DNA of 41,855 nt, taken from Candidatus Woesearchaeota archaeon. Its GTDB lineage: Archaea; Nanobdellota; Nanobdellia; Woesearchaeales; WJKL01. The position numbers and the translations under genes were made by a program. The stretch covers positions 1 through 41,855 of the forward strand of contig WJJM01000016.1 of the NCBI GenBank assembly GCA_014729675.1. The letters run 5' to 3'. The notes under the pieces were generated by a model that was given only the letters and a program-made list of their open reading frames with translations, was not told the DNA's origin and made no database searches. Below are positions 1-41,855 of this stretch, piece after piece; positions within the stretch are counted from its first letter, which is position 1; the number at the start of each line of letters is the position of its first letter.

Positions 1-192
1 AAACTAAGAGCCAGAAAATATAAAACCCAGAAAATAGAACTATTGTTTAAAATATTATCATACAATATCGAAAGATCAATAAGAATTGTTATTACTTTGG
101 TGATTCACCATCTGTATTTCTACAGAGCCTTGAAAAACAACAGCTTTAAATACAAGAATATCTATCTTTTTTTTTATGATACTCGAGGCTAA
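1..192 (+). CDS. 3' end of an unidentified gene cut by the window edge
   Basis: Frame +1 is open from the first base to a TAA at 190-192 (63 codons). It reads as a basic, aromatic-rich C-terminus containing KTQKIELLFKILSYNIERS. The length without a stop is unusual for such AT-rich DNA and the Arg codons are nearly all AGA, as in the rest of the window. No family is recognised; a transposase tail (basic plus an 'IE-LFK' stretch) is only a guess. A competing antisense frame (minus strand, about 273 to 76) overlaps it, so the assignment is weak. Confidence 0.3.
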   Translation, partial: KLRARKYKTQKIELLFKILSYNIERSIRIVITLVIHHLYFYRALKNNSFKYKNIYLFFYDTRG

Positions 193-256
193 AGCAGAAA
201 CTGCTGATCGTATTCCTTTTGAGTAGATCTTTCTATAAAATTTTGGAGGCAGATAT

Positions 257-511
257 GTGTGGAAGATTTCCATGATCGTATTCCGGAAAAAGAAGAACAT
301 AAAGTATGCTGTCTATGATATGCTTGAGGAAAAGAGGAACATAAGCTATATGGATGAACTGGAGGAGTCGATAAAAGGTGCATGGGATGTTGAATACAGG
401 GAACATGCACTCATAGACAGGTTATATTCCTGCCTGTATGAAAAAAAGCATGACAAGGAACTAGACAAGATAATAAAAACATTAAAGCCGTATCTTGTCT
501 GCTTTAAGTAA
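257..511 (+). CDS. small hypothetical protein, 84 aa
   Basis: A charged, helical 84-residue protein with no recognised domain. The GTG start at 257 is chosen because a perfect GGAGG (245-249) lies 7 nt upstream; the next in-frame ATG (272) would leave that site too far away. The sequence has a Lys/Glu-rich helix pattern (YAVYDMLEEKRN, HALIDRLYSCLYEKK) and no membrane segment or signal peptide. It ends 36 nt before proS, whose own TATA box sits in the gap, so the two genes are probably separately transcribed. Its SD leader contrasts with the leaderless genes that follow. Confidence 0.6.
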   Translation: MWKISMIVFRKKKNIKYAVYDMLEEKRNISYMDELEESIKGAWDVEYREHALIDRLYSCLYEKKHDKELDKIIKTLKPYLVCFK

Positions 512-514
512 AAA

Positions 515-524
515 CATTTAAATA
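515..524 (+). promoter_or_regulatory. TATA box of proS, leaderless type
   Basis: CATTTAAATA lies 23-32 nt before the proS ATG (547). At archaeal spacing this places transcription start at or next to the start codon. No Shine-Dalgarno sequence precedes the ATG. Confidence 0.65.
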
Positions 525-546
525 GTATTAAGGGAAAAAAGAAAAT

Positions 547-1983
547 ATGGAAAAGCAAAAAGGAATTACAGTCAAGAAAGAAGAAGATATGTCTAAATGG
601 TACACTGAAGTTATCCAGAAAGCTGATATCGCTGACTATTCTGATGTGTCTGGATGTATGGTGTTTAAGCCGTATATCTATGAGATGTGGGAAAGATTAA
701 AGGAATATGTTGACAAGGAATTCAAGAAGCTGGGAATAAAAAACGCTTATTTCCCGCTGTTTATACCTGAAAAATTTTTAAATAAAGAAAAAGAGCATGT
801 TGAGGGATTTGCTCCTGAGGTTGCATGGGTTACGCATGCAGGAGAGACAAAATTGGATGAAAGACTTGCTGTAAGGCCTACATCTGAAACTATAATGTAC
901 CCTTCTTATGCAAACTGGATAAGATCATGGAGAGATCTGCCTCTTAAGATAAATCAGTGGAACAATGTAGTTAGGTGGGAGTTCAAGCATCCAGTGCCTT
1001 TGCTGAGGACAAGAGAATTTCTTTGGAATGAAGGGCATACTGTATATGCAACCAAAGAGGAAGCAGAAGCTGAAAGAGAGCCTATAATCAATATATATCT
1101 CAATGCTATGAAAGACCTCATGGCTATATATGGGAGTCCTGGATTCAAATCTGAGAAAGAGAAATTTGCAGGAGCAGTATATACCTGCTCTATAGAATCA
1201 TTCCTGCCGACAGGAAAAGGAATACAAGGGCCTGATTTCCATCATGACGGGCAGAATTTTGCAAAAGCTTATGATATAAAATTCAAGGATGAAAATGAAA
1301 AAGAGCAGTATGCATGGCAGAACACTTTTGCTATAACAACAAGGATGCTTGGAGTCATGATACTGATGCATGGAGATGACAATGGATTAGTATTGCCTCC
1401 GGCAATAGCTCCGATACAGGCAGTTATAGTCCCTATATTTAAGGAAGAGAATAAAGAAGAAGTTATGAAGAAAGCAGAAGAGCTGAAAAAAGAGCTTAAA
1501 TTAAGAGTAGAGCTTGATGACAGGGAAGGATATTCCCCTGGATGGAAATACAATGAATGGGAGCTTAAAGGAGTTCCTCTAAGGATAGAGATAGGGCCAA
1601 AGGATATAGAGAAAGGTCAGGCAGTTCTTGTAAGAAGAGACAACAGGAAAAAGGAATTTGTAAAGCTTGAAGATGTAAAAGAGAAAGCAGACAAGATGCT
1701 TGAAGAGCTGCAGAAAGATCTATATAAGAATTCAGAAAAGAGCTTTAATGATTCTATAGTTGAGGTTGATTCTATGCAGGACCTTATGGATGCTGTAAAT
1801 GACAAGAAGATGGCTTTAGTTCCTTTCTGCAATGACCCTGAATGCGAAGACTGGATAAAGGATAAGACAGGAGGGGCAACAACAAGAAACATACCTGTTG
1901 ACAAGAAAGTCAAGAAAGGGCAGAAATGCGTGCACTGCCCTAAGGAAGCCAAGGTAATGATATATGTTGCAAAGGCTTATTGA
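547..1983 (+). CDS. proS: prolyl-tRNA synthetase, archaeal/eukaryal type
   Basis: Charges tRNA-Pro with proline in the cytosol (class IIa synthetase). At 478 residues it has the usual length of the archaeal type, which lacks the bacterial editing insertion. Visible signatures are RPTSETIMY (about 110-118), motif 2 region VVRWEFKHPVPLLRTREF (about 141-158), and LRIEIGPKDIEKGQ before the anticodon-binding domain. The C-terminal zinc-binding domain has Cys at about 428, 433, 461 and 464 (CNDPEC...CVHC). The chain ends in a Tyr, as is typical of this type. The gene has its own TATA box and is followed 2 nt later by a hypothetical gene, so the two are probably cotranscribed. Confidence 0.97.
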   Translation: MEKQKGITVKKEEDMSKWYTEVIQKADIADYSDVSGCMVFKPYIYEMWERLKEYVDKEFKKLGIKNAYFPLFIPEKFLNKEKEHVEGFAPEVAWVTHAGETKLDERLAVRPTSETIMYPSYANWIRSWRDLPLKINQWNNVVRWEFKHPVPLLRTREFLWNEGHTVYATKEEAEAEREPIINIYLNAMKDLMAIYGSPGFKSEKEKFAGAVYTCSIESFLPTGKGIQGPDFHHDGQNFAKAYDIKFKDENEKEQYAWQNTFAITTRMLGVMILMHGDDNGLVLPPAIAPIQAVIVPIFKEENKEEVMKKAEELKKELKLRVELDDREGYSPGWKYNEWELKGVPLRIEIGPKDIEKGQAVLVRRDNRKKEFVKLEDVKEKADKMLEELQKDLYKNSEKSFNDSIVEVDSMQDLMDAVNDKKMALVPFCNDPECEDWIKDKTGGATTRNIPVDKKVKKGQKCVHCPKEAKVMIYVAKAY

Positions 1984-1985
1984 AA

Positions 1986-2726
1986 ATGCTTGAAGATGTT
2001 CTTGAAAAGTTGAAAAGCCTTGAAGGGCTTAATGAAGATTTTCTTATATTGTCTGAGGAAGAGAAGAATACTATCATGGGGCTGGAAGAGGAGAATAATA
2101 TCGGAGTAAAAGAAGCCTTAAGCAGGAGCATAACAATAGCTTTCTCTCATAATTCTGATTTCAGAGAGCCTGCTGAGCCCATAGTGGCTGTAAAGGGAAA
2201 AAAGACAGTGTTCCCTGCTGTAAAGTTTCCAGAGATAGAAGATTCTGTTTCAGCTTCTCCTGGGTGGGATGCTGACGCTTTTTTGAGAAAGAGATTAAAA
2301 AAGCTTAAAGATGATGATGCAACTTTATTATTGGGCCTGGACTGGGATGATGATGCAAAAGCCAAAAAAACGGAAAAGAGATTCTCAGAAAGGTTAAGAA
2401 AACAGGCAGAGATGTTCTACAAGAGCCCAAAGAAAGAATATGCTTTCAGCTATCTAGGGGAGAATAAGGAAAGCCCTTATCAGAAATATCTTGACAGTTT
2501 TGAAGAAAAAAAGAAAGAAAGGGTGGATGATTCATTTTTCAGCGAGGAAGAGCTGGAACTGCTGTTGAAGAAAGACCTCATGCATCTTACATTAGGGACA
2601 TATGAGCAGATGAGTGTAGAGGAAAAGGAAAAGTTTAACTATTGGAAACAGTTTAACGGGCTTTGGAAAGATACAAAAGTAAAGCTCTTGGGCATGGGAT
2701 ATGCGCATGATTCAAAAGGGTTTTAA
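1986..2726 (+). CDS. hypothetical protein, 246 aa
   Basis: Unrecognised acidic, Lys/Glu-rich cytosolic protein downstream of proS. The ATG at 1986 (2 nt after the proS stop) is preferred over an in-frame TTG at 1980, which would overlap proS. Features seen: an N-terminal helix (MLEDVLEKLKSLEG), a Pro-containing middle (FREPAEPIVAVKGKK), an acidic stretch LLGLDWDDDAKAKK around residue 115, and a charged C-terminal half with predicted helices. There is no signal peptide, membrane span or cysteine motif. Coupling to proS suggests constitutive expression; the function is unknown. Confidence 0.75.
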   Translation: MLEDVLEKLKSLEGLNEDFLILSEEEKNTIMGLEEENNIGVKEALSRSITIAFSHNSDFREPAEPIVAVKGKKTVFPAVKFPEIEDSVSASPGWDADAFLRKRLKKLKDDDATLLLGLDWDDDAKAKKTEKRFSERLRKQAEMFYKSPKKEYAFSYLGENKESPYQKYLDSFEEKKKERVDDSFFSEEELELLLKKDLMHLTLGTYEQMSVEEKEKFNYWKQFNGLWKDTKVKLLGMGYAHDSKGF

Positions 2727-2742
2727 GATGATAACCAAAACC

Positions 2743-2750
2743 TTTATAAA
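2743..2750 (+). promoter_or_regulatory. TATA box of the first HTH-MNT gene
   Basis: TTTATAAA lies 26-33 nt before the ATG at 2776, consistent with a leaderless transcript for the MNT/HEPN pair. Confidence 0.55.
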
Positions 2751-2775
2751 CTAAAATAGACACCTGTCAACCAAG

Positions 2776-3339
2776 ATGGACATGTATAAAGTAAAATGGA
2801 CAACTTTGCAGTATAGGATATTAAGATTCTTATGTATCAAGGCAGGCCAGACTTTCAATCTAAGGGGCTTAGCAAAGCCTTTAAAGGTTTCACCCACTGC
2901 AGTTTCCAACTCTTTAAAAGATCTAAGGTCCTCAGGACTGATAGATGTTGAAAGCTCCAAGAAGATGAATCTTCTGTCTATAAGTTTGAACAGAGACAAC
3001 AAGGAATCTATACAATTTAAAAGAACAGAAAATCTAAGAATGTTATATGAATCAGGCCTTTCAGATTTCCTTTACAATGAATTTCCAGGCTGCGATATCA
3101 TATTATTTGGAAGTTATTCCAAGGGTTATGATGTTCTGGATAAAACAAAACAATTTAATTCAGACATTGATATAGCTGTCATAGGCTCAAAAGAAAAGGA
3201 GGCTGACACTGCAAAATTCGATAGATTGCTGGAAAGAACAATAAATCTTAATTTCTACAGTTCGTGGAAAGGTATCCACAAGAACCTAAAAGACAGCATA
3301 TTAGACGGTATTACATTAAGCGGAGGAGTTGAATCATGA
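2776..3339 (+). CDS. HTH-MNT nucleotidyltransferase, antitoxin-like
   Basis: Probable antitoxin of a MNT/HEPN pair. The N-terminal half (about 8-75) is a winged-helix domain of the archaeal transcriptional-regulator kind (LRGLAKPLKVSPTAVSNSLK, then LRSSGLIDVE). The C-terminal half is a minimal nucleotidyltransferase with LFGSYSKG followed by SDIDIAV, the GS...DxD metal-binding signature. The spacing between GS and DxD is a few residues longer than in the shortest members. In characterised MntA/HepT systems the MNT protein AMPylates and silences the HEPN RNase. The HEPN gene follows with a 4-nt ATGA overlap, so translation is coupled. The HTH suggests autoregulation. A second in-frame ATG two codons in is an alternative start. 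Confidence 0.82.
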   Translation: MDMYKVKWTTLQYRILRFLCIKAGQTFNLRGLAKPLKVSPTAVSNSLKDLRSSGLIDVESSKKMNLLSISLNRDNKESIQFKRTENLRMLYESGLSDFLYNEFPGCDIILFGSYSKGYDVLDKTKQFNSDIDIAVIGSKEKEADTAKFDRLLERTINLNFYSSWKGIHKNLKDSILDGITLSGGVES

Positions 3340-3788
3340 GAATTCCTGATGATTTTGAAACATATGTAAAAAGAGGCATAATAAGGAAATCTTCAACAAA
3401 CAGGCCAAGGGCAAAATTTCTTATCAGCGAATCCCAAAAAACATTCAATGGCCTGGTAAAAAGACTAGATGTCATGGGCATAGATGAAGATAGTGCAAAC
3501 TCGATAGTAAAAGACTGTTATGATGTGCTGATGGAGCTTATAAGGGCAAGGCTATTATTAGATGGTTATAATTCTTCAGGAGCATTTGCACATGAAGCAG
3601 AAGTCTCTTACCTAAATAAGTTAGATTTTAAAGATAAAGATATATTATTTCTTAACGATATGAGATATTTCAGGAATTCAGTAACTTATTATGGAAAGAT
3701 ATTAACTGTGGATTATGCTGGAAAAGTTGCAGAGTTTACAAAAAAGATATATCCTAAACTTAAAGAAAGGTGCAGGGATCCAATATGA
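3336..3788 (+). CDS. HEPN-domain protein, toxin-like partner of MNT
   Basis: A 150-residue all-helical protein read as the HEPN partner of the preceding MNT gene, from gene order, size and the C-terminal motif MRYFRNSVTYYG. Active HEPN RNases carry Rx4-6H, often RN-x3-H-x-Y. Here the spacing is kept but the His position is Tyr (RNSVTY), so catalysis may be lost or altered. The body has the expected helical pairs (KDCYDVLMELIRARLLLDGY). It starts inside the MNT stop codon (ATGA) and its own stop overlaps the next gene the same way. A non-catalytic HEPN acting as a binding partner is the main alternative to an RNase toxin. Confidence 0.7.
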   Translation: MRIPDDFETYVKRGIIRKSSTNRPRAKFLISESQKTFNGLVKRLDVMGIDEDSANSIVKDCYDVLMELIRARLLLDGYNSSGAFAHEAEVSYLNKLDFKDKDILFLNDMRYFRNSVTYYGKILTVDYAGKVAEFTKKIYPKLKERCRDPI

Positions 3789-4012
3789 TGATAACATTAT
3801 ATTCAGCCAAATGGTGCCCATGGTGCCAGAAAACGAAAGAATTTTTAAGGGCAAATGACATAGAGTTTGAAGAGAAGGATATAGATATAAAAGAAGTCGA
3901 AGAAGAGCTCAAAGATATCACAAACCAGGATGCTGTTCCTGCTGTTGTTGCAGGGGAAGAGTTTGTTGTGGGCTATGATGAAGAAAAGCTGAAAGAGGTA
4001 TTAAAAATATGA
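3785..4012 (+). CDS. glutaredoxin-like thiol oxidoreductase
   Basis: A 75-residue glutaredoxin/NrdH-like protein: beta strand MITLYSAKW followed by the redox motif CPWC near residue 12, cis-Pro segment DAVPAVVAG, and a C-terminal helix (EEKLKEVLKI). It should shuttle electrons to protein disulfides in the cytosol. The ATG at 3785 is chosen, overlapping the HEPN stop; an upstream GTG at 3770 lies inside the HEPN gene and adds nothing conserved. The next gene overlaps by 4 nt and encodes a ferredoxin:thioredoxin-reductase-like protein, the likely reductant. Confidence 0.88.
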   Translation: MMITLYSAKWCPWCQKTKEFLRANDIEFEEKDIDIKEVEEELKDITNQDAVPAVVAGEEFVVGYDEEKLKEVLKI

Positions 4013-4275
4013 ACAAGGAAGAACTGAAAAAAGCATGCCAGGAATATGCTGACAAGAAGGATTTTTTGCTGCAGCCTGATGAAGGGATATTAGATTCAAT
4101 ACTTACAGGATTGCTGAAGAACGAGGAGAAGTTCGGCTACAGGTACTGTCCGTGCAGGAGAAAGACAGGAGACATCGAACAGGACAAGAAGATAATATGC
4201 CCATGTATCTATCATGAAGACGAGGTCAGGGATGACGGGCAGTGCAAGTGCTTTTTGTTTGTGAAGAAGGATTAG
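4009..4275 (+). CDS. ferredoxin:thioredoxin reductase catalytic-subunit-like protein
   Basis: An 88-residue protein with the three C-x-C pairs of the FTR catalytic chain: CPC (x14) CPC (x12) CKC. In the family, four of these Cys bind a [4Fe-4S] cluster and two form the redox disulfide that passes electrons from ferredoxin to a thioredoxin or glutaredoxin. The spacing differs from the plant and cyanobacterial form (x16, x8) and no variable subunit is seen, as in other archaeal homologs. It overlaps the glutaredoxin-like gene by 4 nt (ATGA), so the two very probably work together as a small ferredoxin-driven thiol reduction unit. Confidence 0.88.
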   Translation: MNKEELKKACQEYADKKDFLLQPDEGILDSILTGLLKNEEKFGYRYCPCRRKTGDIEQDKKIICPCIYHEDEVRDDGQCKCFLFVKKD

Positions 4276-4299
4276 ATAATTTCTTTTATTAATAGAAAT

Positions 4300-4308
4300 C
4301 TTTAAAAA
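4300..4308 (+). promoter_or_regulatory. TATA-like box of ileS
   Basis: CTTTAAAAA lies 24-32 nt before the ileS ATG (4332), with no SD between: a leaderless promoter. Confidence 0.55.
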
Positions 4309-4331
4309 CAAGGGTTTAATGTGTTTGAGAT

Positions 4332-7300
4332 ATGACTGGAAAATATGATGCATTAAGCATAGAGCCTGAGATGCTGAAGTTTTGGGAGAAAAACAGTATC
4401 TACAGCAGGCTTAAGGATAAGGTAAAGAAAGGGAAAGACTTCTATTTTCTAGACGGTCCTCCATATACATCCGGGAAACTGCATATAGGACATACATGGA
4501 ACTACAGCATGAAGGATATGGTCCTTAGGTTCAAGAGGATGAATGGATTCAATGCATGGGACAGGGCTGGTTATGACACTCACGGACTGCCTACAGCTCA
4601 TGCTGTTCAGGATAAGTTGAATATAAAGACTAAGGAAGATATAGCAAAATATGGAGTTGCTAAATTTGTCAAGGAATGCAAGAAGTTATGCCAGAAAAAT
4701 CTTGAACTGATGCGGAAAAATCAGATAAGGCTTGGAGTGTGGATGGACTTCCAGAATCCATATATAACCTTCAAGAACGAGTTTATAGAGGGTGAATGGT
4801 GGCTTGTAAAGAAAGCTCATGAGAACAAAAGGTTGTATGAAGGAGAAAAAGTTATGCACTGGTGCAGTGAATGCGCAACTTCTGTTGCAAAGCATGAGCT
4901 TGAATATCAAAATGTTGAAGATGATTCTATATTCTTAAAATTTAAAGTTAAAGGAAAAGATGAGTATCTTATAATCTGGACAACTACTCCATGGACCATC
5001 CCTTATAATCTTGGAGTGATGGTAAATCCTGAGGAAGATTATGTAAGGCTGGATGTTGAGGGAGAAAAATGGATAACTGCAAAGGCATTAGCAGCTCCTC
5101 TTGTTTCAGGTGTTGTGGACAAGAAGTTTGAGATAAAAGAGGAATTCAAGGGAAAGGAATTAGAAGGGACAGAATACGAGCATCCATTGTATGATGAGCT
5201 TAAGGATGTTTATGATAAACTGAAGAAAGAAGCTCCTAATGTGCATACTGTTGTCTTGAGCAAGGAATATGTTGATACAACTTCAGGATCAGGCCTTGTG
5301 CATATGGCTCCTGGCTGCGGTCCTGAGGATTATGAGATAGGGCACAAGAACAAGATACCTCCTTTCAACAATCTTCAGGAGGACGGAAGTTTTCCAGAAG
5401 AGATGGGAGATTTCAAAGGACTTAAGGCAAAGAAGGACGACAAGAAGTTTATAGAATATTTTGACAAGAAAGGAGCACTGATAGCTTCTACGCCTGTGGA
5501 GCACGAGTATGCTCACTGCTGGAGATGCAAATCCCCTGTTGTATTCAGGACAACAAAGCAGTGGTTCTTCAAGGTTGAGGATCTCAAAGAAAAGATGAGA
5601 GAGCTTAACAAGAAGATATACTGGCAGCCGGGATGGGCTGGACAAAGGCAGTTTGATTCCTGGCTTGACAATCTGAGGGACAATTCTATAACAAGGCAGA
5701 GATACTGGGGATGCCCTGTACCAATATGGAGATGCGAGTGCGGAGAATATGTTGTTGTTGGCTCGGTAAAAGAGCTTGAAAAGCTAAGCAATGAAAAAGC
5801 TCCAGAAGACCTGCATAAGCCATGGATAGATGAAATTACAATCAAGTGCAAGTGCGGAAAAGAGATGAAAAGAGTTCCAGATATACTGGATGTATGGGTT
5901 GATGCAGGAACAACATCCTGGACATGTTTAAATTACCCTCAGGAAACAGAGATGTTTGAGAGATTATGGCCTGCTGATTTTATACTTGAAGGAAAGGATC
6001 AGATAAGAGGCTGGTTCAATCTTTTGTTTGTAGCTTCTATGATGAGCATAGGAAAGCCAAGCTATAAGGCTGTATATATGCATGGTTTTATCAATGATGC
6101 TCAGGGAAGAAAGATGTCAAAGTCTCTTGGAAATTATATACTTCCGGATGAGGTAATAGACAAATATGGAGCAGACACATTGAGGTATTATTCAATAGGC
6201 GGAGCCAACCCTGGATTTGACCTTAACTATAATTTTGATGATCTTAAGCTAAAGCACAGGAATCTTATGGTCCTTTGGAATGTGCATAAGTTTTTGATAG
6301 ATATGCACAAGGAGGTTGGAAAGAATCCTGAAGAGATGGACGACCAGCTGATGAAAGATGTTCTTGATACTGAAGAGAGGTTTATATTTTCAAGGCTGAA
6401 CAGTACGATAGAGAAGGTTACAAAGCTTTTCCATGACTATAAGCTTAATGAGGTTCCGCTCGCTGTTGAGGGATTATTTCTGGACCTTTCAAGAACATAT
6501 ATCCAATTGGTAAGAGATAAGTCAAGTGTCGGAAAACAAGAGGACAAAGAAGTTGTTTTATATTCCATATACAAGGTACTTATAGGATGCCTTAAGATTT
6601 TTGCTCCTGTAGCTCCTTTTGTATCTGAAAAGATATATCTTAATCTTAAGAAAGAGTTCAAGCTTGAAAAAGAGAGCATACATCTTTTTGACTGGCCAAA
6701 GCATGACAAAAAGATGATCAACAAGAAACTCGAAGAGCATATGAAAACAACAGAAGGCATAATACAGGGAATACTTGCTGCAAGAGAGAAAGCGCAGTTA
6801 GGAGTCAGGTGGCCTTTGAAATCTGTATATATAGTTACAACTGAAGAGAAGGTTGTCGAGGCTGTTACAGAGCTTGAACAGATAATAAAGAACCAGACAA
6901 ATGTCAAAGAGATAAGCATAGTCGAGGAGCTTCCTGAGGTCAAAGAAGCTATAAAAGCAAACTATTCAAAGATAGGGCCTGCATATGGCCCGTTGGCTCC
7001 AAAGATAATATCACATATAGGTACAAACAGCCCTGAAACCATAATGGGGCATATAGAAAAAGAAGGGAAATATGCTTTTGAGGTAGATGGGGCGCCTATA
7101 GAGATAACAAAAGAGCATCTTATAGTGGAAAGGAATGTTCCTGAGCATCTTAAGGAAGCTGATTTTTCAGGAGGATTTCTGTATATAGACACTGAAAGGA
7201 CTGATGAGCTTGAAGCAGAAGGTTATGCAAGAGAGCTTATGAGAAAAGTGCAGAATCAGAGGAAAGAGGCAGGACTTGAGAAGACAGACAGGATTACACT

Positions 7301-7481
7301 TTTTATCAGGGTTGATGAAGAGATGGAAGAAAGGCTTAAGCCTCACGAGGAGCAGATAAAGAAGAAGTGCGGGGCAGACAAGCTGAATATAGCTGATGAA
7401 AAGCCTGTAAGAAAGCATGAATCTTCTGGCAAAGAGAAGATAAAAGGCCAGGAATTTGAGATTATGTTTGATAAGGTATAA
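4332..7481 (+). CDS. ileS: isoleucyl-tRNA synthetase
   Basis: A class I synthetase that charges tRNA-Ile. Its 1049 residues are the normal length for the archaeal/eukaryal type. The ATP-binding signatures are intact: PPYTSGKLHIGH (HIGH at about 52-55) and KMSKS (about 594-598). The editing (CP1) domain is present (LIIWTTTPWTIPYN, then TSGSGLVHMAPGCGPEDYE). A Cys-rich knuckle (WRCECGEY...IKCKCGKE) lies after the editing domain, followed by DVWVDAGTTSW and the helical anticodon-binding domain. The gene stands alone with its own TATA box and is followed by a secreted protein with a separate SD leader. Confidence 0.98.
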   Translation: MTGKYDALSIEPEMLKFWEKNSIYSRLKDKVKKGKDFYFLDGPPYTSGKLHIGHTWNYSMKDMVLRFKRMNGFNAWDRAGYDTHGLPTAHAVQDKLNIKTKEDIAKYGVAKFVKECKKLCQKNLELMRKNQIRLGVWMDFQNPYITFKNEFIEGEWWLVKKAHENKRLYEGEKVMHWCSECATSVAKHELEYQNVEDDSIFLKFKVKGKDEYLIIWTTTPWTIPYNLGVMVNPEEDYVRLDVEGEKWITAKALAAPLVSGVVDKKFEIKEEFKGKELEGTEYEHPLYDELKDVYDKLKKEAPNVHTVVLSKEYVDTTSGSGLVHMAPGCGPEDYEIGHKNKIPPFNNLQEDGSFPEEMGDFKGLKAKKDDKKFIEYFDKKGALIASTPVEHEYAHCWRCKSPVVFRTTKQWFFKVEDLKEKMRELNKKIYWQPGWAGQRQFDSWLDNLRDNSITRQRYWGCPVPIWRCECGEYVVVGSVKELEKLSNEKAPEDLHKPWIDEITIKCKCGKEMKRVPDILDVWVDAGTTSWTCLNYPQETEMFERLWPADFILEGKDQIRGWFNLLFVASMMSIGKPSYKAVYMHGFINDAQGRKMSKSLGNYILPDEVIDKYGADTLRYYSIGGANPGFDLNYNFDDLKLKHRNLMVLWNVHKFLIDMHKEVGKNPEEMDDQLMKDVLDTEERFIFSRLNSTIEKVTKLFHDYKLNEVPLAVEGLFLDLSRTYIQLVRDKSSVGKQEDKEVVLYSIYKVLIGCLKIFAPVAPFVSEKIYLNLKKEFKLEKESIHLFDWPKHDKKMINKKLEEHMKTTEGIIQGILAAREKAQLGVRWPLKSVYIVTTEEKVVEAVTELEQIIKNQTNVKEISIVEELPEVKEAIKANYSKIGPAYGPLAPKIISHIGTNSPETIMGHIEKEGKYAFEVDGAPIEITKEHLIVERNVPEHLKEADFSGGFLYIDTERTDELEAEGYARELMRKVQNQRKEAGLEKTDRITLFIRVDEEMEERLKPHEEQIKKKCGADKLNIADEKPVRKHESSGKEKIKGQEFEIMFDKV

Positions 7482-7557
7482 TTCTTAAAATATTTAATCA
7501 AAAAGTTTATATATCAATCAGTTATAGATAGATATAATCTTTTTTGGAGGTACTAAA

Positions 7558-8013
7558 ATGATGAAAAAAATAATGTCTTTTATGATGCTGATAATTATGA
7601 GTTCTTTTGTTCTTGGAACGATAGCTTCTAAACCTGTTATGATATCAGGTTCATTAGAAGAACAGATAGACACATTAGCTGGACAGTATTCAGGCCAGGA
7701 GATGCCGACAGCTTTCAAGTACATTTTTGGAAATGAAAGGATAAATGTCAACATAGATGAACTTAAATTTAAGGTAGTTACAGAAGACGGAAAGATGACA
7801 AGCTTTGACAAAGGGCATCTTGAGGATCCTACGATAAATGTGTATGCATCTAAAAGAGCTGTAAATAATATCATGAATTCAGATGACAAGATGAAGGCTG
7901 TTCAGTATGCTTTAGACAATAATGAGATAACTTATGAGGGAACTTCATTCATGAAGAGCACAAAGCTTTTCTTCATGGGGATGGCAGGAAAGGTAGCAAG
8001 CTGGTTTGTTTAA
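7558..8013 (+). CDS. secreted or membrane-anchored protein, possibly SCP2-like
   Basis: A 151-residue protein with an N-terminal signal peptide or anchor (MMKKIMSFMMLIIMSSFVLG). The rest has the strand-helix pattern and the terminal 'NNEITYEG' strand that resemble SCP2-type lipid-binding domains (INVNIDELKFKVV, TINVYASKRAVNNIM, YALDNNEITYEG); this is a weak match by eye. Unlike most genes here it has a true leader: TATA-like TTTATATAT near 7506-7514 and GGAGG at 7546-7550, 7 nt before the ATG. A winged-helix-like gene follows after one base and may be cotranscribed. The function is unknown. Confidence 0.75.
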   Translation: MMKKIMSFMMLIIMSSFVLGTIASKPVMISGSLEEQIDTLAGQYSGQEMPTAFKYIFGNERINVNIDELKFKVVTEDGKMTSFDKGHLEDPTINVYASKRAVNNIMNSDDKMKAVQYALDNNEITYEGTSFMKSTKLFFMGMAGKVASWFV

Positions 8014-8014
8014 G

Positions 8015-8473
8015 ATGGCAAACAAGATATCAAAAGACACCCCTCTGTCTGAGATAACACTTAGAAGATATGAAAAGCCAAATCTTCAGGGAAGGGATCT
8101 TGTCAGAAAATTATGCCTGACTATAGGATTATTGCAGCCAGGAGATTCAAGAGATGTTGTTGTTGATGTTCTCTATACATTGCTTAAAGAGAAAAAAGAG
8201 ATGAATTCTGAAGAGATAAGAGAGAATGTTATAACTTTTAGAAAAGAGAAGAATCTTCCTGTGCTGGGTGTTGCTTCATCAAATATAAGAAGGCAGCTTA
8301 AAAGGCTGCGAAGCGTTCTTTTGATAGAGAAGACAGTGAATAACTACAGGCTGACTGAAAATCTTTCTTTGAGCGAGATAATGGATGAGAAGCTTGAGAA
8401 GATGCTGCTTCCTTCTTTGATAGAGAGAACAAGAGATTATTTTAAGGCTGTAGATGAAGAGTTTCTGAGATGA
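8015..8473 (+). CDS. winged-helix-like regulatory protein, 152 aa
   Basis: A likely DNA-binding protein. After a conserved-looking N-terminal segment (EKPNLQGRDLVRKLCLTIGLLQPGDSR, split here as two visible helices), residues about 45-110 form a winged-helix pattern: VVVDVLYTLLKEKKEMNSEE, a recognition-helix-like SSNIRRQLKRLR and the wing VLLIEKTVNNYRLTE. The C-terminus is a helical tail. The ATG at 8015, one base after the upstream stop, is preferred to the TTG at 8006 because several other genes here begin with the same TAAG-ATG junction. Linkage to the secreted protein suggests cotranscription; the target is unknown. Confidence 0.72.
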   Translation: MANKISKDTPLSEITLRRYEKPNLQGRDLVRKLCLTIGLLQPGDSRDVVVDVLYTLLKEKKEMNSEEIRENVITFRKEKNLPVLGVASSNIRRQLKRLRSVLLIEKTVNNYRLTENLSLSEIMDEKLEKMLLPSLIERTRDYFKAVDEEFLR

Positions 8474-8490
8474 TCAAATTTTCACAGGCT

Positions 8491-8500
8491 TTTTAAATAC
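8491..8500 (+). promoter_or_regulatory. TATA box upstream of the gene at 8519
   Basis: TTTTAAATAC lies 19-28 nt before the ATG, fitting a leaderless transcript. Confidence 0.5.
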
Positions 8501-8518
8501 TGCCTTGCTGCATTATTT

Positions 8519-8728
8519 ATGGAAGAGAAACATATCGGCGCTTATATGAGAGATGTGTCTTTTGAAAGAGAGGAGGATTGTGAGCTTTATGATGAAACAG
8601 CCTGTTATAAGGTGCATACATCTAAGGCTAAGGAATCTGTCGTGATACATACAAGCGACTACCATCCAGGAGACCTTTACCTTTCAAAGTCAGACCTTGA
8701 GAATCTTCTAAAAAAGATATCCCAATGA
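8519..8728 (+). CDS. small hypothetical protein, 69 aa
   Basis: A 69-residue acidic protein (GAYMRDVSFEREEDCELY, YHPGDLYLSKSDLENLLKKISQ) with no recognised domain, no membrane segment and two non-paired Cys. Its own TATA box and lack of an SD suggest a leaderless transcript separate from the winged-helix gene. It ends 56 nt before pyrBI, which has its own promoter. The 'LYLSKSDLENLLKKI' ending resembles a short strand-helix unit, but the fold is uncertain. Confidence 0.6.
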   Translation: MEEKHIGAYMRDVSFEREEDCELYDETACYKVHTSKAKESVVIHTSDYHPGDLYLSKSDLENLLKKISQ

Positions 8729-8744
8729 TTATTTTGCATGACAA

Positions 8745-8760
8745 CAATATATTTATATTG
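8745..8760 (+). promoter_or_regulatory. TATA box of pyrBI within a 16-bp palindrome
   Basis: CAATATATTTATATTG has 6-bp inverted arms (CAATAT/ATATTG) and contains the TATA element for the ATG at 8785. A symmetric site over the TATA box could be a repressor operator, or simply AT-rich symmetry. Confidence 0.4.
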
Positions 8761-8784
8761 AGATGATTTTCTTATATTTTTAGT

Positions 8785-10365
8785 ATGGAACAAGATGCTA
8801 AAAACATTTTCAAGGGAAGATCTTTCTGCGTAGCTTCTGACTTTTCTCTTGATGAATGGCTGTATATATTTGAGAAGACAGATGAACTTAAGAAAGCTAT
8901 CAAAAACAAAGATAAAGATATCTTAGATTCTTTCAGGATAGATGATATTGATTATGGGATACAGAATGCGATCCTTGAGCCGAGCACAAGGACAGACAAT
9001 TCTTTCAGGAATGCTGCTGAGTTTCACAAGGCAAAGTTTAATCTCTTTGATCCAGGAGTTTCTTCAAGAAAGAAAAAGGAAAGCTATGCAGATACATTCA
9101 ATACCTTATCTGGATATGGCAACAGCCTGTTCATAGTGAGGAGCTCTGAAGAAGGATTGTGCAGATGGCTCGAGATAAACGGGAAGAGGTATACAGATAA
9201 CAACAATATAGAGGTTCCGCCTGCTTTTATCAATGCAGGAGACGGGCAGCATGAGCACCCTACCCAGGAGCTGCTGGATGAGTTCACATTCTGGGAATCT
9301 AATTATAAAGACCAATCAAGTATGCATATTGCACTTATAGGGGACCTTCTTCATGGGAGGACAGTACATTCAAAAGCTGATGGGTTGACTGTTTTTAATA
9401 GGGTTGAGGTCGATCTTATAGCTCCTGAAGAGATCTCTATGCCTGAGAACTATATCAAAAAGATGAAAGGCAATGGATTTAAGATCAGGAAATTTGAATC
9501 TCTGGATGAGTATTTTTCACAAGGCCATATAGCAGGAAAGCAGTACTATACAAGACCTCAGCTTGAAAGGATGGGAGAGGACATAATAAAGATACAGGAC
9601 AAGCTGAGGGAAAAGATAATATTCAGGAAAGAACATCTGGCTAAGCAGCCTGAAGGAACTAAGATGTACCATCCTCTGCCAAGACACAAAGATCACCCCA
9701 CTTTGCCTGTATTTCTTGACTCTACACCCTTAAACGGATATGAGATGCAGTCAAGGAATGGTTATTTCATAAGAATAGTCCTGTTGGGAGCTATAGCAGG
9801 AAAGCTTGGAGGGGATTTTCAGGGAGAGACTGTAGAGAAGAAAGAATATCCTGATGATTTTATAGATGAAACCACTCCTAAAAGTTCAGGGATAAAAAAT
9901 TATAAAGAGGGAATAAGGCCTATAGATAACGGGATGGTCATAGACCATGTTTGCAGAGGGGATTCTGAAAAAGATATATGGGATCATCTTGCAAAAGTTA
10001 TGAAAATCATGAATCTATATGGCAGAGGCTATATAGGCGTTGATGAGTCTCAGAAAGACAAAGGTATGTACAAGGGCCTGATATCTCTTCCAGACCACGA
10101 GCATTTTGATGAGAAACAGATAAAGAAATTAGGAGCAGTTGTTCCGGGATGCACATTAAATTTTATAGAGGATGAGCACATCTCAAGAAAACTAAGATTA
10201 AGGATGCCCAGAAGGATATACGGGTTTGAAGAGCCTGACTGCAGCAATGAAAGGTGTATAACGCATGAAGAACCTGTTCCAAAAAAGTTCATAAGGGCAA
10301 AAGACGGAAAATACAGCTGCCTTTATTGCGAGCATCCTCAGACATTCAAGGAGATATGGAGATAA
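8785..10365 (+). CDS. pyrBI: aspartate carbamoyltransferase, fused catalytic (PyrB) and regulatory (PyrI) chains
   Basis: Makes N-carbamoyl-aspartate from carbamoyl phosphate and aspartate, the committed step of pyrimidine synthesis. Residues 1 to about 345 are PyrB: carbamoyl-phosphate loop PSTRTDNSF (STRT at 67-70), the Lys-containing KKKESYADT loop, IVRSSEEG, HPTQELLD, LHGRTVHS, YYTRPQLERMG and HPLPR are all present, so the active site looks complete. Residues about 370-526 are PyrI: the allosteric domain (RPIDNGMVIDHV) and a zinc site Cx4C-x20-CxxC (CSNERC...CLYC). The two are normally separate genes in archaea and enterics; a fusion is known in Thermotoga. No other pyr gene is nearby. 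It has a leaderless promoter. Confidence 0.95.
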   Translation: MEQDAKNIFKGRSFCVASDFSLDEWLYIFEKTDELKKAIKNKDKDILDSFRIDDIDYGIQNAILEPSTRTDNSFRNAAEFHKAKFNLFDPGVSSRKKKESYADTFNTLSGYGNSLFIVRSSEEGLCRWLEINGKRYTDNNNIEVPPAFINAGDGQHEHPTQELLDEFTFWESNYKDQSSMHIALIGDLLHGRTVHSKADGLTVFNRVEVDLIAPEEISMPENYIKKMKGNGFKIRKFESLDEYFSQGHIAGKQYYTRPQLERMGEDIIKIQDKLREKIIFRKEHLAKQPEGTKMYHPLPRHKDHPTLPVFLDSTPLNGYEMQSRNGYFIRIVLLGAIAGKLGGDFQGETVEKKEYPDDFIDETTPKSSGIKNYKEGIRPIDNGMVIDHVCRGDSEKDIWDHLAKVMKIMNLYGRGYIGVDESQKDKGMYKGLISLPDHEHFDEKQIKKLGAVVPGCTLNFIEDEHISRKLRLRMPRRIYGFEEPDCSNERCITHEEPVPKKFIRAKDGKYSCLYCEHPQTFKEIWR

Positions 10366-10368
10366 GGA

Positions 10369-11682
10369 TCAGTTCATATACTGAAGACCGTGGTCTTTGA
10401 CAAACTTTGCTCCGTCTTTGCTGAAGTATCTTTTTAGTTTTCTTATTGATATGTTTTCTATCTGTCTTATGTTTTCTCTGGGCCATCCTGTCTTCTCTTC
10501 TATCTCTTCCAGAGTGTACCCATTGCTTCCAAATCTCATCCTGATGAATTTTCTCTCCTTCTTGTTCAGCTCCTTGTCAAGTATCTTTTTAAATTCTCTG
10601 CTGAAATCCTCTTTCTCAACATCCTTTTGAGTGTCTTTTTCGCATTCTAATGTATCTTTTAGGTAAAACTCATCTGATATCGGAGCATCAAGATAGACAT
10701 TTTTCTTGTTCAGGCTTTCCATATACATGACATCTCTTATGCTCATATCCATACCTTCTGCTACATCATAATCATTGGCATGATAGTTGTTCTTGTCAAA
10801 GAAATCTTTCTTAAACTCTTTTATGCTCCTTAACATAGAGTCTGCAGAAGAGCTCCTTTTTTCATTAAACTTTCTTCCTATTTCCCTTAACATAATGTAC
10901 ATTGCAGAACTGTATACAAAGCTCTGGAAAGAAGCATTTCTTTTGAAGTCGTGCTTTTTTATAGCTTTTACAAGCCCGTAATTTCCTTCTGAGATCATAT
11001 CCATATCTCTGTTTAGCCTGTATTTTTTTGCTATTGCAGGAACCATACGAATTGTGCTTTTTACAAGCTTTTCTTCTTTTTCTCTGCACTTTTCATAGTG
11101 GTGTTCAAAAAGCTCTTTGTTTGTTTCAAGCTGAAGATAGTAATCTTTGAAGCGTTCAATATATCCTCTTACAGGCCTTAGTTCCATCATCAGGCTGGTT
11201 ATCTTTTCTTTGTTTTTCTGGATTTCTTCTTTCTCAAGAATTTTTTTTATCTTACTGATATTCTTTTCAGCTTTTTTTCTTGCATCTTTTTTGTCCAAAG
11301 AGAAAACATGAAACTTTGATCTTAATCTTTTTTTACTGTCAGCAGACAAAAGTATCTTTTTCAGGATATCCTTATTGCTGAAAAGCAGGGCAGCATATCC
11401 ATTATAATGGTGCTCCATCTCTTTTAGCAGTTTTTGCTGTATATCTTTGGGAACCAAAGCAGCGTGATTGCACATATCTTTATAATATGCATCTACCTCA
11501 TCATACAGCACAGAATAGTCCGGCCTTTCCAGGCATACATCAAGTGTCTTAAGTGTCTTTATAACTTTATATATCTTTTTTTCAGATACTGAGTTATCTT
11601 TTAGGAACTTGTTCAGTTCTATGTTTGATATTTTTTTCTTATCCTTAAAGCATTCTTTAAGGATATCTTCAAGCTTATCCAT
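10369..11682 (-). CDS. sigma-70 family RNA polymerase sigma factor
   Basis: 437 residues with the domain order of a primary-type bacterial sigma factor. Residues 1-55 resemble sigma 1.1. Residues 61-113 match 1.2 (DEVDAYYKDM, ALVPKDIQQKL). A helical non-conserved region (114-195) follows. Residues 196-276 match 2.1-2.4 (EEKLVKSTIRMVPAIAKKYR, ISEGNYGLVKAIKKHDF). Residues about 282-345 match 3 (YDVAEGMDMSIRDVMYM, YLDAPISDE). Residues 367-425 match 4 (LNKKERKFIRMRFG, YTLEEIEEKTGWPRENIRQI). The Trp pair that melts bacterial -10 DNA is missing (SSAMYIM at that position). Archaea normally use TBP/TFB; sigma-like genes have been reported in DPANN single-cell genomes. It has a leaderless TATA promoter and converges with pyrBI. 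Confidence 0.93.
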   Translation of the reverse strand: MDKLEDILKECFKDKKKISNIELNKFLKDNSVSEKKIYKVIKTLKTLDVCLERPDYSVLYDEVDAYYKDMCNHAALVPKDIQQKLLKEMEHHYNGYAALLFSNKDILKKILLSADSKKRLRSKFHVFSLDKKDARKKAEKNISKIKKILEKEEIQKNKEKITSLMMELRPVRGYIERFKDYYLQLETNKELFEHHYEKCREKEEKLVKSTIRMVPAIAKKYRLNRDMDMISEGNYGLVKAIKKHDFKRNASFQSFVYSSAMYIMLREIGRKFNEKRSSSADSMLRSIKEFKKDFFDKNNYHANDYDVAEGMDMSIRDVMYMESLNKKNVYLDAPISDEFYLKDTLECEKDTQKDVEKEDFSREFKKILDKELNKKERKFIRMRFGSNGYTLEEIEEKTGWPRENIRQIENISIRKLKRYFSKDGAKFVKDHGLQYMN

Positions 11683-11700
11683 GGATTATGATAACTGCAT

Positions 11701-11712
11701 TTATTTTATAAG
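11701..11712 (-). promoter_or_regulatory. TATA box of the sigma-like gene
   Basis: On the minus strand CTTATAAAATAA lies 19-30 nt before the ATG at 11682. The gene for a bacterial-type sigma thus has an ordinary archaeal promoter. Confidence 0.5.
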
Positions 11713-11738
11713 CTTTTTTGAATATTGCAAAGAAAAAC

Positions 11739-11747
11739 CTTTAAATA
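11739..11747 (+). promoter_or_regulatory. TATA box of the MTase-kinase gene
   Basis: CTTTAAATA lies 23-31 nt before the ATG at 11770; leaderless. It is divergent from the sigma-like gene, whose own TATA box is 30 nt away. Confidence 0.55.
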
Positions 11748-11769
11748 ATTCTGTATATTTCTATGCTTT

Positions 11770-12945
11770 ATGGAGATATATGAGCCAAGAGAAGATACTT
11801 TCCTGATATTAAAGCAGATAGAACATTTTGCTTCTGGAAATGTTCTTGATATGGGGACAGGTTCAGGAGTTTTGGCTATAGAGGCTGCTCAGACAGCAGA
11901 TAATGTTATAGGGGTAGATATAAACAAGGATGCTGTTGAGTTTGCGTCTGAGCAGGCAAAAGATTATCCTAATGTCCAGTTTTTCCATTCTGACCTTTTT
12001 TCTTATTTTAAGAAGAACCCTATGAAGTTTGACCTTATAATCTTTAATCCACCATATCTTCCTGAAGATAAAAAAGAGCCAAAGGAAAGCGCACTGGCTA
12101 CGACAGGAGGAAAGAAAGGACACGAAGTTCTTGAAAGATTTTTTTCTGAAGTTTCTGAATATCTTATGCCTTACGGAAGGATACTTGTCATTTTCAGCTC
12201 TTTAACAGGAAAAGATAAGACCCATGAGATATTGGAAGAGTATGCTTTTGATTACCAGAAGCTTGCTGAGAAAGAAGAGTTTATGGAGACATTGTTTGTC
12301 TATATAATCGAGAAGAGCGATCTTTTGAGAGCAGTGGAATGGAAAGGCATAAAGAATGTAAAAAAGATAGCAAAAGGCCACAGAGGATTTATCTTTATAG
12401 GGAATCTTGAAGGAAAGAAAGTTGTCGTGAAAAAGCAGCGTGATGACAAGCCTGTTACAGGAAGGATAGTAAATGAAGCAAGATGGCTGAAAGTTTTGAA
12501 CAGGAAAGGCATAGGCCCAAAGTTTTTGTTTTTAGATGTGAAGAACAATTATTTTTGCTATGAGTATGTTGAGGGAGAATTTATACCTTCATTTTTAGAG
12601 AAAGCTCCAAAAGATGAGATAAAGAAAGTTTTGAAGGATGTGTTTGAGCAGTGCTTTAAGATGGATATGATGGGCATAGACAAGGAAGAGATGCACAATC
12701 CGTATAAGCATGTATTGGTCGAGGATGGGAAAGCTGTCCTGCTGGATTTTGAAAGGGTGCATTCTACTGAGAAACCGAAGAATGTTACCCAGTTTATGCA
12801 GTATGTTGGAAATAAAAGGAATACAAAGATACTGAAAGAGAAAGGCATAAAGGTTGATATGCGTAAATGGAGAGCTGCTGCAAGAAGATACAAGAAAGAA
12901 GAGAACAAAGAGAACTTTAAGAAAATCTTAAGTCTTTTGAGTTAG
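11770..12945 (+). CDS. HemK2/Mtq2-type glutamine methyltransferase fused to a predicted Ser/Thr kinase
   Basis: Two-domain protein. Residues 1 to about 180 are a class I SAM methyltransferase of the release-factor type: EPREDTFLIL at the start, SAM loop LDMGTGSG, acidic VIGVDIN, and the substrate motif NPPY near residue 93. This family methylates the GGQ glutamine of aRF1. Residues about 190-391 match the archaeal predicted kinase family COG2112: KGHRGFIF glycine-rich-like strand, KKVVVKKQR (the ATP-binding Lys), NEARWLKVLN, a KHVLVEDGKAVLLDFERV segment with the metal-binding Asp. The canonical HxD is replaced by an HNPYKH-like loop. These are often separate genes; the kinase substrate is unknown. 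ATG 11770 fits the leaderless promoter. Confidence 0.88.
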   Translation: MEIYEPREDTFLILKQIEHFASGNVLDMGTGSGVLAIEAAQTADNVIGVDINKDAVEFASEQAKDYPNVQFFHSDLFSYFKKNPMKFDLIIFNPPYLPEDKKEPKESALATTGGKKGHEVLERFFSEVSEYLMPYGRILVIFSSLTGKDKTHEILEEYAFDYQKLAEKEEFMETLFVYIIEKSDLLRAVEWKGIKNVKKIAKGHRGFIFIGNLEGKKVVVKKQRDDKPVTGRIVNEARWLKVLNRKGIGPKFLFLDVKNNYFCYEYVEGEFIPSFLEKAPKDEIKKVLKDVFEQCFKMDMMGIDKEEMHNPYKHVLVEDGKAVLLDFERVHSTEKPKNVTQFMQYVGNKRNTKILKEKGIKVDMRKWRAAARRYKKEENKENFKKILSLLS

Positions 12946-13000
12946 GTTTTTTTGTAGTTTGACAATTAAAATTTTTCTATGGTCTAAATTTAAAATCATT
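12946..13000 (+). terminator. T-rich stretch after the MTase-kinase gene
   Basis: A seven-T run at 12947-12953 directly follows the stop codon, with further T-rich sequence after it. This is the usual archaeal termination signal, and the window also encodes the termination factor FttA. It starts the 760-bp gene-free interval. Confidence 0.4.
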
Positions 13001-13136
13001 ATCTCTAAGTCAGTATAGCTGCCCTGCAATTATTATTCAAAAATAATCTCTAGGTCAACAAATTGCCCTGCAATAATTATTCAAAAATAATAATTTAACA
13101 ATAATTATCTCTAGGTCAACAGAGTTGCCCTGCAAT
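13001..13136 (+). repeat. three copies of a 29-30 bp repeat
   Basis: Units at 13001-13030 (diverged), 13046-13074 and 13107-13136 share ATCTCTAGGTCAACA, then two to four variable bases, then TTGCCCTGCAAT. They are separated by AT-rich spacers of 15 and 32 bp that contain ATTATTCAAAAATAAT, a small hairpin. A fourth copy lies 14 kb away at 27369. The uneven short spacers and low copy number argue against CRISPR. The third unit runs directly into the foldable element that follows. Confidence 0.8.
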
Positions 13137-13424
13137 CAGGATTTTCAATCCTAATTTATAACGCTCGCTTTGCTCGCTACTATAGCCAAAGAAGCTGCCT
13201 ATCTGCAGTTAGCTCCTCCCCTTTTGGTGCAGAACTTTCTTTCTTTTTCCCACCCAAGTTTTAGTGCTCTGTGCTTCACTAAGATTGGATTTAGTGTAAG
13301 GTCGTTGAGTTCTAAGTGGGCTTAGCTGAGAAAGCAGCAGATTAGCCCGAAGCCAGAACTCAGCTTAGCTGCGAAGAGGGGCTGTGCACGAGCGCAGCGA
13401 GTGCCACAGATAGGATTGAAAATT
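13137..13424. ncRNA. candidate structured RNA or MITE-like element
   Basis: No gene is visible, but the stretch is clearly GC-richer than its surroundings and strongly foldable. The ends are inverted: ATTTTCAATCCTA (13141-13153) against TAGGATTGAAAAT (13411-13423), then CTCGCTTTGCTCG (13164-13176) against CGAGCGCAGCGAG (13389-13401). Inside are a hairpin TTAGTG/CACTAA (13261-13282) and a long stem: TGAGTTCT (13306-13313) with AGAACTCA (13355-13362), GGGCT with AGCCC, GCTG with CAGC, closed by AGAAAG. It lacks the recognisable cores of SRP RNA, RNase P RNA or tRNA. The strand is unknown. The inverted ends would also fit a miniature mobile element. Confidence 0.5.
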
Positions 13425-13530
13425 TTAATTCTGCTTTTTAGAAATATTAAAAAAACTGGCAGGCTTTCAATCATATATATCAAAGTCTGACTTAAAGATA
13501 GTATTGAGTTTAATTCTGCTTTTTAGAAAT
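13424..13530 (+). repeat. pair of 22-bp direct repeats
   Basis: TTTAATTCTGCTTTTTAGAA plus AT occurs at 13424-13445 and identically at 13509-13530. The first copy abuts the right inverted end of the structured element; the second follows an 'ATTGAG' similar to the 'ATTGAA' before the first. Each carries a five-T run. A duplication of the element's right boundary, or two terminators, are both possible. Confidence 0.75.
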
Positions 13531-13704
13531 GTTATATATGATCTAAAGATTTTAAGCTTAGAAATAAACAAGGTACAATTTAGATAGTTTTCATAAATCA
13601 AGAAAGCAGGATAATGAGATATCTTTAAATACTCTTCAACATAATACTATATAATTCTTAATTTGTTCTCTGGCTGATGTGCAGAGAGATAAGAACCAAA
13701 AGAC
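13531..13704 (+). promoter_or_regulatory. promoter and structured leader of the YkgJ-like gene
   Basis: TATA-like CTTTAAATA at 13623-13631 is 75 nt upstream of the ATG (13705), leaving a 5' leader of about 50 nt, unusual for this window. The leader contains a hairpin: TCTCTG (13667-13672) pairs with CAGAGA (13682-13687), with GTTC/GAAC extending the base (13665-13668, 13693-13696). A closer TATATAAT-like element (13648-13655) could instead start transcription inside the hairpin. Confidence 0.4.
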
Positions 13705-14067
13705 ATGGATGCTGTTGAAAAAGCCAGGGAGATTATAGGAAAGTATTGTTATGAAGAGTGCAAAGCTTCCTGCTGCAGGAGAGGGATGCTTGTGCTTGAT
13801 GTAAGCGAAGCTGAAGTGATAAGCATGGATCCTAAACCTGGCAAGGATGGAAAGGTTGTTTTTGATCTTGGAAAGCAGAAGTGCCCAAGGCTTGGAGAAG
13901 ATAAGAGATGCATTGTCTATGATAAGAGGCCAAAAGCGTGCAGGGATTTCCCGTTTCTTGTTTCTGGAAACAAAGTGATAATAGCTCCATTATGTCCGCT
14001 GGGAAAGGATCCTAAGCTTGATTTTATCATAGATATCCTAAGGAAAGGTGGATATACTATAATATAG
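13705..14067 (+). CDS. YkgJ-family cysteine-cluster protein
   Basis: A 120-residue protein of the YkgJ/UPF0153 zinc- or iron-chelating family. Cysteines run as CYEECKASCC near residues 13-22, then CPRL...RCIVYDKRPKACRDFPF (the family's most conserved block) and APLCPLG near the end. The family is thought to bind a metal ion; its biochemical role is not established. It is followed 38 nt later by ogt with its own TATA box. The hairpin-bearing leader upstream is unusual and could be a control point, perhaps metal-related, but that is inference. Confidence 0.9.
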   Translation: MDAVEKAREIIGKYCYEECKASCCRRGMLVLDVSEAEVISMDPKPGKDGKVVFDLGKQKCPRLGEDKRCIVYDKRPKACRDFPFLVSGNKVIIAPLCPLGKDPKLDFIIDILRKGGYTII

Positions 14068-14105
14068 AGGAAAATTATAAATAATAAAAAGGCAATATAA
14101 AATAT

Positions 14106-14411
14106 ATGAAAACTTTTCAGGATAAGGTTTTTGCATTAGTATCTAGGATTCCAAGAGGCAGGGTTTCTACATATAAGGCTATAGCGGACAAGATAGGAGT
14201 GAAGGCTTATAGGGCTGTAGGCCAGGTATTGAAGAAAAATCCTTATGATTCTGTACCTTGTCATAGGGTTGTATGTTCAGACGGAAGTTTAGGAGGCTAT
14301 CATGGGATAGCAAGTTCAAAGAAAAAGATGATTCTGCTGAAAAAAGAAGATATTAAGATAAAGAACAATAAAGTAGAAGATTTTGAGAAAAGGATTTTTA
14401 TTCACTATTAG
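14106..14411 (+). CDS. ogt: methylated-DNA--protein-cysteine methyltransferase, minimal form
   Basis: A 101-residue protein comprising only the DNA-binding and active-site domain of O6-alkylguanine-DNA alkyltransferase: FQDKVFALVSRIPRGRVSTY, the arginine-finger helix AYRAVGQVLKKNP and the active-site PCHRVV (Cys at about 52), then GSLGGYHG. The acceptor Cys is present, so it is a true transferase rather than an alkyltransferase-like protein. The N-terminal domain found in Ada/Ogt is absent, as in other short archaeal forms. TATA box ATTATAAATA (14074-14083) makes it leaderless. Its end overlaps the convergent gene by 14 nt. Confidence 0.93.
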   Translation: MKTFQDKVFALVSRIPRGRVSTYKAIADKIGVKAYRAVGQVLKKNPYDSVPCHRVVCSDGSLGGYHGIASSKKKMILLKKEDIKIKNNKVEDFEKRIFIHY

Positions 14412-14793
14412 AAGGCTTTTTTCCTGCTGGAATCTTTATGAACCTATATTTTGACCAACAATAAGGCAGAGAATTATCATTGTGATGGTCTTTTCTTCTT
14501 GGAACTATCCTATCTTTAATAGGTATGTTTCTCATGTCAGCTATCTCTGTGTAAAGCCTGTTTGCTGTAGAATCTACTATATATCTGCTGTATCCATTAT
14601 TGTATATCTTGTTGAAATCTCTGTCACCAATATATTCTTTTATTATAGCTATATGCCTATTAAGCCTTTTTTTTGTAGAAGAGTTTATGTTTTCTGAGGC
14701 AATCTTGGATTCCATGCCTGATATAACCTTTTCAAGTTCACTATCTGTTACCTCAATCTCATTCATCTTTGTAAAATATTTGTTTACAGGCAT
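14398..14793 (-). CDS. hypothetical protein, 131 aa
   Basis: Not recognised. A basic, Asn/Ile-rich protein with an N-terminal helical half (VTDSELEKVISGMESK, KKRLNRHIAIIKEYI) and a C-terminal half rich in basic and aromatic residues (RIVPRRKDHHNDN, YCWSKYRFIKIPAGKKP). There is no signal peptide or membrane span. TATA-like AATTTAAAC lies about 30 nt upstream of the ATG, fitting a leaderless transcript. It begins the block of unrecognised genes that runs to about 19456. Confidence 0.6.
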   Translation of the reverse strand: MPVNKYFTKMNEIEVTDSELEKVISGMESKIASENINSSTKKRLNRHIAIIKEYIGDRDFNKIYNNGYSRYIVDSTANRLYTEIADMRNIPIKDRIVPRRKDHHNDNSLPYCWSKYRFIKIPAGKKPSNSE

Positions 14794-14824
14794 GATTTTT
14801 CCCTACTTTATATGGTTTAAATTG

Positions 14825-15127
14825 TTAATGTTTTTTTGTATAATCTATCTCTACGCTTATAGAAGAAAGGACTTTTATCTTTTTTTCTGAAGCCAGCCTG
14901 AATCTGCTTTCTCTATTATCACTGTGCATCAATATATCTGCAATTTCTGAAGAATCTTTTGACAGGACAATGTCGTCCTTTGTGTTCAGCCCGTTATTTA
15001 TAAGATAAGAGATTATATGATTTTGGCTGTATTTGCTGCCTATAGGATGATACTCATTTTCGCCTTCAATCCTGTTTTCCTTAAGCACCATATAATGGCT
15101 GTTAGCCTTTATTATCTTTTTTTTCAT
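14825..15127 (-). CDS. hypothetical protein, 100 aa
   Basis: Not recognised. A basic 100-residue protein beginning KKKIIKANSHYMVLKEN, then a short helical segment (YSQNHIISYLINNGLNTKDD) and a strand-rich end (KKIKVLSSISVEIDYTKKH). There are no cysteines and no membrane segment. A minus-strand TTTTTTAAATTAT lies about 30 nt upstream, so the gene has its own leaderless promoter. It is divergent from the zincin-like gene at 15281 and might share control with it. Confidence 0.55.
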   Translation of the reverse strand: MKKKIIKANSHYMVLKENRIEGENEYHPIGSKYSQNHIISYLINNGLNTKDDIVLSKDSSEIADILMHSDNRESRFRLASEKKIKVLSSISVEIDYTKKH

Positions 15128-15252
15128 ATCTATCTGGATTTTTTTGGATAATTTAAAAAACTTGTTGTTTTTATTATATGATTTTTATGTCTCAGTTTTT
15201 GTCATTTTTTCATAATGTTCTTTATAAGTTTAGAAGTATTATGACGTATAAT

Positions 15253-15270
15253 GTGAGCTAATAGTCTCAC
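15253..15270 (+). promoter_or_regulatory. hairpin in the leader of the zincin-like gene
   Basis: GTGAG (15253-15257) and CTCAC (15266-15270) form a 5-bp stem with an 8-nt loop, ending 10 nt before the ATG. The TATA-like CTTTATAAG (15220-15228) is more than 50 nt upstream, so the hairpin would lie in a short 5' leader. The GAAGAAG just before the ATG is a poor SD. Confidence 0.4.
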
Positions 15271-15280
15271 ATAGAAGAAG

Positions 15281-16084
15281 ATGACATATCAAAATAACTG
15301 CGGATATTGCAGCGGATCTGGAATAGTTTACAGTTCTGGATTAGAGTCTATTGTGGGAGATTATTCAGGCAAGACAGATGATATATCTTATATGATAGAA
15401 GCAGCTGAAAGGCCATCTATGGAATATACTGGAAGAGATATATCAGAAAAGTTTGATGCTTATAAAGATGATAATTATGCAATGCCTATGCAAAAAGGAG
15501 TTTCAATAACTTACAGGCCAGCTGTTGACAATTTTCTGGCTGATGTAAGGACAAACATCTTTGTAGGAGATGCAGCTGAGATAAAAGATATTATCTATGA
15601 AGCTTTTGAAAGAACAACAGGATTGAAGTTTCCAAGGGATGTTATAGTCAACATCATTTCAGAGGAAAAGCTTAAGAAAATACATTCAAGGTTTTGCGGA
15701 GAATGGACAGATGGTATACAGGGGTTTGCTATAAACAGAAAGGACACATCCAGGGTATCAGAAGTGTTTGTAAAAAAAGGAGAGCTGGCAAAGACAATGC
15801 TTACATTAGGGCATGAGCTGGGCCATGTGTTGACAGGTAAATTAGACAAGGCTGTAGATGAAGAAGCTAAAGCATTTGCATTTTCGATGGCATGGATGAA
15901 AGCTATCAAAGAAGAGAATATAGGAAACTTAAGCACTGTTATCAGATTAGATAAGCCTGCTATGAATGGCTTGCATAACAAGGCTTTGGATTTTGTTTTG
16001 GGAATGTTAAGAAGAGGAAAAGAAGCGTTTGATGTTTATCTTGAACTGGTAAAAAGAATACTGGAGGTCGATAAATATGTATGA
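15281..16084 (+). CDS. zincin-like metallopeptidase
   Basis: 267 residues with a zinc-protease signature LGHELGHVLTG (HELGH at about 178-182) followed twelve residues later by DEEAKAFAF, whose Glu is the likely third zinc ligand as in gluzincin-type families. The N-terminus is unusual: NCGYCSGSG fits the CxxCxGxG zinc-knuckle pattern, then about 60 residues of low predicted order. There is no signal peptide, so a cytosolic action is likely. The next gene overlaps by 8 nt and encodes a Gly/Ser/Lys/Tyr-rich peptide that could be a substrate or partner. The exact peptidase family is not recognised. Confidence 0.75.
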   Translation: MTYQNNCGYCSGSGIVYSSGLESIVGDYSGKTDDISYMIEAAERPSMEYTGRDISEKFDAYKDDNYAMPMQKGVSITYRPAVDNFLADVRTNIFVGDAAEIKDIIYEAFERTTGLKFPRDVIVNIISEEKLKKIHSRFCGEWTDGIQGFAINRKDTSRVSEVFVKKGELAKTMLTLGHELGHVLTGKLDKAVDEEAKAFAFSMAWMKAIKEENIGNLSTVIRLDKPAMNGLHNKALDFVLGMLRRGKEAFDVYLELVKRILEVDKYV

Positions 16085-16523
16085 AACAAATACAGCTGAG
16101 AAAGAGCTTGAGGAGATGCTCAGGAAGATGAAAGAATATTCAAAAATGGCTGCAGGCTGCCTGCCTAATTCTCAGTATATAGGGGCTCCTATGAACTTCA
16201 ACTGGATGGACAGCACTAAGCTAAGATATAATCCTCTTGAAAGCTCTGTGAAAAGCCTGTATAAGGATGGAACTAGATTAGGTGAAAGCTATGGGCTTAA
16301 GAATAAATCTATGATGGACAGCTATGGAAAAGCAGACAAGACTTTGAGTTCATTGTATGGTGGAAAGAACAGCATCTATAGCTATGGAAAAAGTCTAGGA
16401 AAAGGCTATTCTGCTGGAGGAAGCTCTGGAAAAGCTGGCTATTCATCTGGGAAAGGCTATAGCAGTGGAAAAGGCGGAAGCTCTTCAGGAAGTTCAGGTT
16501 CAGGTGGAAGTTCTGGAAAGTAA
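16077..16523 (+). CDS. low-complexity Gly/Ser/Lys/Tyr-rich protein
   Basis: 148 residues. The N-terminal third (ELEEMLRKMKEYSKMAAGCL) is helical; from about residue 60 the chain becomes repetitive with SYGK-like units (LGESYGLK, MMDSYGK, LYGGK, YSYGKSLGKGYS) and ends in Gly/Ser/Lys repeats (SSGKGYSSGKGGSS). The ATG at 16077 overlaps the peptidase gene and has its own perfect GGAGGT (16063-16068), so strong independent initiation is expected. There is no signal peptide. The Lys-Tyr-Gly-Ser composition resembles self-assembling or cross-linked peptides, but no family is recognised. A T-rich terminator follows. Confidence 0.7.
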   Translation: MYETNTAEKELEEMLRKMKEYSKMAAGCLPNSQYIGAPMNFNWMDSTKLRYNPLESSVKSLYKDGTRLGESYGLKNKSMMDSYGKADKTLSSLYGGKNSIYSYGKSLGKGYSAGGSSGKAGYSSGKGYSSGKGGSSSGSSGSGGSSGK

Positions 16524-16542
16524 TTTTTTTTATTTTATCCTT
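16524..16542 (+). terminator. T-run terminator after the Gly/Ser-rich gene
   Basis: TTTTTTTTATTTTATCC immediately after the stop codon is a typical archaeal U-tract terminator. Confidence 0.5.
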
Positions 16543-16695
16543 TTACATCTGTGTTGAACCAGATATTGTAGAGAAAGATGCAGGTAATTTCTTTACTCCT
16601 GTAAAATGTGTTGAACTTACTCCAACAGTATCTTTTAAGCAGGATATGCCTGTTTCTGTGTTCGGGATTATGAATAAGCTGTTGAACCATACCAT
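16543..16695 (-). CDS. possible small gene downstream of the GAF-like gene, 50 aa
   Basis: The minus strand carries an open frame whose ATG (16693-16695) lies 2 nt after the stop of the GAF-like gene, the tight spacing typical of this genome's operons. It encodes 50 residues (MVWFNSLFIIPNTETG, then STHFTGVKKLPASF). The opposite strand is also open across 16553-16690 with a protein-like reading (VEPDIVEKDAGNFFTPVK), so either frame, or a decayed gene, could explain the stretch. No family is recognised. Confidence 0.35.
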   Translation of the reverse strand: MVWFNSLFIIPNTETGISCLKDTVGVSSTHFTGVKKLPASFSTISGSTQM

Positions 16696-16697
16696 TT

Positions 16698-17456
16698 TCA
16701 GTCAAAAAGTTTTTTTATGTCTTTGTGCATGTTGTCTTTTTCTTCTTTGTAAAGGTCTGCTTTGTTGAATATTGCAGTATCTCCTTTTATGTTTTCAGTC
16801 TTTTTTCTTTCAAGATAATCATGCTTACACTGCTCAAATCTTTTCTGGATAACTTTATCCAGTATTCCGTTCATGTTTCTCATTATCTCTGCAAGATGGT
16901 CAGCAGCTCTTTCTGCATATTTGTTGCAGTATCCTGTATCGTGTTTAGATGAGTGATAATTAAGTATTCCAAATACCTGTTTTTTGTTATCTTCTATCCT
17001 GTTTATGAAATAATTGGATTTTTTGTTATAATTTCCGAGTTCTGCAAATTCTTCTTCATCAGGATTGTCTGATCTTAAGTTTTCTTTCTTTAAAGCATGA
17101 GACATCCTGTATTTTTGTTCTGTATCATGTTCAGGGTCTATAACTTTCTTAAGCTTGTTCTTGCCTGTGTTGTCTGAGTAATGCACAAGAATCCCTGTTT
17201 TTTCTTTGCCTGAGGTGTAATGCAGATATAGGGAAGAGCTGGCTCCAAATAAATCAGCCATCTGATTTACTGCAATATCTACTGCCTTGTTGAAAATCTC
17301 TTCTCTTTGCTCTTTTTGAGTGTATTTTATATTTTCAGCTATCGCCTTGAGGCTCTCAAAATCATCAGTTTTTGTTTCATCATATTTATCAACAAGATTA
17401 CCTAGCTTAGAGTCAGGCTTTTTTTTCAATATCCTTGTCAGGCTTTCAAATACCAT
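16698..17456 (-). CDS. GAF-like sensory protein
   Basis: 252 residues. The middle (about 49-195) has a GAF-like layout: helix EEIFNKAVDIAVNQMADLFG, strands SSLYLHYT and TGILVHYSDN, a strand YFINRIED, KKQVFGILNYHSS, and a closing helix YAERAADHLAEIMRNM. The N-terminus is a charged helical region and the C-terminus a Lys/Glu-rich tail. GAF domains bind small ligands or proteins; no output domain is fused, so it may be a receiver protein. The assignment is by eye. Minus-strand TTTAAATACTG (about 17482-17491) is a leaderless promoter, and a 15-bp direct repeat lies beyond it. Confidence 0.55.
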   Translation of the reverse strand: MVFESLTRILKKKPDSKLGNLVDKYDETKTDDFESLKAIAENIKYTQKEQREEIFNKAVDIAVNQMADLFGASSSLYLHYTSGKEKTGILVHYSDNTGKNKLKKVIDPEHDTEQKYRMSHALKKENLRSDNPDEEEFAELGNYNKKSNYFINRIEDNKKQVFGILNYHSSKHDTGYCNKYAERAADHLAEIMRNMNGILDKVIQKRFEQCKHDYLERKKTENIKGDTAIFNKADLYKEEKDNMHKDIKKLFD

Positions 17457-17502
17457 TTTACCTTAGATAATATATATTAACAGTATTTAAAGCTTATGTT
17501 TT

Positions 17503-17563
17503 GTAATCACTTAAAAGAGACAATATAAAACGAAAGTTTTATATATTAGTAATCACTTAAAAG
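17503..17563 (+). promoter_or_regulatory. divergent promoter region with a 15-bp direct repeat
   Basis: GTAATCACTTAAAAG occurs at 17503-17517 and 17549-17563, 46 bp apart. The second copy lies between the plus-strand TATA (TTTATATA, 17538-17545) and the ATG at 17569; the first sits just upstream of the minus-strand TATA of the GAF-like gene. The placement suggests a shared operator for both genes. Confidence 0.5.
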
Positions 17564-17568
17564 TAGTC

Positions 17569-18348
17569 ATGACAGATGCTATAAAGAGATTCAGGAGATA
17601 CAGCATGGATAATCTTCCTAAAAAAGATCTTGTCTGGCTTGCAAGGACGCATTTTTCCAAGAAAGCTGATTCTGATGTGACTGATGATAATCTTGTTGAG
17701 CTATTGAAGGACAAGAGAACATTGAAGCAGATAGCTTATGGAGAAAAAGCCCTTAATGCTGTGCTTGGTGATGAAGAGTCAAGCAAAGAGATATCCCCTT
17801 ATCTTATGTTTTCTATATTATACAACAAAGTGGTTGAAAGATTTGGATTCAGGATAGATGAGAGTTCATGGTTCGGGGAGAACACCTATAGTCTTCTTGT
17901 GGGAAGTGAAGAAGAGAAAGAGAACAACCTGCTCAAGAAAGAAGGTTTCAAGGATTACCTTATCAATGTTCTGATAAGCTATTCAAATAAAGGATTCAAG
18001 CAGAAATATTTCATAGACATGCTTAAGGAAAAGCAGAGAGGCCATGCTTTTGAAAAGTTTCAGAAAGACATTGAGATAGGCAATTATGCGCTTTTTATGG
18101 TAAGCCAGTTCAGCAAGCATATAGAATACAGGAACAAGTACAAGAAAAGAGTTGGCATAGAATATTATGGGGATATGGGGAAGGCTGGATTTGAAAGCGC
18201 TTCAAGAGCAGTATTTCCAAAAGATGATGATAAGAATATGTTCAGGAAACTTTCAAGATCATTTGATACTGCTGTCCAGAGCCTTAAGACTATGAAAGAG
18301 AAGTATTTTCGTGAAACTCCTAACTCTTTGATATTAGGTGAAAATTAA
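17569..18348 (+). CDS. hypothetical protein, 259 aa
   Basis: Not recognised. A highly charged, helical protein starting AIKRFRRYSMDNLPKKDL, with LVELLKDKRTLKQIAYGEK, a central FGFRIDESSWFGENTYSLL strand region and a basic C-terminal half (YRNKYKKRVGIEYYGDMG). There are no cysteines, membrane segments or signal peptide. It is leaderless (TATA 17538-17545). It is followed one base later by a second unrecognised gene and is divergent from the GAF-like gene, with which it shares a repeat-bearing promoter region, so the two sides may respond to the same regulator. Confidence 0.65.
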   Translation: MTDAIKRFRRYSMDNLPKKDLVWLARTHFSKKADSDVTDDNLVELLKDKRTLKQIAYGEKALNAVLGDEESSKEISPYLMFSILYNKVVERFGFRIDESSWFGENTYSLLVGSEEEKENNLLKKEGFKDYLINVLISYSNKGFKQKYFIDMLKEKQRGHAFEKFQKDIEIGNYALFMVSQFSKHIEYRNKYKKRVGIEYYGDMGKAGFESASRAVFPKDDDKNMFRKLSRSFDTAVQSLKTMKEKYFRETPNSLILGEN

Positions 18349-18349
18349 G

Positions 18350-19009
18350 ATGCAGCTTCTTAATAATATAAAGAATATGATCGAAACCTGTTATAAGGTA
18401 GATTCAGGCATTGATGATATCTCTGATTTTATCATAGGAGATGATAAGCTGGACAATCTAAAACCTTTAGCCATAAACAAGGTGGATACTTACAGCGGTG
18501 AAGCTTCAGTGCTGTCTAATTTTGATGTTGAAAAACCTCTGCTTTCAATATATCTCTCTGATCCTTTGCAGAAAAGGATAAGGCAAAGGCCGCTTAAGCT
18601 TGAAGACATAGAGACAGTCTCTGAAGAGATAGACCATGCTGTATTTATCGCATATTCTCTTGACTATAAAAAGCCCATGAGCCTTATGGAGATAGAGCTT
18701 CAGGGAAACATAACAAAATATCTTATGATGAAGGCTGTGGTGGCTGGAGAAGAAGGGACTTTTCCAGGTATAAGAAAAAGCCTTGAAAGGCAGATATACA
18801 ACAATATATTTAGAGCCAGATTCAATGAGAAGGATCCTGAGATAAACCAAAGATATGAAAATGCAAAGAAGCTTGCAAGAGGATTTATAGATAAGTTTAA
18901 AAAAATAGATGAGCCTTATGAAAGAAAGACAGCATTAAGAGAATTCTATAGGTTAAGCCCCTGGCAGAAAGTAGAGAAGATAAAATCTGAGACAGGGATA
19001 ACTCTCTGA
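18350..19009 (+). CDS. hypothetical protein, 219 aa
   Basis: Not recognised. The ATG at 18350, one base after the upstream stop, matches the TAAG-ATG junction seen at 8015 and 26061; an overlapping GTG at 18338 is the alternative. The middle has a helix-rich block EDIETVSEEIDHAVFIAYSL followed by SLMEIELQGNITKYLMMK, and the C-terminus is a helical basic region (RKTALREFYRLSPWQKVEKI). Its stop abuts the stop of the convergent gene. It is presumably cotranscribed with the gene at 17569. Confidence 0.62.
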   Translation: MQLLNNIKNMIETCYKVDSGIDDISDFIIGDDKLDNLKPLAINKVDTYSGEASVLSNFDVEKPLLSIYLSDPLQKRIRQRPLKLEDIETVSEEIDHAVFIAYSLDYKKPMSLMEIELQGNITKYLMMKAVVAGEEGTFPGIRKSLERQIYNNIFRARFNEKDPEINQRYENAKKLARGFIDKFKKIDEPYERKTALREFYRLSPWQKVEKIKSETGITL

Positions 19010-19456
19010 TCATGCAGGTATACTGAACAATGTTCCCTTTTCACCCCTATATTTTATTGCTAATGGTTCTTCCAGAGTGAAACTATATTTTAGACTGCCA
19101 AGTTGCGTATAGAACATGGCCTTTATCTCATTAAGGCAGTATTCTTTTCCTTTTTCTGAAAGCCTGTCTATCCTTGATCTTTCATCTATCAATATATGGG
19201 CAAGATTGCCTTCATCAGATCTTAGCTGTTCATCAGGTCTTTTCCTGAAAACAGAGGCTATAGAATCTGAAAGGACATTGCCTGCTTTTCTGCATACTTT
19301 TATCCTTTTGTTGTAATCTGCATCTATGTCAAGTTTGCATTCAGCTATTACATAAGGAGCTATAATTTCCTGCTTAAGATATTTAAGGTCTTTTTTGAAC
19401 TCCCATCGCTCTTTTTTTCTTTGCTGTTTTATCAAGCTCTTTATATATGGATGCAC
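19010..19456 (-). CDS. hypothetical protein, 148 aa
   Basis: Not recognised. A basic N-terminal helical half (LIKQQRKKERWEFKKDLKYL) leads into a mixed region (VIAECKLDIDADYNKRIKVC, LAHILIDERSRIDRLSEKG) and ends with strands (LKYSFTLEEPLAIKYRGEKG). It starts 9 nt downstream of the end of the Fis-type HTH gene on the same strand and may form an operon with it and the MNT/HEPN pair further upstream. The tail-to-tail junction with the gene at 18350 has no gap. Confidence 0.6.
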   Translation of the reverse strand: MHPYIKSLIKQQRKKERWEFKKDLKYLKQEIIAPYVIAECKLDIDADYNKRIKVCRKAGNVLSDSIASVFRKRPDEQLRSDEGNLAHILIDERSRIDRLSEKGKEYCLNEIKAMFYTQLGSLKYSFTLEEPLAIKYRGEKGTLFSIPA

Positions 19457-19465
19457 ATTTTTAGC

Positions 19466-20125
19466 TTATATCTTTTTATTTAAAAGATTATGTTTTTTTA
19501 GCTTTCTGTGAAGGGTTTCATATCTTAATCTGATATTCCTTGAGGTTTTAGCTATTGTCTTGTATTTTTTTAATGCTTTTTTAAGATAAGCTTTTTCAAA
19601 CTCGTGTTCTGCTTCCTTCCATGTCATCTCTAAAGCAGGAAGTTCTTTTATTATGTCTCCGCTTAGCTGGCTCACATTTTCATACATTTTCTGGAGTTTT
19701 TTTGGCCTTATGATATACCTATAATCGTCAAATGTTTCCCTGAGTATAGAATCTACTGCTTCTTTCTGATAATAATCTGTCTTAAGCATATCTTTTCTTG
19801 TCTTGTTTATGTTTATCCCTAATGATTTTACATCCCTGTGGATGGACCTTCTGTTAAGTCCTGTTATCCTTGCTACTGAGCTTATGTTTCCATAATGTGA
19901 CTGCAGCAGCCTTGTAAGAAACTCTTTCTTGAAAAGCTTTTTTGCTGTCTTAAAATGAACTGACACATCTATCTCATAGCTTATCAGAGGGTTGTTCTCT
20001 ATCCTGTCTGATATGTCCTCAGAGATCTCTGAAACAGTTATCCCCAGAAACCTGTGCATAGCACTGCCTATCATAGGCTCTACTTTTTTCTTCAGGACAT
20101 TGTCTAAAGTTTCTTTTTCTGTCAT
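19466..20125 (-). CDS. protein with two Fis-type helix-turn-helix domains
   Basis: 219 residues with two separate Fis-type HTH units: about 67-104 (KEFLTRLLQSHYGNISSVAR followed by ITGLNRRSIHRDVKSLGI) and about 175-215 (EFEKAYLKKALKKYKTIAKT, then RNIRLRYETLHRKLKKH). This HTH is typical of the C-terminus of bacterial NtrC-type activators, but no AAA+ domain is present here. The N-terminus (EKETLDNVLKKKVEPMIGSA) is helical and unassigned. The second HTH is more degenerate. It is probably a DNA-binding regulator or DNA-bending protein. It lies 29 nt downstream of the HEPN gene on the same strand. Confidence 0.72.
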   Translation of the reverse strand: MTEKETLDNVLKKKVEPMIGSAMHRFLGITVSEISEDISDRIENNPLISYEIDVSVHFKTAKKLFKKEFLTRLLQSHYGNISSVARITGLNRRSIHRDVKSLGININKTRKDMLKTDYYQKEAVDSILRETFDDYRYIIRPKKLQKMYENVSQLSGDIIKELPALEMTWKEAEHEFEKAYLKKALKKYKTIAKTSRNIRLRYETLHRKLKKHNLLNKKI

Positions 20126-20154
20126 TTTATATCTTCTTTACTATATCCTTCATC

Positions 20155-20547
20155 TTATTGTTGAATCCTTCTGATATCCAAAAGATACTGGGCTGACTCT
20201 TTTGAGTATGAGTAATGATAATCTGCATCTTCTCTTGCAGAGACTGCTGCTCTGAAATCATTAATATATACTGTTTCTAATTTACCCTTATTGTTCAGAT
20301 CTTCCAGGACAACATTTATTGCAAAATGCCTTCTTTCCTTAAATCCAAGTTTAAACAAAACTGCCCTGGCTGAGTGAAACATAGAATAATAGCACTTAAC
20401 GATACACCATTTGAAATCTTCATCTTCAAATGCTCTTTCAGAACTTTCAATGTCATAATCAGATTCGGAAAATTCCTTTGTAACTAGTTTTTCATCAGGT
20501 TCTATCTTTTCCAATATCCTCTTTTCAATCGCTTGTTTTATATTCAT
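20155..20547 (-). CDS. HEPN-domain protein, toxin-like
   Basis: A 130-residue HEPN protein recognised by the helix KWCIVKCYYSMFHSARAVLF with FKERRHFAINVVLED, and the C-terminal motif AREDADYHYSYSKES, where R-x5-H fits the HEPN catalytic Rx4-6H signature. It is thus potentially an active RNase, unlike the HEPN at 3336. It is the downstream partner of the HTH-MNT gene (4-nt ATGA overlap), giving the usual antitoxin-then-toxin order with translational coupling. A Fis-type HTH gene follows on the same strand. Confidence 0.88.
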   Translation of the reverse strand: MNIKQAIEKRILEKIEPDEKLVTKEFSESDYDIESSERAFEDEDFKWCIVKCYYSMFHSARAVLFKLGFKERRHFAINVVLEDLNNKGKLETVYINDFRAAVSAREDADYHYSYSKESAQYLLDIRRIQQ

Positions 20548-21074
20548 CTTATAGCTATTTTGTCTTTTTCAACTCTTTGGTAAAAAGAAGGGTCTTTTCT
20601 GGCAAGTTGCGACCATTCTATGTGATTAAATATCTTAAAGCTTATCTTGCGGCCTAGTTTTTTTGACAGCTTATCTATAGTTTCGATTACATCACCTCTG
20701 CTCAATTTTCCTATAAATATCAGGTCTATATCACTATCTTCCAGGTCTTCTCCTCTTGCAGCACTTCCGTATAGATATATCTCTGCATCGATATCCTTGA
20801 GAGGTCTTAATTTTAGAAGTGTATCAAGTATCTTGACTTGTTTTACTATGTTATTTTGCATGTTTAGGCTGTATATATTGGATGTCCCTATCTTTTTTAT
20901 GTTTAATATATTTGATTTTACCAGTTGTCTTATCCATCTGATCAAAGTAGTTTTTGATATTTTTAATGCTTTTTTTATCTCTGTCTGAGAGACTTTTTCT
21001 GAAGGATTATCTAAAAAAAACTCAAATATCTTTATCATTTCTTTATTTCCTAATAGTTCACTTATCTGTACCAT
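20544..21074 (-). CDS. HTH-MNT nucleotidyltransferase, antitoxin-like
   Basis: 176 residues. The N-terminal winged-helix domain (VSQTEIKKALKISKTTLIRW, LVKSNILNIKK) is followed by a minimal nucleotidyltransferase with a textbook signature: YLYGSAARGEDLEDSDIDLI. The MNT fold is complete and should be active, AMPylating the HEPN partner by analogy with MntA/HepT. The ATG at 21074 has a minus-strand TATA 30-40 nt upstream and is leaderless. Two TTGGT(T)CA repeats sit between TATA and start, a plausible operator for its HTH. It is the same architecture as the pair at 2776 but clearly diverged in sequence. Confidence 0.88.
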   Translation of the reverse strand: MVQISELLGNKEMIKIFEFFLDNPSEKVSQTEIKKALKISKTTLIRWIRQLVKSNILNIKKIGTSNIYSLNMQNNIVKQVKILDTLLKLRPLKDIDAEIYLYGSAARGEDLEDSDIDLIFIGKLSRGDVIETIDKLSKKLGRKISFKIFNHIEWSQLARKDPSFYQRVEKDKIAIR

Positions 21075-21114
21075 TTGGTCAATATTAATATACTAATTGG
21101 TTCATTTATATAAA
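21075..21114 (-). promoter_or_regulatory. promoter of the second MNT/HEPN operon with a repeated site
   Basis: On the plus strand TTGGTCA (21075-21081) and TTGGTTCA (21097-21104) are 22 bp apart, two helical turns. The TATA element is at 21104-21114 (minus strand TTTATATAAAT). The repeats lie between TATA and the start codon, where binding of the HTH would block transcription. Confidence 0.4.
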
Positions 21115-21187
21115 CCTTTTTATTTTTTTAAGTTATATGATAAAAATGTCTCGGTTATTTAAAAAGGTTATGGTTGAGAAATCAGAA

Positions 21188-21685
21188 TCATCTAACAGCA
21201 AAATTTAACTTTTTCTTATTTACTTCATAAATTTTCAATGCATATTCAGCAGCCTTCTGTCCAAGATTAAGATTATTGTTGTAGCGTCTCTTGTTTGGAA
21301 GTTTTGGAGAGAATAATCTTTTAAAGAAGTTTATCTTTTTTCTTTCTACATATCTTTCGATCAGTTTCCATCTTGCTTCATTGATGTTGTGTGCCAGAAT
21401 ATGTTCAGGATCTCTTCTTTCAGAGATATGGCTTATGCATGTCTTGTAGAGCCTTCCTGTGAATTGGCCTAATGTAAGATCAACTCCTTGTCCTAAAACT
21501 GATTCCTTCTTTTCATTGCTGTCAAAATTAAGTTTTATATCCAAAGAATCATCTTTTTGATCATGAGAATAGTCAAGATAATAAGGAAAATCTCCTACAG
21601 GACAGTTAAGAGGAAGCATTATTTCTTTCTTTTCAAAATTTATATCTGCTTCTTTTGCACATTTGATAGAATATCTTTGGTTCAT
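21188..21685 (-). CDS. hypothetical protein, 165 aa
   Basis: Not recognised. The start ATG at 21685 is chosen because TTTTAAAAC lies about 30 nt upstream; the frame stays open to 21871, but that extension would run over the psmB promoter and start and reads as non-protein-like (MFFFFHF). Features: strand-rich middle (FDSNEKKESVLGQGVDLTLG), then helices and a basic C-terminal end (KKINFFKRLFSPKLPNKRRY, QKAAEYALKIYEVNKKKLNF). A CISHISERRDPEHILAHNIN stretch contains several His but no known motif. Confidence 0.55.
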   Translation of the reverse strand: MNQRYSIKCAKEADINFEKKEIMLPLNCPVGDFPYYLDYSHDQKDDSLDIKLNFDSNEKKESVLGQGVDLTLGQFTGRLYKTCISHISERRDPEHILAHNINEARWKLIERYVERKKINFFKRLFSPKLPNKRRYNNNLNLGQKAAEYALKIYEVNKKKLNFAVR

Positions 21686-21838
21686 ATCAAAAAAGAGAGT
21701 ATAATTTGTTTTAAAATGTTTTCTTTTTTTGGGGCTAAGAATATTTTTTTTCAAGAGATTATATAAAAAACAAAAGCTTTTTAAACTAGTTATCCCTACC
21801 CCTGATATAACCTTAATTCTTAAGGATGATTCTGAATG

Positions 21839-21845
21839 GGTGATC
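21839..21845 (+). promoter_or_regulatory. Shine-Dalgarno site of psmB
   Basis: GGTGATC lies 8-9 nt before the ATG at 21854 and matches the 3' half of the archaeal GGAGGTGATC consensus. With a TTTTTAAAC element near 21778-21786, psmB has a real leader. Confidence 0.5.
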
Positions 21846-21853
21846 GATAAAAA

Positions 21854-22501
21854 ATGGAAGAAGAAAAACAAATCAAGACAGGTACAACAACTTTAGGATT
21901 GGTCTGCAAAGATGGAATTGTGTTAGCTGCAGACAAGAGAGCAACAGCAGGATATCTTATAGCAGCAAAGAAAGTAGACAAGGTACTAAAGATAACAGAT
22001 GATATAGCTGTAACAATAGCAGGAACAGTTTCTGATATACAGCTTTTGACAAAGCTGATAAAAGCAGAACTTAAATTGAAAGAACTAAAGACAGGAAAGG
22101 TAAATACTGTAAAAGAAGCAACCAATCTGTTAGCAGGAATAGTATATAATAATATAAGAAAGTTCAGCGTGATCCCTGGAATCAGCCATTTTATCGTTGG
22201 AGGAAGGGATGCAAAAGGATACCATATATATGATCTAAGCCCTGACGGAGCGATAACTGAGATAGATGATTATGTAAGTTCAGGTTCAGGAAGTATATTA
22301 GTGTATGGGCTTTTGGAAACAGTATACAAGAAAGACATGGAGACAAAAGAAGGCATCAAGCTGGCTGTTAAGGGAATAAATGCAGCTATGCAGAGGGATG
22401 TCGCTTCTGGAAACGGAATAAATGTCTTCACTGTAACTGACAAAGGTGTTAAAGAAGTAATGAAACAGGAAGTTGAGATGAAACTTGATATTCCTAAATA
22501 G
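21854..22501 (+). CDS. psmB: 20S proteasome beta subunit
   Basis: The catalytic subunit of the archaeal proteasome, degrading unfolded proteins inside the alpha7-beta7-beta7-alpha7 barrel. A short propeptide (MEEEKQIKTG) precedes the nucleophile Thr at position 11 (cleavage site G-TTTLG). Active-site Asp (VLAADKRAT) and Lys (DKVLKIT) are in place, as is the late SGSGSILVYGLLE segment and the Asp/Ser region RDVASGNGINV. 215 residues is the normal length. The gene encoding aCPSF1/FttA follows 33 nt later on the same strand and may be cotranscribed. No alpha subunit is in the window. Confidence 0.97.
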   Translation: MEEEKQIKTGTTTLGLVCKDGIVLAADKRATAGYLIAAKKVDKVLKITDDIAVTIAGTVSDIQLLTKLIKAELKLKELKTGKVNTVKEATNLLAGIVYNNIRKFSVIPGISHFIVGGRDAKGYHIYDLSPDGAITEIDDYVSSGSGSILVYGLLETVYKKDMETKEGIKLAVKGINAAMQRDVASGNGINVFTVTDKGVKEVMKQEVEMKLDIPK

Positions 22502-22534
22502 AGTTTTATTTTAGCTTAAAATTCTTTGAGAAGA

Positions 22535-24424
22535 ATGGCAGATATAATTAAAGAGATTTTGAAGGAGATGCCTGCTGGCAAGATTTCAGATGCCAGCTTT
22601 GAAGGCGCAAATATAGTGCTGTATACAAAAGATGCAGACTTTTTCTTAGACAACAGAGGGATAATCAAGGAAGCTGTTGACAAGTTCAAGAAAAGGATAG
22701 AGCTCAGGCCTGATCCTGATATAACTATGGAGCCTGAAAAGGCTGAAAAAGAGATAAAAAAGCTGGTGGGAAAAGATGCTGGCATAGGAAATGTTAATTT
22801 CGATCCTCAGAGAAGTATGGTTATAATAGAAGCTGAAAAGCCAGGTCTGGCTATAGGAAAACAAGGAGAGCTCCTGAGGGAGATAAGGGCTAAAACACAC
22901 TGGGTTCCTTTGGTTAGAAGAACTCCAGCTATAAAAAGCAAGATAATAGACGAGATAAGGGCAGTACTATACAAAGAGTCAGATTACAGGAGGAAATTTC
23001 TTGACAAGACCGGACATAGGGTATATGACGGCTGGCTCAGAGAGAAGAAAGAAGAATGGATAAGGATGAGCTTCTTAGGAGGAGCAAGAGAAGTCGGAAG
23101 GTCATGCTTGTTTTTGCAGACCCCTGAATCAAGGGTTATGCTTGACTGCGGAGTAAATGTAGCTTCATGGGACAATGCATACCCTTATCTTGAGGTTCCT
23201 GAATTCAATATAAAGCAGCTGGACGCTGTTATAATAACCCATTCCCATCTTGACCATATCGGATTTGTACCATATCTTTTCAAGTTTGGCTATAAGGGGC
23301 CTGTATATATGACTGCACCTACAAGGGATGTAGGTTCTTTGCTTTTGCTGGATTATATCAAGATAATGAGAGCAGAGGGAAAAGAGCCGATATTTGAGAC
23401 AGAAGATGTAAAAGAGATGGTAAAGCACACTATCACTCTGGATTATGAGGAAGTTACAGATATCACTCCTGATGTAAGGATAACGATGTACAATTCAGGG
23501 CACATACTTGGCTCATCTGAAGTTCATATGCACGTAGGAAATGGCCTTCATAATATAGTCTATACAGGAGATATGAAATACGGAAGGACTGCATTGCTTG
23601 AAGCTGCAAATACAAGATTCCCAAGAGTTGAGACGTTGATAATGGAGGCTACATACGGAGGAAAAGATAATGTGCTTCCTCCTCAGAGAGAAGCTGATGA
23701 TAAGCTTAAAAATGTGATAAAAGAGACAGTAGAGAGGGGAGGGAAGATACTGATGCCTACTCTTGGATCAGGAAGAGCACAGGAAGTTCTGGTGATGATA
23801 GAATCAATGGTAAGGAACAAGGAGCTTAAAGAGATTCCAGTCTACATAGACGGAATGGTATGGGACATTACAGCTATACACACTGCTTATCCTGAATTTC
23901 TTAATTCCACTGTAAGAAAACAGATATTCCACAAGGACCAAAATCCTTTTTTAAGCCCTATATTCAAAAGGGTTGGAAGCAAGAAAGAGAGAAAGCAGCT
24001 TATAGAAGAAAAAGGGCCATGTATAATATTGGCAACTTCAGGTATGCTTGTAGGAGGGCCTTCTGTAGAGTATCTTAAGAATCTGGCTGACAATCCTAAA
24101 AATACACTTATCTTTACATGCTATCAGGGAGAAGGATCGCTTGGGCAGAGGATACAGAGAGGACAGAAAGAGCTGATATTCCAGGAAGGCGGAAAGCAGG
24201 AGATGACTGAGCTTAAGATGGAAGTGCACAAGCTTGAGATTACAGCGCATTCAGACAGGAGACAGCTGACAAATTTTGTCTACAGATGCAGCCCAAAGCC
24301 GAAGAAGGTCATAGTGAATCACGGAGAGAACTCAAGATGTCTGGACCTTGCTTCTTCACTTCATAAGATGAATCGTATAGAGACAAATGCTCCAAGAGAC
24401 CTGGACAGCATAAGGTTGAAGTAG
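22535..24424 (+). CDS. aCPSF1/FttA, KH-MBL-beta-CASP transcription termination RNase
   Basis: The archaeal homolog of CPSF73 (aCPSF1, also named FttA), which cleaves nascent RNA at U-rich sites and terminates transcription. The 629-residue chain has N-terminal KH-type domains (ending near GLAIGKQGELLREIRAKTHW), the metallo-beta-lactamase core with THSHLDHIG (near 235-241), GHILGSSEVH, VYTGD, EATYGG, and the beta-CASP part with CYQGEGSLGQR, EITAHSDRR and VNHGE. All metal ligands look present. The ATG at 22535 is preferred over an upstream TTG at 22526. U-tract terminators occur after several genes here, consistent with its role. Confidence 0.96.
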   Translation: MADIIKEILKEMPAGKISDASFEGANIVLYTKDADFFLDNRGIIKEAVDKFKKRIELRPDPDITMEPEKAEKEIKKLVGKDAGIGNVNFDPQRSMVIIEAEKPGLAIGKQGELLREIRAKTHWVPLVRRTPAIKSKIIDEIRAVLYKESDYRRKFLDKTGHRVYDGWLREKKEEWIRMSFLGGAREVGRSCLFLQTPESRVMLDCGVNVASWDNAYPYLEVPEFNIKQLDAVIITHSHLDHIGFVPYLFKFGYKGPVYMTAPTRDVGSLLLLDYIKIMRAEGKEPIFETEDVKEMVKHTITLDYEEVTDITPDVRITMYNSGHILGSSEVHMHVGNGLHNIVYTGDMKYGRTALLEAANTRFPRVETLIMEATYGGKDNVLPPQREADDKLKNVIKETVERGGKILMPTLGSGRAQEVLVMIESMVRNKELKEIPVYIDGMVWDITAIHTAYPEFLNSTVRKQIFHKDQNPFLSPIFKRVGSKKERKQLIEEKGPCIILATSGMLVGGPSVEYLKNLADNPKNTLIFTCYQGEGSLGQRIQRGQKELIFQEGGKQEMTELKMEVHKLEITAHSDRRQLTNFVYRCSPKPKKVIVNHGENSRCLDLASSLHKMNRIETNAPRDLDSIRLK

Positions 24425-24458
24425 GATTTCTAATTTTTTTCCTTCATTTTCAGGAAAG

Positions 24459-24530
24459 ATTTATATAGTGGGTATGAGTGCATAGTAAAAAAGAGTTCTA
24501 AAAATTGGTGTTAGTATAGGGGGTAGTTTA
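24459..24530 (+). promoter_or_regulatory. promoter and SD leader of the first signal-peptidase-like gene
   Basis: TATA-like ATTTATATA (about 24459-24467) is followed by a leader of about 40 nt with a purine-rich AGGGGG SD (24518-24523) 7 nt before the ATG at 24531. Confidence 0.45.
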
Positions 24531-25034
24531 ATGTATCTAAAGGGCGGTTCAATATCCAGGATAATTGTATTTATTTTGTTATTTACAGCTGGGTTTTTTG
24601 CTGGTGATGTTATCAGCTATGCAGGGAGTTTTGACAATGTGAAGCCTTTTTCTTTATCTTCAAATGAGGTTAATTCACCGTTTGACCATATAAAGGAAGA
24701 GGATATAGATGTGCTTATGGACAAGGTTGTTATCAATGTTGAGAAGCCTACATGGGCAAGGTTTGCTGATACAAATTCAATGGATCCGATAATAGACAAA
24801 GGAGCCAATTCTATAGAAGTAAAACCTTTGTCTGAAAAAGATGTGCATATTGGAGATATAGTCTCTTACAATGCAAGGTTTACAGACGGGGTTGTCATAC
24901 ACAGGGTCATTGATATCAAAGAGGATGAAAAAGGGCTGTATTATGTTATGAAAGGGGACAACAATGAGAATGAAGACCCTGAGAGGGTAAGATTTGAACA
25001 GCTCAAAGGAGTAGTTATCGCTGTTGTCTATTGA
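24531..25034 (+). CDS. signal peptidase I-like protein (S26), paralog 1
   Basis: 167 residues: one N-terminal membrane segment (IIVFILLFTAGFFAGDVI) and a C-terminal domain with the S26B layout. The catalytic Ser is in TNSMDP (S83), followed 41 residues later by VVIHRVI (H124, which replaces the bacterial Lys in archaeal and ER enzymes) and the GDN motif (about 142-144). It should cut signal peptides on the outer face of the membrane. The sequence between the membrane segment and the Ser is longer than in minimal archaeal enzymes. It has an SD leader. A close paralog lies 500 bp downstream, across an antisense gene. Confidence 0.85.
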   Translation: MYLKGGSISRIIVFILLFTAGFFAGDVISYAGSFDNVKPFSLSSNEVNSPFDHIKEEDIDVLMDKVVINVEKPTWARFADTNSMDPIIDKGANSIEVKPLSEKDVHIGDIVSYNARFTDGVVIHRVIDIKEDEKGLYYVMKGDNNENEDPERVRFEQLKGVVIAVVY

Positions 25035-25428
25035 GTGTGCTGTAAACTTTACTTATGTATCTGCTTATCTTTCTGATATCTGTCTTATCTCCAAGTTTTC
25101 TTTCTAAGACTGAATTAGGTGATTCTATAGAGTTAAGGAGGACTTTTTCTACATCTTCTTCTTTATGCAGCAGATATCCTTTTATCTCTTCTAAAGGGAC
25201 TTTTCTTTCTGTCTTGAATTCTGTTTTGTATCTTTCAGGGATTGCAACTATACATGGAACAGAATCTTTTCCTTTCTTTCCTGCAAAATAAAAGCTGTTT
25301 TCTATAGCTTCAGAAAGATCATGATAGAACCTGAAACTGTTTATATAATGCATGTCCCCTATATCACCCATAAGATCATAGACTGTAGTTCCTCTGAAGA
25401 TTGCTTTTTTGACCATATCTTTGTCCAT
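25015..25428 (-). CDS. hypothetical protein, 137 aa
   Basis: Not recognised. A mixed alpha/beta protein (VKKAIFRGTTVYDLMGDIGD, SVPCIVAIPERYKTEFKT) with a Lys/Glu-rich second half (EEIKGYLLHKEEDVEKVLLN). No signal or membrane segment. It lies between the two signal-peptidase-like paralogs on the opposite strand, overlapping the 3' end of the first by 20 nt, and is divergent from the second. CTTTTTAAATGC is about 30 nt upstream, giving a leaderless promoter. Confidence 0.6.
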   Translation of the reverse strand: MDKDMVKKAIFRGTTVYDLMGDIGDMHYINSFRFYHDLSEAIENSFYFAGKKGKDSVPCIVAIPERYKTEFKTERKVPLEEIKGYLLHKEEDVEKVLLNSIESPNSVLERKLGDKTDIRKISRYISKVYSTLNRQQR

Positions 25429-25499
25429 CTTGCCCTGTATTTTATATGCATTTAAAAAGATTATTCTTTTACTCTTTCTTAGTAGTTAAAAACAAAAGC

Positions 25500-25508
25500 T
25501 TTATAAAT
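25500..25508 (+). promoter_or_regulatory. TATA box of the second signal-peptidase-like gene
   Basis: TTTATAAAT lies 21-29 nt before the ATG at 25529; leaderless, unlike its paralog. Confidence 0.55.
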
Positions 25509-25528
25509 GATTAATACTATTATCAACT

Positions 25529-26059
25529 ATGAAAAAGGCTGGATTTTTTTTAAAAAACAGTGTACTTTTGTTTGCTTTGGCAGGCTTAAGTGTGTTTTTA
25601 CTTGGCTGGATGTCAAATTCTTTTGTTTCTGATTATGATAATCTTGAGAAGCCTTTTTATCAGAATATCCTAAGGCCAGGAGTTCCTTTTGAGCAGAAAT
25701 CCCCTGCAGATCACATAAAAAAGGAGCAGATACATGTTTATGAAGATAAGATAGTCATAGACCTTGAGGGAGCTTCATGGGGAGAATTTACAGATACAAA
25801 CAGCATGGATCCTTTTATAGATGCAGGGGCAAATTCATTTGAGATAAAGCCGCAGTCAACTGAAGATATAAATGTCGGAGATGTTATATCCTATGTTCCT
25901 AAAGATAGAAAAGATATCATAATCCACAGAGTTATAGAGACAGGAGAAGATGAACTAGGATGGTATGCTATAGTCAAAGGAGACAATCTTTCAAGAGCAG
26001 ACCCTGGAAAAATAAGGTTTGAGCAGATAAAAGGACTGCTTGTAGGGGTCATATATTAA
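25529..26059 (+). CDS. signal peptidase I-like protein (S26), paralog 2
   Basis: 176 residues, similar to the gene at 24531 along its length: membrane segment NSVLLFALAGLSVFLLGWM, then DHIKKEQIHVYEDKIVIDLE (compare DHIKEEDIDVLMDKVVINVE in paralog 1), TNSMDPFID (Ser 92), IIIHRVIE (His 133, again 41 residues later) and VKGDN. Both copies keep the catalytic pair, so neither is an obvious pseudoenzyme. Two S26 paralogs in tandem suggest division of labour, for example between secreted proteins and surface or pilin-like precursors. It is followed one base later by a small gene, then a coiled-coil gene. Confidence 0.85.
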   Translation: MKKAGFFLKNSVLLFALAGLSVFLLGWMSNSFVSDYDNLEKPFYQNILRPGVPFEQKSPADHIKKEQIHVYEDKIVIDLEGASWGEFTDTNSMDPFIDAGANSFEIKPQSTEDINVGDVISYVPKDRKDIIIHRVIETGEDELGWYAIVKGDNLSRADPGKIRFEQIKGLLVGVIY

Positions 26060-26060
26060 G

Positions 26061-26396
26061 ATGGCATTTGGCAGTAAAAAACAGGAAGAAAAAAATGAAG
26101 GCATATATGTTGCTTACATAGGCAAACCTGTGAGAGTACATTCAGCCAACACAAATAACGGGATAAATTATGGCATTGTTGAGCATACTGACTATGATAA
26201 GACTCTGCTAAAACTATGTTTGATAGATGAGCCGCTTGATGATAAGCATAACTGCAGATTAGAAGATAAGATTGCCACGACTATAGACACTAAAACTATA
26301 ACAAAGATGGAGCCTCTAACTGAAGGATATATCGAAAAGTATATAGACTATGTCAATTCAAATCCAGAAAAGAAAGATGGAACAAAAGAAAGATGA
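26061..26396 (+). CDS. hypothetical protein, 111 aa
   Basis: Not recognised. The start lies one base after the signal-peptidase stop (TAAGATG). The chain has a charged N-terminus (FGSKKQEEKNEG), then a beta-rich stretch (IYVAYIGKPVRVHSA, GIVEHTDYDKTLLKLCLIDE) resembling a small SH3-like or OB-like barrel, and a C-terminal helical tail. No signal peptide. It overlaps the next gene by 4 nt (ATGA), so the three genes 25529-27298 are probably one transcription unit. Confidence 0.65.
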   Translation: MAFGSKKQEEKNEGIYVAYIGKPVRVHSANTNNGINYGIVEHTDYDKTLLKLCLIDEPLDDKHNCRLEDKIATTIDTKTITKMEPLTEGYIEKYIDYVNSNPEKKDGTKER

Positions 26397-27298
26397 AACC
26401 GCAAACGCCTTTTGAATTTTTTAAGAAAGCCATGGAATCTGATTCTCAGGAAAGGATGGATGAGATAATAGGCCAGGGACTTAAAGAACTTGAGAAAGAT
26501 GAGGGGTTTGTATTTCTTCAAAGAGTAAAAAATCTGAAAAAAGATGAAGAGTTTCTGGATAAAAAGCTTGAGGATATAGACAGAGAAGGGATAGAGATAA
26601 TTACAGAATATGATGATCTCGGCAAGAAGTTCTCTTCGCTTGACTCTAAGAACAGAAAAAAGGCAATGGATTATACTGAATTTTCTTATAAGCTTGCAGA
26701 TATATATGAGCAGCTTGCTGATGAGTTCCTTGGATTTAAGGGAGATGAAAGAAGCTCAGACATATATCTTATATCTGCAGAAAGAACGATCAAGAGAGCA
26801 TTAAACTCAAATCACATCTTAGGGGTCACAAACAGTGTATCTGGTTCCACATACAGGCAGACAAAGGCAGACATCGAGAAGATGAAAGATTATTTTTTTC
26901 TTAGAAGGCAAAGTCCTTTGACATGGAGATATGAGATGAACATACGCGAATGCAGGAAAGGGATGGAATCTGCAGCAAAAAGAGAAGACTATAATATGGC
27001 TGCACTTCTCAAAGAAAGGATAGATTTTCTTAATCATAAAAAGGATGAGCTGTATGAAAGACACAATGACATGATAGGAAAGATTGTCAGCATACCAGAA
27101 GCAGTTGGAAAGCTAAGGGTATTTTATGGTGTTATGAAGGAAAAAAGAAAAGCAGAAAAGTTCAACCGCGAGCATGCTGCAGCTCTTGCAGAATATGATA
27201 ATCTGTGGAAAAAACATGATGCTGCAAACGAAAAATTTGAAAATAACCTTGCAGCTGTTGAGAAGACTATAGAAGATTATGATAATGGGAAGTTTTAG
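26393..27298 (+). CDS. coiled-coil protein with a UVR-like motif
   Basis: A 301-residue, almost entirely helical, Lys/Glu-rich protein with long coiled-coil segments (VKNLKKDEEFLDKKLEDIDR, FEFFKKAMESDSQERMDEII). Residues about 184-212 resemble the UVR motif (RKGMESAAKREDYNMAALLK plus ERIDFL), the helical hairpin used in UvrB/UvrC, ClpC and McsA for protein contacts. There is no membrane segment. It overlaps the preceding gene by 4 nt, and its end opens the 263-bp gap with the dispersed repeat. The function is unknown; a scaffold or adaptor role linked to the membrane peptidase operon is inference. Confidence 0.65.
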   Translation: MKPQTPFEFFKKAMESDSQERMDEIIGQGLKELEKDEGFVFLQRVKNLKKDEEFLDKKLEDIDREGIEIITEYDDLGKKFSSLDSKNRKKAMDYTEFSYKLADIYEQLADEFLGFKGDERSSDIYLISAERTIKRALNSNHILGVTNSVSGSTYRQTKADIEKMKDYFFLRRQSPLTWRYEMNIRECRKGMESAAKREDYNMAALLKERIDFLNHKKDELYERHNDMIGKIVSIPEAVGKLRVFYGVMKEKRKAEKFNREHAAALAEYDNLWKKHDAANEKFENNLAAVEKTIEDYDNGKF

Positions 27299-27368
27299 TT
27301 AATGTTTCTTTTTTATTGTTTTAATATTTGAATCTTAGAACACTATTGGTTATTAATTAAAAATCATA

Positions 27369-27441
27369 ATCTCTAGGTCAACAAGTTGCCCTGCGATCAG
27401 GATTTTCAATCCTAATCTATAACGCTCACTGTGTTCGCTAA
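27369..27441 (+). repeat. fourth copy of the dispersed repeat
   Basis: About 73 bp nearly identical to 13107-13179: ATCTCTAGGTCAACA, AGTTGCCCTGCGAT, CAGGATTTTCAATCCTAAT and TATAACGCTC are shared, with one indel and a handful of substitutions. It lies 70 bp after a same-strand stop codon, a position like that of the first locus. The right inverted end seen at 13411 is not found here. The remainder of the 27299-27561 gap shows only AT-rich sequence and the map promoter. Confidence 0.8.
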
Positions 27442-27529
27442 TCTTACCATCCATGCAAAGGCATAGAATTCTAATCATATCTAAGCTGGGTTCTAATCCT
27501 GCTTCATCTAGGTTATAGCTAAAAAACAA

Positions 27530-27541
27530 AAATTTAAATAA
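27530..27541 (+). promoter_or_regulatory. TATA box of map
   Basis: AAATTTAAATAA lies 21-32 nt before the ATG at 27562; leaderless. Confidence 0.5.
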
Positions 27542-27561
27542 TCCTGTTATAAGCTTAGTTT

Positions 27562-28452
27562 ATGGAAGAAGAAGAGCTTGAAAAGTTAAGGAAAGCCGGG
27601 AAGATAGCTGCTGAGGCTTTGAAGTATGCAAAGTCATTGATAAAGCCTGGGGCTTCTTTGTTGGATGTTACTAAGAAGGTTGAAGAGAAAATAGTCCAGA
27701 TGGGAGGAGGTTTTGCTTTTCCTGCTCAGTTCAGCTGTAATGATATAGCTGCCCATTACTGTGCTGAAGCTGATGATGATATAATATTTGATAAACAGCT
27801 TGTCTCTGTTGATATAGGTGTTGAGGTTGATGGATTTATAGGGGACAATGCAATGACTGTAGACCTTTCCGGGGAAAATTCTGAATTGGTACAGGCTTCA
27901 AGAGATGCTTTGGAGAATGCTTTGAAGCTGATAAAGCCTGGAGCGAAACTTGGAGAGATAGGAAAAGCTATACAGGATGCGATCACTTCAAGAGGTTTTG
28001 CACCTGTAAGGAATCTTTCAGGCCATGGATTAGGAGAATATAAGATACATACAAAGCCTACAATCCCAAATTATGATAATGGAGATGAGACTGAATTAAA
28101 AGAAGGAGATGTCATAGCTATAGAGCCATTTGCTTCTGCAGGAGCTGGCGTTGTTTATGAGTCAAGCCCTGCTTCTGTGTTTGAGCTTATAGAGAAAAAG
28201 CCAGTGAGGAATATGTTTACAAGAAAGATTCTTAAGGAGATAGAGGGATATAAGGATCTGCCTTTTTGCAGGAGATGGCTTGTAGATAAGTTTGGAGAAG
28301 CGAAAGTTAATTTTGCTCTTCGCGAGCTTAAGAATATAGGTGTTATAAGAGAGTATCCTCCTTTAGTGGATCAAAGCCATGGGTTAGTTTCACAGGCTGA
28401 GAAAAGCCTTATAGTAACTGAAGATGGATGCGAAGTTTTGACTGATTATTAA
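27562..28452 (+). CDS. map: methionine aminopeptidase, type II
   Basis: Removes the initiator Met from nascent proteins. The 296-residue chain has the pita-bread fold markers: AAHYCAEADDD (substrate His), DIGVEVDGFIGDNAMT (two metal Asp), LSGHGLGEYKIH (metal His), AIEPFASAGAGVV (metal Glu) and the final SQAEKSLIVTEDG (metal Glu). The insertion after the fourth ligand (KILKEIEGYKDLPFCRRWLV) is the type II helical subdomain typical of archaea and eukaryotic MetAP2. Leaderless promoter at 27530. Its stop overlaps the convergent gene by 4 nt. Confidence 0.97.
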   Translation: MEEEELEKLRKAGKIAAEALKYAKSLIKPGASLLDVTKKVEEKIVQMGGGFAFPAQFSCNDIAAHYCAEADDDIIFDKQLVSVDIGVEVDGFIGDNAMTVDLSGENSELVQASRDALENALKLIKPGAKLGEIGKAIQDAITSRGFAPVRNLSGHGLGEYKIHTKPTIPNYDNGDETELKEGDVIAIEPFASAGAGVVYESSPASVFELIEKKPVRNMFTRKILKEIEGYKDLPFCRRWLVDKFGEAKVNFALRELKNIGVIREYPPLVDQSHGLVSQAEKSLIVTEDGCEVLTDY

Positions 28453-28751
28453 TACTTCTTTAATATCTCTAATATTTCTGCACAGTCTTCGCTTCCAAGA
28501 GAAGAATGAATTGTTACTTTACCTTTTTCTGCATAATCGTTGTAATGTTTTGTTATATATCTTTTGAAAGCAGATGAATATGAATCCAATGAGCTGTGGT
28601 CCATGCTATGTTTTGTTATGTATTTTTGAACAGCACTGTTTATAGTCTCTTTATTTCTTCCTGCAAAGTTTTTGAACAGGTTGATTTCTTTTGTTGTTAA
28701 AGGTTCTATGTTTTCAAGCTTTTGCTGTAGTGTAGCTAATTTTGGTTTCAT
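28449..28751 (-). CDS. hypothetical protein, 100 aa
   Basis: Not recognised. A helical 100-residue protein (KLATLQQKLENIEPLTTKEI, SYSSAFKRYITKHYNDYAEK) ending in a short strand-helix (VTIHSSLGSEDCAEILEILK). It overlaps the 3' end of the next upstream gene on the same strand by 38 nt, so the two are translationally linked. The pattern of a small helical protein after another helical protein of similar length recalls a two-gene regulatory pair, but no motif supports a toxin-antitoxin call. Confidence 0.55.
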   Translation of the reverse strand: MKPKLATLQQKLENIEPLTTKEINLFKNFAGRNKETINSAVQKYITKHSMDHSSLDSYSSAFKRYITKHYNDYAEKGKVTIHSSLGSEDCAEILEILKKY

Positions 28752-29088
28752 ATTCTTCCTCTTGTTTTTTTAGAAGCTTGCTGAAATTCTTTAGAAATCT
28801 GTTTGTGCATATAGAATCCTGATAATTGGCGATATGATTTATTATGACCTCATCTATCAGTTCTTTTGCATCTTCATCTGACATATCCTTTGCCTGCCTA
28901 TATCTTCCTGAAAGACTTTTATCCTTTCTTGCAGAATCGTACATCAAAGCACTTACTGTTTTTCTTAAAATATCTTTTGAATAAGGATTGTCTTCTATCT
29001 CTTTAACTAATGAATTTGTCTCTGCTGGCTCTAATGTAACGCCGTGCAGCTTTTTATCTATTGTTTGATATAATCTCTTGTAGGTCAT
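28714..29088 (-). CDS. hypothetical protein, 124 aa
   Basis: Not recognised. A helical, charged protein: MTYKRLYQTIDKKLHGVTLE, YSKDILRKTVSALMYDSARK, DEDAKELIDEVIINHIANYQ. The ATG at 29088 is chosen because a minus-strand TTTATATA is centred about 25 nt upstream; an in-frame ATG at 29106 would prepend MFYILI and fall within the promoter. It is the first gene of a two-gene unit with the one at 28449 and is divergent from the gene at 29173. Confidence 0.58.
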   Translation of the reverse strand: MTYKRLYQTIDKKLHGVTLEPAETNSLVKEIEDNPYSKDILRKTVSALMYDSARKDKSLSGRYRQAKDMSDEDAKELIDEVIINHIANYQDSICTNRFLKNFSKLLKKQEEEYETKISYTTAKA

Positions 29089-29172
29089 TATTAATATATA
29101 GAACATATATACTATATAAATTTTACTGAAATTTTAGTTAGTTTTATAAACAGAGTTTTATTATAGTTTTTT

Positions 29173-29457
29173 ATGGCACTTGTGGGAATAGTAAATAAAT
29201 TAGAAAAGGAAAAGATTGAATTAGTTATGAGAGATACAAAGAAAAAGATGATCATAGAAAAGCCCAAAGGAAAAAGAGATCCTATCTATGACAAACTTGA
29301 AAAGGATGAAGCTGTCTTTGTACAGGAAAATAAATTAGTGACTTCTTTTAATTCAGGGCAGCAAGATTATTATCTTAGCAATGTGTTTAACAAAGAAAAA
29401 ATTGGGTTAACATATTACAGAAGAAGAATCTATAATGATTGTGTAGGACAACACTGA
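29173..29457 (+). CDS. hypothetical protein, 94 aa
   Basis: Not recognised. A Lys-rich, strand-heavy small protein (MALVGIVNKLEKEKIELVMR, VFVQENKLVTSFNSGQQDYY) ending in a basic, aromatic segment (GLTYYRRRIYNDCVGQH). TATA GTTTTATAAA (29141-29150) is 23-32 nt upstream, making it leaderless. It is short, without signal or membrane segment, and is divergent from the helical gene pair at 28449-29088. The function is unknown. Confidence 0.55.
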   Translation: MALVGIVNKLEKEKIELVMRDTKKKMIIEKPKGKRDPIYDKLEKDEAVFVQENKLVTSFNSGQQDYYLSNVFNKEKIGLTYYRRRIYNDCVGQH

Positions 29458-29513
29458 TTTTAGAAATGTTTTTATATAGTTAGTTGTTCTTTATTGTAAA
29501 ATACTTAAAAACC

Positions 29514-29519
29514 GAGGTG
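29514..29519 (+). promoter_or_regulatory. SD site of the LamG surface protein gene
   Basis: GAGGTG lies 5 nt before the ATG at 29525; a TATA-like TTTTTATATA is at about 29469-29478, leaving a leader of some 20-25 nt. Confidence 0.5.
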
Positions 29520-29524
29520 TATAA

Positions 29525-30961
29525 ATGATGAAAAAACTAGTTTTAATGTTAAGTTTGATTTTAGTTATGAGTTCTTTTGCTTTTGCAGCTGGAAATGATG
29601 TAAATACTGTGTTGTTATTGCACATGGATGGTGATGAAAGTTCATCTGAACATGTTGCTACAGTACTAAGCGGAGATCCAACATTGGATCCAGGTGAGTA
29701 TAAGTTTACAGGAAGCATGTATTTTGACGGCGACGATTATTTAGAAATACCTGATTCTGATGACTGGAATTTTGATGGAGATAAAACAATTGATTTTTGG
29801 GTTAACTTTGATAATACCAACAATCAAGGTATTTTAGGACAGGGTTATGAAACTACAGTAGGTAAAGCATGGTGGTTTGAGTATTGGGGTGAACTTTATT
29901 TCTATATCCAGACTGGATCTGGTCAAACTCAGAGAGTTTCATTATCAACAACCGGATTTACTCCTACACCAGGAACATGGTATCATGTAGCTGTAACTTA
30001 TGATGAAGATACAGATGAATTAACATTATATCTTGATGGTGCTGAAGAAGATTCATTGACGCAGTCATCATTTTATACTGCCTCTGATGATCCTCTTCAC
30101 ATAGGTACTGCAATAGATGTCGGAGGTCCTGCAGGCGACCCGCCACTGGAAGGTATGTTAGATGAACTTAGAATATCAGATACTGTAAGATGGTCTTCAG
30201 ACTTTTCAGGCAGTCTTCCAAGTTCAGATTATACAGCAGATGGGGATACTGTTCTTCTTTTGAGCTTTGATGGAGATGAAGCAGTTGGTGCTTCAGCTGA
30301 TCATGACGTGACTTTCTATGGAGATGTTCAGTTTGATGCGACAAATGCGCCTACAGGATTTGAAGGAAGCTATAAGTTTGATGGTACAGGAGATTATCTT
30401 GTAATTCCAGATTCAACTGACTTTGATTTCAGCGATGATTTCACAGTTGATATGTGGGTGTATCCGACAACAGTTTCAGAAGATTATCAAGAATTACTTG
30501 TAAGGCAAGGAGCGATGCAAATTGAACTGAACTATAATCAAGTAATAGTTTATCTTGATAATAATGGCGGCGGAGCATGGGAAAGTACAATTACATCAAC
30601 TGGAACATTAAGCGCTAATACATGGGCACACTTGGCAGTTGTAAGAGATGGAAATACAGTTACAATATACAAAGATGGATCAAGTATAGGAAGCGGAAGT
30701 TTCACAGGAAGCATTGATTCATCCAATCCAACTTATGTAGGAGCTTATCCAGGACCAAGTGATTATTTTAATGGGGGCATCACACAACTAAGAGAAAAAG
30801 ATGATGTTGAAATTCCTCCATTAGGAGGGCCGACTGGACCTTATGAAAAAGAACAAGGACCTCAGGGAAATGGAGTTCCAGAGTTCTCATCTATAGGGAT
30901 GGTTCTTGCACTGCTTATAGCTGGATTAGGAATAGTGTTCGTTATAAAGAAAAAACAATAA
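29525..30961 (+). CDS. LamG-repeat surface protein with PEF-CTERM-like anchor
   Basis: A 478-residue exported protein. A signal peptide (KKLVLMLSLILVMSSFAFAA) is followed by two concanavalin-like LamG units: about 25-230 (TVLLLHMDGDESS, YFDGDDYLEIPDSDDWNF, TPTPGTWYHVAVTYDEDTDE, LDELRISDTVRW) and about 235-425 (TVLLLSFDGDEAV, YKFDGTGDYLVIPDSTDFDF, ANTWAHLAVVRDG). The C-terminus is a sorting signal: VPEF (about 451-454), hydrophobic SIGMVLALLIAGLGIVFVI and KKK, the PEF-CTERM pattern cut by archaeosortase. The protein is acidic and Gly/Asp-rich. It probably binds glycans or neighbouring cells; that is inference. Strong SD leader. Confidence 0.92.
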   Translation: MMKKLVLMLSLILVMSSFAFAAGNDVNTVLLLHMDGDESSSEHVATVLSGDPTLDPGEYKFTGSMYFDGDDYLEIPDSDDWNFDGDKTIDFWVNFDNTNNQGILGQGYETTVGKAWWFEYWGELYFYIQTGSGQTQRVSLSTTGFTPTPGTWYHVAVTYDEDTDELTLYLDGAEEDSLTQSSFYTASDDPLHIGTAIDVGGPAGDPPLEGMLDELRISDTVRWSSDFSGSLPSSDYTADGDTVLLLSFDGDEAVGASADHDVTFYGDVQFDATNAPTGFEGSYKFDGTGDYLVIPDSTDFDFSDDFTVDMWVYPTTVSEDYQELLVRQGAMQIELNYNQVIVYLDNNGGGAWESTITSTGTLSANTWAHLAVVRDGNTVTIYKDGSSIGSGSFTGSIDSSNPTYVGAYPGPSDYFNGGITQLREKDDVEIPPLGGPTGPYEKEQGPQGNGVPEFSSIGMVLALLIAGLGIVFVIKKKQ

Positions 30962-31003
30962 ATTTTTTTTATTTTTCTTTTTTTATTTTTCTTTTTTTAT
31001 ATT
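30962..31003. terminator. T-rich convergent terminator
   Basis: Three near-tandem units of TTTTTTATTTTTC follow the LamG stop and run into the last codons of the convergent cyclo-ligase gene, whose Lys-rich end they encode in reverse. It would terminate the plus-strand transcript. Confidence 0.5.
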
Positions 31004-31558
31004 ATAACAATCTTTTTCTGTTATTATCATGTCTAACTTGATATCATGCTTTTCAGAAGGAACTTTTTCTATAAGCTGTCTTTCAAAGGCTAAGGCTATC
31101 TTCAATGTTCTTTTAGATTTTGAGAAAAGCCGGTCATAAAATCCAGCTCCATAACCTAATCTGTTTCCTTTGAGATCAAATGCTATGCCTGGAGCAATAA
31201 CAACATCATGTTCTTTTACATCTAATGTTCTTGTATCTCCCAAGGGTTCGTATATGCCCCACCTGCTCTGCTTCAATCTTTTGATGTCTTTGTGAGAGAT
31301 GTTATAGAGCTCAAGATCCTTGTTTTTTGTTTTAGGCAAAGTCAAAGTCTTGCCAATCTCTAAGATGTCATGGATCATGCCAAAAGTATAGACTTCAGAC
31401 TGAAAAGATGCATAGCAGTTTATGACTGAATTTTTAGATATTTCTTCAAGAGAAAAAAGATTGTTCTTTATATCTCTGCTTAGGCTTAAAATTTCATCTT
31501 CTTCAATATCATCTCTTGAATCTCTTGCTTTTTTCCTAAGCTCTTTTTTTAATGTCAT
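30983..31558 (-). CDS. 5-formyltetrahydrofolate cyclo-ligase
   Basis: Converts 5-formyl-THF to 5,10-methenyl-THF using ATP (MTHFS, also called Fau/YgfA). 191 residues, normal length. Visible motifs: KKELRKKARDSRDD at the start, YEPLGDTR, the APGIAFDLKGNRLGYGAGFY block with its glycine-rich NRLGYGAGFYDR loop, and a C-terminal HDIKLDMIITE. The start overlaps the stop of hisS by 4 nt (ATGA), so the two are cotranscribed and probably share the RHH-linked promoter of hisS. Folate metabolism coupled to histidyl-tRNA charging has no obvious functional logic and may be simple operon packing. Confidence 0.93.
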   Translation of the reverse strand: MTLKKELRKKARDSRDDIEEDEILSLSRDIKNNLFSLEEISKNSVINCYASFQSEVYTFGMIHDILEIGKTLTLPKTKNKDLELYNISHKDIKRLKQSRWGIYEPLGDTRTLDVKEHDVVIAPGIAFDLKGNRLGYGAGFYDRLFSKSKRTLKIALAFERQLIEKVPSEKHDIKLDMIITEKDCYNIKKEK

Positions 31559-32988
31559 AAAAGATCTAAACTTAATTTTTCTTCTTTTCCTGACTTCATA
31601 TCTTTTACTGAGAACAGTCCTGCTTTAAGCTCATCTCCTCCTATGAATATTACTTTTTTTGCATTTAGAGAATTTGCATATTTCATCTGATTTCCTACAT
31701 TTCTTTCATTTAAGTCATATTCAACCTTGTATCTTTTCCTTAGCTGCTTTATGATCTCTAATGATTTTTCTTTTGTATCTCCTATCATGACTACAAAATA
31801 ATCAGGGGCTATGTCTGCTGCGGGAAGAAGGTCTTTTTCTTTTAACAATAATGAAAGAGTGGAGTAGCCCATGCCGAAGCCAGTTGCTGGAGTGGATGCC
31901 CCGTCATAAAGCTCGACAAGATTGTCATATCTTCCACCTCCTGCTAATGCTCTGAACTTCTCCTGCTTATCAAATATCTCAAATACTGTCCCTGTATAAT
32001 AAGCTAAGCCTCTAGCGACAGAGATGTCAAACTTGAAATATCTCTTGTCTATCATGGATGTCACTGCTTTAAGCTCTTCAAGCCCTTCTTTAGCCATCTT
32101 GTTAAGCTTAAGCTTTTCAATATCCTCTAATGTTTTGCATTTTAGGATGTCTCTTATTTTATTGTAGTCTGCCTTTATCCTGCTGAGCTCCTTCTTAAAC
32201 TCTTCGGGAGTTATTTTTGGAGATTTATCTATAATTCTTACAAGCTCTTCAAGCTTGTCTTCTTTTACTATAGACAATAACAAGCCCTGCAATAATTTCC
32301 TGTTGTTTATCTTAACAAAGAAATCTTTATCTGTTAATCCTAATTTTTTTAAGCACTGTATTGCTAAGTTTATGACTTCTGCATCTGAGTTCGGATTCTC
32401 AGAGCCAAAGAGTTCAACAGAAAGCTGATAGAACTCCCTTAATCTTCCTGCCTGAGGCCTTTCATAACGCCACATCCTGTTTAAAGCATACCATTTTACA
32501 GGCTTTGCTATTGATTTCTGCTTTTCAAGGAACATACGGGTTATTGGAACTGTTAGATCAAACCTCAATCCAAATTTTTCGTCTCCTTTCTGCTCCAAAG
32601 TAAAGATTTGCGTCAATATTTCCTGTCCTGATTTTTTAGTCAATAAGTCTAGAGTTTCAAAAGCAGGGCTTTCAACTTCCTGAAAATTGAATGATCTTGC
32701 TGTTTTTCTTAATACAGAGAATATCTGCTCTCTTATAGAATAATCTTCAGGATATAAATCTGATGTTCCTGTTGGTTTTTGGAATGATTCTTTGATTTCT
32801 TTCTGTATCTGTTGTTTAACTTTTTCTGCTTCTTTGAGTTCTAATTTTCCGCCTGCTCCTGTTATTAATCTTCTGACTGCATCCCTTACGCATTCTGAAG
32901 AATTTGGATAGATTCCTTTATCTACTAATGATTTTATCTGTTCTACAAGTCCTTCTGTGAGTCTTATTTGTATTGTTTGCATTACCAT
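31555..32988 (-). CDS. hisS: histidyl-tRNA synthetase with N-terminal ribbon-helix-helix domain
   Basis: Class II synthetase charging tRNA-His. Residues 1 to about 45 form a clear ribbon-helix-helix DNA-binding domain of the CopG/antitoxin kind (MQTIQIRLTEGLVEQIKSLV, NSSECVRDAVRRLI). A Lys/Glu-rich linker (45-70) leads into a full HisRS from KPTGTSDLYPEDY on. Motif 2 is RYERPQAGRLREFYQ (about 174-188), the HisRS signature is ARGLAYYTGTVFE (about 325-337), motif 3 is ALAGGGRYDNLVELYDG onward, and the C-terminal anticodon domain spans 396-477. The reading frame is unbroken, so the fusion is real in this assembly. Short repeats in its own promoter suggest autorepression. It is followed by the cyclo-ligase gene. 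Confidence 0.94.
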   Translation of the reverse strand: MVMQTIQIRLTEGLVEQIKSLVDKGIYPNSSECVRDAVRRLITGAGGKLELKEAEKVKQQIQKEIKESFQKPTGTSDLYPEDYSIREQIFSVLRKTARSFNFQEVESPAFETLDLLTKKSGQEILTQIFTLEQKGDEKFGLRFDLTVPITRMFLEKQKSIAKPVKWYALNRMWRYERPQAGRLREFYQLSVELFGSENPNSDAEVINLAIQCLKKLGLTDKDFFVKINNRKLLQGLLLSIVKEDKLEELVRIIDKSPKITPEEFKKELSRIKADYNKIRDILKCKTLEDIEKLKLNKMAKEGLEELKAVTSMIDKRYFKFDISVARGLAYYTGTVFEIFDKQEKFRALAGGGRYDNLVELYDGASTPATGFGMGYSTLSLLLKEKDLLPAADIAPDYFVVMIGDTKEKSLEIIKQLRKRYKVEYDLNERNVGNQMKYANSLNAKKVIFIGGDELKAGLFSVKDMKSGKEEKLSLDLL

Positions 32989-33022
32989 TGTAATGTATTT
33001 GTAATGTAATTAGTATATAAAA
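32980..33022 (-). promoter_or_regulatory. hisS promoter with repeated operator-like sites
   Basis: The minus-strand TATA (TTTTATATA) is at 33014-33022, 26-34 nt before the ATG (32986-32988). Between them and over the start, the plus strand reads CATTAC (32980-32985), GTAATG (32990-32995) and GTAATG (33001-33006). The last two are part of a perfect 10-bp direct repeat TTGTAATGTA spaced 11 bp, one helical turn, and the first two form a palindrome. This is the pattern of an RHH operator array. Confidence 0.6.
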
Positions 33023-33023
33023 C

Positions 33024-33665
33024 TTATGGTTTTTTTGTTTTATTTGGATATTCGCAATATTTCTTTATGGGGCATTTCCAGCATAATGGAGTTATAGGCC
33101 TGCAGATAGACTGGCCGTGGATGACCATGACTTCGTTGAATATTAACCAATATTTTTTCGGAAGAGTTTTTTCCAAAACTTTCATTGTTTTTTCTGGAGT
33201 AGTTGTTTTTACTATGCCTATCCTGTTTGATATCCTATGGCAATGGGTGTCTATAGGTAGGGCTTGCTTATTGAAGGCATATACCAAAACGCAGCCAGCT
33301 ACTTTATAGCCTACACCTGGAAGCTGTAGAAGTTCCTGCATTGTGTCAGGGACTTTTGAATTGTATTTTTTAATCAAAATGTTTGCTGTCTTTAAGATGT
33401 ATTTTGTCTTTTGGTTATAGTAGACTGTACGTTTTATTATTTTCTTAATATCAGTTGGATCAGCTTTTGCTAATGATTTTAATGTGGGATATTTTTTGAA
33501 GAGTTCTTTTGAAACAGGGATAGTTGCCTTGTCGTTTGCCCTTGCACTTAGTATAGTTGCTATCAATATCTTCCATGGAGTTTTTTTCCTGAACTGGCCC
33601 AGCATGCTTATTCCCTGCTGTTTTGCCAGGGTTTTTAGGATCTTGTCTATAATTTTAATTTTCAT
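33024..33665 (-). CDS. nth: endonuclease III (DNA glycosylase/AP lyase)
   Basis: Repairs oxidised pyrimidines. The 213-residue chain has the family's helix-hairpin-helix ELLQLPGVGYKVAGCVLVY with the catalytic Lys, the catalytic Asp in PIDTHCHRISNRIG, and the C-terminal [4Fe-4S] cluster Cys pattern Cx6Cx2Cx5C (CRPITPLCWKCPIKKYC). The N-terminal ATILSARANDK block matches the usual 'LLSAQ-TD' region. It ends at 33024, just beyond the hisS TATA box, so hisS is not simply read from the nth promoter. A 30-bp palindrome lies in its own promoter. Confidence 0.95.
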   Translation of the reverse strand: MKIKIIDKILKTLAKQQGISMLGQFRKKTPWKILIATILSARANDKATIPVSKELFKKYPTLKSLAKADPTDIKKIIKRTVYYNQKTKYILKTANILIKKYNSKVPDTMQELLQLPGVGYKVAGCVLVYAFNKQALPIDTHCHRISNRIGIVKTTTPEKTMKVLEKTLPKKYWLIFNEVMVIHGQSICRPITPLCWKCPIKKYCEYPNKTKKP

Positions 33666-33673
33666 TTTGTATA

Positions 33674-33703
33674 GTATCGGTTTATGTGGAATTTAGCCGA
33701 TAC
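33674..33703. promoter_or_regulatory. 30-bp inverted repeat between nth and the O-methyltransferase gene
   Basis: GTATCGG (33674-33680) and CCGATAC (33697-33703) are perfect 7-bp inverted arms 16 nt apart, followed by another CGATA. The site covers the minus-strand promoter of nth and lies just upstream of the plus-strand TATA (ATTTAAATAG, 33717-33726). It is a strong candidate operator for both genes. Confidence 0.5.
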
Positions 33704-33747
33704 CGATATTAATAAGATTTAAATAGTAATATAAAAACCTATCTTAT

Positions 33748-34287
33748 ATGGATGTGGTCCCTTATCTTAAAAAGATAGAAAAGTTTGGCAAGGATAATTT
33801 CATGTTCAATATATCAAGGGAAACTGCTGAATTTTTGTCTATACTGAGCAGGTTAAAAAATCCTAAAAAGATATTAGAAGTCGGAACTTCAAACGGCTAT
33901 TCTACAATATGGCTGGCTAAAAGTTGTGATGCTATGATCTGGACGATTGAGATATTAGAGAAGAAATATCCTCTGGCTGTTGAGAATTTTAAGAATCTAA
34001 AATTAGACAAAAGGATCAATGCTATACATGGAGATGCTATTTTGGAAATTCCTAAACTAAAAGGAAAGTTTGATCTTGTTTTTTTGGATGCTGTGAAGAA
34101 GGATTATATCAAATATATTGGATTGATAGAACCTTTATTGGCTAAAGATGCTTTAATTATTGCTGATAATATTGTCTCTCATAAAAAAAGAGCAAGAGAA
34201 TATATTGATTATATGAACAAGAATTATTTTTCAAGTATTATAGATATTGGACAGGGATTGATGGTTAGTTTAAAACATCATCTTTAA
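33748..34287 (+). CDS. class I SAM O-methyltransferase
   Basis: 179 residues, similar to the COMT/CCoAMT-type O-methyltransferases: ILEVGTSNGYSTIWLA (SAM loop), TIEILEKKYPLAVENF, INAIHGDAILEIPKLKGKFD, LVFLDAVKKDYIKY with the metal Asp, and ALIIADNIVSHKKRA. The substrate is unknown. It is leaderless from the TATA at 33717-33726 and shares a divergent promoter region, with its inverted repeat, with nth. The frame-broken TraB-like gene starts 5 nt after its stop. Confidence 0.88.
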   Translation: MDVVPYLKKIEKFGKDNFMFNISRETAEFLSILSRLKNPKKILEVGTSNGYSTIWLAKSCDAMIWTIEILEKKYPLAVENFKNLKLDKRINAIHGDAILEIPKLKGKFDLVFLDAVKKDYIKYIGLIEPLLAKDALIIADNIVSHKKRAREYIDYMNKNYFSSIIDIGQGLMVSLKHHL

Positions 34288-34292
34288 AAATA

Positions 34293-35014
34293 TTGAAAAC
34301 TATATCTTCTTATGGGAAAAGATCTGGTAACATATATCTTATTGGTATGGAACATTTTTATCAAGGAGTTAAGGCTGACTACAATACAGGAAAACCTGTC
34401 ATCAAAAAGGATGATGATGTAAAGGTTGAAGAAAGCCTCTATGATGCGCAAGAAAAAATATACTGCCTTCTTGAAGACCTTATAATAAAAAAAGATCTTA
34501 AACTGATCATAGAGGAGGGCCTTGGACCTGATGAGCTTAGATTTAAAGAAGAATGGATGAAAAAGCAGAGTAATCTTAAAAAGAAAGGCATAAAAAATTA
34601 TTGTTAAAGGATCCAAATGAAACAGGGTATACTGCTATAGAGACATTTATGCCTGATGCATGCAGAGTTTTTGGAGTTGATGATAGTAAAGAGATGAAGC
34701 AGCTGAACAACATAAAAAAGGAAGTTCTGGAAACTGCACTGAAATATATCCCTAAAAAAGAGGATCTTTTGGATACGGTAAAAGTAAGAGATCATGACAA
34801 GGCTGTAGAGATGATCTATGAAAAAAGAAGGAAATTAAATGATGATAGAAGCAGAATATATCTTAAAAAAGGAATAGAAAAAGCTGATTCTTTGGATGAA
34901 AAAAATCTTGCTATAGTCATAGGAGCGGCCCATCTAAAACTTATGGCTGAAGAATATAAGGGAAAAAGAAGGCTATATGTTATAAATACTTGTTCTTATA
35001 AAAAAAGACGTTAG
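34293..35014 (+). pseudogene. TraB-like protein gene interrupted by a frame change
   Basis: Two consecutive frames look like halves of one protein of about 240 residues. The first (34293-34607, TTG start) begins GNIYLIGMEHFYQGVKADY; the second, in the -1 frame and overlapping it, continues TGYTAIETFMPDACRVFGVD and ends AIVIGAAHLKLMAEEYKG. An initial 'IG-EH' and a final 'IGAAH' strand recall the TraB/PrgY family (weak). The break falls at ATA AAA AAT (34590-34598), so one missing A or a -1 slip at A-AAA-AAT restores a single chain (KKGIKKLLLKDP). Sequencing error, a broken gene and programmed frameshifting cannot be told apart here. Confidence 0.6.
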
Positions 35015-35107
35015 AAAGGCTGTAATGCATGAATTTAAGTATATGAATTGTTAAATCCTGGCTTTAGAATACTTTTTACTACTCTTTAGTTGTTACAAAC
35101 CGAAAGA

Positions 35108-35115
35108 TTTATAAA
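35108..35115 (+). promoter_or_regulatory. TATA box of the RHH gene
   Basis: TTTATAAA lies 26-33 nt before the ATG at 35141; leaderless. Confidence 0.5.
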
Positions 35116-35140
35116 GGGGTAATACTTTTTCATACTTGAT

Positions 35141-35299
35141 ATGAAACAAAGGATAACAATATCTGTTGAAGAAGACATGATCATAAATTTAAGAAGATTC
35201 ATGATAGATAATCCGATATTTAGAAACAAGTCTCATGCTGTTGAATATGCTATAGGAAAATTGATTAAAGATAAGAGGGTAAAAAATGATCTCAGATGA
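35141..35299 (+). CDS. small ribbon-helix-helix protein, 52 aa
   Basis: A 52-residue protein with an RHH pattern: strand KQRITISVEEDM, helix IINLRRFMIDN, then NKSHAVEYAIGKLIKDKRV, the typical second helix of CopG-type repressors. The 14-nt overlap with the next gene (ATG at 35286) means translation of the two is coupled. As with most RHH proteins, a role in repressing its own promoter is likely. It is clearly different in sequence from the RHH domain on HisRS. No classical toxin follows; the partner is a putative lipoprotein. Confidence 0.75.
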   Translation: MKQRITISVEEDMIINLRRFMIDNPIFRNKSHAVEYAIGKLIKDKRVKNDLR

Positions 35300-36695
35300 A
35301 AAAAAAGGCATTTTTGAAAAGCTTAACTATAAAGCTATAGCATGGCTTATTGCCGGAACAGCTATGTTTTCTCCTGGGTGCGGCAGCGGAGGAAACAATA
35401 ATGATGATCCTGTAATCAGTACCCAAGAAAAAACTTCTTTAAATGATCCTGTCAGCCCCAGATGGGATGAATGCAAGACAAGAGAAGAAAAAGAAGCCTT
35501 CATAAAGAAGATATTTAAAGATGATCCTATAGATTCGAGAGACTATGATGAAAATTTTAAATGCTGGCATTTTGCCACTTCTATGTTTGCAAATTATAAC
35601 AATAACTCAAGTGAAAAATGGATCAATATTGCAAAAGACGGAAACTGTGATCTTTATGATGCCCATGAATCAAGAAAATTTCCTATAAATCTAGCAGGCA
35701 CTTCAAAAAAAGAATCTGCACATTCAATAAATAGTGTTTTGGTTGGAGATGACCCAACAGATTTTAATGATTATGTGTTCATAGAACCCCAATCAGATGA
35801 TATCATAAGCATAGGAAGCTGGCAGATCCCTGAAACTTGCTTTATAGATATTGTTACAGGATCGGAAAATCCGATAAGATATATAAACGATCCAAGATAT
35901 AGTGGAGACTGTAAGAAAGATGCTTCTTTTGTGATAAAGGATGGAAAGGCGGAATTTTTACCTGTAGGTGAACTTTACAGATATCTGCACAATTCAGTTG
36001 CATCTGGCAAATCATTTGCAGATATTAAAGATATGGAAGATGAAATGTTTGCAACCCATTATGATCTGAATGGAATAGATCTATTTTTTGTCCCTGATGT
36101 TTTTCAAGATGTCAAAGCTCTTTACAATACATGGTTGTATGCATCTGATTTTGGCCACAGGAGTCTTGAAGAAAATATCAATATGATCCTAGATGCTCAG
36201 TCTGAAGAAGGGGATTGTTTTAACAGATCGATAACAAAAGCATATCTGAACAATATTATGGAAAACCCAGATTACAGAGATGGTTCTGCAAGGACTCTTG
36301 AAGAGATATCAAAAGATGAGATGATTGAAATATTGAACATAAGGGGAAAGAATGCTGAGGAACAAAACTTATACAAAAACATACTTGAAACATGGGACTC
36401 TGATGACATGATATGGGATTATCTTGATAATGAAGCTTCTAAAGCGCAATTCTTCCATTTCATGACGCGTTATCTTAAACCTCACATCAATGAGGGTTCA
36501 GAAGTGAATGAAACAGATATGGAGGGGCTGTTCAATCCAGGGGCTGATTCTTCTGTACCTGGTAAATACAGGATGCCGATAAAAAACAAAGAATATGAGG
36601 ATAATGTAAAAATGGCGCTGGAACTGGAAAAAGATATATTTTTTGAAAATAAAGGAAAAGAAAACTTTATCCCTGAAAGAGCATATGAAAAATAA
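35286..36695 (+). CDS. putative lipoprotein with a transglutaminase/papain-like Cys-His domain
   Basis: 469 residues. A hydrophobic N-terminal segment (AIAWLIAGTAMFSPGC) ends in a lipobox-like SPGC followed by Gly/Ser/Asn/Asp-rich linker, suggesting a membrane-anchored exported protein. Residues about 90-170 hold a possible Cys-His-Asp/Glu set: NFKCWHFATSMFANY, then AHSINSVLVGDD and YVFIEPQSDD, reminiscent of transglutaminase-like peptidases; this match is by eye. The C-terminal half is acidic and helical (DEMIEILNIRGKNAEEQNLY). It is coupled to the RHH gene by a 14-nt overlap, so it may be its target. Two small genes follow on the same strand. Confidence 0.65.
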   Translation: MISDEKKGIFEKLNYKAIAWLIAGTAMFSPGCGSGGNNNDDPVISTQEKTSLNDPVSPRWDECKTREEKEAFIKKIFKDDPIDSRDYDENFKCWHFATSMFANYNNNSSEKWINIAKDGNCDLYDAHESRKFPINLAGTSKKESAHSINSVLVGDDPTDFNDYVFIEPQSDDIISIGSWQIPETCFIDIVTGSENPIRYINDPRYSGDCKKDASFVIKDGKAEFLPVGELYRYLHNSVASGKSFADIKDMEDEMFATHYDLNGIDLFFVPDVFQDVKALYNTWLYASDFGHRSLEENINMILDAQSEEGDCFNRSITKAYLNNIMENPDYRDGSARTLEEISKDEMIEILNIRGKNAEEQNLYKNILETWDSDDMIWDYLDNEASKAQFFHFMTRYLKPHINEGSEVNETDMEGLFNPGADSSVPGKYRMPIKNKEYEDNVKMALELEKDIFFENKGKENFIPERAYEK

Positions 36696-36718
36696 AAACT
36701 ATGAAAAGGTGATATGAT

Positions 36719-37132
36719 ATGGATGTCCAAGGAATACCTAAGGATATATCAGGAATATTTTTTGAACTCATACATTGTATGAGACTGGATGAGGCTGATT
36801 TTAGAATGTTCTATGAAGGAGGGATTGAGCTTTTAGATGAAGGAAGATTAGATGATGCTTATAAGATACTTGACTATACAAGAGACTGTTCAAAAGGCAT
36901 AGACCAAAGATTAAATGATTATTCTACGATGTACAGCAGTTTTGCCAAAGGATTTATCCAGAAAAGGAATAATATGGAGATTGAAAGAAGCTTAAAAGAC
37001 AAGATAGCTGATTCTGTCCATAAATGCCTTAGAAAATACAAAGATGATTCACTTGAGCAGGATATAGAGACAATGTCAGCAAATCTTGGAATCCATGAAT
37101 ATATCACCAAAAAGATCGGCACAAGAGAATAG
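36719..37132 (+). CDS. hypothetical protein, 137 aa
   Basis: Not recognised. A helical protein (FFELIHCMRLDEADFRMFYE, LLDEGRLDDAYKILDYTRDC) with a TPR-like feel in the first half and a charged second half (KIADSVHKCLRKYKDDSLEQ). SD GGTGAT (36709-36714) lies 4 nt before the ATG. It is 23 nt after the lipoprotein gene and probably in the same operon. No signal or membrane segment. Confidence 0.62.
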   Translation: MDVQGIPKDISGIFFELIHCMRLDEADFRMFYEGGIELLDEGRLDDAYKILDYTRDCSKGIDQRLNDYSTMYSSFAKGFIQKRNNMEIERSLKDKIADSVHKCLRKYKDDSLEQDIETMSANLGIHEYITKKIGTRE

Positions 37133-37170
37133 ACCATCAGCTTTATAAATGACTTTTTATTACATATTAC

Positions 37171-37758
37171 ATGAGTATCATAAAATTAGGTGATTTCAGG
37201 CTTGCTCCTGAAACAAAGGACTTAGCAGAGTTCTCTGAAGAACTTGCCAGAGAAGACAGGTATAAAGTCTTCTTTCCTAACAAACAGGACAGCCTTCCAT
37301 GTACAAGAGAGGAAGTTGATTCATTCTATGAACAGGGGCTTGTTGCAGATGAAAGTGAGCTCAGAGAGAGATATGAAAGACAGAACAGATTCTACGGACT
37401 GCAGAAGCCTATCGCTGCAGATATAAGAAAAGATTCCTTAGAAAGGTTCCTTAGGACTGAGGTAAATGCTTCATTAAATGTCCTGAAGAAAGAGCTTTCA
37501 CCAGAAGAGTTTAGGGTACATGATGAAAAGAAAAAATACAACATATTCCTTGATAAGATATATGAATCAAAGCCTTGTTTTCTTGATCCAAGAGAAGAGC
37601 TTCTTAAAACATTTGAAGATCTTAATATAATAAGGCCAAAATATTTCAGGCCGTCAGAGTATAATATTTCTTCAAGAAAAGGATTTTTTAAGATATTGAA
37701 TATGGTTTGCCCAGTTAAACAGTATAACGGACTTGAAATATTAAGAAAAAATATCTAA
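37171..37758 (+). CDS. hypothetical protein, 195 aa
   Basis: Not recognised. A charged protein with helices (TKDLAEFSEELAREDRYKVF, ESELRERYERQNRFYGLQKP) and a C-terminal region IIRPKYFRPSEYNISSRKGF. No cysteine motif, signal or membrane segment. TATA CTTTATAAA (about 37140-37148) is about 25 nt upstream: leaderless, so it starts a new transcript. It overlaps the convergent coiled-coil gene by 4 nt. Confidence 0.62.
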   Translation: MSIIKLGDFRLAPETKDLAEFSEELAREDRYKVFFPNKQDSLPCTREEVDSFYEQGLVADESELRERYERQNRFYGLQKPIAADIRKDSLERFLRTEVNASLNVLKKELSPEEFRVHDEKKKYNIFLDKIYESKPCFLDPREELLKTFEDLNIIRPKYFRPSEYNISSRKGFFKILNMVCPVKQYNGLEILRKNI

Positions 37759-38168
37759 GCTGCCTGAAGCGCCTGTCTCTGCCTTACATAACCTGTTTCT
37801 GTCTTTTCTTTAAGTTCTTTGTAATAAGCAACCTTGTTTTTCATTGCCTTTAGCCTGAACCTGTTCTTTTCATAGAATTCAATAAGCTTATTTATGTCAT
37901 CCAGAAGGTTTTTTGTCTTTTTTACCATGTCTGCTCTTTTTTTTCTTAGTTTTCTTTTCAATGAAGCTATCTCCATGGATATCACATTTTGTTTTGATTC
38001 AGGCGGGAAGGGACCAAAAATAAGAAATTTTTTTCTTGTCTTTTTCTTTTCTGCTGCTTCTATTGCAGCCATTATGTTCCTTTCTTCAGACTTAAGGTCT
38101 TTGATCTCTGTCTGCTTCCTGTCGATAACCTTCTCGATATTCAAGAATATCTCTTTGTATTTGTCCAT
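37755..38168 (-). CDS. coiled-coil protein, 137 aa
   Basis: Two long coiled-coil helices (KVIDRKQTEIKDLKSEERNI, SMEIASLKRKLRKKRADMVK, KLIEFYEKNRFRLKAMKNKV) separated by a short loop KKFLIFGPFPPESKQN, giving a predicted helical hairpin. Very basic. No domain recognised, no membrane segment. It lies 67 nt downstream of the MNT-MNT-HEPN gene on the same strand and may be cotranscribed. A structural, spacer-like or partner protein is the most that can be said. Confidence 0.62.
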   Translation of the reverse strand: MDKYKEIFLNIEKVIDRKQTEIKDLKSEERNIMAAIEAAEKKKTRKKFLIFGPFPPESKQNVISMEIASLKRKLRKKRADMVKKTKNLLDDINKLIEFYEKNRFRLKAMKNKVAYYKELKEKTETGYVRQRQALQAA

Positions 38169-38235
38169 AGCGATAAAGAAACACAGCTAATATAAAAATA
38201 CTTCTATTATAAAAAAGAAAATAAAAAGAAAAATA

Positions 38236-40071
38236 TCAATAAGATATCAGGACTTCTACATCCTTGCCAAAGAATGATTTCAGGTCATCAAAGATCGGCT
38301 GTTTGATGAATGTCTTTGGAGGTATGTCTATCTTTGCAAGGGCTTTTTCCATCTCTTCCAGGCTTGAGCTTTTTGGAGTGCCTAAGCTTCCATCCTGCTG
38401 GATCTTTGCCTTGGAGATATCTTTGTCCTCCTGGTCGATATCATGGATTATGAACGCTTCCTTTCCAAGAAGTATCACTTCTCCATATTTGTTTCCATGC
38501 TTGACACGGATCCTTGCCTTTTCAAGCTCACGGCCTCTTTTTCTCTGAAGATACTCCACCATGTATTTCATCAAAGCGCTTGAGTTTTTTCTTGTCTTCT
38601 CTATCTCGTGCTTTGTCAGCTTATTATCGTCATAATCTTTTTTGGCCTTGACTATATCCCTGAGTATTCTCAGGAACTTATCTGGAACCTTTCCAAGGTC
38701 GACTAGAGCTTCCTTGAACATTTTTATGATGCTTTTTTCTGAGACCCTTTCTATGCCTTCAGCTTTCAGGACATCCCTTATGACTGTGATTATGGAATCA
38801 TGGATATGAACTACAGATTCCTCCTCTTTCATCTTTTCTATCTGGGAGAAGAGCCTTTTTATCCTTTTAAGGTATTTGCCTGACTGCTTAAGAAGCGTGT
38901 CTATCTCTTTTCCGGAAACTTCTTTCTTTGTTCCGTGCTCAAGATCCTTTCTCAAGTTAATCGCTTTCTCAAGTGTCTTTACATAGCTCTCTTCAAGAAG
39001 GCTTTCTTTCTTGACAAAGATATTCCTTAATGCTTCTGGAGTCTCTCTTGGTGTTGGCGGAGGAAGTCCGTAAAGCATCAGAGCTGCCTGTGAAGGAGTC
39101 AACAATGCATAATATATGTCTTCCATGCCTATGTCTTTTATCTTGTCCTGGACCCTCTTGAGCATCTGTTCTCCGCCTCCCATGAACATATCTATTGCTT
39201 CGGGAGAAGGCTTTATCTTTCCCATCTTCAGAAGCTGTTTCCATGGCATGAACACTCCTCTGTCATAGAAAGGAACCCCATCTCTTAGAAGCGTGAAGAT
39301 AATAGGATTTGCTTCTTTCAATGAATCCCAGAAGTCTGTAAGTATATACACCTGGATGTTAAGCTTATTTTTTATTCCTGTCATCTCTCCTGCTTCTATA
39401 CCCATCCCGATTATGATGGATCTTAGCTTGTCTTTAAGCTCTGCTCTTGTCATCTTCTTGACATCTGTATCATCTATAACAACCCAAACATCTATGTCAG
39501 AACTAGGGGTTGCCCTTCCTTGAGTCAGGGAACCAGCCAGAACATATGAAACTATATATTTCTCAAATTTCTTCAGGACCATGGTCTTATGGATCTCAGC
39601 GATCTTTATAGCTGAAAGCATGCCAGTATCATATACGGGAGCTGACATAGCTATCATCTGAAGCAGCTCGTCTTTTCCGTCATAGCATGACTGCCAGAGT
39701 TCTGTCAAAAGCAGTGTGTCTGGAGCAAGATTCTCATCTGTCTCCTTTGCTATCTCTTTTATTATAGTGGATAATTTTTCCTTTAGCTCCTGCTTGGACA
39801 TCTTTGTGGGTTCTGTATCATCTACAAGAACAAGTACGCGTATCTTTTCTTCAGGAGATTTTTCCTTCTTCTCTTCCTGTTTTGGAGGAGGCATCAAAGC
39901 TACTCCAACAATATATTTTTCAAATTTTTCAGTTACTTTTTTTGAAAATTTGTCTAATTTTGATTTTATCTTCTTTAGCTTTTCTTTTGTCTCTGCAGGA
40001 AGCTTTTCTGCCTGCTCTGCAGCTGGTTTTTTTGGTTCTTTCTTTGGTTCTTTTTTGGATTCTTTAGCCAT
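38236..40071 (-). CDS. single-chain protein with duplicated nucleotidyltransferase and HEPN-like domains
   Basis: 611 residues. After a Lys/Glu/Pro-rich head, residues about 47-160 and 167-285 are two copies of one unit (KFEKYIVGVAL.../KFEKYIVSYVLAG..., VLVDDTEPTKMSKQELKEKL/VVIDDTDVKKMTRAELKDKL). Copy 2 keeps the minimal nucleotidyltransferase signature AGSLTQGRATPSSDIDVWVV; in copy 1 the GS and DxD are lost (ALMPPP, IRVLVLV). Residues about 295-410 are helical with NLRKDLEHGTKK, an Rx4H HEPN-type motif (R374, H379). A 200-residue helical and strand-rich tail follows. GGAGGT lies 7 nt upstream of the ATG. It looks like a MNT/HEPN pair joined in one chain. Confidence 0.75.
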   Translation of the reverse strand: MAKESKKEPKKEPKKPAAEQAEKLPAETKEKLKKIKSKLDKFSKKVTEKFEKYIVGVALMPPPKQEEKKEKSPEEKIRVLVLVDDTEPTKMSKQELKEKLSTIIKEIAKETDENLAPDTLLLTELWQSCYDGKDELLQMIAMSAPVYDTGMLSAIKIAEIHKTMVLKKFEKYIVSYVLAGSLTQGRATPSSDIDVWVVIDDTDVKKMTRAELKDKLRSIIIGMGIEAGEMTGIKNKLNIQVYILTDFWDSLKEANPIIFTLLRDGVPFYDRGVFMPWKQLLKMGKIKPSPEAIDMFMGGGEQMLKRVQDKIKDIGMEDIYYALLTPSQAALMLYGLPPPTPRETPEALRNIFVKKESLLEESYVKTLEKAINLRKDLEHGTKKEVSGKEIDTLLKQSGKYLKRIKRLFSQIEKMKEEESVVHIHDSIITVIRDVLKAEGIERVSEKSIIKMFKEALVDLGKVPDKFLRILRDIVKAKKDYDDNKLTKHEIEKTRKNSSALMKYMVEYLQRKRGRELEKARIRVKHGNKYGEVILLGKEAFIIHDIDQEDKDISKAKIQQDGSLGTPKSSSLEEMEKALAKIDIPPKTFIKQPIFDDLKSFFGKDVEVLISY

Positions 40072-40106
40072 TGTGATACCTCCTATATGACATTTTTGTC
40101 TCTTGT

Positions 40107-40118
40107 CTATTTATAAAT
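40107..40118 (-). promoter_or_regulatory. promoter element of the MNT-MNT-HEPN gene
   Basis: Minus-strand TTTATAAATAG lies about 40-50 nt upstream of the ATG at 40071, followed by a leader with a perfect GGAGGT SD, so this gene has a real 5' leader. Confidence 0.45.
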
Positions 40119-40181
40119 CTTTTGAATTTAAAAAGAAACATATATTGCATGATATACTTTTGAGACAAAAAAGTCATAAAA

Positions 40182-41855
40182 TTAGATTGTTCTGTTTGGC
40201 GTGTCGATTATAGGAGACTTTTTGCTGCTTTTTTCAGGATCAAGATCAGGTGTATCATAGCCTGCATCATAAGGGGCAAGGTCATCCTGTTTATCATACT
40301 GCTCCATAGTTTTATTGATCCCTTCCTGAAGCTTTAATTTCATATAATCATCTCCTGATACAGCATCATATTCATCTTCTTTTACATCCAATCCGCTTGC
40401 ATTTAGTGGAATAAAGTTTCCGTCTTCTGTTGGAAGACAGTGGACTCCATTAACGTCAACAACAGGAAACTTTCCAGACTTTATCGCTTCTTCAATCTTA
40501 TCTTCATTATATTCCTTAGGAGATACAGGGTCATAATCTGCATTTTCCTTTAGCTCGTCTCCTGTTTTTATCTTGTTTCCTCCAAGGTCAATATATTCAT
40601 TTCCTTCATCATCTACAAAGACAGGAGTGCTTCCATCTTCTATTGAATTGTAAAGCCTGTCTTTGATAGTATCGGGAATGTCATCGGTTGTCTTTAGCTT
40701 GTCTTCTAAAGGTTCTGCATCTATGCCAAATATGTCAGCAATATCCTGTTTTGTTTTTTTGTTTGCCTTGTAATCCTTATCTTTGACATAAGCAGTTTCA
40801 AAATCAGCCATGTCACCCTGAGAGAGTATGCCTTCTTTGTATGTTCTGACCCACATATTGAATGCTTTTTTATGTTCAAGATCCTTTTTCCTTTGGAAGT
40901 TCTTAGGCATATATAATTCAGCCATGGTCTGATAATCTTCAGCTTTTAGGTTTCCCTCTGCAGTATGATCAAAAAGCCTATTCTGGTATCTTTGGTTAAG
41001 GTTAGATGAGCTTTCTTCTGAAAGCGCATTAGCTAAAGAAGTTACAGAATCTATATCTTTTATCTTTTTTTCAGCAGCTGCCTTATATATGCTGCCCATA
41101 TCAAGTCCGTAGACCGCCTGCAGAGCTATATCCCTGAAAAAATCCCTGTCTTCTTCATTATCTATGTGGTCTATGCTTCCTCCAAGAACATCAAGAGCTT
41201 TGTCCCCAATGCCTGCATAAGCTGAATCCACAAATCCTTTTTTAGATATTATCTTTCTGCCTTTGGCGATGCCTGCTGCTGCTGATCTTATTATGTCTGA
41301 AAGCTCGTCCTGTCTGTTCTCTATCTCTTTGAACATTACCCCTATGTTCCTCCTCAAAAGCTCATCTTTTTCAGCAAAAGAAATGCCATTGTAATCGAGT
41401 CTCATCTTTCCGTCAAGAAGCCAGTATTTAGGGTCTTGTTTCAGGTTGTCTTCAAATTTTTGCTTGTTTGATTCTGACAGGATGGTCTCATTCCTGTCTT
41501 TAGTATTCACTTTTTTGCCTTTATAGTCAAGCTCAAATTCTTTAGTCAGTACAACATCTGAAAGTCCCTCGATGGATGATCTTATCTCATATCTGAAAAG
41601 CTTTTTTAGGTTGTTGTCTGCATCGATCTCTGCAGTCATGAAAGAAGGTGCAAAATTATTGTTATGGTTGCTTCCTGCTGCTCCGGGACTGACCAGGAAG
41701 CTGTCCAGCTCTTTATCATACTTTACTCCTCCGCTTGTATGTCTGTGGCCGTTTATAAGTACTTTAGGAGTATCTAATCCTGCCTTTTTTCTTTTTAGGA
41801 TCATATCTTTAAGATTCTCTACAGCATTTTCTTTTACAACATTTTCTCCGTCTGT
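40182..41855 (-). CDS. metallophosphoesterase-type protein, start beyond the window edge
   Basis: The frame is open from the right edge (41855) through 40182; the first in-frame ATG in view is at 41804, but the 17 codons before it are open, so the true start lies outside. The visible part begins with the end of a calcineurin-like phosphoesterase domain: VLINGHRHTSGGVKYDKELD contains the GHxH metal ligands. The remaining 500 residues are acidic, helical and repetitive in their second half (PVFVDDEGNEYIDLGGNKIK, PVVDVNGVHCLPTEDGNFIP: two similar beta units). There is no membrane segment in view. The substrate is unknown. Confidence 0.72.
   Translation of the reverse strand, partial: TDGENVVKENAVENLKDMILKRKKAGLDTPKVLINGHRHTSGGVKYDKELDSFLVSPGAAGSNHNNNFAPSFMTAEIDADNNLKKLFRYEIRSSIEGLSDVVLTKEFELDYKGKKVNTKDRNETILSESNKQKFEDNLKQDPKYWLLDGKMRLDYNGISFAEKDELLRRNIGVMFKEIENRQDELSDIIRSAAAGIAKGRKIISKKGFVDSAYAGIGDKALDVLGGSIDHIDNEEDRDFFRDIALQAVYGLDMGSIYKAAAEKKIKDIDSVTSLANALSEESSSNLNQRYQNRLFDHTAEGNLKAEDYQTMAELYMPKNFQRKKDLEHKKAFNMWVRTYKEGILSQGDMADFETAYVKDKDYKANKKTKQDIADIFGIDAEPLEDKLKTTDDIPDTIKDRLYNSIEDGSTPVFVDDEGNEYIDLGGNKIKTGDELKENADYDPVSPKEYNEDKIEEAIKSGKFPVVDVNGVHCLPTEDGNFIPLNASGLDVKEDEYDAVSGDDYMKLKLQEGINKTMEQYDKQDDLAPYDAGYDTPDLDPEKSSKKSPIIDTPNRTI

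Follow-up and report, generated by a model that had tools for sequence, protein, structure and literature searches.

Transcription start divides the domains of life, with sigma factors serving bacteria and TBP/TFB serving archaea. The first description of archaeal sigma factors is credited to Rinke et al. (cited in PMC6126073), and Castelle et al. 2021 (PMC8204110) describe sigma-70 (fam00359) as prevalent in Woesearchaeota; both sources agree with the original prediction for the present locus, that sigma-like genes had already been reported in DPANN genomes. The Woesearchaeota/DPANN proteins share their setting with the one analysed here: a small archaeal genome with TFB and an archaeal RNA polymerase (RNAP), and no known control. 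Our window is a stretch of 41,855 nucleotides from Candidatus Woesearchaeota archaeon (contig WJJM01000016.1). It encodes a sigma-70 family protein, P0001, whose gene and regions are as follows.

10369 to 11682, minus strand: P0001, sigma-70 family protein of 437 aa in an unbroken 437-codon frame (Pfam, NCBIfam, PHROGs, PDB sequence and fold matches)
11536 to 11646, minus strand: region 1.1-like segment, residues 13-49 (PF03979, E 0.012, weak)
10876 to 11067, minus strand: sigma region 2, residues 206-269 (PF04542, E 1.1e-4)
10669 to 10833, minus strand: sigma region 3, residues 284-338 (PF04539, E 1.1e-3, just under the cut-off)
10432 to 10572, minus strand: sigma region 4, residues 371-417 (PF04545, E 1.9e-9, over the cut-off)

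By curated cut-offs P0001 is a member of the sigma-70 superfamily, since both the NCBIfam superfamily model TIGR02937 (67.4 bits against a cut-off of 42.9) and PF04545 were exceeded. PF04542 scored 22.3 against a cut-off of 24 in the protein scan and 26, above it, in the genome scan. The profile search, which had been put forward as a check on the original prediction, thus recovered regions 4 and 2 at the E-values listed. The further claim that the sigma regions occur in order stands for regions 2, 3 and 4 by Pfam; region 1.1 is weak and region 1.2 (PF00140) has no profile match, both being supported indirectly by collinearity with another sigma protein of the genome, P0003, which matches region 1.2 at 1.2e-5 and region 1.1 weakly (0.0015), and whose matching segment aligns with the region 1.1-like segment of P0001. 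Closeness to bacterial primary sigma factors was not upheld. Identity to E. coli RpoD is 29% in regions 2-4 and scores fall far below the RpoD cut-offs; the RpoD_Cterm model (TIGR02393) matches with an E-value of 1.2e-26, yet at 93.7 bits against a cut-off of 354, and P0001 is therefore not an RpoD.

Searched against PDB sequences, P0001 matched sigma factors exclusively (best E 8.5e-19), and it also matched the PHROGs family 'RNA polymerase sigma factor' (E 4.8e-27). An AlphaFold2 model built from 38 archaeal sigma sequences reached a mean pLDDT of 81 and a pTM of 0.52, with a confident sigma core fold. All 50 PDB fold matches listed for this model were sigma-70-type chains from bacterial transcription complexes, with alignments that span the protein. 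TM-scores against holoenzyme sigma-70 chains reached only about 0.3, since the domains are placed differently relative to one another; the fold assignment is based on Foldseek E-values and probabilities, not on TM-scores.

The neighbourhood of the gene comprises the following features.

11704 to 11711, minus strand: putative TATA box (TTATAAAA), 29 nt upstream of the P0001 start codon (sequence)
11740 to 11747, plus strand: putative TATA box (TTTAAATA) of the divergent methyltransferase gene (sequence)
11770 to 12945, plus strand: neighbouring methyltransferase carrying an MTS domain (57 of 60 relatives have an orthologue)
8785 to 10365, plus strand: neighbouring PyrB-PyrI fusion, aspartate carbamoyltransferase catalytic and regulatory chains (Pfam)
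22526 to 24424, plus strand: FttA with its own KH domain (PF17214, 4.4e-17, and beta-CASP domain)

FttA, the archaeal termination factor, lies 11 kb from P0001 on the same contig, and the single RNAP in the assembly is archaeal, with split Rpo1'/Rpo1'' and Rpo2'/Rpo2''. These markers identify the contig as archaeal and answer the check by marker genes that had been proposed. Furthermore, a TATA element 26-33 nt before the start codon was observed 28 times among 60 intergenic upstream stretches from four contigs of this genome, against 3.7 expected from shuffles (maximum 11 among 200); the P0001 and P0002 genes each possess such an element, in keeping with the predicted archaeal promoters around and ahead of the P0001 gene. 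The GC content of the P0001 gene (0.342) fits that of neighbouring coding sequences (0.362, sd 0.028). Mis-binned bacterial sequence or a chimeric contig would be compatible with an assembly of 72 contigs and 4.8% estimated contamination, but was rejected as extremely improbable in view of FttA, the sole archaeal RNAP, a TFB gene 1.3 kb from the other two sigma genes, the TATA grammar before sigma genes, and three relatives (G013, G022 and G042) whose sigma genes share a contig with archaeal Rpo1'. With its Pfam, TIGR02937 and PDB matches, P0001 is virtually certain to be a sigma-70 homologue encoded in an archaeon, as first proposed, and it is near full-length.

P0001 was aligned with E. coli RpoD, 80 more bacterial and 45 archaeal sigma proteins, and the positions that contact the -35 element, the -10 element and the RNAP clamp were assigned from established knowledge of sigma-70 (numbering of E. 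coli RpoD). Two features emerged from this alignment.

10906 to 10911, minus strand: Ser258-Ser259, replacing the W433-W434 promoter-melting dyad
10456 to 10479, minus strand: -35 recognition helix, R402-E403-x-x-R406-Q407-x-E409, equivalent to RpoD R584/E585/R588/Q589/E591

The absence of the Trp pair had been noted in the original prediction and is confirmed here, with Ser at both W433 and W434; the other -10 positions are likewise replaced, Q437 by Tyr and T440 by Leu. Because the residues that open DNA are lost and those that read the promoter are kept, P0001 is likelier to be a regulator than a bacterial-type initiation factor. Across the 45 archaeal sigma proteins, the R-E-R triad is present in 40 and the Trp dyad in just 26. 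Mean conservation in the same proteins, calculated at positions where conservation in the bacterial set is 95% or higher, was 0.875 for -35 contacts, 0.81 for -10 contacts, 0.78 for clamp-facing positions and 0.685 for the remainder, figures that are descriptive only because the bacterial set was picked by similarity to P0003.

The genome encodes three sigma-family proteins (P0001, P0002 and P0003) together with a fusion of sigma region 4 and alpha-CTD, P0004. P0003 is a canonical sigma of 463 aa with Pfam regions 1.2, 2 and 4 and an intact Trp dyad and R-E-R triad; adjoining it on contig C20 is P0002, a second divergent sigma of 375 aa. A TATA element lies ahead of this pair (L028:10240-12780), which is the one found 1.3 kb from the TFB gene. 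Downstream (L028:8281-10175, minus strand) are lipoprotein-like and long coiled-coil genes, possibly in one operon with the sigma genes; an anti-sigma factor downstream of P0003 was considered and rejected, these proteins having no anti-sigma match. Adjacent sigma gene pairs recur in many genomes of the group (L084, L085, L086, L089, L105 and L028 among them), and in several of these pairs one member lacks the Trp dyad.

P0001 and P0003 are collinear, with 23% identity over 447 columns (E 2e-19). Their N-terminal halves, a part poorly conserved among sigma factors generally, match with a z of 11.4, a score that none of 500 shuffles reached; the runner-up among the sigmas compared stands at 5.2. 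The collinearity and the best N-terminal match make duplication of a P0003-like gene, followed by divergence, the most probable origin of P0001. No close relative of P0001 was found in named genomes or the other collections searched, and a viral origin was set aside when the viral search gave no relative.

In two genomes of the same family, G001 (87% complete) and G003 (78% complete), no sigma gene lies between PyrBI and the methyltransferase, pyr genes filling the interval, which weakens the case for strong vertical synteny of the locus. Two genomes of other families (G044 and G051) do have a sigma gene no more than 5 kb from this methyltransferase, which with our own makes three families (P of roughly 0.003, calculated post hoc). 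The gene may have been placed there ancestrally or inserted independently. The PyrB-PyrI fusion beside P0001 (526 aa) has merely 27% identity to its counterpart in same-family genomes.

The absence of P0001 from these two incomplete genomes would also suit a decaying duplicate without function whose frame is still open, as would its loss of conserved -10 residues and its long branch (3.5 changes per column). Conversely, the frame is unbroken over all 437 codons and has its own TATA promoter, the -35 helix residues are wholly kept while others changed, and the sigma core fold is confident. We consider decay unlikely.

Of the 288 genomes of the order, 89 carry relatives of P0003; among the 169 with completeness of 90% or more and contamination of 5% or less, 64 do. 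This persistence indicates that the sigma class is retained in the group and not transient. A tree built from 45 archaeal and 32 bacterial sigma proteins does not unite the archaeal sequences in one clade, which suggests several transfers: at least three changes are forced (shuffles about 25), and the sigmas of G015 and G092 group with Planctomycetes. One ancient transfer for all archaeal sigmas is thus unsupported. Long branches leave P0001 and P0002 without tree placement. In one family (G171, G285 and G151; L084, L085 and L109) sigma genes are situated between a membrane/helix-turn-helix gene and the IleRS gene, a looser version of the arrangement being present in G189 (L096). In some archaeal sigmas very long extensions go unmatched (1109, 1741 and 984 aa in L074, L081 and L090).

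We then turn to the polymerase. The clamp coiled-coil is present in archaeal RNAP, and the Rpo1' clamp helices are near-identical between 16 sigma-bearing and 14 sigma-less relatives. In all 30 of these Rpo1' sequences the equivalents of E. coli beta-prime R275, E295 and A302, the sigma-binding positions, are I, L and H. The flap-tip helix, which in bacteria holds sigma region 4, is absent from all 30 Rpo2' sequences. As contact residues and flap tip are missing, and identically so with or without sigma, we conclude that the archaeal RNAP has not been rebuilt for sigma; a coevolved RNAP in sigma-bearing genomes was rejected, and docking of P0001 on RNAP is unsupported by coevolution. On the sigma side, the Trp dyad, four clamp-face residues and the R-E-R triad are all kept in 18 of the 45 archaeal sigmas, and the clamp-face residues are altered in all three sigmas of our genome (D-S-E-N, D-Q-F-N and D-G-E-R).

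This mismatch bears on a reading in which the sigma proteins target the RNAP of a bacterial partner or host rather than the archaeon's own. Many archaeal sigmas keep clamp-face residues that fit bacterial beta-prime and find no partners in the archaeal clamp, and members of the group are thought to be symbionts (PMC8204110). However, the altered clamp faces of all three resident sigmas do not fit this, P0001 has no secretion signal by eye, a delivery system was not found, and there is no known bacterial host or export in this case. Such an outward role is very unlikely.

Bacterial-type promoters were sought as the consensus TTGACA-N16-18-TATAAT, to which the scan was limited. With totals summed by hand, 26 sigma-bearing genomes gave 39 hits against 31 for the backwards control, which is no enrichment; 34 sigma-less genomes gave 62 against 37, and our own genome 3 in each direction. 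Hits to a scrambled pattern were few as well, and upstream of genes in the contigs of our genome that were examined no sigma-type promoter was present. The scan is able to detect sigma-dependent DNA, since a phage-like contig (G024:C5, 73 kb; L390 and L391) yielded 8 such promoters within some 60 kb. This contig comes from the bin of an archaeal relative; its GC is 25-29%, its ORFs are phage-like by eye, and it is probably a mis-binned bacterial phage. The search found no target element or regulon for P0001. Regulation of a small gene set, as first suggested, is possible; with consensus sigma-70 promoters not in excess, it is without sequence support.

The same scan weighs against a working alternative initiation system, in which P0003 with P0001, P0002 and P0004 would bind the archaeal RNAP at its clamp helices and direct it to bacterial -35/-10 promoters of a small gene set. 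The completeness of P0003 (region 1.2, dyad and triad), the 18 archaeal sigmas that keep dyad, clamp-face residues and triad together, the further bacterial promoter-reading domain that P0004 would supply, and the clamp coiled-coil of archaeal RNAP all favour such a system. Yet consensus promoters are neither in excess nor found upstream of the genes examined, the RNAP has neither the contact residues nor the flap tip, and P0001 has no dyad. Overall we judge it quite unlikely.

Our preferred reading is that P0001 is a resident, ameliorated sigma-70 protein of bacterial origin, duplicated in the lineage from the canonical P0003, and now acting as a sequence-specific regulator of TBP/TFB-driven transcription. 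To judge from its kept contact residues, the helix-turn-helix of region 4 would read a -35-like element. Region 2 and the N-terminal half may dock on the clamp coiled-coil of archaeal RNAP, or may be structural. P0001 would be unlikely to melt promoters: because its residues for -10 recognition and melting are gone, DNA opening would be left to the TBP/TFB/archaeal RNAP machinery. The gene itself would be transcribed by the archaeal machinery from its TATA promoter, an element recognised by sequence. We advance this resident region-4 DNA-binding regulator tentatively, the whole mechanism, drawn from sequence, standing a little short of an even chance.

The P0004 protein (188 aa; contig C11, L072:8259-8825, plus strand) matches both alpha-CTD (PF03118, E 7.9e-11) and region 4 (PF04545, E 7.5e-9), and its predicted structure matches solved structures of sigma domain 4 and alpha-CTD. 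Five genomes from five families of the order carry this fusion (our own, L098, L111, L112 and L114), as do IMG/VR viral contigs (L310-L312 and L336). Given its presence in four other families and on viral contigs, it was probably acquired rather than invented in archaea, and we dropped the idea of an archaeal invention. That these archaea practise a hybrid transcription, in which a canonical sigma, a -10-blind paralogue and a sigma4-alpha-CTD adaptor would work on an unmodified archaeal RNAP through the clamp coiled-coil alone, beside TBP/TFB, seems rather unlikely.

A lineage that has long kept, duplicated and edited sigma factors with a purely archaeal RNAP offers a direct test of sigma on or beside an archaeal polymerase, and the combination of a kept -35 helix with a lost -10 dyad makes a concrete, testable prediction. 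In the literature searched, which excludes most subscription texts, we did not find the diverged paralogue, the set of three sigmas with an alpha-CTD fusion, or the mismatch with the polymerase.

Compared with known systems, P0001 resembles the bacterial group 1/2 sigmas (RpoD/SigA/RpoS) in its order of regions, its region 4.2 -35 helix and its 29% identity to E. coli RpoD. It differs from them in having no region 1.2 match and replaced -10 residues, and in its genome having no bacterial core enzyme; among the marks of a primary sigma, R584/E585/R588 are present, whereas the RpoD score and W433/W434/Q437/T440 are not. MzaA, the sigma-like protein of the MZA anti-phage system, shares the sigma core with P0001 (PADLOC E 1.7e-15), which matches just positions 426-660 of the 683 in the MzaA model; the first 425 or so are unmatched, and the whole-model test fails. 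The viral sigma4-alpha-CTD fusions have the architecture of P0004, on viral contigs not linked to P0001. Sigma-70 in archaea is itself published. Relative to the described Woesearchaeota/DPANN proteins, P0001 stands apart by its lost Trp dyad and its most probable origin as a diverged paralogue, and its genome holds two more sigmas and a sigma4-alpha-CTD fusion; what is new here is that paralogue, this set of proteins in one genome and its mismatch with the polymerase, the residue- and interface-level analysis being the present study's addition to the accessible part of Castelle et al. 2021 (PMC8204110).

Follow-up and report, generated by a model that had tools for sequence, protein, structure and literature searches.

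A probable family of high-copy, non-autonomous palindromic repeats in a Woesearchaeota genome

Overview

A foldable, gene-free feature in the genome of a Candidatus Woesearchaeota archaeon (GCA_014729675.1) is best explained as one copy of a high-copy, non-autonomous, MITE/BIME-like interspersed DNA element, an inverted mosaic of small palindromic units, and we give this reading a probability of about 0.72. It lies on contig WJJM01000016.1 within the 41,855 nt analysed as a whole, referred to here as the window. Under the best reading it represents an archaeal family of interspersed palindromic repeats that is new and lineage-specific. The case for selfish DNA is built on approximately 50 dispersed intergenic copies, an inverted architecture, compensatory changes in the hairpins, mosaic modules, truncated copies and absence from the relatives searched; it is weakened in that no transposase with matching ends was found and in that hairpin arrays blur the ends of the element. 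The element is most likely mainly selfish, any effects on neighbouring genes being secondary.

Composition, foldability and coding content

The initial annotation described positions 13137-13424 as a GC-rich, highly foldable element with inverted ends and no gene, and each part of this description was borne out. GC content is 0.41-0.51 inside the feature and 0.24-0.30 in the AT-rich spacer to its left and right, a contrast with spacer more than with the genome because nearby genes reach 0.35-0.45. The minimum free energy is -105 kcal/mol (z of -3.0 on the plus strand and -4.2 on the minus strand, each strand compared separately with dinucleotide shuffles), and none of 100 shuffles was equally stable. 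In a repeat search the ends (13134-13153 and 13411-13430) were complementary at 17 of 20 positions (85%) across 257 nt. No open reading frame of at least 80 aa occurs between 12946 and 13704, the interval that separates a methyltransferase-domain gene (11770-12945, plus strand) from a CxxCxxCC-domain gene (13705-14067, plus strand), and the suggested Rfam search, run over the entire window, returned no family at gathering score. The element therefore has the structural features of a MITE, namely no coding capacity and terminal inverted repeats of 15-30 bp in halves that align in inverted orientation. The proposed extent fared less well: the feature is real, but hairpin arrays flank it on both sides and it forms the centre of a larger composite (Table 1).

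Architecture of the element

The anatomy was established by reading approximately 45 copies. The composite ends are approximate because the outer arrays fade out. On the left, copies mostly carry one to five units of the hairpin A-RG-T-CAR...YTG-C-CY-T with a 2-4-nt loop, followed by TTTCAATCCTA(A)TYTATAACGCTCGC and the variable core, which is closed by GTGCACGA...GAGTGCCATAGATAGGATTGAAA ahead of the right array. The right array uses the left unit turned the other way round, and there both the arm and the loop are longer. Terminal inverted repeats bound the core, and a small hairpin with tandem G.A mismatches forms the end of each.

Table 1. Positions of the element, its parts and a second copy in the window
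Feature	Position	Strand	Evidence
Whole composite element	12964..13570	+	Similarity to other copies (blastn, 71 matches); ends approximate
Left array hairpin unit 1	13002..13030	- (better-folding outward strand)	R1, 44.2 bits; match reported on +
Left array hairpin unit 2	13047..13074	-	R1, 43.9 bits
Left array hairpin unit 3	13108..13136	-	R1, 47.1 bits
Left terminal inverted repeat of core, GATTTTCAATCCTAATTTATAACGCTCGC	13140..13168	+	Repeat pair I1; inverted alignment of halves
Left mini-hairpin, tandem GA on minus, TAGC-GA-GC-AAA-GC-GA-GCGTTA	13158..13183	-	GCGAGCAAAGCGAGC at 13163-13177 (-)
Variable core, long form	13157..13406	+	15-copy alignment
Right mini-hairpin, tandem GA on plus, GCAC-GA-GC-GCA-GC-GA-GTGC	13386..13404	+	R2, 69.4 bits at 13376-13429; covariation
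Right terminal inverted repeat of core	13397..13424	+	Repeat search; inverted alignment of halves
Right array hairpin unit, TGGCAGGCTTT...AAAGTCTGACTTA	13457..13494	+	Halves compared
Direct repeat TTTAATTCTGCTTTTTAGAAAT, copy 1, right array	13424..13447	+	Repeat pair D1
Direct repeat TTTAATTCTGCTTTTTAGAAAT, copy 2, right array	13509..13532	+	Repeat pair D1
Second, truncated copy (one left unit and left mini-hairpin)	27357..27480	+	blastn, copy reading, R1

Read from core to flank on the outward strand, both halves consist of the same parts in the same order: a GA/GA mini-hairpin (GC-GA-GC-AAA-GC-GA-GC on the minus strand at the left, GCAC-GA-stem-GA-GTGC on the plus strand at the right), then (T)AGGATTGAAA, then the array unit GCARGGCAR...YTGACYTAGAGAT. 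The arrays point outward on both sides. The array hairpin folds better on this strand (-4.4 vs -2.4 kcal/mol). Variants of the left mini-hairpin include GC-GA-AC-GCA-GT-GA-GC; the tetranucleotide GTAG precedes it in some copies and not in others, and is absent at the right mini-hairpin. Aligned as inverted repeats, the two halves of the window copy gave a local score of 34.5 (shuffles 22.6 +/- 3.5, maximum 37 in 500; direct orientation 17), a match that within this copy alone is only moderately beyond chance. The hairpin unit shared by both halves recurs across copies.

Copies within the genome

A blastn search of 12946-13704 against the own genome (1.44 Mb, 72 contigs) yielded 71 matches. Covariance models built from hairpins seen among the copies identified 73 sites for the array hairpin (R1) and 39 for the right mini-hairpin (R2), and merging the three sets of matches left 50 loci, none of which overlaps an open reading frame of at least 85 aa. 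Furthermore, GCGAGCAAAGCGAGC occurs at 29 exact sites. Many copies are truncated, including the second one in the window, which has a peptidase M24 gene (at 27562) downstream of it. Contigs C5, C6, C15, C18, C32, C53, C64 and C65 start or stop inside copies, as expected of repeats, which break assemblies. With some 50 scattered, gene-free copies the feature looks like a selfish repeat and not like a single RNA gene, and a foldable intergenic stretch in genomes of this kind should have its copy number checked before it is called an RNA. Tandem copies of TCAATGTCAAGAATTAGAGATTCTTGGATCTCAAAAAATTATTCTAATTTTTT were also seen directly upstream of one element copy (L069, ~1320-1500).

The core exists in two forms, a long one that is highly alike between copies and a short one. 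The segment after the core and the right mini-hairpin each have several alleles, which occur in differing combinations among copies; such mixing is the pattern expected from recombination between repeats.

The 16S and 23S rRNA genes of the genome are archaeal, and the window also carries a gene with an FttA KH domain. On the same contig as this FttA-like gene lies a sigma-70 family protein of 437 aa (window 10372-11682, minus strand; TIGR02937 67.4 bits against a cutoff of 42.9, RpoD_Cterm 1.2e-26, solved RpoS 8.5e-19). The family scored above cut-off in 27 of 60 relatives' genomes, among which single bins may be contaminated; if true, the presence of sigma factors of bacterial type in an order of archaea would be a separate finding. 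The catalytic and regulatory chains of aspartate carbamoyltransferase (PyrB-PyrI) are fused in one 526-aa frame at window 8785-10365 (plus strand).

Conservation of the hairpins

Over the 27 distinct array hairpins the share of cells that pair is 92%, compared with 84% in shuffles, and 26 cells changed on both sides (shuffle mean 11.5, with 0 of 500 reaching 26), counts that are not independent events because the copies are paralogues in one genome. When the scan was run without anchoring at the bases that vary (36 distinct matches, a few off target), the main covarying pair had P = 0.0002. Similarly, 94% of cells pair in 19 right mini-hairpins (86.5% in comparison), with five pairs changed on both sides. 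Like those for the array hairpins, these counts come from paralogues, among which gene conversion could spread alleles. The T.C mismatch, G.A on the outward strand, is present in 27 of 27 array hairpins, a set gathered by a search pattern that itself contained these bases. The GA/GA arrangement is kept in nearly all mini-hairpins, as judged from the alignment of right-hand hairpins, a looser regex count being left out.

Searches in other genomes

Outside its own genome the family was not encountered. There were no matches in a DNA search of 98 other genomes of the order, with R1 and R2 in 39 relatives (three of them from other genera of the same family), with R1 in 239 other genomes of the order, or in plasmid and phage collections. 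Neither the genomes of 84,980 species nor viral contigs contained the hairpin pattern; these scans demand exact matches, and the genome set may omit the own genome. The upstream protein likewise had no match among the 84,980 genomes. As the relatives searched contain no second genome of the genus, the family is known from one genome.

The motif GCGAGCNNAGCGAGC gave 44 matches in 18 relatives versus 22 for a reversed control pattern. The cases read proved to be structures of a different kind, several of them in tRNA genes or next to one, and are therefore not counted as evidence of homologues. As a separate observation, two genomes from another family of the order (G091 and G009) contain GCGAGC-GNA-GCGAGC followed by GGG(A/C)TTGAA...TTTTAATTCAA beside tRNA-like sequence (L092 ~2400-2660; L093 ~2180-2245, minus; L094 ~190-240, minus; L090 3299-3480; L091 3230-3420). 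This stretch adjoins the T-arm-like TTCGAACC, and to judge by the letters it looks like a common intron or insertion in several tRNA genes.

Candidate mobilisers and proposed spread

The genome contains four matches to Y1 (IS200-type) transposases, two partial and two apparently intact, and one match to DDE_Tnp_1; the TnpB zinc ribbon and the casposon Cas1 had no matches. The IS200-like TnpA genes at L057 2361-3257 and L058 1329-1805 are flanked by hairpins CATCCTTTAGGATG and CCACCCTTTAGGGTGG, and the L057 frame continues into unrelated downstream sequence, reaching 298 aa. Descent from the DDE element was rejected, as its ends (GGTTTGTCCCAAA/TTTGGGACAAACC) are unrelated to ours. Thus, among the transposase families searched, no autonomous transposon with ends related to the element was found, a result that covers the IS200-like and DDE copies that were read in an incomplete assembly. 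The mobiliser may be absent from the assembly or act without shared ends.

The element comprises an outward hairpin array, a tandem-G.A mini-hairpin, the variable core, a second mini-hairpin and another outward hairpin array. In the proposed model, a recombinase would recognise the folded, single outward strand; spread would occur when that strand is exposed, for instance during replication, and a trans-acting enzyme would process the exposed strand. Arrays would then grow or shrink through recombination between repeats. A more specific version, which we offer tentatively and consider possible but not probable, is an archaeal counterpart of REPINs in which the folded outward strand, with conserved G.A mismatches in every hairpin, would be the substrate of a single-strand-specific transposase and the tandem arrays would be accessory binding sites.

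Alternative explanations

The initial annotation left the choice between a new ncRNA and a MITE-like element. A structural ncRNA, in which all 285 nt would fold and act as one RNA encoded by a multicopy gene family, would account for a predicted fold that is stable on both strands and for the covariation of the small hairpins, but the long-range pairs barely covary: in the consensus fold of 15 long cores, 2 of 45 pairs on the plus strand and 1 of 45 on the minus strand changed on both sides, so the global fold is not backed by covariation. The core differs from copy to copy in the length and sequence of its middle, the truncated copies are many, Rfam is silent, and the two halves carry their G.A mismatches on opposite strands, a pattern that inverted-repeat DNA should show and a single transcript should not. 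We consider such an RNA very unlikely. It counts against the DNA-element reading, though, that the hairpins which covary might function as RNA too. The MITE-like half of the proposal thus stands, with its dispersed, gene-free copies and inverted ends, while the structural ncRNA half does not, and the test put forward with it gave a mixed answer, since the local hairpins do carry compensatory changes, yet the copies are distributed like those of a repeat element. Host roles in cis have been proposed for some BIMEs and BOX elements, and a host-maintained bidirectional terminator, insulator or mRNA stabiliser, repeated by chance, would fit the intergenic position of every copy, the hairpins kept by compensatory change and an inverted symmetry that would supply hairpins to transcripts from either side. 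In 30 of 43 cases a gene start lies opposite the right side of the element (P = 0.014); the difference between its left and right sides is not significant (P = 0.085). Among 38 copies with both neighbours called (simple longest-ORF calls), the flanking genes lie on the strand of the element on both sides in 16, on the opposite strand on both sides in 9, and are divergent in 11 and convergent in 2, although convergent pairs are where terminators should be common. Such mixed orientation rules against a sense-oriented UTR element. Together with the widespread truncation and the absence of matches in three other genera of the same family, these data make a host-maintained element improbable; a consistent UTR or terminator role for the family is not supported, and single copies may have one.

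Derivation from the IS200-type elements of the genome, as a PATE, is suggested by the presence of Y1 transposases, two apparently intact, and by the near-terminal hairpins of the element. The hairpins beside the transposases, however, are unrelated in sequence and without G.A geometry, neither R1 nor R2 matches near the IS200-type transposase genes, and the element has inverted ends, which PATEs do not (PMC3119063). IS200 parentage was accordingly rejected, and we consider a PATE origin very unlikely. Results remain most consistent with an interspersed, MITE/BIME-like DNA repeat.

Comparison with known repeat systems

REP/BIME systems are known from bacteria, where BIMEs and REPINs are REP palindromes in alternating or inverted arrangement, linked to RAYT transposases. 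The present element shares much with them, being made of small imperfect palindromes with kept mismatches, repeated in inverted orientation, intergenic, mosaic, high in copy number and able to fold single-stranded, as described for BIME/REPIN sequences (PMC3116915, PMC2817692). Unlike them, it spans ~300-700 bp, its variable core lies between hairpin arrays, and neither GTAG nor CGTC was seen as a conserved tag next to the palindrome. Its host is an archaeon whose Y1 matches resemble IS200 and have end hairpins of their own; no RAYT was identified among them. In a survey of complete genomes, archaea showed a single TnpA-Y1 subclass, 1.1, to which typical IS200 transposases belong (PMC6006769). 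A family of approximately 50 mosaic hairpin arrays, seen in a single archaeal genome and preserving the geometry of its mismatches as the stem bases change, would provide a test for REPIN-like single-stranded mobile DNA in archaea and for its mover.

MITEs are short, non-coding sequences with terminal inverted repeats and many intergenic copies (PMC3733652), and the element resembles them in all of these; it differs in that no parent transposon with matching ends was found and in the variable number of its outer arrays. BOX elements of Streptococcus pneumoniae are modular, with variable tandem modules and predicted stem-loops, and are apparently dormant, without a clear mobiliser (PMC3049150). 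Modular repeats, a variable number of tandem modules and predicted stem-loops are found here as well, but the variable modules of BOX lie between end modules whereas the variable arrays of the element lie outside its core; the comparison is by description, and Rfam-type and phage/plasmid searches showed no sequence relation.

The small repeats described so far from archaea are mainly the MITEs, PATEs and SMRs of halophiles (PMC3119063). The PATEs of Haloquadratum are transposase-free mobile repeats with near-terminal palindromes, no inverted ends and an IS605-type relation (PMC3119063). The element is likewise archaeal, transposase-free and equipped with near-terminal hairpins, but these differ from those of the genome's IS200 elements, and its ends are inverted. 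Haloquadratum SMRs have inverted ends and an enigmatic mobiliser, and SMR-A, of ~110 bp, inserts into other mobile elements (PMC3119063). Although the element differs from SMR-A in length, it has in common with SMRs both its inverted ends and the lack of a clear mobiliser.

What the first reader, a model, noticed from the sequence alone, without database searches (positions are those of the whole stretch)
31555..32988. Histidyl-tRNA synthetase fused to a ribbon-helix-helix DNA-binding domain
An intact RHH repressor domain sits at the N-terminus of an otherwise complete HisRS in one unbroken frame. I know of no described synthetase carrying an RHH antitoxin-type domain. It would let the enzyme dimerise on DNA and sense its own abundance, tRNA or amino acid state, coupling histidine charging to transcription.
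Basis: partly seen in the sequence, partly recalled or inferred. Interest (0 to 1): 0.88.

Follow-up and report, generated by a model that had tools for sequence, protein, structure and literature searches.

The report
Histidyl-tRNA synthetase with DNA-binding head
In a group of uncultured archaea, the enzyme that loads histidine onto its tRNA carries a built-in DNA-binding domain whose predicted binding site lies across the start of the enzyme's own gene, so the enzyme very probably switches its own gene.

Summary
The fusion is real. ORF 31555-32988(-), 477 aa, is a ribbon-helix-helix (RHH) domain (aa 1-44), a linker and a complete HisRS (aa 68-477). Twelve of 352 genomes of the order carry it. 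It is the only full HisRS found in 10 of these 12 (incomplete) genomes; the window's genome and one relative have a second, unfused HisRS.

A three-half-site operator, CATTAC-N5-CATTAC-N4-GTAATG, lies between TATA box and start codon and runs into codons 2-3 (window 32980-33006). Over 352 genomes at <=1 mismatch it occurs 21 times: 20 overlap the start of a gene with this RHH type (8 fused hisS, 12 others). The 21st precedes tRNA-His-hisG in G002, which carries the fusion. Unfused hisS promoters lack half-sites (0 of 41; fused 12 of 12). RHH residue 5 (Thr/Val) covaries with the first operator base.

Head and enzyme have separate histories: the fusion occupies five HisRS branches, and two relatives share 98% of the head but 33% of the enzyme, with a remnant of the other enzyme type downstream in one.

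Best reading: a PutA-like autoregulatory enzyme. Promoter recognition is strongly supported by comparison; repression and tRNA/histidine sensing are inferred. I found no precedent for a synthetase.

The parts
31555..32988 (-). RHH-HisRS fusion gene (hisS), 477 aa
   Evidence: same architecture in 12 of 352 order genomes
32857..32988 (-). RHH DNA-binding head, aa 1-44; predicted reading-head residues T5, Q7, R9 on the beta strand
   Evidence: Pfam RHH_1; weak alignment to NikR puts T5/Q7/R9 on NikR residues 3/5/7 (E 0.054); T5/V5 covariation with operator
32788..32856 (-). linker, aa 45-67, predicted helical (aa 52-68)
   Evidence: low-confidence AlphaFold2 model; linkers of the other fused proteins listed
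31555..32787 (-). complete HisRS body (catalytic core and anticodon-binding domain), aa 68-477
   Evidence: TIGR00442 over the equivalog cut-off; WRYERPQAGRLREFYQ, RGLAYYTGTVFE and AGGGRYD present (aligned to solved HisRS)
32980..33006 (-). operator CATTAC-N5-CATTAC-N4-GTAATG overlapping the start codon; unique in this genome at <=2 mismatches
   Evidence: window shuffles: mean 0.01 matches at <=3 mismatches;
33013..33022 (-). TATA-box-like element TTTTATATAC, centre about 29 bp before the ATG, so the mRNA is probably leaderless
   Evidence: sequence; a TATA-like element at a similar place before the other fused genes, by eye; archaeal consensus recalled
30983..31558 (-). 5-formyltetrahydrofolate cyclo-ligase, overlaps the hisS end by 4 bp; probably co-transcribed and so under the same control
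   Evidence: co-transcription is inference

Best explanation
This is a single-chain autoregulatory enzyme: an otherwise ordinary archaeal HisRS with a dedicated RHH transcription-factor head. SHOWN BY COMPARISON: the head belongs to an archaeal RHH family whose genes often carry one and the same operator across their start codon, and fused hisS genes have this operator while unfused hisS genes do not. INFERRED: the RHH pair of a HisRS dimer reads one CATTAC half-site, and two or three dimers bind side by side on one face of the DNA (half-sites 10-11 bp apart) between TATA box and start, blocking TBP/TFB/RNA polymerase, so the enzyme represses its own leaderless mRNA. INFERRED, less sure: histidine starvation relieves repression because uncharged tRNA-His draws the HisRS body away from DNA or changes the pairing of the heads. 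In one genome (G002) a second site before tRNA-His-hisG-hisI probably extends the control to histidine supply and tRNA-His.
For: (1) At <=1 mismatch the 27-bp operator has 21 matches in 352 genomes of the order; 20 overlap the start of a gene with an RHH match (8 RHH-HisRS, 12 others); the backward control pattern has none. The 21st is in G002 (an RHH-HisRS genome), before tRNA-His(GTG)-hisG-hisI-M20-hisB. (2) All 12 fused genes have the operator at or just before their start within 3 mismatches (5 exact, 3 with one, 2 with two, 2 with three); the only other match at <=2 mismatches in the 15 genomes searched is the G002 his site. (3) Half-sites in -70..+12: 12 of 12 fused, 0 of 41 unfused hisS (Fisher 3.7e-12); non-coding part alone 11 of 12 against 0 of 41. 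(4) Residue 5 of the RHH predicts the base before ATTAC (last 45 nt and first 12 nt of the gene): with Thr5 46 of 46 promoters have C-ATTAC, with Val5 1 of 13; T-ATTAC 2 of 46 against 11 of 13. (5) Where the second codon of Thr5 genes is Val it is GTA in 43 of 45, against 193 of 623 Val codons in the window's open frames of 150 codons or more: DNA-level constraint at the start. (6) Head and enzyme recombine: fusion on five separate HisRS branches; G237/G238 heads 98% identical, bodies 33%; a 48-aa C-terminal remnant of the other HisRS type lies downstream in G238.
Against: Nothing was measured: no binding, expression or aminoacylation data. The sign of regulation (repression) rests on site position only. 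At 3 mismatches the pattern is not above its backward control (26 against 22 matches in 15 genomes), so the G236 and G099 sites count only for their place; G099 has three direct half-sites and no palindrome over the start. The short palindrome alone is less telling: with one mismatch G000 has 2 places against 3 for the control, and exact with N4-5 it has 8 places against 3 in 15 genomes. Only 1 of 12 fused genomes has a clear site before his/tRNA-His genes; tRNA-His regions looked at in G000, G003, G236 and G239 show no convincing site. In G000 and G003 a second, unfused HisRS would escape the control. The tallies are not corrected for relatedness. Head dimerisation on HisRS could not be modelled; the monomer model is poor (mean pLDDT 68.9).
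Confidence: 0.8

Rival explanations
1. The enzyme regulates at the RNA level: the palindrome CATTAC-AATG-GTAATG folds over the start codon of the mRNA and the protein binds that hairpin, as E. coli ThrRS does with its mRNA (recalled).
For: The exact inverted repeat brackets the start codon in 6 fused genes (G000, G002, G003, G037, G239, G279; in G035 it lies just upstream).
Against: The TATA spacing predicts a leaderless mRNA lacking the 5' arm; outer half-sites occur in direct as well as inverted orientation at 10-11 bp spacing, G099 has three direct repeats and no hairpin, and stand-alone RHH genes carry the same element. This fits DNA better than RNA.
Confidence: 0.06
2. The head is a passive DNA anchor, dimerisation aid or extra tRNA-binding patch that does not regulate hisS.
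For: Most HisRS of the order lack it, including that of G001 in the same family.
Against: Half-sites are at 12 of 12 fused and 0 of 41 unfused hisS promoters, and reading-head residue and operator base covary. A passive patch would not be expected to keep a promoter site.
Confidence: 0.1
3. The head is a former type II antitoxin (VapB/ParD-like) captured from a toxin-antitoxin locus and still neutralises a toxin.
For: TIGR02606 ParD-type match, 29.4 bits, below its cut-off of 46.2; a PIN-domain gene lies directly upstream of the fused gene in G238.
Against: No toxin gene next to the window gene; none recognised by eye beside the stand-alone relative in G190, which lies next to an SRP-receptor-like gene. 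Apart from G238 I noticed no PIN gene beside a fused gene in the ORF lists, but these were not scanned for toxins.
Confidence: 0.05
4. Assembly or annotation artefact: two separate genes joined.
For: The genome is a fragmented assembly (72 contigs).
Against: Eleven other genomes have the fusion in one frame without a stop.
Confidence: 0.01

Closest known systems
PutA (RHH-proline dehydrogenase/P5C dehydrogenase) of enterobacteria (recalled; one PutA paper seen in a listing)
   Same: N-terminal RHH in one chain with a metabolic enzyme; autoregulatory promoter binding
   Different: Enzyme is an aminoacyl-tRNA synthetase, host is an archaeon, the site overlaps the start codon, switching ligand unknown
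RbkR, archaeal riboflavin kinase fused to an HTH domain (recalled; title seen in a reference list)
   Same: Archaeal enzyme plus DNA-binding domain regulating its own pathway
   Different: HTH instead of RHH; different pathway
E. coli alanyl-tRNA synthetase as repressor of its own gene (Putney and Schimmel, recalled)
   Same: A synthetase binding its own promoter
   Different: AlaRS has no dedicated transcription-factor domain (recalled); here the domain and operator look like a portable unit
CdrS, haloarchaeal RHH regulator (PMC8406309, passages read)
   Same: Archaeal RHH of the same broad type (NF058555 match 29.4 bits, below its cut-off of 100); its ChIP sites include one beside hisB
   Different: Stand-alone, gene 3 nt before ftsZ2, 15 of its 18 sites lie 41-110 nt upstream of the TSS
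TrcR of Anabaena, repressor linked to a tRNA operon (PMC10272220, search listing only)
   Same: A repressor tied to tRNA supply, in a paper whose text names the RHH fold
   Different: Nothing in the listing suggests an enzyme

Membership tests
Histidyl-tRNA synthetase (hisS) | Equivalog-level profile match over the full core and anticodon domain | tested here: met
   TIGR00442 381.8 bits, cut-off 286.75, aa 70-473; HGTP_anticodon aa 398-475
Histidyl-tRNA synthetase (hisS) | Class II motif 2 arginine and HisA/HisB signatures kept | tested here: met
   WRYERPQAGRLREFYQ, RGLAYYTGTVFE, AGGGRYD aligned with solved HisRS; roles of the residues recalled
Histidyl-tRNA synthetase (hisS) | Charges tRNA-His | not testable with these tools
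   Indirect: only full HisRS found in 10 of 12 fused genomes, which are 74-96% complete
HisZ (ATP-PRT regulatory subunit) | HisRS-like core without anticodon domain | tested here: not met
   Anticodon domain present; hisZ TIGR00443 203.9 bits, below its cut-off of 271.65
RHH (Arc/MetJ/CopG) DNA-binding proteins | RHH profile match | tested here: met
   PF01402 23.1 bits over 20.5; three stand-alone relatives 25.1-38.5 bits
RHH (Arc/MetJ/CopG) DNA-binding proteins | Dimer with intertwined beta ribbon in the major groove | not testable with these tools
   Monomer model gives helices 12-26 and 34-43 but no strand, low confidence
Autoregulatory (PutA-like) enzyme | DNA-binding domain and complete enzyme in one chain | tested here: met
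Autoregulatory (PutA-like) enzyme | Cognate operator in the enzyme's own promoter | tested here: met
   By comparison only; no binding data
Autoregulatory (PutA-like) enzyme | Substrate or ligand state switches DNA binding | not testable with these tools
   -
Type II antitoxin | Adjacent toxin gene | tested here: not met
   Window neighbours are HhH-GPD (endonuclease III-like) and 5-FTHF cyclo-ligase; a PIN gene is adjacent in G238 only as far as seen

The most novel reading that the evidence does not exclude
A portable 'charging sensor': the RHH head with its start-codon operator forms a regulatory cassette that turns whatever HisRS lies behind it into a tRNA-His/histidine-responsive transcription factor for hisS and, in some lineages, for tRNA-His and histidine biosynthesis. 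The synthetase body is exchangeable (five HisRS branches, one apparent in-place body swap with a remnant), so the selected trait is the link between the synthetase and its promoter. It would be the first synthetase that I know of with a dedicated transcription-factor domain.
Probability: 0.4. Interest if true: 0.9.

Novelty: new variant of a known kind. Interest (0 to 1): 0.8.

Why it matters
How archaea match synthetase levels to demand is poorly known: T-boxes are described for Gram-positive bacteria (passages), and I know of no archaeal equivalent. Here one polypeptide is both the charging enzyme and, very probably, the regulator of its own gene, with a short operator readable from sequence, so the question becomes directly testable with one protein and one 27-bp DNA. 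The same data suggest a specificity code (Thr5/Val5 with C/T) for a family of archaeal RHH regulators, and a natural case of a regulatory domain kept while the essential enzyme behind it is replaced.

Tried and rejected
Assembly artefact: rejected (11 other genomes). HisZ: rejected. Toxin-antitoxin unit: not supported at this locus (one relative by eye). RNA hairpin control: considered, disfavoured (leaderless geometry, direct-repeat variants). General control of tRNA-His/his genes: clear site only in G002; G000, G003, G236 and G239 looked at without convincing sites. The tRNA-His search with the G002 gene matched 10 of 15 genomes, several only as short tRNA pieces. Fusion outside the order: no frame over 400 aa among the 19 non-order places in an even sample of 371 phylum genomes, a sample that includes order members. 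The 12 fused genomes are those that pass E <= 1e-75 with the whole protein or E <= 1e-6 with the head; fusions with a more diverged head would be missed by both. The AlphaFold2 model was too weak for a fold search, so none was run. Extra N-terminal sequence before HisRS in G058 looks like in-frame repetitive sequence, not a domain (by eye). Rfam on four loci gave only tRNAs. For CATTAC-N5-CATTAC the tool's backward control is the same pattern and so worthless. Rows dropped: unfused loci L021, L022 and L027 (partial or at contig ends) from the 41-promoter control and the tree; of further unfused hisS matches no loci were fetched. 40 of the 55 non-fused RHH places and 13 of the 19 non-order places were fetched for the covariation table. 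Of the resulting 65 rows, 6 have neither Thr5 nor Val5. The head tree (44-residue heads) is weak: the twelve heads group together with support 0.51. The HisRS tree's bootstrap had not fully settled.

Full report
OBSERVATION. Window 31555-32988 (minus strand) is one open frame of 477 aa. Pfam finds RHH_1 at aa 6-42 (23.1 bits, cut-off 20.5), the HisRS catalytic domain at aa 74-374 and the anticodon-binding domain at aa 398-475. NCBIfam hisS scores 381.8 bits against 286.75. Before the core there are only M1 and M3. The gene overlaps a downstream 5-formyltetrahydrofolate cyclo-ligase by 4 bp and follows an HhH-GPD DNA-repair gene (endonuclease III-like) after 35 bp.

RELATIVES. In the 352 held genomes of the order, the full-length query (E <= 1e-75) and the 44-aa head alone (E <= 1e-6, frame over 400 aa) give the same 12 fused genomes: G000, G002, G003 (one family), G236-G239 (one family), G098, G099, G037, G279 and G035 (contig-cut). 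Public names come from matching contigs: Candidatus Woesearchaeota MAGs WJKL01000103.1 (G002) and DUFL01000013.1 (G279). G001, in the window's own family, has HisRS without the head. A hisS profile search finds one full HisRS (cut short by the contig end in G035) in 10 of the 12; G000 and G003 have a second, unfused one, in G000 near hisG and a HisIE-like gene (by eye). The 12 genomes are 74-96% complete, so a second copy could be missed. In most carriers the fusion appears to be the working HisRS.

OPERATOR. Reading the promoters showed CATTAC or its reverse complement GTAATG, or close variants, at 10-11 bp intervals between the TATA box and the start, the last half-site usually lying in codons 2-3 (ATG GTA ATG). 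In the window the site is 32980-33006. The palindrome CATTAC-N4-GTAATG occurs once exactly in the 1.44-Mb genome; with one mismatch there is one further place, against 3 places for the backward control. CATTAC-N4/5-GTAATG has 8 places in 15 genomes, 7 at or next to an RHH-hisS start (control 3 places). CATTAC-N5-CATTAC has 7 places, all at RHH-hisS starts, two of them in G099 (its control is worthless because the pattern reads the same backwards). The 27-mer with up to 3 mismatches is at or just before all 12 fused starts, and at <=2 mismatches nowhere else in the 15 genomes except one G002 site; counting 3-mismatch matches, pattern and control are alike (26 and 22), so only the stricter matches carry weight on their own. 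Over all 352 genomes at <=1 mismatch there are 21 sites and no control match; 20 sites overlap an RHH gene start.

THE ODD SITE. The 21st site is in G002, on the contig of its RHH-HisRS. It precedes tRNA-His(GTG), hisG, PRA-CH (hisI), an M20 peptidase and IGPD (hisB); a HAD/nucleoside-hydrolase gene and then RHH-HisRS follow on the same strand. The site lies upstream of a TATA-like element rather than on it (by eye), so it could act either way. In G035 the fused hisS lies beside IGPD (hisB), two His_biosynth (hisA/hisF-like) genes and a GATase (hisH-like) gene. The other tRNA-His regions looked at (G000, G003, G236, G239) have no convincing site.

CONTROLS. Half-sites in -70..+12: fused 12 of 12, unfused hisS 0 of 41; in non-coding DNA only 11 of 12 against 0 of 41. 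In 65 RHH genes (12 HisRS fusions, 2 metallophosphoesterase fusions, 51 others) residue 5 predicts the base before ATTAC: C with Thr5 in 46 of 46 promoters, against 1 of 13 with Val5; T with Val5 in 11 of 13, against 2 of 46. That test includes the first 12 coding bases; counting half-sites upstream of the start only, 39 of 46 Thr5 promoters and 1 of 13 Val5 promoters have one (tallied). Residue 5 falls on NikR residue 3 in a weak alignment (E 0.054), the first of the three base-reading positions of RHH strands (recalled). Where the second codon of Thr5 genes is Val it is GTA in 43 of 45, against 193 of 623 in the window's long open frames. These counts are not corrected for relatedness.

EVOLUTION. 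On a tree of 53 HisRS bodies the fusion label needs five changes, forced by well-supported branches, and none of 200 bootstrap trees makes it one group; changes may be gains or losses. The heads nevertheless group together, weakly (support 0.51). In one family G237 and G238 have heads 98% identical and bodies 33% identical. Downstream of the G238 gene, overlapping the end of a LAGLIDADG ORF, lies a 48-aa C-terminal piece of the other HisRS type, 67% identical to G237. The simplest reading is that the enzyme body was replaced in place while head and promoter stayed.

MECHANISM. Shown by comparison: head and operator occur together on hisS and covary in the family. Inferred: RHH pairs of HisRS dimers sit on two or three adjacent half-sites and block the basal promoter. 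Also inferred: uncharged tRNA-His or histidine state could set the occupancy. Not shown: binding, repression, sensing, aminoacylation. The AlphaFold2 monomer (5 sequences, mean pLDDT 68.9) shows helices at 12-26, 34-43 and 52-68 and is too weak for more.

KNOWN OR NEW. I searched open-licence PMC papers for 'ribbon-helix-helix' with histidyl-tRNA synthetase and fusion (1 paper), with aminoacyl-tRNA synthetase (3), and with tRNA synthetase and 'fused to' (7); for aminoacyl-tRNA synthetase with DNA-binding domain, 'autoregulat' and archaea (11); histidyl-tRNA synthetase with Woesearchaeota (0); and tRNA synthetase with DNA-binding domain and DPANN (1). Judged by titles and abstract starts, none describes such a fusion. 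A synthetase review (PMC7373986, term search) has no hit for 'DNA-binding', 'autoregul', 'transcriptional repress' or 'own gene'. Subscription papers and preprints were not searched. PutA, RbkR and E. coli AlaRS are the nearest working analogues (recalled). Hence: a new variant of a known kind, autoregulatory enzymes, and the first case I know of for a synthetase with a dedicated transcription-factor domain.

Noticed in passing
L130 (G273:C41:37709, 341 aa) and L182 (G376:C1:66022, 338 aa): The same RHH type is fused to a calcineurin-like metallophosphoesterase, again with CATTAC/GTAATG half-sites over the start: a second enzyme with this head.
   Followed up: partly
L033:160-300; L211 upstream of tRNA-His-hisG; L208:190-260: Short reading frames with a Cys-Ile/Leu-His motif precede tRNA-His in three genomes (peptides ending ..GCIHFKQIIHSK..VDCIHC..AGCLHSK; read by eye): possible leader peptides or a conserved RNA element of his genes; no Rfam match except tRNA.
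   Followed up: partly
L067:3718-5056 (G238): A LAGLIDADG ORF overlaps a 48-aa remnant of the other HisRS type downstream of the fused gene: a homing element may have taken part in the body swap.
   Followed up: partly
L067:6747-7136 (G238): PIN-domain (VapC-like) gene directly upstream of the fused hisS.
   Followed up: no
G000:C65:145-1680 (L072) and G003:C1 (L073): Second, unfused and divergent HisRS (511 aa in G000); in G000 near hisG, HisIE-like and rps7/rpoA2-like genes, in G003 near a HisA-like gene (several names by eye).
   Followed up: partly
L122 and L120 upstream regions: Two stand-alone RHH genes (G190, G188) carry a second array of GTAATG half-sites upstream of the TATA box, like the G002 his site.
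   Followed up: no
Val5-type RHH genes, e.g. L138, L170, L171: Stand-alone RHH genes with Val5 have a matching but different site, GTAATAC/GTATTAC, before their start.
   Followed up: partly
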